From assembly GCA_030525245.1 (NCBI GenBank), contig JAUNFB010000011.1:1-36017 (forward strand): a DNA stretch of 36,017 bases. Direction: 5' to 3'. Origin of the DNA: Erysipelotrichia bacterium. GTDB taxonomy: Bacteria; Bacillota_I; Bacilli_A; Erysipelotrichales; Erysipelotrichaceae. Position 1 is the first letter of the stretch; every line of letters starts with the position of its first letter. Shown here one piece after another: positions 1 to 36,017 of the stretch. The notes beneath the pieces are model-generated. The model was not told the origin of the DNA and searched no databases. It saw nothing but the letters and a program-made list of their open reading frames with translations. The position numbers and the translations under genes are program-made.

Positions 1-77
1 TGAATACTATTATAAAGGATTTAGGCAGTTTTTCTACCAACGAAGACATTTTTGAAACAAACTTGAGACTTTTATGA
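1..77 (+). CDS. 3' end of an unrecognised gene (partial)
   Basis: From base 3 a plus-strand frame reads 24 codons ending ...DIFETNLRLL and stops at TGA 75-77. It has no start in the window, so it would be the C-terminus of a gene entering from the left. The evidence is the good residue mix and the hairpin terminator that follows at 94-130, which reads well in the plus direction. I do not recognise the family. The frame is short, so it could be chance. Confidence 0.4.
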   Translation, partial: NTIIKDLGSFSTNEDIFETNLRLL

Positions 78-93
78 GACTGCGTTCCAAACA

Positions 94-137
94 AAAAGAC
101 AGCAGTTGATTTAAATATATCCATGCTGTCCTTTTAT
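94..137. terminator. Bidirectional intrinsic terminator
   Basis: Arms GACAGCA (98-104) and TGCTGTC (124-130) form a 7-bp stem with an AT-rich loop. A-runs on the left and T-runs on the right extend it past one mismatch. It can end the partial plus-strand gene stopping at 77 and the minus-strand HAD gene stopping at 141. Confidence 0.7.
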
Positions 138-140
138 TCA

Positions 141-935
141 TTATATAATATTAAAATGTTTCATCGCATTATAGATGCCATCATGTTCTATATCATCGGT
201 AACATAATCAGCTCGTTGTTTAACTTCTTCCTTGCCATTACCCATTGCTACTCCGATTTTACATTCACACAACATTTCCAGATCATTTAGCGCATCCCCG
301 AATGCCATGCATTCTTCTAATGAAATGCCAATAATTTCAGTAAGTCTTTTTATACTTTTGCCTTTATTGACAGTTTTTAACCAACATTCGCTGCCATCAC
401 CATAGACTCCCAAAAACTGCAATTGAGGAAAACTGTCCGCAAAATTGAGCATTTCCTTATTTGGTGAATATATAAAACAATCAAGAGGCAAACCGTTTTG
501 TAAGTGATAATCTCTTTTTCCCGTATTATCAATTAATTTGCTTGCCGGAATGGCTTTATTACAATATTGGGCAATAAAATCCTCATATCGGTTATAAATT
601 TGGAAACTTTGAGCGAACTTAAATCCAAACGGATAATCTCTTTCCGACAATAAATCAATAAGCCTGTTGGTTGTTTCTAAATCAAAAGGGTAACTTTCCA
701 CAGTATTGCCATTAACATCATTGATGCAAGAGCCGTTAACCGTAATATAATAGTCGGCTTTTACTCTGTCTTTGACATCTTGATGCATAAAAGAATAGCC
801 TCTTCCGGTAGCTACTATGATCTTAATTTCATTTTTTTTAGCTTCATTTATAGCCGTTAATGCCGATTCTTCTACCTTATCTTTACCATATTTAATCAAT
901 GTATCATCAATATCAAAAAAAATTGCTTTAATCAT
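141..935 (-). CDS. Cof-type HAD-IIB phosphatase
   Basis: Predicted sugar-phosphate/phosphometabolite phosphatase of the HAD superfamily, Cof (IIB) subgroup, 264 aa, the usual length for the family. Motif I DIDDT near residues 8-12 supplies the nucleophile and acid/base Asp. A TGRG follows motif I, motif III is the Lys in NKGKSIKRL, and motif IV is GDALNDLEML, which binds Mg2+. The start ATG at 935 overlaps the end of the upstream HAD gene by 8 bases, so translation is probably coupled. It is the last gene of a nitroreductase-HAD-HAD unit and ends at the terminator at 94-130. The substrate cannot be told from sequence: the cap domain is the variable part of this family. Confidence 0.9.
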   Translation of the reverse strand: MIKAIFFDIDDTLIKYGKDKVEESALTAINEAKKNEIKIIVATGRGYSFMHQDVKDRVKADYYITVNGSCINDVNGNTVESYPFDLETTNRLIDLLSERDYPFGFKFAQSFQIYNRYEDFIAQYCNKAIPASKLIDNTGKRDYHLQNGLPLDCFIYSPNKEMLNFADSFPQLQFLGVYGDGSECWLKTVNKGKSIKRLTEIIGISLEECMAFGDALNDLEMLCECKIGVAMGNGKEEVKQRADYVTDDIEHDGIYNAMKHFNII

Positions 936-1737
936 CTAATACTCTTTCCTTTATAAATTGAGCCACTCCGCTATCCGAACAACTGCCGACAACATAACCG
1001 GCTGCCTTTTTTGCCTCATCTGAACCGTTAGCAACACAACCGCTTATACCTGCCGCTTCCAGCATAGGTATGTCGTTACCGTTATCGCCGATTGCGGCCA
1101 CTTCGTTTAAATTTATTCCCAAATCACTTATTACAGCCTGTATACCGGTTAATTTATTGATATTTTTCAAGCCGACATCAACCGTATAATCCTGTGGAAT
1201 ACTGAAATAAAAATCATCAGCATAATTATTCCGTAATACTTTTAAAAAAGCATTTATATCGCCTTCATCTTTGGAAAAAGAAAGTTTGTAAACAGGTTCT
1301 TTAACATAACGGAAGACATCATGAGCAACTATACAATCCATTCCTACATTTTCAAAGTCATAATTGATAATATTCGAATATTTAGTGGTTATGTTGTATT
1401 TATCCTGAACAACATTAAAACCGATGTCCATTTTTTGAGCCAACAAGTACATTTGTTTAACCTGTTGAGAATCAAGATATCGATTAACCAACACTTTATT
1501 ATCCTTACAGCGAACAACAAAAGAGCCGCCTAGCGCTATAATATAACCGCCATTCTCCTGCAAGTTCAATTGTTGAGCCAATTGTGTGCAGCCTGAATAA
1601 ACGCGTGAAGATGCCAAACAAATCTTAACACCTTTTTTTATTAATCTCTTTAAAGCAAGAATGTTCTCTTCAGGTATGATTTTCAACTCGCTACTGTAAA
1701 GAGTGTTATCAATATCGGTAACGAATAATTTGATCAC
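928..1737 (-). CDS. Cof-type HAD-IIB phosphatase (second copy)
   Basis: Second HAD-IIB phosphatase in tandem, 269 aa. Motif I TDIDNT is at residues 7-12, motif II is ASSR, motif III is the Lys in NKLTGIQAV, and motif IV is GDNGNDIPML. The start is GTG at 1737. It forms a 4-base GTGA overlap with the nitroreductase stop, a classic coupling arrangement. It differs clearly from the downstream HAD protein, so this is an old paralogue pair or independent recruitment rather than a recent duplication. Substrate unknown; a cytoplasmic enzyme. Confidence 0.9.
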   Translation of the reverse strand: MIKLFVTDIDNTLYSSELKIIPEENILALKRLIKKGVKICLASSRVYSGCTQLAQQLNLQENGGYIIALGGSFVVRCKDNKVLVNRYLDSQQVKQMYLLAQKMDIGFNVVQDKYNITTKYSNIINYDFENVGMDCIVAHDVFRYVKEPVYKLSFSKDEGDINAFLKVLRNNYADDFYFSIPQDYTVDVGLKNINKLTGIQAVISDLGINLNEVAAIGDNGNDIPMLEAAGISGCVANGSDEAKKAAGYVVGSCSDSGVAQFIKERVLDD

Positions 1738-2258
1738 AAAATATACCTCGCATATTTTTCTTTTCTATCCTTAGCACTGACAATTTGATCGGTATAACCC
1801 AAAATACAATTGCCGATGCCTTCATAATCACCTTCAATATGTAAATCTTTTAATATTTGTTTCCCTTCTGCAGTTTCAAAAGTTTCTTTTGCTCGATGTA
1901 TCCAACAAGAAGAAATGCCCAAAGAATGAGCAGCCAACATCAAATTAGCCATAACCAAAGATCCATCATAAACATGAGTAGCAACATTTTTATCCGCCAA
2001 TACCACTATCACGGTTTTAGCTCCATAAAAATTGTCACCTGTATAAGGCTGACCCACCGAAGTTTGATTCAAACGGCGCAATTTTTCCAAAAGCTCCTCA
2101 TTTTGAACCACCAACATAATAGCCGATTGCTTATTTCTGCCACTTGGTGCATATTCTCCGGCCTTTACTATAGTTTGTAAGTCTTCCAAACTTACAGGCT
2201 TGGAATTATATTTTTTGATACTGCGGCGACTGATAATATCTTCAATTGTTTTATTCAT
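1734..2258 (-). CDS. Nitroreductase-family FMN oxidoreductase
   Basis: Flavin-dependent NAD(P)H oxidoreductase of the nitroreductase fold, 174 aa. The N-terminus carries the family signature RRSIKKY followed by APSGRNKQS, which contacts FMN. A glycine-rich C-terminal GNCILGY matches the second FMN segment. The start chosen is ATG 2258, because AAAGGTGG lies 8 bases upstream. An upstream in-frame GTG at 2270 falls inside that ribosome site and is unlikely. First gene of the three-gene unit with two HAD phosphatases. Physiological acceptor unknown (quinones, nitro-compounds or flavins are possible for the family). Confidence 0.88.
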   Translation of the reverse strand: MNKTIEDIISRRSIKKYNSKPVSLEDLQTIVKAGEYAPSGRNKQSAIMLVVQNEELLEKLRRLNQTSVGQPYTGDNFYGAKTVIVVLADKNVATHVYDGSLVMANLMLAAHSLGISSCWIHRAKETFETAEGKQILKDLHIEGDYEGIGNCILGYTDQIVSAKDRKEKYARYIL

Positions 2259-2282
2259 AAAAATACCCACCTTTCTAGGTAT

Positions 2283-2328
2283 AGTATAATCGAATTATGT
2301 TTTAGCTGCCAGTATTTTATGTTATATT
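2283..2328. promoter_or_regulatory. Divergent promoter region, nitroreductase / HAD mutase
   Basis: Plus strand: extended -10 TGT-TATATT at 2320-2328 would start transcription near 2335, giving a leader of only about 9 nt in which GGTG serves as the ribosome site of the gene at 2344. Minus strand: TATACT at 2288-2283 lies upstream of the nitroreductase ribosome site. The -35 boxes are weak on both sides. Confidence 0.5.
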
Positions 2329-2343
2329 ATTTATGGTGATCTT

Positions 2344-3003
2344 ATGAAAATTAAAGGTATTATTTTTGACATGGACGGTATTATTACCGATTCGGAAACA
2401 GCCGCCAAAAGAATTATGCAGGAAATATTAAAAAAACATCAACTTCCTTACAGCGATGAAATTTATCTTCCTCTTTTGGGGATAAATCATTATCAGGCAA
2501 TAGAGTATTTCAATTCATTAACTAAAAATGAACAGCTATCCCACAATCTGTTAAGCGAGTTTTCCGAGGAAATAATCACCGAATTACAACAAGGAATGAT
2601 TCCTTTCAAAAAAGGAGCTATAGAACTGATCAATGCTTTAAACAGCATTAATTTTCCCATCGCCTTAGCTACCAGTGCCGAAAAAAGAAAGGTGCAAGCC
2701 TCTTTTAACGGAAACGGAATAGATGTTCCGTTTACCCATGTCATAACCGGAGATATGGTTACTCATTCCAAACCGAATCCGCAAATATTTCTGTTAGCCG
2801 CCCAAGAAATAAAACAAAACATTCAGGATTGTTTAGTAATAGAAGATTCTTATAACGGTATCAGAGCGGCTCTTAATGCTCAGGCAATTGCCTGCATGGT
2901 TCCGGACATACTGGAACCGACAGAAGAAATGAAAAAACAGGTAATTATTAAGAATGACCTGTTTGAAGTTAAAAAGATGTTAGAGGAACTCGCAATCCTT
3001 TAG
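2344..3003 (+). CDS. HAD-IA phosphatase / beta-phosphoglucomutase-like
   Basis: 219-aa HAD subfamily IA protein of the beta-phosphoglucomutase/phosphatase type. Motif I FDMDGIITDSE is near residues 8-18, motif II is the TSAEKRK segment, motif III is the Lys in SKPNPQIF, and motif IV is IEDSYNGIRAA. The DxDG-x-D-S/T form is typical of sugar-phosphate mutases and phosphatases. It is transcribed divergently from the nitroreductase. Its last 35 bases overlap, tail to tail, the 3' end of the rRNA methylase gene. I cannot separate mutase from phosphatase by eye. Confidence 0.88.
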   Translation: MKIKGIIFDMDGIITDSETAAKRIMQEILKKHQLPYSDEIYLPLLGINHYQAIEYFNSLTKNEQLSHNLLSEFSEEIITELQQGMIPFKKGAIELINALNSINFPIALATSAEKRKVQASFNGNGIDVPFTHVITGDMVTHSKPNPQIFLLAAQEIKQNIQDCLVIEDSYNGIRAALNAQAIACMVPDILEPTEEMKKQVIIKNDLFEVKKMLEELAIL

Positions 3004-4285
3004 GCAAATGATTTTTAATTTGCTTTCCATCGGCTTTTCCAAAACCGATCGGAACATCCAAATATCGAATTTGAACATAACCGGAATAACCGTTAATCGG
3101 TAATGACTGCCCGTTCAAGAACAACTTCAGCATATTTTCATCGATAATATTATAGATATTTCGAAAATCCTTATAAGTAATAAAGAAATGATGAGCAGGT
3201 TCAATCCTGTTTTTTATTATTTCTCCCAATAAAACACCGCAACGATATACATTACCGCTTAATTGAATTAAAGGATAATTGGAACAATAAATACGATCAT
3301 TAATTATTGTATAATTTAAATCTCCGTTATAATTTTCTTTTATAAATTTATCGATAATTTTATCTGATGAAAAATTAACTGTTTTTAATTTTTTCTTTTT
3401 CTGTTCACCGCTTTTTCGCATCTTAGCAACAAAATGACCTTCACCGCCATTAAAAGGAAAAACACGACGGGTATAACCTTTTTCATCATATCCGGCTTGT
3501 CCGCAACATAATCCGGTATCAATCAATTCCATATCCGGATGTTTTAGACAAAAGACTTTTATTGTCTCTTCATTCTCCGTAAGATTATAAGTACAAGTAG
3601 AATAAACCAATATACCGTTTTGTTTTAAGGCTCTATAAGCCTGATCTAAAATATCCAATTGTCTTTTTTGACAGGACAAAACATTTTTAGGAGTATATTC
3701 CTTTATCGATTCGGGATATTTTTTGAACATGCTGGCACCGGAACAAGGTGCGTCAACCAAAACTTTATCGCAACATCCTTCGATTTGCGAACATAAATTC
3801 TCGGCAGTCGTATTGATCAACAAGTAATTATCATATCCCCATCTTTCCAAATTATTAAGCAATATATTAGCTCTTTTTTTATCATATTCATTACTGATTA
3901 AAAATCCCTTATCCGATAATCGATTCAATATTTGTGTACTTTTACCTCCCGGGGCGGCGCATAAATCCAAAATGATATCATCTTTTTGCACATCTAAGGC
4001 ATTAACAGCCGTAGTGGCTGAAGGTTCTTGTAAATAATACATACCGGCAAGATGAAAGGGATGTTTTCCTAATTTATCATCGCTGTTTAAAAGATAAGTA
4101 TTGACATCAAAATTGCTTTGCTGTCCCAATGGTAAATATTTTTTTAAGAAATCGGCAGTAGTTTTATGCGTGTTCACTCTTAAAGACTTACACATTTCTT
4201 TTTCGGTGTCGATAACAAATTGAGCATATTCATCGTCGGAAAGCAATTGACGCATTTCTTTCCAAAAGTAATCATTATCAATCAT
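2969..4285 (-). CDS. rsmF: rRNA (cytosine-C5) methyltransferase, RsmF/NOL1-NOP2-Sun family
   Basis: SAM-dependent m5C RNA methyltransferase, 438 aa, most like RsmF/YebU-type enzymes acting on 16S rRNA. An N-terminal RNA-binding region is followed by the SAM loop CAAPGGKSTQI. Two catalytic cysteines are visible: the PC motif in VDAPCSGAS near residue 180 and the TC motif in YSTCTYNLTENEE near residue 230. The C-terminal third looks like the PUA-like RNA-binding domain of this group. It is the last gene of the uppP-queT-rsmF run. Its start overlaps queT by 8 bases and its end overlaps the plus-strand HAD gene by 35 bases. Exact target base inferred from family only. Confidence 0.9.
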   Translation of the reverse strand: MIDNDYFWKEMRQLLSDDEYAQFVIDTEKEMCKSLRVNTHKTTADFLKKYLPLGQQSNFDVNTYLLNSDDKLGKHPFHLAGMYYLQEPSATTAVNALDVQKDDIILDLCAAPGGKSTQILNRLSDKGFLISNEYDKKRANILLNNLERWGYDNYLLINTTAENLCSQIEGCCDKVLVDAPCSGASMFKKYPESIKEYTPKNVLSCQKRQLDILDQAYRALKQNGILVYSTCTYNLTENEETIKVFCLKHPDMELIDTGLCCGQAGYDEKGYTRRVFPFNGGEGHFVAKMRKSGEQKKKKLKTVNFSSDKIIDKFIKENYNGDLNYTIINDRIYCSNYPLIQLSGNVYRCGVLLGEIIKNRIEPAHHFFITYKDFRNIYNIIDENMLKLFLNGQSLPINGYSGYVQIRYLDVPIGFGKADGKQIKNHLPKGLRVPLTSF

Positions 4286-4781
4286 TTTTAATTCTTTCCT
4301 TCAATGCTAAATACAAAGGTATACCTATCGGAAACATCACCACAAATTCTCCTAAAGCCACAGATGAGCCATAAATCAACCAATAATTTAAAATATCCTT
4401 ACTGTTATAAATCAGCGCCAACTCCATGCCGACAATAACTCCGTTGCACACTACCGGCATCAGCATGCTTAAAGCCGGTATCTTCCACAACTTTCTTTCA
4501 GCGAAGCGATGCATCAGTACCGCACTTATAAAAGTCGCACAACTGCCAAAAATAATATCCATTATACCGACAGGATTAATGCCGGTAATAACTCCGATTA
4601 AATTGGCTAAAATACATCCGCATGTTAAACCGTAAATATAATCAAAATCCGCCATAGCTAATAGCATCATTGCTTCACTGACTCTGAACTGTAATATTCC
4701 GAAAGAAGCTCCCGGAATAATTAATGTAACTACCGCATACAATGCCGCTACAAACATTTGTCTAATATATCTTCTTAACAT
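4278..4781 (-). CDS. queT: QueT-type ECF transporter S-component (queuosine precursor)
   Basis: 167-aa integral membrane protein with about five hydrophobic segments. It matches the QueT (DUF988) pattern, for example the N-terminal FRVSEAMMLLA and the later NLIG. These proteins are the substrate-binding component of energy-coupling-factor transporters thought to import queuosine precursors such as preQ1. The energising ECF module is not in this window. It starts 1 base after uppP stops, so no preQ1 riboswitch can sit directly ahead of it. Its neighbour, an RNA methylase, is also an RNA-modification gene. Confidence 0.85.
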   Translation of the reverse strand: MLRRYIRQMFVAALYAVVTLIIPGASFGILQFRVSEAMMLLAMADFDYIYGLTCGCILANLIGVITGINPVGIMDIIFGSCATFISAVLMHRFAERKLWKIPALSMLMPVVCNGVIVGMELALIYNSKDILNYWLIYGSSVALGEFVVMFPIGIPLYLALKERIKND

Positions 4782-4782
4782 A

Positions 4783-5607
4783 TTACTTGATTACCCAAAA
4801 ATACAACAATACTAATACACCCAAAATTATGCGGTAATAGCCAAATATTTTGAAATCATGTTTCTTAATGTAATTCATCAAGAATTTTATAGATAACACC
4901 GATACAATAAAAGCAACCACTGTACCGATTAACAAAATAATCCATTCAAATGCTCCAAAAGCAAAACCGCACTTTAATAATTTCAACAAGGTTGCCCCCG
5001 CCATAACCGGCACAGCCATAAAGAAAGAAAATTCCGATACGGCTTCTTTAGATACACCTAACAATCTTCCTCCCATTACCGTTGAACCGCTGCGACTTGT
5101 ACCGGGAATCAAAGCTAACATTTGAAATAATCCGATATTAGCAGCCGTGATATAATCAATATCTTCAACTTTATTCATTGTTACTTTTATGTGACTATTT
5201 TCAATAATAATAAACATTATACCGTAAACAATTAAGGCAATCGCAATTACTGTCGGTGTGCGCAAATAACCATCAATAATATCATCTAACAAAAATCCGA
5301 CTATAGCTGCCGGAACACAACCGACGAGTATTTTCGACCATAAGATCCAAATGCTTTTTCTTTCTTTAGCCGTTTTATTTTTGAAATCAAAAGGCCATAA
5401 TCTTGAAAAATACAAAACAACTACAGCCATAATAGATCCCAGTTGAATGACAACCATAAATGTATTTACAAAATCAGCGGAAAACTTTAAGTGTAAAAAC
5501 TCATTTATCAATAACATATGTCCGGTAGATGAGATAGGTAAATATTCCGTAATTCCCTGAACAATGCCTAAGATAACTGTTTTGATAATTTCTATAACAT
5601 ATGACAT
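4783..5607 (-). CDS. uppP: Undecaprenyl-diphosphatase (UppP/BacA)
   Basis: Polytopic membrane phosphatase, 274 aa, that recycles undecaprenyl pyrophosphate to the monophosphate for peptidoglycan synthesis; it can confer bacitracin tolerance. Both family signatures are present: GIVQGITEYLPISSTGHM near residues 14-31 with the catalytic Glu, and PGTSRSGSTVMGGRLLG near residues 168-184. Length is typical. The start ATG 5607 has GAGG 8 bases upstream. An extended -10 element at 5630-5638 suggests its own promoter, with queT and rsmF downstream in the same unit. Confidence 0.96.
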   Translation of the reverse strand: MSYVIEIIKTVILGIVQGITEYLPISSTGHMLLINEFLHLKFSADFVNTFMVVIQLGSIMAVVVLYFSRLWPFDFKNKTAKERKSIWILWSKILVGCVPAAIVGFLLDDIIDGYLRTPTVIAIALIVYGIMFIIIENSHIKVTMNKVEDIDYITAANIGLFQMLALIPGTSRSGSTVMGGRLLGVSKEAVSEFSFFMAVPVMAGATLLKLLKCGFAFGAFEWIILLIGTVVAFIVSVLSIKFLMNYIKKHDFKIFGYYRIILGVLVLLYFWVIK

Positions 5608-5629
5608 AACATTAACCTCGCATTAAATT

Positions 5630-5638
5630 ATTATACCA
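5630..5638 (-). promoter_or_regulatory. Extended -10 promoter for uppP-queT-rsmF
   Basis: The minus strand reads TGG-TATAAT about 22 bases before the uppP start. No convincing -35 box is seen at 17 bp, which fits an extended -10 promoter. Confidence 0.5.
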
Positions 5639-5679
5639 ATTGCAACCGACAAATAAAACTACAATAACAAACAACATTA

Positions 5680-6126
5680 TCACTTTACTTTTAAGTGCAT
5701 TTTTCTGATTAAATCGCATATTGCCCAGGCAATACTCATTCCCACACAAATACCCAATGCTGTTAAAAATGTTTGTACGCCATATTGCAAAGCCAATTCC
5801 CTGTCTTGAGCAACAATTTTGTCAATACAATAATATAATGTACTTCCCGGAATTAAAGGAATTATTGTAATCAAGAAAAAAGCGGTTGAAGGAGCTTTTA
5901 ATATCCTAGCCATTATCTCTGAATAAATATCGCAAATAAATCCGGCGATTAAAGCACTGATAAAAACGCTCAAATGCACATAATCGGTACAAAACATATA
6001 TCCGGAAATACCGATCAGCGCACCGATAGAGGCAATTAAGATATTTTTCCCCTTCCCATGAAAAATCAATCCGAAACCGATGCTACCGAAAAAAGAACCG
6101 ATCAACTTTACAATGTAATCAGACAT
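5680..6126 (-). CDS. ThrE-type exporter, C-terminal half protein (ThrE_2/DUF3815)
   Basis: 148-aa membrane protein with about four or five transmembrane segments, beginning MSDYIVKLIGSFFGSIGFGL. It matches the small partner of the split threonine/serine exporter family, in which single-chain ThrE of actinobacteria is divided into two genes. Its start overlaps the larger partner by 8 bases, so the two are almost certainly made together and probably form one complex. Substrate (Thr/Ser or small organic acids) is inferred from the family. Confidence 0.82.
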   Translation of the reverse strand: MSDYIVKLIGSFFGSIGFGLIFHGKGKNILIASIGALIGISGYMFCTDYVHLSVFISALIAGFICDIYSEIMARILKAPSTAFFLITIIPLIPGSTLYYCIDKIVAQDRELALQYGVQTFLTALGICVGMSIAWAICDLIRKMHLKVK

Positions 6127-6901
6127 TTATAAACCTCCCGACAAGAAACAAAGCTGTGATAAATCCCGCAACAACGGCGGATGCCAATAAAGCAGCCTCG
6201 ATAAATCTCAATGTACCGGACAGGGTATCTCCTAATAATGCATCCCTTAAAGAATTGGTAAACATTACGCCGGGAATCAGCAACATAATATTACCGATCA
6301 TTATTACATCGCGATGCGAATTAACTACTAATGCCGATAAAACCGAAATAATGGCCCCGGTAAGCAAAGAAGCAATAAACTTGAATACAATCGAATTCAT
6401 GCAAATAGGTTCAACATATATTTGTAAATAATATATCGCGATGCCGACAAGAGCAGCCAACAGTACATCAATAATATTCCCACCGAAAAACATCGCAAAA
6501 GCTCCGGAAGCCAGAATATTTCCCAATAATAATTCTTTTCGATTTTCTTTAACCGTCAATATAGACAGCAGTTCTTTTTCAAACTGTTCAAGCGGTATTT
6601 TTTTTTGACATATCTTCCTGCTTAAACCATTAAGCTGTTCCAATTTATTCAAATCGGTATTGCTTAGACGCTTTATTCTTTTGGTTTGAGTTTCAATATG
6701 CCCATCAGCATAACAAATTGTCAAAACTATACTGGAAGTAATGACAAAAGCATTTACTTCCTGAGCCCCATAAGCATAACCGATCCGATTAATCATATCT
6801 TCAACGCGCCATATTTCCGCACCGCATTGAATATAATTTTCACCCATTAAAAGTAAAAGTTGCACTAATTTACTTTCTTGTTTTATCTCATTTTTTTCCA
6901 T
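6119..6901 (-). CDS. ThrE-type threonine/serine exporter, large half (DUF1212)
   Basis: 260-aa partner of the preceding protein. The soluble N-terminal domain has the family pattern ...GENYIQCGAEIWRVED..., then about five membrane helices from residue 120 onward, including GVMFTNSLRDALLGD. In the fused ThrE family this N-terminal part is placed inside the cell. It starts 1 base after the PTS IIA-like gene stops and overlaps the small ThrE half by 8 bases, so the three genes form one unit. Confidence 0.85.
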   Translation of the reverse strand: MEKNEIKQESKLVQLLLLMGENYIQCGAEIWRVEDMINRIGYAYGAQEVNAFVITSSIVLTICYADGHIETQTKRIKRLSNTDLNKLEQLNGLSRKICQKKIPLEQFEKELLSILTVKENRKELLLGNILASGAFAMFFGGNIIDVLLAALVGIAIYYLQIYVEPICMNSIVFKFIASLLTGAIISVLSALVVNSHRDVIMIGNIMLLIPGVMFTNSLRDALLGDTLSGTLRFIEAALLASAVVAGFITALFLVGRFINV

Positions 6902-6902
6902 A

Positions 6903-7217
6903 TCATTTGTTCAGCAACTTTTCATAAACAGAAATAAATTCCTCTGCCATAATCTTCATATCATCGACAGTCATTAACATACTTTCCGCATGCAAAAGTA
7001 ATAACTTAAAAGGGATATTATTGCCTTCGGCTTCCCGTTTCAACAGATCAAAATGAATTTTTTGTCCTTGACTAAAATATTGCTCGGCAAGTTGAAAATG
7101 CTGTTTAGCTTCTTGGATCTTTCCCTCTTTAGCCAAATATATCGCTTCTATACAGACACTTCTCGCCGTGCCTCCGGCGGAGATAATTTGGCAACAAATT
7201 TGTTCAATATCTTCCAT
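6903..7217 (-). CDS. Orphan PTS lactose/cellobiose-type IIA-like protein
   Basis: 104-aa all-helical protein matching PTS IIA of the lactose/chitobiose/cellobiose family, which normally passes phosphate from HPr to IIB. It keeps IISAGGTARS and the phospho-acceptor His in LLLLHAESMLM. The family form is LLLVHAQDHLM, so the metal-binding Asp three residues after the His is Ser here and the following His is Met. Start ATG 7217 has GGGTGA upstream; a TTG at 7232 lies inside that ribosome site. No IIB or IIC gene is near. It heads the ThrE pair, so a sensing or regulatory role is possible (inference). Confidence 0.78.
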   Translation of the reverse strand: MEDIEQICCQIISAGGTARSVCIEAIYLAKEGKIQEAKQHFQLAEQYFSQGQKIHFDLLKREAEGNNIPFKLLLLHAESMLMTVDDMKIMAEEFISVYEKLLNK

Positions 7218-7236
7218 ATCTGTTTCACCCAATTAT

Positions 7237-7245
7237 ATTTTAACA
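7237..7245 (-). promoter_or_regulatory. Extended -10 promoter for the IIA-thrE unit
   Basis: The minus strand reads TGT-TAAAAT, about 20 bases before the IIA start. A second TATAAT overlaps it at 7237-7232. The -35 region is AT-rich without a clear box. Confidence 0.45.
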
Positions 7246-7291
7246 TTTATACATATATATTAACTAATAAAAAGTTAATATCTCTTTTTAC

Positions 7292-7828
7292 TTAATAATT
7301 TTGAGCATTTACTTCAAAATAACTTTGCGGATGCGCACAAACAGGACATACACCCGGTGCTTTCTTACCGACAACGATATGACCGCAATTACGACATTCC
7401 CAAACTGTTATTTCGGCTTTTTCAAAAACTTTCTTAGTTTCGACATTTCTAAGCAACGCTCTATATCTTTCTTCGTGGTGTTTTTCAATTTCTCCTACCA
7501 TGCGGAATTTTTTCGCTAACTGAGGAAATCCTTCTTCATCGGCTTCTTTAGCAAAGCGATCATACATATCGGTCCACTCGTAATTTTCTCCGGCCGCAGC
7601 TTGAGTTAAATTTTCGGCAGTATTACCGATACCCTCCAATTCTTTAAGCCACATTTTAGCATGCTCTTTTTCGTTTTCAGCAGTTTTTAAAAAAAGTGCC
7701 GCAATCTGTTCGTAACCTTCCTTTTTAGCAGCAGAAGCAAAATAAGTGTATTTATTTCTGGCTTCCGACTCACCTGCAAAAGCAGTTTGTAAATTCTTTT
7801 CTGTTTTTGTTCCCTGATACTTATTCAT
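7292..7828 (-). CDS. rbr: Rubrerythrin
   Basis: 178-aa non-haem di-iron peroxidase of anaerobes, which reduces H2O2 in the cytoplasm. The N-terminal four-helix domain has the Glu ligands in [11 protein letters not shown] and ENEKEH, and the second set in [12 protein letters not shown]. The C-terminal rubredoxin domain has CRNC (about residue 146) and CPVC, which bind one iron. Length is close to the 190 aa typical of the classical form. It lies 12 bases after the Hrb flavoprotein-rubredoxin gene, a plausible electron donor. AAAGGA is its ribosome site. Confidence 0.96.
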
Positions 7829-7840
7829 ACTTTTTCCTTT

Positions 7841-8425
7841 CTATCTTTTTATAAAATCGGCAGCCGGATGTTTACAAATCGGACAAATAAAATCAGCATT
7901 TAATTCCTCTTTATCATAAACATACCCGCATACCGTACATATCCAACCTTTATTCGCTTCGCTTTTCTTTACATATTCTTGATAATAAGCATAGCTCATC
8001 GATGGTATTGAAGACAACACTTCACCGGCAACCATATCGGCAATAAACATTGTATGGGTACCCAAATCTATCTCTTGTCTCACTTTGGCACTGATATAAG
8101 CATTGCTGCTGTCAATCAAATAAATTAAACCATTCGTGCTCCGTTTATAATCAATTCCTACTGTTTTATCGACATTCCGACCGGAATTAAATCCCCAATG
8201 TTGAAATAGCGAATATTGAGCTTCCACAGTCAATATGGATGCATTGAAGATATGACTTTTTTGAATATAATCATGAGTCAAATTCATTTTATTAACCGTT
8301 ACAGCAACCTTTTTATCCGCAACCTGAATTAAAGTATCGACAATGCACCCGTTATCCCTTTTATTATATTGAGAAGTCAGCACAAACATGCCATAAGTCA
8401 AATTAAACAATGGACTATCATTCAT
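7841..8425 (-). CDS. Flavin reductase-rubredoxin fusion (high-molecular-weight rubredoxin, Hrb-like)
   Basis: 194-aa fusion. The N-terminal FMN-binding flavin-reductase domain covers about residues 1-150 (NKMNLTHDYI, GFNSGRNVDK, DLGTHTMFIADM). The C-terminal short rubredoxin has WICTVCGYVYD and FICPIC. In related anaerobes Hrb passes electrons from NAD(P)H enzymes to flavodiiron proteins or rubrerythrin. The knuckle-to-knuckle spacing is short, so this is a compact rubredoxin. Start chosen is ATG 8425, 8 bases after GGAGGAA; the ATG at 8431 is too close to that site. Upstream gene of the Hrb-rubrerythrin pair. Confidence 0.9.
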   Translation of the reverse strand: MNDSPLFNLTYGMFVLTSQYNKRDNGCIVDTLIQVADKKVAVTVNKMNLTHDYIQKSHIFNASILTVEAQYSLFQHWGFNSGRNVDKTVGIDYKRSTNGLIYLIDSSNAYISAKVRQEIDLGTHTMFIADMVAGEVLSSIPSMSYAYYQEYVKKSEANKGWICTVCGYVYDKEELNADFICPICKHPAADFIKR

Positions 8426-8463
8426 TTTCATTTCCTCCTGTGTCCTATACTGATTTCTTTCTC

Positions 8464-8472
8464 ATTTTAACA
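8464..8472 (-). promoter_or_regulatory. Extended -10 promoter for hrb-rbr
   Basis: The minus strand reads TGT-TAAAAT, predicting a start near 8457 and a leader of about 32 nt that carries GGAGG. No obvious PerR- or Rex-type operator is visible. Confidence 0.5.
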
Positions 8473-8502
8473 CAGCAGTCTTATTAATACATTTGATTAG
8501 CC

Positions 8503-10122
8503 CTAACGATTATAAATAACATAATCGGCAGCTTCTATTTCCAATACCAATGTTTCGAAAAAGAAGAAACGGACAGTATTTTCATCACAAATGTAATTAG
8601 TAATCACATATTCCGTCTTATCCGAACAGATATTTACATTTTCCGCATAAATCACTATTTTATCACTTAATAAACATTTATTGAAAGGAACAAAAGTAAA
8701 TAAGTGCTTATCCGCTTTGCCATCACTGTCGGCAATCGTCTCAAATTCCATTTTCAAGCGGTTATTCTTTAATTGCCTTAAACGCAAGCGAATACGATTA
8801 TTATTATCAAATAAGTCCCTTATATATATCGGCGTAGGCTGAACTAATTTCATTTGAGATTTCAAGCCTAATTTTTTTCGGCAATTAGTAATTGCCTGGA
8901 TGATTTTTTCTTCAACTCTGTCATCTCCATAGAAATTTGCGATTTCCCTTCTCTTTTTGATCGCAAATTCTGCCTGTAAAAGATAAAAATAGGCGATTTC
9001 ATAATTCGGATCATTTTTAGACATAAATACTGTCCCCAATCGCAAAGCGATATCCGCAAATTTGCAATCAAAGAATTCGTCGGAGAAAATCTTTTTATTT
9101 TCCTCGTACAAATTAAAGTATGTCGAAATTGCCTGCACTTTATTCTCCGTTACTCCCCGTCCATAGTAAAACATATCGGCTTGATGATAAACAGACTCAT
9201 AAATACCGGCAGCGGCACCGATAGAAAAATAGCGGAAAGCTAAATCATCTTGCGCAATTCCATTATTTGCTCGGCCGTAATAATAAATATAGCCCAAACT
9301 GTTCGCATAAGCTGCCAAGCCATACTTATGATATAATTTTTCCAATAAATCTCTTGCTTTCAGCCAATCGCACTCAAAAACAGCATTACCACCATAATAG
9401 GCATAAGCACAAGTCTCCAATCCGATTTTGTTTTCCTTTTGAACCAAATCCAAAGCAAATTGTTTATATAATTCTTGCTGTTGAGGAGTTATTTCTGCTA
9501 AAATGTCCTGATCATCAATATATGATAAATAGATTTCCTTTTCGCAATCGGCATATTCGCGAACAGAACTGTTTTCGTTTTTTATATGCAAGCTGATCAA
9601 AGAAATCAATTCATTCAAATCGACAAGATCACTGACAAATTCCATATCCTCGGCATCATCAACACCATCATGAATCCGCGAAAAAACATAAGCAAACAAA
9701 TCACCGTCAGTCATCAATAAAACTTTATCCAATTCATTATCGGAAATATCCTGATAAGGCAAATAATTATCTTTGAAAGTAAAATTAATATCTCTAACCC
9801 AAGAAAAATAATCTACAACCAAAACATTTTTTATTTTCAAGTTGATTAACAAAGCAATCAAATCTTCCTTTGACGGTAAAAATGTATCTGAACAAATAAA
9901 ATTTTCCTTTAAAAGCTCATCTTTTACTTCTTTGAAATAAAATTTATTCATTCGAAAATAGTTGCGCAAATCATTTTTAGTTACCTTTTTGGGAGGAATT
10001 ACCGTCAATTTACTCAAAGCAAATTTCCCCGCGTATTCTAGCCAGGCATAATCATTTTCCAATTTAATTACCCTGTCGTAAAACGATGTATTGTTTATTT
10101 TAACATAATCATCAACTTGCAT
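8503..10122 (-). CDS. Sel1-like repeat protein of unknown function
   Basis: 539 aa, no signal peptide or membrane helix seen. Residues about 265-350 contain Sel1/TPR-like helical repeats: YANSLGYIYYYGRANNG, then YHQADMFYYGRGVTENKVQA with the typical Y-Y-G-x-G-V turn. Such repeats usually serve protein-protein contact. The N-terminal 200 residues are acidic and not recognised. The last 100 residues look beta-rich (FVPFNKCLLSDKIVIYAENV). CGGAGAAAAAAT precedes the ATG at 10122. It lies between threonine aldolase and hrb, all on the same strand, with no clear functional link. Confidence 0.75.
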   Translation of the reverse strand: MQVDDYVKINNTSFYDRVIKLENDYAWLEYAGKFALSKLTVIPPKKVTKNDLRNYFRMNKFYFKEVKDELLKENFICSDTFLPSKEDLIALLINLKIKNVLVVDYFSWVRDINFTFKDNYLPYQDISDNELDKVLLMTDGDLFAYVFSRIHDGVDDAEDMEFVSDLVDLNELISLISLHIKNENSSVREYADCEKEIYLSYIDDQDILAEITPQQQELYKQFALDLVQKENKIGLETCAYAYYGGNAVFECDWLKARDLLEKLYHKYGLAAYANSLGYIYYYGRANNGIAQDDLAFRYFSIGAAAGIYESVYHQADMFYYGRGVTENKVQAISTYFNLYEENKKIFSDEFFDCKFADIALRLGTVFMSKNDPNYEIAYFYLLQAEFAIKKRREIANFYGDDRVEEKIIQAITNCRKKLGLKSQMKLVQPTPIYIRDLFDNNNRIRLRLRQLKNNRLKMEFETIADSDGKADKHLFTFVPFNKCLLSDKIVIYAENVNICSDKTEYVITNYICDENTVRFFFFETLVLEIEAADYVIYNR

Positions 10123-10156
10123 ATTTTTTCTCCGTTTTTATTATATTTCTTAATTT

Positions 10157-11176
10157 TTAAATGAGAGAGCGTAAAATTTCAACATTTTGTAATGTAGTTG
10201 CCCAACTGCTGACAAAACGCGTAATATAAGTATCCTCGTCATATTTGTCCCAAACCGCAAAATCAACTTTGGTTTTTAATCTCTCTATTTGCGTTTTAGA
10301 CATCAACACAAAAACTTGATTAGTACAATTCTCATATACCAAACGATAATTTTTACTTTTAAAAGCCCTTCTTATTTCATCTGCCATTTCATCAGCTCGT
10401 TGACATATTTCTATATATAAGTCGTCTTGAAAAAGACAATCAAACTGAATTCCTAGCATTCTGCCCTTTGCCAGTAATGCGCCGTGCTGTTTGATAACTG
10501 TAGTAAAATGTTTTGGTGTATTGTTATTACAAAAAATCAATGCTTCCCCAAAAAGTGCTCCGATTTTGGTTCCGCCGATATAAAAGACATCGCATAAATG
10601 AGCAATATCTTTTAGACTGTTTTCACCGCGAACAACACCATATCCCAGTCTTGCCCCATCAATATAAAAAGTCAAATCATATTTTTTGCATAGTGCATAA
10701 ATATCTTCTAATTCTCTTCGGCTATATAGTGTGCCATATTCTGTCGGATAAGATATATAAACCATTCCGGGATAGACCATATGTTGTTGATTGTCATCAG
10801 CATAAAACTGACTCAAATATTCTTGTAAATCTGTACTGTTTATTTTCCCATCGTGTTGCGGAATCGCCAAAACTTTATGTCCGCAATATTCGATCGCCCC
10901 GGCTTCGTGCACATTGATATGCCCGCTGTCGGCACAAATAACACCTTCATATGGTTTTAATAAACCGGCAATTGCTATTTGATTAGTTTGTGTACCTCCG
11001 CACAAAAAATAGATATCAGCATTGGGATTATCAATTGCTTTTTTAATTTTCTCTTTGGCAGATAGACAATAGTCATCCTCTCCGTAACCGACAGTCTGCT
11101 CCAAATTTGTCTGACTCAATTTTTTCAGTATTTCCGGATGAGCACCTTCTAAATAATCACAAGTAAAAGAAAGCAT
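10157..11176 (-). CDS. ltaE: Low-specificity L-threonine aldolase
   Basis: PLP-dependent aldolase of fold type I, 339 aa, splitting L-threonine/allo-threonine to glycine and acetaldehyde. The Schiff-base lysine lies in FYIGGTKIGALFGEALIF at about residue 204. The substrate/PLP segments FLCGGTQTNQIA and DSGHINVHEAGAIEYCGHK are typical. FYIDGARLGYG carries the PLP-ring Asp. GGAGA sits 7 bases before the ATG. It follows mnmG at 88 bases and is probably independent of it. Confidence 0.93.
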   Translation of the reverse strand: MLSFTCDYLEGAHPEILKKLSQTNLEQTVGYGEDDYCLSAKEKIKKAIDNPNADIYFLCGGTQTNQIAIAGLLKPYEGVICADSGHINVHEAGAIEYCGHKVLAIPQHDGKINSTDLQEYLSQFYADDNQQHMVYPGMVYISYPTEYGTLYSRRELEDIYALCKKYDLTFYIDGARLGYGVVRGENSLKDIAHLCDVFYIGGTKIGALFGEALIFCNNNTPKHFTTVIKQHGALLAKGRMLGIQFDCLFQDDLYIEICQRADEMADEIRRAFKSKNYRLVYENCTNQVFVLMSKTQIERLKTKVDFAVWDKYDEDTYITRFVSSWATTLQNVEILRSLI

Positions 11177-11264
11177 CTTCAGTCTCCTTTCCTTTTATTT
11201 AAGTAATTTATCAATTATAAACGCAGTATATCCGTTCCTATTTAATTTCAGTGCGATTATAACT

Positions 11265-13121
11265 TTACTGTTTCTTCTCCTGTTTCAAATAAATTTGAAT
11301 GGTAATTATATCCGCCGGATTTACACCGCTTATTCTGGATGCTTGTCCGATAGTCAAAGGTTTGACTAAATTAAGTTTCTGCTTGGCTTCCAAAGATAGG
11401 TGTTCAATTTCGTTATAATCCAAATCCGCAGGTAACTGCTGCTTTTCGGTTCTGATGAGATTAATTGCCTCTCTTCGTGCTTTCGCAATATATCCTTCAT
11501 ATTTTATTTCAATATCTAATTGACGGGCAATTCTTTCATCTGCTTCCTGCCCAATCAATTTTAAAATATATTTGCTTTCAACATTCGGTCTTTTAACCAA
11601 TTCGTAACAATTTAATGTTCCTTTACTCTCTTTATATCCTTTAGACAATAAGTATTGACTCAATTCATCATCTACTGTCACCTTATTCTCTTGTAATACT
11701 TGTTTCAATTGCTGTAGTTGCACTAATTTATTTTTGAATTTAGCATAACGCTCTGGTTTTATGAGACCATAATAATATCCGTAATCTGTTAATCTCTGAT
11801 CAGCATTGTCATGACGCAACAATAAACGATATTCGGCACGACTGGTCAACAAACGATAAGGCTCTTTGGTACCTTTGGTTACCAAATCATCAATCATGAC
11901 TCCAATATAAGCCTCATCCCTTCTTAATATCAATTGTTTCAAACCCTTTATCTTAGCAGCAGCATTGATTCCGGCAATAAGACCTTGTCCGGCTGCTTCT
12001 TCATAACCGCTTGTTCCGTTAATCTGTCCGGCAGTAAACAGATTTTCGACTATTTTTGTTTCTAATGTCGGTTTTAATTGTAAGGGGTCAATGGCATCAT
12101 ATTCTATAGCATAGGCATATTTTTCAATCACGCAATTCTTAAATCCCGGTAAAGAACGCAGCATTTGATCCTGCACATCATAAGGCATACTGGTGGAAAA
12201 CCCTTGGACATAAGTTGTATCCAGAGATAAGGATTCCGGTTCCAAAAAGATCTGATGCCTTTCTTTATCCGCAAAGCGAACAATCTTATCTTCGATTGAT
12301 GGACAATAACGCGGTCCAACCCCTTCGACAACACCGGAATACATGCTCGATCGTTGTAAATTTTCTTTGATTATTTTATGTGTTAACGGTTGAGTATAAA
12401 TCAAATAACAAGGTATTTGTTGTTTTATTTGAGCAATTCTTTCCGTCTCATAGGAAAAGGCCTCCGCTTCATCATTTCCCGGTTCCAATTGTGCCTGGGA
12501 AAAATCAATTGAAGCTGTTTGTATTCTTGCCGGAGTACCTGTTTTCAGCCGAAAAGTTCTAAAACCATTATCTCGTAAAGATTGTGACAGGTTCTTTGTG
12601 GTTTTTTGGTGATCCGGGCCCTCATAAGTGATATGATCGGAAACCATTACTTTACTGCTCATATAAGTTCCCGTTGTCAATATCAAGCATTTGCAGAATA
12701 CTTCTTCTCCGTTTTCCAATTGTACGCCTTTGACCTTGCCGTTAACAACCAATATTTTTTCAACAACCGCTTCTTTAACTGTCAAATTCTGCTGTTTTTC
12801 CAAAACAGATTGCATATATTTTTTATATGCTATTTTATCCGATTGAACTCTTAAACTTCTTACTCCCGGTCCTTTTGTTGTATTTAACATTTTGAACTGT
12901 AAAGCCGTGGCATCAGCAGTTTTCCCCATCTGACCACCTAAAGCGTCAATCTCTCTGACTACAACTCCCTTTGCCGGTCCTCCGACCGAAGGATTACAAG
13001 GCATTGAAGCAATCCAATTTTTATCTAAAGAAAATAAAATAGTTTCTAATCCCATTCTTGAAGTTGCTAGCGCTGCTTCACAGCCGGCATGTCCGCCGCC
13101 TACCACAATTACATCTGTCAT
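11265..13121 (-). CDS. mnmG: tRNA uridine-34 5-carboxymethylaminomethyl modification enzyme MnmG (GidA)
   Basis: FAD-dependent partner of MnmE, installing cmnm5 at the wobble uridine of several tRNAs. 618 aa against about 630 for the family. The dinucleotide fold [19 protein letters not shown] lies at residues 6-24, then [11 protein letters not shown], the conserved [13 protein letters not shown] with a catalytic-region Cys near 275, and [16 protein letters not shown] for FAD. The C-terminal helical MnmE-binding region is present. GGAGGGACTCTTTT precedes the ATG. MnmE is not in this window. The gene is commonly near the replication origin. Confidence 0.97.
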
Positions 13122-13143
13122 AAAAGAGTCCCTCCGTTAAAAA

Positions 13144-13152
13144 AGTATAGCA
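13144..13152 (-). promoter_or_regulatory. Extended -10 promoter for mnmG
   Basis: The minus strand reads TGC-TATACT about 23 bases before the mnmG start, with no good -35 box at 16-18 bp. Confidence 0.45.
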
Positions 13153-13185
13153 CAAATATTTAAAAGTAATTACAAAGCCTTAGAC

Positions 13186-14331
13186 TTATTGTTCAATTTT
13201 AACAAATTTATCACCTTTTCTGGTTGTAATTATGTTGGATAAGCTAGTTACTTCCTGTAAAGAATTAATTTCAAATACAAATGTTTCATCATTGTTCCGA
13301 TATCCTTCAAACTGCAGTTTTCTGTTTTTCAAGGTTAAAGTACTGTAAGAAATCGCATAGAATTCTTCTAAAGTTTCAAATCCGACAATACTGTTTTCAA
13401 CCAAAGTAAAACTGAAATCCTCATTAAAAATAATATAAGAACGATTCTTTTCACTGATTAATATTCTGTCTTGATTTACATATTTGCCTGTTAAACGCGA
13501 TTTTATTTCATCGGAAACAATATTTTCATCAACAAGTTTTATATCTGTACCGTTCTTTTTAAACTGCACCTCAATTACATATACTTCTTTTAAATATTGC
13601 CATAAATCGCTGACTTTAACGGTTGCTTGGATATTATTACCTACCGATTGTACATTTTCTATTCCCTCAACCGAAAAATTTTTATCTGCATAATAATCAT
13701 AAATCAACTTACTGTCACCGGCATATTGAATCGTTTCATCCTTGTCATCAAACTCACCGGGTTCATTTGCGGATTCTGAAGTCTCTTCCTTTTCAACAAT
13801 TCTCTCTATAATCCGTTCAATTACCATTTTATTATTCTCATTCTTTACCGATCCTTCAAAGTAGGCTTGATATTTTTGATCTTTGGCGGTAAATGTCATG
13901 CTGAAAAGGACTTTATTTTCCACCAATTTAAGTTGCTTGATTTGAAAATTTCCTTCTACTTCTTCATTGTTGATCTTTTCATCACTTTTTTTAACCAATT
14001 CTATCAAATCGGCAGAAATGTCCTGCAATTGTACATCACGATTTTCAATCACAAATGAAACAATTTGCCATTTCCGTTCCTTTATCTCATTTTCAACTGT
14101 ATATATAGCTCGGTACTTTAACAAAGTATTTTCACCGCTGTATTCGACTTGCAATTTGTTGCCATCCGAATTCAAGATCTTATAATCTCCGCTTAACTGG
14201 TTATCCACAATAAAATCATCCCTACCATAGAGATAAACTTTTAAATCTTGCTGATCTAAAGGTTCAATTTTGCGTAAACACCCGGTTAATAATAAGAGAA
14301 AAATCATTAATACGATTGTAGTTTTCTTCAC
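13186..14331 (-). CDS. Putative lipoprotein of unknown function
   Basis: 381-aa exported protein. The signal peptide MKKTTIVLMIFLLLLTGC ends in a lipobox LTGC, predicting lipid attachment at Cys 18 on the outer face of the membrane. The rest is hydrophilic and acidic. A low-complexity Glu/Ser linker near residues 180-200 separates two beta-rich halves; the last 100 residues resemble an eight-strand lipocalin-like pattern, only loosely. The start chosen is GTG 14331, 8 bases after AAGGAG. The GTG at 14340 overlaps that site. It has its own promoter, overlapping the terminator of the walJ operon. No family recognised. Confidence 0.72.
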   Translation of the reverse strand: MKKTTIVLMIFLLLLTGCLRKIEPLDQQDLKVYLYGRDDFIVDNQLSGDYKILNSDGNKLQVEYSGENTLLKYRAIYTVENEIKERKWQIVSFVIENRDVQLQDISADLIELVKKSDEKINNEEVEGNFQIKQLKLVENKVLFSMTFTAKDQKYQAYFEGSVKNENNKMVIERIIERIVEKEETSESANEPGEFDDKDETIQYAGDSKLIYDYYADKNFSVEGIENVQSVGNNIQATVKVSDLWQYLKEVYVIEVQFKKNGTDIKLVDENIVSDEIKSRLTGKYVNQDRILISEKNRSYIIFNEDFSFTLVENSIVGFETLEEFYAISYSTLTLKNRKLQFEGYRNNDETFVFEINSLQEVTSLSNIITTRKGDKFVKIEQ

Positions 14332-14351
14332 AAATCTCACTCCTTAAAAAT

Positions 14352-14360
14352 ATTATAACA
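14352..14360 (-). promoter_or_regulatory. Extended -10 promoter for the lipoprotein gene
   Basis: The minus strand reads TGT-TATAAT. The position where a -35 box would sit is the T-run of the upstream walJ terminator, so the two elements overlap. Confidence 0.5.
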
Positions 14361-14373
14361 CGAGCAATTATCA

Positions 14374-14402
14374 CAAAAAAAGAGAACGATCATTCATTCT
14401 CT
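14374..14402 (-). terminator. Terminator of the yybS-walJ operon
   Basis: On the minus strand AGAGAA (14402-14397 side) pairs with TTCTCT (14386-14381), followed by seven T. The walJ stop codon (14392-14390) lies in the loop. Confidence 0.8.
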
Positions 14403-15148
14403 TTCAAACCAATATTGCTGTCAAAAACTTCAAACTGCTTAACAGCTTTGATAAACAATCTATCAGTATCTATATTTTTTTGGCGCAAAACATCTAACAT
14501 CGTATCATATGCCAGTTGATAAGTATTGGCCTGTTCGGAGATATGTGCCAAAATTATTTCTTTGGTACATTCTCCTATACACCTGCTCATTACCAAGGCA
14601 CTGTCCTCATTAGATAAATGTCCGTTATCCGATAAAATCCTTCTCTTTGTGTATAAAGGGCGTTTTGTCTGCATCAACATCTGCGGATCATGATTACTTT
14701 CTATAATGTAATAATCGGCATGCTTAATCAGTTCAACATTATTTTGCGAAACATAACCCGAATCGGTCAAATAAACCAAAGTTTCATCACCGTCATAAAT
14801 AATATAACCAACCGTTAATTCGCAATCATGGCTTAATGGAATAGGTAAAATTGTTAAATCTTTAACCTTAAATACTTCCATCGGTTTAACCAGAGATACC
14901 GCTATATCGTCAAAAGTTACCGGAGAATATATTTTTAAATCCTTAAACATTTTTAATTGACTGATATGATCGCTATGATTGTGGGTGATAAGCAATCCGT
15001 CCGCTTTAGAATAATCAAAATTCAATTGTTCAAAGCAAGCTGTCAAATAATGTTTGCTGCTACCGCAGTCAAGAATTATTTGCGTATTCTTACTGTTGAT
15101 GAGAGTGCAATTTCCTTTTGAACCGCTTGCCAAAATCGTGAAATGCAT
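14390..15148 (-). CDS. walJ: Metallo-beta-lactamase-fold exonuclease WalJ/YycJ
   Basis: 252-aa MBL-fold metallohydrolase. The metal motif THNHSDH is near residues 55-61. The N-terminus ILASGSKGNCTLI is diagnostic of YycJ/WalJ, and later metal ligands are in LTDSGYV and the SNHD segment. In Bacillus the gene sits with the walRK cell-wall regulon and the protein is a 5'-3' exonuclease linked to mismatch repair. Here no walRK is seen. It follows the M23 peptidase with a TAATG overlap (one shared base) and ends the six-gene operon. Confidence 0.92.
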   Translation of the reverse strand: MHFTILASGSKGNCTLINSKNTQIILDCGSSKHYLTACFEQLNFDYSKADGLLITHNHSDHISQLKMFKDLKIYSPVTFDDIAVSLVKPMEVFKVKDLTILPIPLSHDCELTVGYIIYDGDETLVYLTDSGYVSQNNVELIKHADYYIIESNHDPQMLMQTKRPLYTKRRILSDNGHLSNEDSALVMSRCIGECTKEIILAHISEQANTYQLAYDTMLDVLRQKNIDTDRLFIKAVKQFEVFDSNIGLKENE

Positions 15149-16671
15149 TATCTTCTACCGGCCTGATCACAAGGTAAAACTGTACACGGATCTACAAGTT
15201 GACCATCAATATATACGCCGACATCGATGTGCGGTCCGGAACCGATGCCGGTATTACCAATTTGTCCGATTACTTGTCCACGAACTATTTCCGTTCCGAC
15301 AGGATAAAAGCCCGGAACATTCATATGCAAATAACGCATTATAATGCCTTTACCGCAATCCACATAGTAATAATTTCCCATAGATGAGTTATAAGCCCTT
15401 TCGATAATTGTTGCATCGCAACATGCAAGTACTTCTCCGTATGGATCATATAAATTGATAAAATCTACTCCGTGATGTCCCGAATAACCGTAAAAATCGC
15501 AATAAATATAAGCATTATAGCATGGCAAAGAGAAGAAAATACCTCTATTGTCTACGGCCGCATTGTTGAAACGATAACTGCCGATAGTCGGTTCTACAAC
15601 AACTTTCACCATTTCTTGACGATAACCGGAAATTACTCCGTTAACATAAATATCGGTATACAGCGCATCATTGTACCCGGTAGCCGGGGCAATATCTTCT
15701 ACCACTTCTCCTACTTTAAGTTTTTCATCAAAAGTATAGGTTGAATCCGAAGGATATGTAACCTCCTTAACATATCTTTGTTGTTCAACAACTACATTTA
15801 TCGGCGAATTAAAATAAGTAATATTTAATTTTTGTCCCTTAACCAACGGTTGATTTATATCATATAAATTATCATTAATCGCAATCAACTGCGTAGCTGT
15901 CAAAGCATTTTTAGAGGCTGCTCCTTGAACCGTTTCATAGTCAGGAACCGTATAATACTCTAATTCATAGTCTTTGCCATAACAAAGGTATTTAAAAATG
16001 CTTTCAACATCTGTATAAACTTCATCCACATTAGCACCGGTTTCCTTAGCTTTAATTACTTCTTCAATATAAACATTAACATCTTGCGTTCCATAAGTAC
16101 TTAAATCAATTATTTCTTCGTGATTGGATAATTTAACATAAGTATCCTGATCGGTAAAACACAAAACAAATTTTTGTAAAGCTTCCTTAAAATCATCTAA
16201 AGATTTAACATAGATCGTATCTTTAATATCATCATCTAAGCAGATGTCTATTTCAAACGCTTTAATAACAAACATATCATTATCAATCAAATAACGAATG
16301 ATTTGTCCATCTTTATTCTCATAATTCCAAAATGAATTCTCTGTTATAGTATAAATGTCTTGATCCAAAGAAACATTGTAGCCCTCAAAAGCCGTACCAT
16401 TTAGTTTTTCTTTTTCCGATTTAATAGTTTGAGTCAATAAATTTGTATCATGCAAAATACCGACTAAGGTTCCACGATAATATACTTTGGTAATTCTTTC
16501 CGGTTTCAAAGTAACAGAAATTATTTTCTGGTCCACATAAGATTTCTCTTCGCTTATTTTTACATTATCAACAGTCAAACTTTTACCGACATTGCTTGGA
16601 AAAAGATAACTGATTGCTACTGCCAAAACAACCGAAATAATTATTAAAACCAATTTACTCTGTCTCTTCAT
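15148..16671 (-). CDS. Membrane-anchored M23 peptidase with LysM- and G5-like regions
   Basis: 507 aa. The N-terminal anchor is KLVLIIISVVLAVAISYLF, then a unique region. A LysM-like stretch (TATQLIAINDNL...KGQKLNI) and a G5-like beta domain follow, then the LytM/M23 domain from about residue 385. Zinc motif one is HHGVD (His 399, Asp 403), with a supporting YLH at 447-449. Motif two is SGPHIDVGV, so the usual HxH is HxD (His 481, Asp 483), replacing a zinc ligand. It is either an atypical endopeptidase or a non-catalytic regulator of wall hydrolysis. Start ATG 16671 is 6 bases from AGGAG; farther upstream starts run into dnaB. It overlaps dnaB by 17 bases. Confidence 0.87.
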   Translation of the reverse strand: MKRQSKLVLIIISVVLAVAISYLFPSNVGKSLTVDNVKISEEKSYVDQKIISVTLKPERITKVYYRGTLVGILHDTNLLTQTIKSEKEKLNGTAFEGYNVSLDQDIYTITENSFWNYENKDGQIIRYLIDNDMFVIKAFEIDICLDDDIKDTIYVKSLDDFKEALQKFVLCFTDQDTYVKLSNHEEIIDLSTYGTQDVNVYIEEVIKAKETGANVDEVYTDVESIFKYLCYGKDYELEYYTVPDYETVQGAASKNALTATQLIAINDNLYDINQPLVKGQKLNITYFNSPINVVVEQQRYVKEVTYPSDSTYTFDEKLKVGEVVEDIAPATGYNDALYTDIYVNGVISGYRQEMVKVVVEPTIGSYRFNNAAVDNRGIFFSLPCYNAYIYCDFYGYSGHHGVDFINLYDPYGEVLACCDATIIERAYNSSMGNYYYVDCGKGIIMRYLHMNVPGFYPVGTEIVRGQVIGQIGNTGIGSGPHIDVGVYIDGQLVDPCTVLPCDQAGRR

Positions 16672-18016
16672 TTTCATCTCCTGAATACTGTTTAGTATAA
16701 AAAGCATTAAATTTCGAATCGAATGCCAGATCAATATTAGCCAATCCACCATTACGGTGTTTAGCAATAATTACTTTAATATCCTGTATATCTTTTCTTG
16801 TTCCATCCTCATTTTGATTTTTTTCATTATCCCGATGTAAAAACATTACAATATCAGCATCCTGCTCTATCGCACCTGATTCTCTCAAATCCGACAATTG
16901 CGGATATTTTCCTCTTTCTCCTCTTTCTACCGAACGATTTAATTGTGAAAGAGCAATTACCGGAACATTTAACTCTCTGGCCAACTGCTTTAAAGCACGA
17001 GAAATTTCCGCAACTTCCTGCTGACGGTTATCACCTCGATTAACGGAAGGAGTAACCAACTGCAAATAATCGATGATAATCATATCCAAGCCGTTTTCTT
17101 GTTTCAATTTTCGACACTTGGCAAATATATCGTTTATTTTAGTAGATGAAGAATCATCCATATAAATATTTGCTTTTCCCAATTTGTCGATCGCTTCATC
17201 AATCTTAGCCCAATCTTGATTTGTAATATACTTACCGGTACGCAATTTATCAGATTCTACCGATGCCTTAGCCGCCAACATTCTCATCGCCAACTGAATA
17301 ACCGGCATTTCCAAAGAAAATACAGCAATTGTCTTGTCCGCTCTGGTTGCCGCATTAACCGCAATATTAAGAGCAAAAGCTGTTTTACCGACAGACGGAC
17401 GAGCGGCAATAATAATTAAATCACTGTTTTGAAAACCATTGGTTACCTGATCAAGATAAGTGTAACCAGAAGGTACACCGGTTATCTCCTGATGCGTCTG
17501 CAAATAATTGATCCGTTGAATTACTTCCGCGAAAGCATCTTTACTGTTCACAAATTCACCGGTTTTTCTTTCGCGACTGATTTTGGTAACCAGACTTTCC
17601 GCTTCATTTAATACATCTAAAGGAGCATATTGCCCCTCATAACATTTAACTCGAATATTTTCACAAACCTCAATCAATTTGCGCAATAAAGATTTCTCCT
17701 TAATATTGGACAAATAATATTCGCTGTTACTGCCGCTAATAGCCACATCGGTTAAATGCAGTATGTACTCCGCCCCACCGACAGCATCCAATTGCTGCAA
17801 GTCGGTCAAACGGGTAATAACCATATTGACATCTATCGGTTTGTTTTCTTTGCGTAATTCCAAAATAACCTGATAAATCTGTCTGTTCTCTTTGTTAAAA
17901 AAATCACTCGGCTGTAAATCTTCATCAAAAGCCAATTCTATGGTTTGAGGATATAAAAACATTGAGCCCAATAAAGCTTGTTCCGCTTCAATACTTGCAG
18001 GTACATTTGCCGGCAT
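16655..18016 (-). CDS. dnaB: Replicative DNA helicase DnaB
   Basis: Hexameric replicative helicase (named DnaC in Bacillus subtilis), 453 aa. The N-terminal DnaG-binding helical domain (EAEQALLGSMFL) is followed by a linker and the RecA-like motor. Walker A is ARPSVGKTAFALNIA near residues 203-217, Walker B is MIIIDYLQL, and the arginine-finger region is near the end (IAKHRNGGLANIDLAF). No intein or insertion is seen. It starts 12 bases after rplI, an order found in many Bacillota. Confidence 0.98.
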   Translation of the reverse strand: MPANVPASIEAEQALLGSMFLYPQTIELAFDEDLQPSDFFNKENRQIYQVILELRKENKPIDVNMVITRLTDLQQLDAVGGAEYILHLTDVAISGSNSEYYLSNIKEKSLLRKLIEVCENIRVKCYEGQYAPLDVLNEAESLVTKISRERKTGEFVNSKDAFAEVIQRINYLQTHQEITGVPSGYTYLDQVTNGFQNSDLIIIAARPSVGKTAFALNIAVNAATRADKTIAVFSLEMPVIQLAMRMLAAKASVESDKLRTGKYITNQDWAKIDEAIDKLGKANIYMDDSSSTKINDIFAKCRKLKQENGLDMIIIDYLQLVTPSVNRGDNRQQEVAEISRALKQLARELNVPVIALSQLNRSVERGERGKYPQLSDLRESGAIEQDADIVMFLHRDNEKNQNEDGTRKDIQDIKVIIAKHRNGGLANIDLAFDSKFNAFYTKQYSGDENEETE

Positions 18017-18028
18017 AACCTAATCCTC

Positions 18029-18475
18029 CTATAAATTAACTACATTTACTTTTACTTCAGCTATTACTTCCCTAAATAATTCTACTTTCAGTTTATACGA
18101 TCCCAATTTGGTAATATTATCATTATCGATAAATTTTCTCTTGTCCACATTTATCTGATATTTTTTAGCTAACTCTTCACAAATTTTCGAAGTAGAAACA
18201 CTTCCGAATAGTTTACCATCTTTTCCGGCTTTTAACGCAAAAGTCAAAGCAACTTTTTCAATTTCTGTTTTCAGTTTCTCTGCCTCTGCCTTTTTATGCT
18301 CATATTCGGCTTTTTGTTGAGCTTGTTGTTGATGTAAAACATCCATAGCCTTGCTGCTGGCCGCAACCGCCAATTTATTTTTAATTAAATAATTACGTCC
18401 GTAACCATCCGCAACTTCTTTCACTTCATCTTTTTTCCCGACATTTTTGACATCAGTCAATAAAATTACTTTCAT
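18029..18475 (-). CDS. rplI: 50S ribosomal protein L9
   Basis: 148 aa, the usual length. The N-terminal rRNA-binding domain has the L9 signature [20 protein letters not shown] and NYLIKN. A long central helix rich in Lys, Glu and Gln joins it to the C-terminal domain ([13 protein letters not shown]). The start at 18475 lies inside the end of gdpP (23-base overlap), with GGAGG 11 bases upstream, so translation is coupled to the phosphodiesterase. Confidence 0.98.
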
Positions 18476-20447
18476 CCTTTTTTATTCCTCCTTGCATTTG
18501 ATAATCTGTTATTGCTTTTAACAATTCATCTTTAACTGCCGCAACCGTCGTATTGCTTCGCTGTAACCCGGCAGCGTTAAAATGACCGCCACCGCCCATT
18601 TTTTCCAAAATAATTTGAACATTTACTTTCCCGTTGCTGCGTGCCGAAACAGCAACATTATTACTGTCAATTTGTCCGATGACAAATGCAGCCTCAATAT
18701 CTTTTACCGTACAAATATAATTTGCTCCTTGGGCCAGAGAAGTTCGAGTTAAACTTCCGACATTTTTGGGAACTGCACTCACCACAATATTCCCCGATAA
18801 AATCATCATATATTTAGTGATGTTGGATTTATTAATAAAGTCTGTCAAATCTTCTTTCAACCAATCGTTTGCCAAAGAAATATTTGCTTTTTCTTTTTTC
18901 AAATAAGCGCATACTTCAAAAGAACGAGCACTACAACGATTGCGCAAATTATCCGTATCAACTAACAATCCGGCATACATAATAGTCGCTTCCAATTCCG
19001 TAAGTTCAATATCTTTATTTTGATATTGAATCAGTTCGCACAATAATTCGACTGTAGAAGAAGCGGCAGGCTCATTATAAATCATCATTGCCGCAATATT
19101 GGTTTCACTTTTTTTACGGTGATGATCGATTATCGCAATTCGTCCGGCTTGCTTAACTAACTGCGGACAACTGGTTAAATCGGCACTGTGATGATCAACA
19201 ACTACCACCAATGTATCTTCATCCAATAATGACAAGCTTTCTTCCTCATTAATGAAAATATGATCATGCATCAATTCCATAATTGAACCGTTATAAACTC
19301 TTTCCGTTACAGGTTCAATATCTATATCATTAAAAACGATATAGCTTGTTTTTTCACAAGCGGATGCTATTTTGCTCACAGCTAAAGCCGCCCCGAAGCA
19401 ATCTAAATCTGCATCTTTATGACCGACAATTATTACTTTAGAACTGGAAGCAATCAACTGCTGTAATCCGTTAGCCATTACTCTTGCTCTTACTTTAGAT
19501 ACTTTTTCGCTGGCTTCACTGCTTGTTCCATAAAAGACTACTTCCTTGTCATATTGTTTAACTGCAACCTGATCACCGCCACGTGATAGTACTAATTCAA
19601 ATAAATTGTTTAAAGTACTGTCAAATTCATCAAAATCCAAATACCCGTAACCGAAACACATGCTACAAGTAATATCTACATTTAATTTTTTAGCTTCGTT
19701 TTTAACATCCTGCAAAATTGAAAAATTGCTTTCGACCATCTTATTAAAATGTTGTCGATCAATAACCACAAATAAACGGTCACTGCGAATTCGGCGAACC
19801 AAACCGCCATTATTAATCACCCAAGTAACTACTGTTTGACGAATATTGGTATTGATAAGCGCAATTCTTTGTTCATCCTCGTTTTGTATCGTTTCATCAT
19901 AGTTATCCAAACTGATAAGACCCAAAACCAATTGCTGATCGGCATAGTTCTTTTTAACTGTTTCCAATTCGGTAACATCCTGTACCAGTATAGCCTGTTC
20001 ATCATCACTCTTACTATATCTATATATTTTATTGTTTTGGTGAACAAGAATATTTTCTTCAATACCTTTAATTAAATTTTCCACACCTGGGATAATCTTA
20101 GTGATTTTTTCACCCATCATCTTTTTGTTATCATTTTCCAAAAAATCACTAACCCACGTAACCATGTACTCATCATCATAAATAATGATTCCGACCTTAC
20201 CATATTCTAAAGCTTGTTTAGCATCATTACCTAAAATACGGTTGATATCAATTGTCCTTTGTTTTTTGTCCAAATCATAGAAAAAGAAAATATATATCAA
20301 CTGCACTAAAAAAACAAACAAATATATATAGATTAAGAAACCATATTCTATTTTCAAAATAAATTCAAAAATCAATACGACAACAATTTCCACCAGGAAA
20401 ATAGCCGTAACATATAACTTCAGCCTATCCGTTTTGTTGTTGAACAT
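18453..20447 (-). CDS. gdpP: Cyclic-di-AMP phosphodiesterase GdpP (YybT)
   Basis: 664 aa, full length. Two N-terminal membrane helices (about 10-30 and 35-57) are followed by a PAS-like sensor region, a degenerate GGDEF domain (about 165-305; the GGDEF motif is not kept), then a DHH/DHHA1 phosphodiesterase. Metal motifs are [11 protein letters not shown] near 341-351, VVVDHHSAD near 414-422, and [11 protein letters not shown] near 620. It hydrolyses c-di-AMP to pApA and so affects osmotic, potassium and wall homeostasis. It lies between yybS and rplI with 23-base overlaps on both sides. Confidence 0.97.
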
Positions 20448-21408
20448 TTTTCTTTATCCTCTCAATAGTTTTTTTCCTAACACCGGAAAAAATATCAAAC
20501 AAACCTATCCCCACAACGATAGGCGAAAAGAACAAACAGAAAAGGCATATCAGCAAACTCGCGCCGAATTTCCTTCTCTTATTCTGTCCGGTTCTGAGTG
20601 CCAAAAAAGTGGCCAGACAAATATATCCGAAAAAGAAACAAATAACCAAAGCAATTGATTGTACAGGAAGAATAATAAAATTATAATTATCTACCCCGCT
20701 GATTTTAGCCGCCAATGAAGCAAAAAGTGCCGCAAAAACAAAAACTTTTAACCACTTGGGACAATACACCTCACTTAAAGGTTTTACCGGAGGAAGAACC
20801 GCCATTTTTAATTTTCTCAAAAATATATAAGTCAAAAGATGAACTAAAATACCCTCTAAAATGCTCGTGACCACACAAGACAAAATAATGATCATCCACA
20901 GCATATTTTCAGAAAAGGTTTTAAGAACAATTTGAGATAATTGGCCATCAATCTCTCCCACTTTGCCGGCATAGTCTTGAATAACATTTCGCAGAAGAAC
21001 AATTTCTTCTGTCAAATTATATCCAAAAAAACTTGCGAAAACGAATGATGTTAAAAACATTACAACCAAAGATACAGCAATAACCGAACCGATTAAAAAT
21101 GCTGCACTCCTACCTTTCATCAATCCTTGTCCGTAAGTAACACCGGCAACTATTGAAGCCGACACATAGAAAGTACTTGTTGAAATCAGCCCTGCCAATA
21201 CAATTGTCAATAGTAACATCGCAAAACAAGTCAGAAGTGTATCTCTAAAATCAAATTTGCAACGATATACAACTATAACAATCGGAATAATCCAGAAAAA
21301 ATAGATATCAATAAGGTTTGCTGTTAAGCGATTAATATATACCAATACTCCCACAAGAGAAACAAACAAAGCCCCGTATGTAATACTGTTAACACCGTTT
21401 CGACGCAT
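20425..21408 (-). CDS. yybS: DUF2232 membrane protein YybS
   Basis: 327-aa polytopic protein with about eight hydrophobic segments, matching the YybS/DUF2232 family that almost always precedes gdpP. The family resembles the S-components of vitamin transporters, and no substrate is established. Start chosen is ATG 21408, because GCGGAGG lies 7 bases upstream; the ATG at 21426 lies ahead of that site and only about 12 bases from the predicted transcript start. First gene of the six-gene operon. Overlaps gdpP by 23 bases. Confidence 0.88.
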   Translation of the reverse strand: MRRNGVNSITYGALFVSLVGVLVYINRLTANLIDIYFFWIIPIVIVVYRCKFDFRDTLLTCFAMLLLTIVLAGLISTSTFYVSASIVAGVTYGQGLMKGRSAAFLIGSVIAVSLVVMFLTSFVFASFFGYNLTEEIVLLRNVIQDYAGKVGEIDGQLSQIVLKTFSENMLWMIIILSCVVTSILEGILVHLLTYIFLRKLKMAVLPPVKPLSEVYCPKWLKVFVFAALFASLAAKISGVDNYNFIILPVQSIALVICFFFGYICLATFLALRTGQNKRRKFGASLLICLFCLFFSPIVVGIGLFDIFSGVRKKTIERIKKNVQQQNG

Positions 21409-21444
21409 AAAATTCCTCCGCTTCATTAAAATTGCCCATACTTT

Positions 21445-21473
21445 ATTATAAACATAAACTATATTTTTGTAAA
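21445..21473 (-). promoter_or_regulatory. Sigma-A promoter of the yybS-gdpP-rplI-dnaB-M23-walJ operon
   Basis: The minus strand reads TTTACA (21473-21468), a 17-bp spacer, then a perfect TATAAT (21450-21445). The predicted start near 21438 gives a leader of about 30 nt with GGAGG. Confidence 0.75.
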
Positions 21474-21483
21474 ACGTGTGAAA

Positions 21484-21512
21484 TTTACAACGAATATCGA
21501 TATTGTTATAAT
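21484..21512 (+). promoter_or_regulatory. Sigma-A promoter, back to back with the yybS promoter
   Basis: TTTACA (21484-21489), 17-bp spacer, TGT-TATAAT (-10 at 21507-21512). The predicted start, 6-8 bases on, coincides with the ATG at 21519, implying a leaderless mRNA. The two -35 boxes form an inverted repeat TGTAAA-N10-TTTACA (21468-21489). Confidence 0.75.
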
Positions 21513-21518
21513 AATGTT

Positions 21519-21860
21519 ATGAACATTAACGACTTTATTAAGCAAATATGTACGGATTTAAAAATATTACGTCCCAAAATATTATACAAAGAAAACAATA
21601 ACGGTTTCCAGGCATTATATATTTCCAATAAGAAGGAAATACATCTGCAAAAAAACACCTCTTATAATTATAATTTATTATTTCAAACCGTTATTGCTGT
21701 GCGTTATTACTACCAAGATTTAAAAATGACTGGTTTATCAACCGAACAAAGAACAGATGATTGTTTAAAATACAGCCAGTATTTTTTTGATAAGTATCAA
21801 CAAATCGAATTACAATTTGACGAAAGTGATGAACAACTGACAAAGAACCTTTTAAAATAA
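21519..21860 (+). CDS. Unknown small protein, probably leaderless
   Basis: 113 aa beginning MNINDFIKQICTDL, no signal peptide or membrane helix; mixed alpha/beta with many Asn, Tyr and Gln. I do not recognise the family. The start ATG 21519 is preferred because a consensus promoter ends 6 bases before it, and the upstream in-frame extension would run through the promoter itself. No ribosome site exists on either choice. It is transcribed divergently from the yybS operon and ends at a strong terminator, so it is a single-gene unit. A peptidase-like or toxin role cannot be claimed from what is visible. Confidence 0.65.
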   Translation: MNINDFIKQICTDLKILRPKILYKENNNGFQALYISNKKEIHLQKNTSYNYNLLFQTVIAVRYYYQDLKMTGLSTEQRTDDCLKYSQYFFDKYQQIELQFDESDEQLTKNLLK

Positions 21861-21863
21861 AGT

Positions 21864-21899
21864 GGCATAAGATGCAATTTCCTATCTTATGCCTTTTTT
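21864..21899. terminator. Bidirectional terminator
   Basis: A perfect 10-bp stem, GGCATAAGAT (21864-21873) with ATCTTATGCC (21884-21893), followed by TTTTTT. It ends the plus gene stopping at 21860 and faces the minus lipoprotein gene, whose stop at 21898-21900 touches the T-run. On the minus side it is followed by ACTTTATTTT. Confidence 0.9.
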
Positions 21900-22440
21900 A
21901 GTCGACACTGTTCTCCGTAAATTTAATGTTATAACCGGTATTAAGCCACAAAGCAAAAAACTTCTCATCAAAATGGTAATCGATAGCATCGCCGTTATAA
22001 CGAACGCTAACTGTAGAAAATTTATCATCGACAATCAATAAAGTTTTATTATCGAATTCAATATAATTAATATCATCGGTTAATATTCCGTTTTTCACTA
22101 CTTCATAGTTGTCTAGATATTTATCATTAGGATAATCATTATAAAGTGTGATTTTCACGACATAATATTTTTTATCGTTATCGATAAATTCTTGATGATA
22201 TGTTCTAAAGGGTGCTTTTATTTTTTCTCCTTGATACTCTTTGTTGTCAAAATCCTTCACTTCAACTGTTTCGTTTCTGATATCGGCAATTTCATACTCA
22301 CTTTCATCTGATACTTCACTGAAGATAAAATCATTGATTCCTTCGTTCTTAACATCATATTTAGCTTGATACTGCTCATTTTTATTACAGCTGGCCAAGC
22401 ATAAGGTAATACATACAACTATAATAAATCGCTTTACCAT
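21898..22440 (-). CDS. Small lipoprotein of unknown function
   Basis: 180 aa. The signal peptide MVKRFIIVVCITLCLASC has a lipobox LASC, so lipidation at Cys 18 is predicted. The mature part is acidic (many Asp, Glu, Asn) and beta-rich, with no motif I know. The start overlaps the end of the secreted-protein gene by 7 bases, and GGAGG lies 7 bases ahead, so the two are co-translated. They are probably partners at the cell surface. It is part of the accessory patch beside the transposase remnant. Confidence 0.7.
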   Translation of the reverse strand: MVKRFIIVVCITLCLASCNKNEQYQAKYDVKNEGINDFIFSEVSDESEYEIADIRNETVEVKDFDNKEYQGEKIKAPFRTYHQEFIDNDKKYYVVKITLYNDYPNDKYLDNYEVVKNGILTDDINYIEFDNKTLLIVDDKFSTVSVRYNGDAIDYHFDEKFFALWLNTGYNIKFTENSVD

Positions 22441-23732
22441 ACCGGATCCTCCCCATTGTAATAATAAATCGATGTACCTGTATCTGCATAATAATATGCA
22501 CTATTTTCGTACCAATCCAATGTTTCTGTCAATAAAGGATACCATAATTGTTCGTGCTCCTCTCCATAAACGTGCCATGCCCCTGAACCTAAATATCTAT
22601 AACTTCTTTGACATACAATATGAAATTTTCCATCATTTGGATAACTATCCGTATGAGCATCGGCCACACTGTTTATCGTCCAATAATGTAATGAGTTTTG
22701 GCTTAATGTAGATGTATCACTACATCCAACACACATATGGACCTCATATTCAATATCCCCAAAATTAGTATCTAAATAAGCACTACTTCCCATGTTTGAA
22801 TTCCATGAACAATTTATAGCATATTGATAAGCTCTTCCACGTCTGCTAACTGGATTATTATAATAATTGAAGAAAACGACTTCTAATTCTAATGCTTCAT
22901 TCGAATCAGAATTTAAATTACGATAATTTTCAGAATTATACATAAAGTACAACTTTGTTTTATTATATCCTGGAGACACATTGCTTTCGAATCCAACATG
23001 TATTCTTGTCGGTAGCCAATTATGACCGGAAGAGTAGCGCCTATTTCCATCTCCTTTATGTGGAGAACTTAAATTAGTACTACAGTATGAGTCAGTGTTA
23101 CTAAATCCATCGTGATACATTTCTCTACCAGAAACGGTTTTATGATAACAATAATTTATTGGCAATTTTAACAATTCATTGTTAGCTTTTGAAATACTTT
23201 CTTCATATTTACTTTTACTATATCTCTCACTAATGTTTTCTTCAGCAAAAGCATTTAAACAATATATTTCACCATCAATATTTTCTTTAAACTCCTTATT
23301 TTCGTATGTTTCATTTAAATCATGTTCTTCCACAAATTCAAAATAAATTAATTCTAAATCGTTTATTTCAAGTTTTTTCAAATTATTATTGCATGAATTT
23401 GTTTTGTTTTCTGACTGATTTGCAATTTCATCATTAACTTGCGCGATGTTAAGATTTAATTGCTGAATCAAGTAATCTCTAGTAAATTTATTAGATGAGC
23501 ACACCCCAATCGTATATTCTTCATATCCCTTAAAGAAAAAAACAAATTGTGTAATATTATCGCTAATTAGTAAATCATCAAATTTTTTGGAAGTATATGG
23601 TATTGGAGAAGATAAATAGCATCTATACTCATACTCTTTGATGCTTTTTTCAAAAGAATCTGATGCATGTACAGGTATAAAATTCAAAATAACAATTATA
23701 AAAGTTAATAAAACAGATATTGTCTTCTTCAT
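22434..23732 (-). CDS. Secreted protein of unknown function
   Basis: 432 aa with a clear signal peptide (MKKTISVLLTFIIVILNFIPVHA, cleavage before SDSFE). The mature protein is rich in Asn, Ser and Tyr. The C-terminal half is beta-like and aromatic (CYHKTVSGREMYHDGF, YEVHMCVGC, AWHVYGEEHEQLWYPL, ending in GEDPVW). No catalytic motif, sorting signal or repeat unit is recognised. Start ATG 23732 is chosen because it begins the signal peptide and forms an ATGA overlap with a mini-ORF; a GTG at 23753 in the same frame would add METRKNY-type residues. Neither has a good ribosome site. The text looks more AT-rich than the flanking housekeeping genes, suggesting transfer. Confidence 0.65.
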   Translation of the reverse strand: MKKTISVLLTFIIVILNFIPVHASDSFEKSIKEYEYRCYLSSPIPYTSKKFDDLLISDNITQFVFFFKGYEEYTIGVCSSNKFTRDYLIQQLNLNIAQVNDEIANQSENKTNSCNNNLKKLEINDLELIYFEFVEEHDLNETYENKEFKENIDGEIYCLNAFAEENISERYSKSKYEESISKANNELLKLPINYCYHKTVSGREMYHDGFSNTDSYCSTNLSSPHKGDGNRRYSSGHNWLPTRIHVGFESNVSPGYNKTKLYFMYNSENYRNLNSDSNEALELEVVFFNYYNNPVSRRGRAYQYAINCSWNSNMGSSAYLDTNFGDIEYEVHMCVGCSDTSTLSQNSLHYWTINSVADAHTDSYPNDGKFHIVCQRSYRYLGSGAWHVYGEEHEQLWYPLLTETLDWYENSAYYYADTGTSIYYYNGEDPVW

Positions 23733-23767
23733 ATAATTTTTGCGAGTTTCCACATTCTTCTTTGCAT
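23729..23767 (-). CDS. Possible 12-codon coupling ORF
   Basis: ATG at 23767 opens MQRRMWKLAKII and stops at TGA 23731-23729, which overlaps the ATG of the secreted-protein gene as ATGA. It may feed ribosomes to a gene that has no ribosome site of its own. GACGAG lies a few bases upstream. Very short, so chance is possible. Confidence 0.25.
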   Translation of the reverse strand: MQRRMWKLAKII

Positions 23768-23792
23768 TTTCTCGTCTTACATAATTCCTTTC

Positions 23793-23879
23793 TTAATTTG
23801 CAAAGATGTTATTGCCACATATCTTACGAATAAATGAAAAATTATATTCCGGGTTCCATTCGCATTTAACCCCTTTCAT
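23793..23879 (-). CDS. Possible 28-aa leader ORF
   Basis: ATG 23879 to TAA 23793, in the 5' leader of the secreted-protein gene. The peptide starts MKGVKCEWNPEYNF and has two Cys. The ATG is about 9 bases after the predicted transcript start, without a clear ribosome site. Directly after its stop come GAAAGGAATT and then ATG-TAA (a start-stop pair). Confidence 0.3.
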   Translation of the reverse strand: MKGVKCEWNPEYNFSFIRKICGNNIFAN

Positions 23880-23894
23880 TGTTTCTGCAAATAT

Positions 23895-23925
23895 ATTATA
23901 CCATACAAGAAAACAAAAATATCAA
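23895..23925 (-). promoter_or_regulatory. Promoter of the secreted protein/lipoprotein pair
   Basis: The minus strand reads TTGATA (23925-23920), a 19-bp spacer, then TGG-TATAAT (-10 at 23900-23895). The predicted start near 23888 gives an unusually long leader of about 155 nt. Confidence 0.55.
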
Positions 23926-24091
23926 TATAAAATAATTAATAAATTTTACATACCCGTCTTTAAAGTTTCTCACCATAAAAATTGGAAATAGGATTTATTT
24001 AAGGAAAATAATATTAAAATGAATTAAAAGTAGATAAAAATTAGGGTAAATAAGGATGTATAGATTATTTCAACTGTTCTTTCATTGATAA
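23926..24091. other. AT-rich gap without a gene
   Basis: No frame, hairpin or promoter on the plus strand stands out. It may include decayed 5' sequence of the transposase, but no readable protein segment was found upstream of the stop at 24089. Confidence 0.4.
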
Positions 24092-24580
24092 AGAAATAGG
24101 TATCAAATAGAGTTTAAAGAAGACAAAGAATATAATTTGTGCTTATCGAAAGCTAAGAAATTATGTGGATACAATCTTATAGTCACTTCCGAGATTAAGT
24201 TAAGTGAAGAGGATATATACAGCACATACCACAACTTATGGAGAATAGAAGAGAGTTTTAGAATTATGAAATCTGAGTTAGATGCAAGGCCTGTATTTCT
24301 CAAAACCGAAGCCACGGTACATGGATATTTTCTTATCTGTTATTTAGTCACAGTACTTGTAAGGTTATTACAGATATATGAATTAAATGATGAAGATTCT
24401 TTTCAACAATTATTTAACTTCTTTAGAAATTATACTGCAGCTAAAGTCGGAAACAAGTATCTCAATTTAGCTGTTAAATCTGAGTTTATTACTAAGCTTT
24501 CTGCTCTTACTAATTTACCTTTAAACAATGCGATTTTTACGGAAAAACAATACAAAAAGATTATGGATTACCATTGGTGA
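24092..24580 (+). pseudogene. IS1634-family (IS4-like) transposase remnant
   Basis: An open frame of about 160 codons matches only the C-terminal third of IS1634-type DDE transposases. It has KLCGYNLIVTSE, then the catalytic-Glu region LWRIEESFRIMKSEL, followed by ARPVF and HGYFLICYLV. A full-length protein has roughly 500-570 residues, and the first two catalytic Asp segments are missing. The frame is closed on the left by TAA at 24089 and has no real start (only TTG 24137). No terminal inverted repeats or target duplications were found. It is dead but its reading frame is still intact, so decay may be recent or the fragment may be a deletion product. Confidence 0.85.
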
Positions 24581-24600
24581 CCATAATCTTCTTTTTGTTT
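24557..24600 (+). terminator. Terminator after the transposase remnant
   Basis: AAGATTATGG (24557-24566) pairs with CCATAATCTT (24581-24590), then CTTTTTGTTTT. The transposase stop codon (24578-24580) is in the loop, so it is probably the IS element's own terminator. Confidence 0.8.
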
Positions 24601-24661
24601 TATTTCCAAAGACAGAAACCATATTCTAATATATAATCGAACTAGCGATTACTTTATTCAT

Positions 24662-24687
24662 AAAAAAGTCCCAATCAGATGGGACTT
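24662..24687 (-). terminator. Terminator of rpsF-ssb-rpsR
   Basis: On the minus strand AAGTCCCA pairs with TGGGACTT across a 6-base loop, followed by T residues, 10 bases after the rpsR stop. Confidence 0.9.
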
Positions 24688-24697
24688 CAATCTTGAA

Positions 24698-24931
24698 TTA
24701 GTCTACTACGTATGGTAATAAAGCCATTTGACGAGCACGTTTGATTGCTACTGCCAACATACGTTGATATTTAGCACTTGTGCCTGTTACACGACGTGGA
24801 ATAATTTTACCGTTTGGTGAAATAAACTTTTTCAATAACTCAACATCGGTATAATCAATATATTCGATCTTATTCTTGGTAAAATAACAAACCTTTTTTC
24901 TGCTAGGTCTTTGTTTTTTATTAAAAGCCAT
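24698..24931 (-). CDS. rpsR: 30S ribosomal protein S18
   Basis: 77 aa, typical length. It has the S18 pattern: a basic N-terminus, [32 protein letters not shown] and [11 protein letters not shown]. It binds S6 on the 30S platform. Last gene of rpsF-ssb-rpsR, 11 bases after ssb, with its own ribosome site (AGAAAGGAAT). The Cys in KKVCYF is common in zinc-type S18 proteins, but here it is the only one. Confidence 0.98.
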
Positions 24932-24942
24932 TTTATTCCTTT

Positions 24943-25401
24943 CTAGAATGGTAAATCATCACTGGAAATTTTTAATGTCGGTGTATCTACCATATCATCA
25001 TAACTATCGTCAGGATAATATGAATTACTGCTATTATTTGCAGCATTTGACTGACGATTATCGCTGGTACCCTTACTTTCTAAGAATGTGATATTTTCAC
25101 ACAATACTTCCGTAACGTACACTTTTCTGTTCGGTATATTAGGATCATCATAATTTCTTGTTTGCAGTCTACCTTCTACACCGATTTGCGAACCTTTATG
25201 CAAATAATTACAAATTAATTCGGCAGTTTTTTCCCAAGCAACACAGCTGATAAAATCAGCATCTGGTGTGTTAGCCGGTGAATTTTGTCTTTTAACTCTG
25301 CTTACAGCTAAAGTGAAAGAACATACCGATCTGCCGGTTGTCGTTTTACGCATTTGCGGTTCCTGAGTCAAACGACCCACTAAAATTACTCGATTAATCA
25401 T
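24943..25401 (-). CDS. ssb: Single-stranded DNA-binding protein
   Basis: 152 aa with the OB fold beginning [15 protein letters not shown], the core segment [21 protein letters not shown], and a Gln/Asn/Ser-rich linker. The acidic C-terminal tip SSDDLPF recruits replication and repair partners. Start ATG 25401 lies 7 bases after GGTGG; longer in-frame starts overlap rpsF. It lies 13 bases after rpsF in the standard order. Confidence 0.97.
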
Positions 25402-25414
25402 TAATGTCCACCAA

Positions 25415-25699
25415 TTAATCTCTCTTGACAATCATATGACGGACAACATTAGCATTAATACGACAAATACGGTCAAATTCGCTAACGATATCATTGTTTG
25501 CAGTAACAGTCAATACTACATAATATCCTTTAGTCATGTCTTCGATCTTATAAGCGAACTCTTTCATGCCCCATTCATCAACTTTTTCGATTGTACCGTT
25601 ACCGTTAGTAACAATAGCATTCAAAGTCTCCATGGTTTCTTTACGAGCCGCATCTTCCAAAGAAGAATTCAGGATATACATGATTTCATATTTTTTCAT
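25415..25699 (-). CDS. rpsF: 30S ribosomal protein S6
   Basis: 94 aa, with the S6 pattern MKKYEIMYIL, VDEWGMKEFAYKIEDMTKGYYV and a C-terminal RHMIVKRD. It binds S18. AAAGGAGG precedes the ATG. First gene of rpsF-ssb-rpsR. Confidence 0.98.
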   Translation of the reverse strand: MKKYEIMYILNSSLEDAARKETMETLNAIVTNGNGTIEKVDEWGMKEFAYKIEDMTKGYYVVLTVTANNDIVSEFDRICRINANVVRHMIVKRD

Positions 25700-25772
25700 G
25701 GTCTACCTCCTTTTGGTCTATTGGCCTTTTCAGGCAAGGAATAAATTTTAAAAAATTTACCCATACGCATTT
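25700..25772 (-). promoter_or_regulatory. rpsF leader with two hairpins (possible S6:S18 autoregulation site)
   Basis: On the minus strand GGGTAAATTTT pairs with AAAATTTATTCC (25762-25738, with G-U pairs), then GCCT-GAAA-AGGC (25735-25724) forms a second hairpin just ahead of the ribosome site. S6:S18 complexes bind rpsF leaders in many bacteria. I cannot confirm the CCG-bulge consensus here, so the assignment is tentative. Confidence 0.35.
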
Positions 25773-25801
25773 ATTTTACCAAACATGTTCACCAATGTAA
25801 A
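25773..25801 (-). promoter_or_regulatory. Promoter of rpsF-ssb-rpsR
   Basis: The minus strand reads TTTACA (25801-25796), a 17-bp spacer ending TGG, then TAAAAT (25778-25773). It begins a few bases after the pepP terminator. Confidence 0.75.
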
Positions 25802-25805
25802 GTCA

Positions 25806-25848
25806 AGAAAAATCCTTTTCTCTCAATAATTTGGCGAAAAAAGGATTT
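25806..25848 (-). terminator. Terminator of ispD-pepP
   Basis: AAATCCTTTT (minus strand, 25848-25839) pairs with AAAAGGATTT (25819-25810), followed by TTTC. It lies 10 bases after the pepP stop. Confidence 0.8.
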
Positions 25849-25857
25849 ATCCTAAAT

Positions 25858-27105
25858 TTATTGTTTATATTTACTCATAAATTGTTCAATATCGGCGATT
25901 TCTTTAATGATATCTTTACTTAAGCACTCACAGCCATTTTCCGTAATCAATAAGTCATCCTCGATACGAATACCGATGCCCTCTTCTTCTAAATATAATC
26001 CCGGTTCATCGGAAATTACACATCCGACTTGCAACGGTAAATCAATCATCGAAATATCATGAGTTTCTAATCCGATCATATGCGAAACCCCATGCCAATA
26101 ATAATCTCTAACGGTCTTGCCGTTTTCCAATAAACCGATTTTCTTTAATTCAACTTCATAGAATTCGATCACTTTTTGATTTAATTGTTTAGTAGTTAAT
26201 CCCGGTCTTGCTGTCTGTTCAACCATTTTATTTGCTCTTAAGACAATATCATATATTTGTTTTTGTCTTTCGGTAAATTTACCGTTAACCGGGAAAGTTC
26301 TGGTAATATCGGCATTATATAATTTATAGGCAGCTCCCAAATCGCATAAAACCAAATCATCTGTTTTAGCATATTGATTATTTTCACTGTAATGTAAAAC
26401 CGTGGCATTTTTGCCGGTAGCACAAATCGTCGCAAAAGCATGGTCGCATTGATGACATTTCAAAACGAAATCAAAATAAGCTTCCAATTCATTTTCCCAA
26501 ATATTTTCATGAGCGTAACTCATCATTGTTTCAATACCTTCTTTAGTCACAGCAATAGCTTGGCGCATAAGAGCTATTTCCTCAGCATCTTTATTCATTC
26601 TTAAAGAACAAATCTCATGAAAAATATTCATAATACTTAAATCCGGCATTTGACCTTTTAACTTATTAAACAAGTCAGCAACCTTATTCTGTTGTGACAA
26701 TTCTTGTTTCGATAAATCGCCGCACAGAATGAATTGTTGTAACTTACCGTAACTATTAATGTATCTGAATAAAGTATCTTCTAATTCGTCAACATAACAA
26801 ACATTTTTAATTTTGCTGATCTCACTGGCCTGTTGCGGTAATATTCTTCCGCCAATCCATTTAGCCATTGTTTCATCATATGGTTCAATAAACAGCAAGA
26901 CTCTGCTGTCTTCTTCGCTCAACTTTACCAGTACCAAGTACATATTTTCTTCGGTCAAACCGGTAAAATAGTGGAAACTGCGTTCAACCTTGAATGGGTA
27001 TTTTTCATCTCCTATCGAGTAAGGAGCAACACCGGAATATAATACCGCAATGGAATAATCCGGTAGTAATTCCATTAATTTTTGTCTTCTTAATTCATAA
27101 TTCAT
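25858..27105 (-). CDS. pepP: Xaa-Pro aminopeptidase (aminopeptidase P, M24B)
   Basis: 415-aa two-metal peptidase that removes an N-terminal residue preceding proline. An N-terminal creatinase-like domain covers about 1-170 and the pita-bread catalytic domain follows. Metal ligands are recognisable: two Asp in LCDLGAAYKLYNADITRTF, His in YYWHGVSHMIGLETHD, and two Glu in ISDEPGLYLEEEGIGIRIEDD. Length matches the family. It starts 2 bases after ispD. Confidence 0.95.
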   Translation of the reverse strand: MNYELRRQKLMELLPDYSIAVLYSGVAPYSIGDEKYPFKVERSFHYFTGLTEENMYLVLVKLSEEDSRVLLFIEPYDETMAKWIGGRILPQQASEISKIKNVCYVDELEDTLFRYINSYGKLQQFILCGDLSKQELSQQNKVADLFNKLKGQMPDLSIMNIFHEICSLRMNKDAEEIALMRQAIAVTKEGIETMMSYAHENIWENELEAYFDFVLKCHQCDHAFATICATGKNATVLHYSENNQYAKTDDLVLCDLGAAYKLYNADITRTFPVNGKFTERQKQIYDIVLRANKMVEQTARPGLTTKQLNQKVIEFYEVELKKIGLLENGKTVRDYYWHGVSHMIGLETHDISMIDLPLQVGCVISDEPGLYLEEEGIGIRIEDDLLITENGCECLSKDIIKEIADIEQFMSKYKQ

Positions 27106-27107
27106 TT

Positions 27108-27758
27108 TCAGTTAATCTCCTTTATATCTTCCAATGTCGTAATTTTATTATTATGCCCTTGACTGTTGACACATTTAATTTTGATATCACCATACTTTTC
27201 CATCACTGAGGCTTCATCTGTCGGTCTAAAGTCATTTTTAAATGCTTTTTTGTAAGCAGCAAGCAAATCATCGGTATTAAATCCTTGCGGAGTTAATGCT
27301 CTTTTCAAGCATTCACGATCGATGGTAGAAACAATATAGCCATTTTCTACTTTCTTAACCGTATCGGTTTCATCGCGTACCAAAATTGCTCCATTTTCCG
27401 TTTGTAAAGTTTGCTTTAATTTTTCCAAGTCCTCTTTCAATAAATAGCACCTCGCACCATCGTGAACGAGAACTTTATCATACATAACTGCCATTAAACC
27501 GTTAAATACACTTTCAGACCGACTGCTTCCTCCTTGACAATAGCTTTCCTTACCGCAAGCCCTGTTATTAGCTAAATATGTTATTGTATCATTATTGGTA
27601 ACAACAACTATTTGTTTACAGTCCTTATCTTCTCTGAATAATTTTAATGCATTATCTATTACCGGTATTCCATTAGGTAAACGATACAACAATTTATTTA
27701 CTGATGACTTAAATCTCTCTGATTTTCCGGCAGCAACAACAACGGCACAATAATCCAT
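27108..27758 (-). CDS. ispD: 2-C-methyl-D-erythritol 4-phosphate cytidylyltransferase (IspD)
   Basis: 216-aa nucleotidyltransferase of the non-mevalonate isoprenoid route, coupling CTP to MEP. The N-terminal nucleotide loop is VVVAAGKSERF with the later Lys (VNKLLY). LVHDGAR and TPQGFNTDDLLAAY are typical, as is the TDEASVMEKYG segment. Slightly short and somewhat divergent (AAGKSERF instead of AAGxGxRM), so a related sugar cytidylyltransferase is a minor alternative. Start ATG 27758 follows GAGGTG; a TTG at 27770 is not needed. Its product feeds undecaprenyl phosphate, recycled by UppP elsewhere in the window. Confidence 0.88.
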   Translation of the reverse strand: MDYCAVVVAAGKSERFKSSVNKLLYRLPNGIPVIDNALKLFREDKDCKQIVVVTNNDTITYLANNRACGKESYCQGGSSRSESVFNGLMAVMYDKVLVHDGARCYLLKEDLEKLKQTLQTENGAILVRDETDTVKKVENGYIVSTIDRECLKRALTPQGFNTDDLLAAYKKAFKNDFRPTDEASVMEKYGDIKIKCVNSQGHNNKITTLEDIKEIN

Positions 27759-27870
27759 AAAACACCTCAATTTCTTTATTATTTTAGCATATTATTCGTT
27801 GAATTTTTATATTTGTTATATATTTATAATGTAAAACATTATTTTCAGTAAATGCATTAAATATCAGTAC

Positions 27871-27898
27871 TTGCAAAAAATGCAGAAAATGCTAAAAT
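27871..27898 (+). promoter_or_regulatory. Promoter of the NfeD-SPFH operon
   Basis: TTGCAA (27871-27876), 16-bp spacer ending TGC, then TAAAAT (27893-27898). GAAAGGAG follows at 27905-27912, 6 bases before the first ATG. Confidence 0.65.
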
Positions 27899-27918
27899 AT
27901 AGTTGAAAGGAGCTAACG

Positions 27919-28290
27919 ATGATAAACTGGATTAAAGGAAATACCTGCAGTATGCTGGTTACCGTAAACAAAAACTATATAACTTTAAATAACAGCACCG
28001 CAAATTATTTCAAAGAATATAAATGGTGCCTTATCGGCATTGATAATGAAAAAAAAGAACTTATTATCAAACCGATATCCAAAAATGATATTGATTTGCA
28101 CATCTATCCGTCAGAAAATCTAACTAAAATAAATTTTGGCAACGGATATGTTCGCATCGCAAACAAAAATATGATGCAAGCTTTAAATGATGTTGTCATT
28201 TATCCGGTGGAAAGCAATACAAAATACAGTGCAACTTTTGATGACAAAGAAAATATGCTGGTTGTTGACTTAAATAGAAAGGGGGATTAA
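27919..28290 (+). CDS. Unknown protein leading the NfeD-SPFH operon
   Basis: 123 aa, soluble, mostly beta-strand by eye (KNYITLNNSTANYFKEY, KKELIIKPI, NMLVVDLNRK). The first half faintly recalls a swapped-hairpin AbrB-like pattern, but the match is too weak to claim DNA binding. A good ribosome site and promoter show it is a real gene. NfeD starts 4 bases after its stop, so it belongs to the microdomain operon. Confidence 0.65.
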   Translation: MINWIKGNTCSMLVTVNKNYITLNNSTANYFKEYKWCLIGIDNEKKELIIKPISKNDIDLHIYPSENLTKINFGNGYVRIANKNMMQALNDVVIYPVESNTKYSATFDDKENMLVVDLNRKGD

Positions 28291-28294
28291 TTCT

Positions 28295-28720
28295 ATGCTA
28301 AAATTATGGATCTTAATTGCCGTCGGGGCATTTATTATTGAAATATTCACTTTCGGTAATCTAATATGTATTTGGTTTACTATCGGAGCAATAGCCGCAA
28401 TTCCATTAGCACTTCTCGATTGCGCTGCCATATGGCAATATATCGTCTTTTTTGCCATATCAATTGTCAGCATGGTTTTAATAAGACCTCTTGCTACCGA
28501 TTACCTGCGAGGAAATGTTGTCGCAACCAATTCGGACAGACTGATCGGTTCTACTACCGTATTAACCAAATCAATCAGTGCTACAAGTTGGGGAGAGGCA
28601 AATATAAACGGTATTATTTGGAGTTGTGCAAGCAGCGACAATTTACCTATTGACAAAAGTTCTGTTGTAAAAATCATCGCAATCGACGGGGCAAAGCTGA
28701 TTGTTAAAAAGATGGACTAA
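28295..28720 (+). CDS. NfeD-family membrane protein (short form)
   Basis: 141 aa. Three to four membrane helices fill residues 1-65 (LWILIAVGAFIIEIF, LICIWFTIGAIAAIPLALL, YIVFFAISIVSMVLI). A C-terminal OB-fold domain then follows (RLIGSTTVLTKSI ... WSCASSDNLPIDKSSVVKI). This is the short NfeD type without the ClpP-like protease. NfeD proteins are paired with SPFH proteins and are thought to help organise membrane domains; the partner is two genes downstream. AAAGGGGG is its ribosome site. Confidence 0.9.
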   Translation: MLKLWILIAVGAFIIEIFTFGNLICIWFTIGAIAAIPLALLDCAAIWQYIVFFAISIVSMVLIRPLATDYLRGNVVATNSDRLIGSTTVLTKSISATSWGEANINGIIWSCASSDNLPIDKSSVVKIIAIDGAKLIVKKMD

Positions 28721-28722
28721 AA

Positions 28723-29235
28723 ATGGAAATTTTTATTAAACAACAAGTAATAAGTTTTGGCGATAAATTCGAAATTTTTGACCAAAACAATCAATTGATT
28801 TATTATGTTAAAGGAGAAGTGTTCACTTTTGGCAGAAAACTGCATGTCTATAATCTACAAGATGAAGAAGTATGCTATATCTACCATGAATTATTTCACT
28901 TCTTACCGCATTATTACATCGAATTTCCGGATGGATATAAAATCGAAACAATCGGTAAGTTCTCTCCGTTTTACCGAAAATTCGAAGTAACCAATCTCGC
29001 TTGGAAAATCGAAGGAAGTAATTTCTCACATAAGTTCAACATCACTTCAGATGATGGAAATATCGCTGAAATAAACAAAGAATGGTTCAGTTGGGGAGAT
29101 GCTTACCATATCAATGTTGAAAATGAAAAATATGCTTTAATTGTAATCGCACTTACAATTGTGATCGACGGAATAATGGCTGACAGCGAAGAATCAGCAG
29201 CAAATTCTTCCGGTAATCACAGTACAAACTCATAA
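28723..29235 (+). CDS. LURP-one-related (tubby/scramblase-fold) protein
   Basis: 170 aa matching the LURP-one/YxjI pattern. It starts with FIKQQVISFGDKFEIFDQNNQLIY, a repeated 'YxVKGExFTFGRKLHVY' strand pair, then DEEVCYIYHELFHFLPHYYI, giving a closed beta barrel. A hydrophobic helix near residues 138-150 would fill the barrel or touch the membrane, as in scramblase-like folds. It ends in a Ser/Asn-rich tail. It has no ribosome site and starts 2 bases after the NfeD stop, so translation is coupled. Function in bacteria is unknown; a membrane-lipid role is inferred. Confidence 0.82.
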   Translation: MEIFIKQQVISFGDKFEIFDQNNQLIYYVKGEVFTFGRKLHVYNLQDEEVCYIYHELFHFLPHYYIEFPDGYKIETIGKFSPFYRKFEVTNLAWKIEGSNFSHKFNITSDDGNIAEINKEWFSWGDAYHINVENEKYALIVIALTIVIDGIMADSEESAANSSGNHSTNS

Positions 29236-29252
29236 AAAGAAAGGAAAAGATT

Positions 29253-30176
29253 ATGGGACCAATTATTATTTTTATCGCAATATTTGCGATCGTCGCTTCT
29301 GTTTTAGCTTATACAATTAGAATCGTACCGCAAGCAGAAGCCTATGTTGTGGAAAGATTAGGCGCTTATTATGCCACCTGGACAACAGGCGTACACTTTG
29401 TAATGCCGTTTGTAGACAGAATTGCCAATAAAGTAACCTTAAAAGAAATAGTTAAAGACTTTGACCCACAACCGGTTATTACTAAAGATAATGTTACGAT
29501 GCAAATCGATACAGTTGTTTATTTCCAAATAACCGATCCGAAACTGTACACCTACGGTGTTGTCGGTCCTATTAACGCGATTGAAAATTTAACCGCAACA
29601 ACTTTAAGAAATATCATTGGTGACTTGGAACTTGATGAAACTTTGACCAGCAGAGATATCATCAATACTCATATGCGTTCTATTTTGGATGAAGCAACTG
29701 ATCCATGGGGAATTAAAGTCAGAAGAGTGGAAGTTAAAAACATTTTACCTCCACGCGACATCCAAGAAGCAATGGAAAAACAAATGCGTGCCGAACGTGA
29801 AAGACGTGAATCTATTTTGAAGGCTGAAGGTGACAAACGCTCATCAATTTTGGTTGCCGAAGGTGAAAAAGAATCGGCAGTATTAAAAGCCGAAGCCGAA
29901 AAAGAATCAGCTTTATTGAAAGCAGAAGCTAAAAAGCAAGCTACTATTAAAGAAGCTGAAGGTAAAGCAGAAGCTCTTTACAAAGTATATGAAGCTCAAG
30001 CAAAAGGTATTGCTTTAATCAACAATGCCGCTCCTTCAAAGGAATACTTATCACTAAAAAGCTTGGAAACATATGAAAAAATCGCTGACGGACAAGCTAC
30101 AAAGATTGTTGTCCCAAGTGAATTACAGAGCGTTGCGACTTTATTAACCAACGCTAAAGAAATCGTCAAAGATTAA
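29253..30176 (+). CDS. SPFH/band 7 protein (stomatin/QmcA-like)
   Basis: 307 aa. One N-terminal membrane helix (IIIFIAIFAIVASVLAYTI), then the SPFH domain: VPQAEAYVVERLGAY, PFVDRIANKVTLKE, TKDNVTMQIDTVVYFQI and a WGIKVRRVEVKNI strand. The C-terminal part is a long coiled coil built of repeated AEGEKES/KAEAEKES units (about residues 190-250) for oligomer formation. Forms ring- or cage-like assemblies in membrane microdomains and is the usual partner of NfeD. Strong ribosome site AGAAAGGA. It is followed by a terminator at 30183-30218. Confidence 0.94.
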   Translation: MGPIIIFIAIFAIVASVLAYTIRIVPQAEAYVVERLGAYYATWTTGVHFVMPFVDRIANKVTLKEIVKDFDPQPVITKDNVTMQIDTVVYFQITDPKLYTYGVVGPINAIENLTATTLRNIIGDLELDETLTSRDIINTHMRSILDEATDPWGIKVRRVEVKNILPPRDIQEAMEKQMRAERERRESILKAEGDKRSSILVAEGEKESAVLKAEAEKESALLKAEAKKQATIKEAEGKAEALYKVYEAQAKGIALINNAAPSKEYLSLKSLETYEKIADGQATKIVVPSELQSVATLLTNAKEIVKD

Positions 30177-30182
30177 TAATTC

Positions 30183-30218
30183 AAAAAGGGTTGAAGTATT
30201 CAAACTTCAATCCTTTTT
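30183..30218. terminator. Bidirectional terminator
   Basis: A 15-bp stem (30183-30197 with 30204-30218, one G-U pair) has A5/T5 ends that act as U-tracts in both directions. The stop codon of the minus small gene (30209-30207) is in the stem. Confidence 0.9.
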
Positions 30219-30413
30219 ACATATAGTAACTGTTTTATTTTTCAAAGATATTTTCTTTACAACATATCCATAAGTTAACAATTCCTTCTTACAAGTCAAA
30301 AAAGAATGATCAATCTCAAAACCTAATATTCGGTATATATCATCATAAGTCAATTCATAACTGTCCTGATCATTTTCTTGTACATAAATCCACAAAGGCT
30401 CATATTTGCTCAT
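30207..30413 (-). CDS. Small conserved-looking protein of unknown function
   Basis: 68 aa starting MSKYEPLWIYVQENDQDSYE, with AGGTGG just ahead. The pattern (EPLWxYV, LTYDDIYRILGFEIDHSFL, KKELLTYGYVVKKISLKNKTVTI) recalls short unannotated proteins that I remember from several Clostridia, from memory only. It looks like a compact helix-turn-helix-like fold, but I will not claim DNA binding. Single-gene unit between two plus-strand operons. Confidence 0.75.
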   Translation of the reverse strand: MSKYEPLWIYVQENDQDSYELTYDDIYRILGFEIDHSFLTCKKELLTYGYVVKKISLKNKTVTICKKD

Positions 30414-30524
30414 TGTACCACCTCGCTAATTTCTTGTTTAAGCCTAGTTAATCTTATCATTTTTTGATGTCGTAGCAAAGATGATACTCATCCGCTTCCT
30501 TCAGTTTTTTCTCAAATATATACA

Positions 30525-30553
30525 TTCCTTTTCTATAAACATAATGCTATAAT
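30525..30553 (+). promoter_or_regulatory. Extended -10 promoter of the MATE gene
   Basis: A weak TTCCTT lies 17 bp ahead of TGC-TATAAT (-10 at 30548-30553). The predicted start falls at 30559-30561, the ATG itself (30560), so the mRNA would be leaderless. Confidence 0.6.
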
Positions 30554-30559
30554 GGTGCA

Positions 30560-31921
30560 ATGGAAAAATATAGTTCGACAGATTTATTGGAAGGCTCAAT
30601 ACCTCAACAGATTCTAAGATTTTTCTTCCCGGTAATGCTGGGAACTTTCTTTCAACAACTTTATAACACCATTGATGCAGTTGTTGTCGGACAAGTATGC
30701 GGAAAAGTTGCCTTAGCTGCTGTCGGAGGCACAACATCTACCACCATCAACTTACTTATTAATTTCATTACCGGATTGACTTCCGGGGCTACTGTCATTA
30801 TTGCCCAACTATATGGCCAAAACGATCAGAAGGGAGTAAAAAAAGCTGTAAATTCGGGAATGTTCTTGGCTGTTTTTTCTGGTGCTATTATGATGATACT
30901 TGGGTTTTTATTTGCTTCTGCAATGTTAAAAATGCTTAATGTAAATGACGAAGTATTCCCTTTATCTCTTCTTTATATGCGCATTTATTTTTGCGGATTC
31001 ATACCGTCAATGATCTTCAATGTCGGTTCAAGCATTTTAAGAGCAATGGGGAATTCCAAAACACCATTGCATTGCTTAATTATTTCTTGCATCGTCAATA
31101 TCATTTTGGACATTCTGTTTGTTAAAGTATTAAACTTAAATGTTGCCGGTGCTGCCTTAGCAACTATCTTTTCACAAGTAGTTTCGTGCATTCTGGTCAT
31201 TTATTTGTTATTTTCCAAACATTCCTCATATGGTTTCAGTATCAACTTCCGGCTTATTGATTTTGCACTTTTAATTAAAATTTGCATTATCGGTTTCCCA
31301 ATGGGCATCCAATCGGTTATGTACAGCATTTCCAATTTGTTTATTCAATCAACTGTTAACAGTTACGGAACAGATACGATGGCAGCCTATACGGCATTCG
31401 GTAAAATCGATGCCCTTTATTGGAATATTTCCGGTGCTTTTGGTACAGCCGCTTTAACCACCGTAGGGCAAAACTATGGCGCCGGAAAAATGGACAGAGT
31501 AAAATCGGCTGTCAATGCTTCCGTTATCATGCATATTATTGCCTCATTAATATTAGGTTGGGGATTATACTTTACCGGACAATACATAACATTACTATTC
31601 TCCGATGATCCGGCTGTAATCGAAATCTGCATGCAATTTGTCCGTTTCCTCTGCCCATTATGGATATCTTTCTCTTTTGTGGAAATATTATCGGCTTCAC
31701 TAAGAGCCTGCGGCGATTCACTTTTCCCAATGTTAGTAACAGTAATCTTTATTTGTATTTTAAGAATCATTTGGCTAACATATTATCCGGCAAAAAATAT
31801 TATTGAAAGTTTATATTGTTATCCGATATCTTGGATTATCACCTCAATAATTTTAATAATTTATTATTATACGGGAATATGGAAAAAAAGAATTAAAAAC
31901 AACAAAAAAGCAAGCATCTAA
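30560..31921 (+). CDS. MATE-family efflux transporter
   Basis: 453 aa, about twelve membrane helices in two homologous six-helix halves. The start region STDLLEGSIPQQILRFFFPVMLG matches the family N-terminus, so ATG 30560 is very likely right although no ribosome site is present. QQLYNTIDAVVVGQ and later GAGKMDRVK are typical. Drives drug/cation export with a Na+ or H+ gradient; substrate unknown. Its last 4 bases overlap the adhesin stop, tail to tail, within a shared terminator. Confidence 0.93.
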   Translation: MEKYSSTDLLEGSIPQQILRFFFPVMLGTFFQQLYNTIDAVVVGQVCGKVALAAVGGTTSTTINLLINFITGLTSGATVIIAQLYGQNDQKGVKKAVNSGMFLAVFSGAIMMILGFLFASAMLKMLNVNDEVFPLSLLYMRIYFCGFIPSMIFNVGSSILRAMGNSKTPLHCLIISCIVNIILDILFVKVLNLNVAGAALATIFSQVVSCILVIYLLFSKHSSYGFSINFRLIDFALLIKICIIGFPMGIQSVMYSISNLFIQSTVNSYGTDTMAAYTAFGKIDALYWNISGAFGTAALTTVGQNYGAGKMDRVKSAVNASVIMHIIASLILGWGLYFTGQYITLLFSDDPAVIEICMQFVRFLCPLWISFSFVEILSASLRACGDSLFPMLVTVIFICILRIIWLTYYPAKNIIESLYCYPISWIITSIILIIYYYTGIWKKRIKNNKKASI

Positions 31922-31937
31922 GAACTTGCTTTTTTTA
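31904..31937. terminator. Bidirectional terminator in the MATE/adhesin overlap
   Basis: AAAAAAGCAAG (31904-31914) pairs with CTTGCTTTTTT (31925-31935). Both stop codons (TAA 31919-31921 plus, TAG 31920-31918 minus) are in the 10-base loop, and the U-tracts come from the stem ends. Confidence 0.88.
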
Positions 31938-34710
31938 TTACTTTTTTTCTTTTGTGAATTAAAATAACCACAAATAAAGCAGAAATAAACGTTGTCAAGA
32001 CAAACACATTTATTTGAACATCTCCTGTTTCGGCAACCGGACTATCATTTATAACTATAGTTATCATTTCATTACTATTTTTAAAAGCAAATTTATCATT
32101 ATTCAACCTATATCCATTCGGTGCTTTTGTTTCTCGGGCATAATAGCCGTCTTCTCTGAAAAACAATTCGAATTCCACCTTTCCATCTTGATCGGTCGTT
32201 TTCACAGCTTGCCTACCATAAACATCTTGAACAATTTCATCATTATTGTCAAAAATTGTAATTTCACAGTTACTCAAAATCTTATTTTGATCATTAATAT
32301 CTCTTTTTATTAGTGCAACATGAATAATTTTAGGGCAGGATATAATCTGTGCTCTGTCATTTATATCGGCATGAGATGTCAATAATTTTCCCTGTTCGTC
32401 AAAAAGATATTCAAAAACAACATATTCATTTCCCTCTTCAGCAATAAAATTGAATTCGGCTGTTAATTCAACTTGCTCCTTTTCGGCGACAAAAGTTTCC
32501 GTATATTCAGCTAGTTTTTCATTTATATTTTGTACATTATAAATGTAGCCTTTTACTGTATATTTTTTGTTTTGTGTTAATTTTTCAATTATCACTTCAT
32601 CAAAGACTTCTTTTTCACCATATTTGTTGACTTTTCTGCCATCCGCAAATGAAGCATAAGTTTTTATGGATGGTTGATATTCATCAATCATATAAATAAT
32701 AACAAACTCATCTTTTTTGGCTTCTACAGTGAAACAGACATCCTTACTTGTCAAATATCCTTGAGGCGTTTCTTTTTCATGTATTCTATATGTTTTGCCC
32801 TGCCGCAAATAAGAAGATATATCAATAGGTTCCGTCGCAGTAACAAATTCGGCTAAGAGTCCATTATCATCATATAGTTCCAATATTGCTTTTTCCACAG
32901 GATTACCGGCAGTATCAACCTTAGCTATTTTATACAAAATCGGTTCATCTTTCGTCTCTATTGTCACTGTCTCCTTTTCATTCAGTTCAATTTCAACAAC
33001 TTTTTTATCAATCAAGTAACCTAACGGAGAACTTTCTTCCCTGATAAAATATTTACCCGGAGCAAGAGCTATAGTATTTGACAAGTTATTTTCTCCGACA
33101 ATTAATTGTGCATATTCTTCAGCGTTATTTATTTTTGCTCTGAGCGTACAATCGGCATCAAGATAAACATAATACAAAGCACCTTTTACGCTTATTTTTG
33201 ACAATTCATTGGTCGACGTTTTTCGCAGATTTAAATACGCCTCTTTATACTCCGTCAAACTGTATCCGGCTTCTACAGTATAACTTAGAGGTGTAACTCC
33301 ATCGGCTTTAACAATTGTAATGCCTCCGGCAACATCTTTAGTCACCCGAATCATAAAATCATCAGCTTTAGCATAACCTTTAGGCACAAGCGTCTCGCTT
33401 ACCACATAAGTACCCGGAATCATAATATTACTTTTACTGCCCTTATGGTAAAACAGTTTGTCACCGCCTACCCTGTAACTATCATCATACCAACAAATTC
33501 CTCTTTCATTGGTTTTTAATACCCAAGTTCTCATAGGTTTAATATTTTCGGCAGAAGGCACATCTTTTATTACTGTATTGTAATATTTAACAGTAAATTG
33601 TGCTCCGGCGATTCTTTCTGAAGAAGTCCCCGATTTAGTTAAAATGACATTAATCGGGTCAAATTGCGCCTCTAATTCCATAGTCACATTCTGTTTATCA
33701 TAATCTGTTTCTGCCAATGTATAACCGAAAAACATGTCCTGCTCATTACTATGCTGTTGCGAATGCTGCCAAGCATAAACAATAAAATTATCCGGCACAT
33801 TTTCGGCAGTTAAAACATAATTCCAAAAATCATAAAATCCGGACACCGGTGCCTGTAATTTCCATTTACCGTTATCTTTCCCCCAAGCCCGCGATAAAGC
33901 CACATGAGTGATAAAAGCCGCCAATCCGTCTTTTCCGCTATAACCACCGGTATATTGAGTACTGCCGTTTCTGGACATAAACGGGCTATAATATCTGCCA
34001 TTGGAGAAACCTGCCCATTGCTGCGGACCGCTCCGGCCATAGTACATTATCTTATAGATTAATTCATTAGAATATCCAGCCACGGTTTTACCGTTTCGAT
34101 CCAAAATAATCGCATCGGAAACATCCAAGGTATGTGATCCGAATCCGGCTATTTGACAAGGAGAATCAACTTCCGCAATGCCGCATTCAAACACACCGGT
34201 GCCATAAGTTGTCGACCACAATTTGTATTGGTTATTGCTGAAATAATTTCCGCTGCTGTTTTTACCGTATAAAACCGTCGCCGTATTGACAGTAATAACC
34301 GTCGGTTTAGGAGTATATGATTTTAATTCAACATACTTAATCATATCTGCTTTACCGATCAGTGCCGCATCATCAGGTTGCTTAGTCAAATTAACGGTAT
34401 AAACATCATCGGCTAAGCCTGTTAATTCATTACTGTCTGTTCTTTTCAACAATGCTTTGCCGTTTTCATCTATAACAAATACTCCAACAGTCTCGGAAGC
34501 GGAATTCTTAACTGTGTATTCTGCTCCCGCCATCGAATATAATTCACTGCCTGCTAACTCTACAAAATCTTTACAATCCGCACTTAATTCAACCGTCAAA
34601 GTTAAAGTATTGCCTTGCTTGTCAGTGGTTCCGCTAACATCACTTACATTAAAATTCAAACAACCGCAAATAAAAATTCCTATCAGAATCCATTTGACCA
34701 ACTTATTCAT
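31918..34710 (-). CDS. Large cell-wall adhesin with CnaB/SpaA and VaFE domains
   Basis: 930 aa. After a signal peptide (about 1-27) come a CnaB-like region (about 35-130) and a region like Gram-positive thioester domains (about 145-300; VFECGIAEVDSPC, IMYYGRSGP, ITHVALSRAWG). Three CnaB/SpaA units follow (about 350-480, 490-588, 590-677), each with a likely isopeptide Lys (359, 497, 597) and a Glu in an E-x2-4-P-x-GY motif. A VaFE ester-bond domain (about 679-795) has Thr 684 and Gln 788, and a last CnaB unit (about 797-888) precedes the sorting signal VAETGD (892-897), helix and basic tail. Probably sortase-anchored; ligand unknown. GAGAGG lies 7 bases before the ATG. Confidence 0.88.
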   Translation of the reverse strand: MNKLVKWILIGIFICGCLNFNVSDVSGTTDKQGNTLTLTVELSADCKDFVELAGSELYSMAGAEYTVKNSASETVGVFVIDENGKALLKRTDSNELTGLADDVYTVNLTKQPDDAALIGKADMIKYVELKSYTPKPTVITVNTATVLYGKNSSGNYFSNNQYKLWSTTYGTGVFECGIAEVDSPCQIAGFGSHTLDVSDAIILDRNGKTVAGYSNELIYKIMYYGRSGPQQWAGFSNGRYYSPFMSRNGSTQYTGGYSGKDGLAAFITHVALSRAWGKDNGKWKLQAPVSGFYDFWNYVLTAENVPDNFIVYAWQHSQQHSNEQDMFFGYTLAETDYDKQNVTMELEAQFDPINVILTKSGTSSERIAGAQFTVKYYNTVIKDVPSAENIKPMRTWVLKTNERGICWYDDSYRVGGDKLFYHKGSKSNIMIPGTYVVSETLVPKGYAKADDFMIRVTKDVAGGITIVKADGVTPLSYTVEAGYSLTEYKEAYLNLRKTSTNELSKISVKGALYYVYLDADCTLRAKINNAEEYAQLIVGENNLSNTIALAPGKYFIREESSPLGYLIDKKVVEIELNEKETVTIETKDEPILYKIAKVDTAGNPVEKAILELYDDNGLLAEFVTATEPIDISSYLRQGKTYRIHEKETPQGYLTSKDVCFTVEAKKDEFVIIYMIDEYQPSIKTYASFADGRKVNKYGEKEVFDEVIIEKLTQNKKYTVKGYIYNVQNINEKLAEYTETFVAEKEQVELTAEFNFIAEEGNEYVVFEYLFDEQGKLLTSHADINDRAQIISCPKIIHVALIKRDINDQNKILSNCEITIFDNNDEIVQDVYGRQAVKTTDQDGKVEFELFFREDGYYARETKAPNGYRLNNDKFAFKNSNEMITIVINDSPVAETGDVQINVFVLTTFISALFVVILIHKRKKVIKKASS

Positions 34711-34752
34711 TCATTTACCTCTCTTCATTCAAGTACAAATAATTTTTACCAA

Positions 34753-34784
34753 TTAAAAAGACAAGTCTAAACTTGCCTTTTTAA
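34753..34784 (-). terminator. Terminator between the repeat protein and the adhesin
   Basis: On the minus strand AAAAAGGCAAGT and ACTTGTCTTTTT form a stem with one mismatch and a 4-base loop. The adhesin must therefore be at least partly transcribed from a promoter between 34711 and 34753, which I could not place with confidence. Confidence 0.8.
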
Positions 34785-34833
34785 TATGCGTACTAATTAA
34801 TTAGCAATTAATACCACTATTTCCTAAATATTA

Positions 34834-35952
34834 TCAGTCGCAAATGTTTTCCCAATGCCCAATTTCCTGTTGCTTCGGTTGATCGACAACCCAAACTTGG
34901 TAACTATATGCTTCGCAATCTATTATCCATTGTTCTTCCCAAACAGCCGGTTTATCAACAACCCAAATTACTTCATCATAAGCCTCTCGGTCAACAACTT
35001 TGTGTTCGTTAGTATATCGCCAATCAGGTTTGATTAAAAACCCCTTAACCCAATTGCCTAAAGTTGCCCCATACTCTGCAGGACTCATTCCCATTTCCTC
35101 CAATTCGTAAGATGCTATTACAAACCGCACTTCATTTGTCTCATCATAATAACTGTACCAATAAAATTTCTCGCTGTCCCATTCCATATGACTTATTTCC
35201 TCATGATGAATTGTTTCATAATGACCTACTTCATCAGAAATTAAAACCCACTGCCAATGACCTTGTTGCTCGACATTTATTGTTGCGTAATGTCCCTTTT
35301 CCGCAATTTCCTCTCGATCCACAACCCAAAGCAATCGACAACCGTCTTTGTTTTCCATACTTTCATCAATCACATCAATTGTCATTTCATCTTGAATGGT
35401 TTCCAAAGTGCGAGGATTAACCGCTTTTACCGTTAAATAATATTTCCCCATTTCAGATGTGTCGACATTACATTCCACAATCAATTGCCAATCGATAATA
35501 TTTATCACCGAATACCACTCATCTTCTTCGAAATAATCATTCAGGTGCAAAACAATATTTTTTTCCTTCATAAGTATTTGCGGATGAGCTTCAACAACTT
35601 TTATTATTTTTTTATATTCTTTAACCAATTCTTTATCACCGTTATTAATCGCTGTTACAGTATAAGTTATCTCATAATCACCTATTTTTGACAGATCAAT
35701 TGTTTCCGGTTCAATGTTCACAACTCCATTATAGCCTTGAACCAATTTCCAACCAGACCATTGTTCGTTTAATTTTTGAAACAATTCGATTTCATCATCC
35801 TCGGGATTAAACCATATTTTTAAGCGTTCATAAACTTCTTCATCACTTAGACGGTTATAAATATAATTCTTTTGACTGCCGATTACCAACCCAATAATGA
35901 TAAGCACCGACATAGCACCGACAAAAAGTAATTTTTTTCTCTTATTAGCCAT
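34834..35952 (-). CDS. Membrane-anchored protein with Ig-like region and Trp/Val-rich repeats
   Basis: 372 aa. An N-terminal anchor helix (KLLFVGAMSVLIIIGLVIG) is followed by two DUF5011-like bacterial Ig-type regions (about 75-125 with IGDYEITYTVTA, and 125-205 with MGKYYLTVKAV). Then comes a degenerate tandem repeat built from WVVDxxA, REAYDE and GHYxT/GHWE units (about 208-370). Similar VVDxPA/AYDE repeats occur in surface proteins of gut Bacillota, as far as I recall. No sorting signal is present at the C-terminus, so it is held by the N-terminal helix. GTGAGGATAGTTT precedes the ATG. Upstream neighbour of the adhesin; possible partner. Confidence 0.75.
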   Translation of the reverse strand: MANKRKKLLFVGAMSVLIIIGLVIGSQKNYIYNRLSDEEVYERLKIWFNPEDDEIELFQKLNEQWSGWKLVQGYNGVVNIEPETIDLSKIGDYEITYTVTAINNGDKELVKEYKKIIKVVEAHPQILMKEKNIVLHLNDYFEEDEWYSVINIIDWQLIVECNVDTSEMGKYYLTVKAVNPRTLETIQDEMTIDVIDESMENKDGCRLLWVVDREEIAEKGHYATINVEQQGHWQWVLISDEVGHYETIHHEEISHMEWDSEKFYWYSYYDETNEVRFVIASYELEEMGMSPAEYGATLGNWVKGFLIKPDWRYTNEHKVVDREAYDEVIWVVDKPAVWEEQWIIDCEAYSYQVWVVDQPKQQEIGHWENICD

Positions 35953-36017
35953 AAACTATCCTCACTTTCATATTCAAATATAGTTTTCAAACCGAGAATT
36001 TCCTAAATTTTATTTAA

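Follow-up and report, generated by a model that had tools for sequence, protein, structure and literature searches.

The window analyzed here, a stretch of 36,017 nucleotides from the genome of an Erysipelotrichia bacterium, carries on its minus strand a gene for a secreted protein, preceded by a predicted promoter and by a leader that holds several short open reading frames (ORFs). A lipoprotein-like gene overlaps its 3′ end and likely belongs to the same operon. The features are given below from the promoter downstream, with anti-Shine-Dalgarno (SD) pairing energies in kcal/mol.

23895-23925, minus strand: predicted sigma-A-type promoter, the best-scoring in the leader, with TTGATA (23925-23920), 19 nt, and an extended -10 TGG-TATAAT (23903-23895)
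23793-23879, minus strand: 28-codon ORF, no SD (-2.2), not conserved
23852-23876, minus strand: conserved leader element AAAGGGGTTAAATGCGAATGGAACC, one of six genomic copies, 18 of 24 positions invariant
23842-23859, minus strand: mini-ORF MEPGI-stop, in frame also from the ATG at 23865 (MRMEPGI-stop), SD pairing -11.8
23777-23792, minus strand: SD GAAAGGAATT with the start-stop pair ATG-TAA, SD pairing -10.3
23729-23767, minus strand: 12-codon ORF, MQRRMWKLAKII-stop, overlapping the main start by ATGA; SD weak (-3.2); window copy only
22434-23732, minus strand: secreted protein of 432 aa with an N-terminal signal peptide; alternative GTG start at 23753
21898-22440, minus strand: lipoprotein-like gene with its own SD, overlapping the 3′ end of the secreted-protein gene

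The main ATG of the secreted-protein gene occupies 23732-23730, and 23729 is the last base of the TGA that closes the 12-codon ORF. Anti-SD pairing at this start reaches only -3.3 kcal/mol, which confirms the statement of the initial annotation that the gene lacks a ribosome site of its own; the GTG at 23753, possibly the true start, likewise lacks an SD. The encoded protein has no Pfam, NCBIfam, PDB-sequence, phage or plasmid match, and its AlphaFold model is poor (pLDDT 48.5), with no fold match at E ≤ 0.001. A paralogue with 31% identity lies on another contig of the genome (C1:4382-5518), and a search of 273 genomes of the taxonomic family detected the protein family in no other genome; a search of about 85,000 species gave three distant relatives.

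Two traces of mobile DNA may lie upstream of the window promoter. One is the C-terminal remnant of a DDE transposase (24137-24577, plus strand), and the position of the gene or its promoter surroundings may be owed to an insertion element. The other, a stretch of about 100 bp that lies upstream of the promoter (23944-24043), is 77% identical to 1005-1182 of L011 on contig C129 of this genome (G000), an intergenic stretch before a lysA-like gene with no Rfam match; the likeness is possibly that of a miniature-element remnant.

The short ORFs of the window leader had been read as a reinitiation cascade or an attenuation leader, and all are present on the minus strand as described: the 28-codon ORF (23879-23793), the SD followed by the start-stop pair (23782-23777), and the 12-codon ORF (23767-23729) that ends in the ATGA overlap. 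Singly, these features are ordinary to mildly unusual. Among dinucleotide shuffles of the leader, 13% contain an ORF of at least 28 codons, 32% an ORF ending in ATGA (the main gene itself begins ATGA) and 2.7% an SD plus ATG-stop, the least expected of the three. All three occur together in 0.08% of shuffles, a figure that overstates their rarity because they were picked after the fact.

Searching the leader DNA against its own genome returns short matches on other contigs, three of which cover all or part of 23917-23775 and all include 23900-23852. The 25-nt element, which sits inside the 28-codon ORF in the window, reads AAGGRGTT(T)AAAYGCNARTGGAACC with its flanks. Its core, AAAYGCNARTGGAACC, has exactly six matches in the genome, against none for the reversed control pattern, and a sequence model of the six copies scores each at 45-57 bits, with the next genome match at 16.7 bits. 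A weak seventh match, C117:1156, lies within coding sequence and was rejected. The recurrence is solid, and the element is a leader feature clearly beyond chance that the initial annotation had missed. Sampled stretches of the six contigs have a GC content of 32-35% and tetranucleotide correlations of 0.98-0.99, a uniformity that argues for one organism and against assembly contamination. Every copy lies 3′ of a TATAAT-like box and 5′ of a secreted-protein or lipoprotein gene, as follows (core position, then the gene downstream).

C1:4091: paralogue of the window protein, with a frameshift close to its start in this assembly
C81 (window 23867-23852): window secreted protein
C100:18994: lipoprotein, in a tandem pair
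C103:16486: lipoprotein, ahead of genes for a response regulator and a likely sensor kinase
C123:13204: exported protein whose peptidase C39-like match is weak and below threshold
C126:16635: exported peptide of 90 aa

The genes behind the six copies look like accessory genes; the C103 lipoprotein has only weak relatives in the taxonomic family. As in the window gene, an SD is missing from the main start of the C1 paralogue (-3.7 kcal/mol), and the other four genes have SDs of -10.2 to -16.1 kcal/mol. The frameshift in the C1 paralogue separates the signal peptide from the rest of the protein (1350-1390 of L012, C1:3000-6500) and marks either a pseudogene or an assembly error. Directly upstream of the C1 copy lies a gene for a membrane-anchored LuxR-type regulator (L071, 2576-3967).

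The element has three parts: first a strong site for ribosome binding, then the conserved spacer TT(T)AAAYGCNA, and last RTG-GAA-CC. The SD part is spelled both GGAG and GGGG, and the spacer contains a one-base indel. Around the element, C81 and C126 can be aligned (73%) from the -10 box to the gene SD, and C81, C103 and C126 have an extended -10 and GAAAGGGG in common. Otherwise the sequence upstream, between -10 and element, and downstream is unlike among the copies.

Comparison of the leaders goes against conservation of the short ORFs named in the initial annotation. The ATG of the 28-codon ORF, about 10 nt from the predicted transcript start, recurs in the C103 and C126 leaders, where a stop follows after four codons (MKGV-stop), and the other three leaders lack it; the 28-codon ORF probably has no function in itself. 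Neither the start-stop pair nor the ATGA overlap is present in any of the five other leaders, and the closest homologue that the searches gave in another species (L067) has an ordinary leader of about 25 nt with neither the element nor mini-ORFs. In C126 the stretch aligned with AAGAAAGGAATTATG of the window is AAGAAAGGAAATTTATG, which there forms the actual start of the gene; in the window the aligned position is the start-stop pair, and the signal-peptide start follows 50 nt further on, with no SD.

In each of the six copies the element has the best-scoring predicted promoter upstream of it, with a -10 comparable to that of the window copy; the promoter of C1 is weak. Extended -10 boxes occur in C81, C103 and C126, the last with a perfect TTGACA. 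In five of the six copies the -10 box of this promoter precedes the core AAA by 21-27 nt (26-27 nt in C81, C103 and C126, the copies with clear promoters), and C1 has TTTAAT at the common distance, which is not its best-scoring site. The element is therefore predicted to fall within the first 40 nt of the mRNA (about +6 to +37). We rejected a promoter downstream of the element (TATAAT, 23846-23841), which has a lower score than the upstream promoter and is not shared by all six copies, and also an invertible-promoter or recombination site, since each locus has only one copy.

In all six copies the element contains an SD, 61-128 nt ahead of the main start and with pairing of -7.8 to -11.8 kcal/mol, and an RTG codon 10-11 nt downstream of it that begins RTG-GAA-CCN, so that an M-E-P start is common to all. 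The frame closes after 4-6 codons in five copies (MEPD, MEPGI, MEPDG, MEPGIK and MEPD). The exception is C123 (L074, 6007-7149), where the GTG frame of the element stays open and continues unbroken into the exported protein; translation from this GTG could yield a version of the protein that is longer by 23 residues at its N terminus. Five copies start with ATG and one with GTG, the third position of the Pro codon varies freely, and Asp is written GAC or GAT; together with the early stop in five of six, this pattern of variation fits an ORF. The chance of so many early stops is about 0.012, a figure to be read with the fact that three of the copies share the letters GATAA and are not independent, their ancestry being possibly common.

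At the level of RNA structure, the alignment of the element contains no consensus pairs, no conserved fold or attenuator structure was found, the leader has no terminator-like site, and the window leader folds no better than its shuffles (z -0.45). No Rfam model matches the window at gathering scores, and the leaders give only chance-level matches below them. The element has no copy in six congeners. Its exact pattern has no match in about 85,000 species genomes, a set from which the genome itself and very near genomes may be left out, nor in 2.9 million viral contigs, and the sequence model finds only weak, chance-level matches in 60 relatives. Across 316 genomes of the order, the core pattern matches once in each of four others, never preceded by the AAGGRGTT part, and the full element occurs in none of the 315 other genomes. 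A match at G030:C1:19474 was rejected: it follows a terminator-like T-run and is not ahead of an exported-protein gene.

In at least four further genera of the family, relatives of the LuxR-type regulator likewise stand ahead of genes for lipoproteins or exported proteins, so that the pairing of regulator and lipoprotein may be a recurrent type of locus. Reading by eye, we found candidate LuxR sites resembling AAATGGCGNANATNNGAACC between the luxR-like gene and the next gene in L132 (G035:C8), L131 (G265:C2) and L129 (G209:C56). In all three genomes the last such site stands 20 nt before a TATNNT box, and in two of them the sites are paired, about 31-32 nt apart.

The element recurs before six genes for exported proteins that are otherwise unrelated, and so it probably serves them as a common control element and does not belong to a one-off reinitiation cascade. 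The reading that we tentatively favor from these sequence patterns is that it may be a 5′-terminal ribosome-binding leader module, either a mini-ORF or a 30S-binding stabilizer, serving a species-specific set of exported-protein genes. A 30S subunit or ribosome would load at the 5′-proximal site and make, or pause on, M-E-P-(D/G), and this loading or pausing could determine how stable the downstream mRNA is and how well it is translated, much as a 5′ stabilizer or translated leader does. Both 5′-proximal SDs and leader stall sites stabilize mRNAs in Gram-positive bacteria (PMC4113751, PMC3997798). At the window gene, ribosomes would enter at the GAAAGGA/ATG-TAA site (23782), terminate at once and reach the ATG at 23767 or the main ATG by short-range reinitiation; such a local step is possible there, though it lacks comparative support. 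An RNA-level function is favored by the two SD spellings, the A/G change compatible with a start codon, the free wobble bases and the spacer indel. It is harder to reconcile with the conserved AAAYGC, which a plain SD-to-start spacer does not need, with the mini-ORF of C123, which does not close, and with the weak promoter of C1.

By its presumed working, the element would be a variant of known leader control, and a small literature search, aimed at mechanisms, found no description of the six-gene species-restricted set. It is possible, if doubtful, that the SD/AAAYGC/M-E-P arrangement is a previously undescribed, species-restricted leader element that would act as a common post-transcriptional switch, sensing ribosome state or a trans-acting factor.

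A credible second explanation places the function in DNA: the element would be an operator at the very start of the transcribed region, recognized by one regulator that the six genes share, perhaps the membrane-anchored LuxR protein encoded beside the C1 copy, and the SD and mini-ORF would be incidental. The scattered exported-protein genes form a regulon-like set, the -10-to-core distance is similar among the copies with clear promoters, and the six congeners lack both the LuxR gene and the element; LuxR relatives in other genera, moreover, precede lipoprotein genes with the candidate sites described above. However, most copies have no dyad symmetry (self-complementarity 44-73%, best only in the window copy), and an indel of one base falls inside the element. 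Its position downstream of the -10 box is unsuited to an activator, unlike that of the sites in the relatives, from which it also differs in arm spacing (about 20 vs 16 nt), and no element copy lies near the LuxR relatives. It seems unlikely to us that a small RNA acting in trans or an RNA-binding protein targets the element and thereby exposes or masks the SD. Among the variable positions of the core, a single RNA could accommodate the Y and both R positions through G-U pairs, except in C100, but a search for near-complements returned 43 matches, the six leaders themselves among them, against 24 for the control, and no antisense candidate stood out. The full 16-base complement of the element is found nowhere else within one mismatch, and the lack of a conserved fold also counts against this reading.

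We regard the reinitiation cascade or attenuation leader built from the 28-codon ORF, the start-stop pair and the 12-codon ORF as improbable. The ORFs exist, the main start has no SD, and the rarity of an SD plus ATG-stop among shuffles favors it; the broader idea of a translated or translation-linked leader fits. The cascade itself is undercut by a 28-codon ORF that is neither conserved nor provided with an SD, by a start-stop pair and ATGA confined to the window copy and missing from the homologue L067, and by the absence of an attenuator structure. Least probable of all, in our judgment, is a promoter-leader segment spread by duplication whose copies are alike through recent descent and have no function of their own. 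The alignable C81 and C126 leaders and the motifs that these two have in common with C103 would agree with it, but 18 of 24 element positions are invariant amid flanks that are otherwise unlike, a pattern that calls for selection.

Among known systems, the closest RNA-level analogues of the favored leader module are the STAB-SD of cry3A and the ermC leader (PMC4113751, PMC3997798). Like the STAB-SD of Bacillus thuringiensis cry3A, the element places a strong SD near a Gram-positive 5′ end (here a predicted one), far upstream of the gene start and ahead of genes that mostly have their own start region; it differs in that a longer conserved block (AAAYGC, RTGGAACC) follows the SD and opens a mini-ORF. 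With translated leader peptides of the ermC/ermA type it shares a short 5′-proximal ORF with a good SD, whereas here the ORF has only 4-6 codons, no conserved alternative hairpins and no known ligand, and is common to six unrelated exported-protein genes. LuxR/GerE-type operators offer the parallel of a single site that dispersed genes have in common, one of these genes lying next to luxR, but the element has no clear dyad symmetry, lies downstream of the predicted promoter and tolerates a one-base indel. The T-box antiterminator contains the letters TGGAACC; the likeness ends with these seven letters, and neither a T-box nor another Rfam family is matched here.

The locus illustrates how reading a single leader can mislead, as its conspicuous ORFs are not its conserved part. 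What the comparison defines, from sequence alone, is a set of accessory exported proteins that may form a regulon in a low-GC bacterium of Gram-positive type, tied together by one compact element that can be tested with a single reporter. If the element acts at the RNA level, its ribosome-loading site and 4-6-codon ORF would constitute a portable control module.
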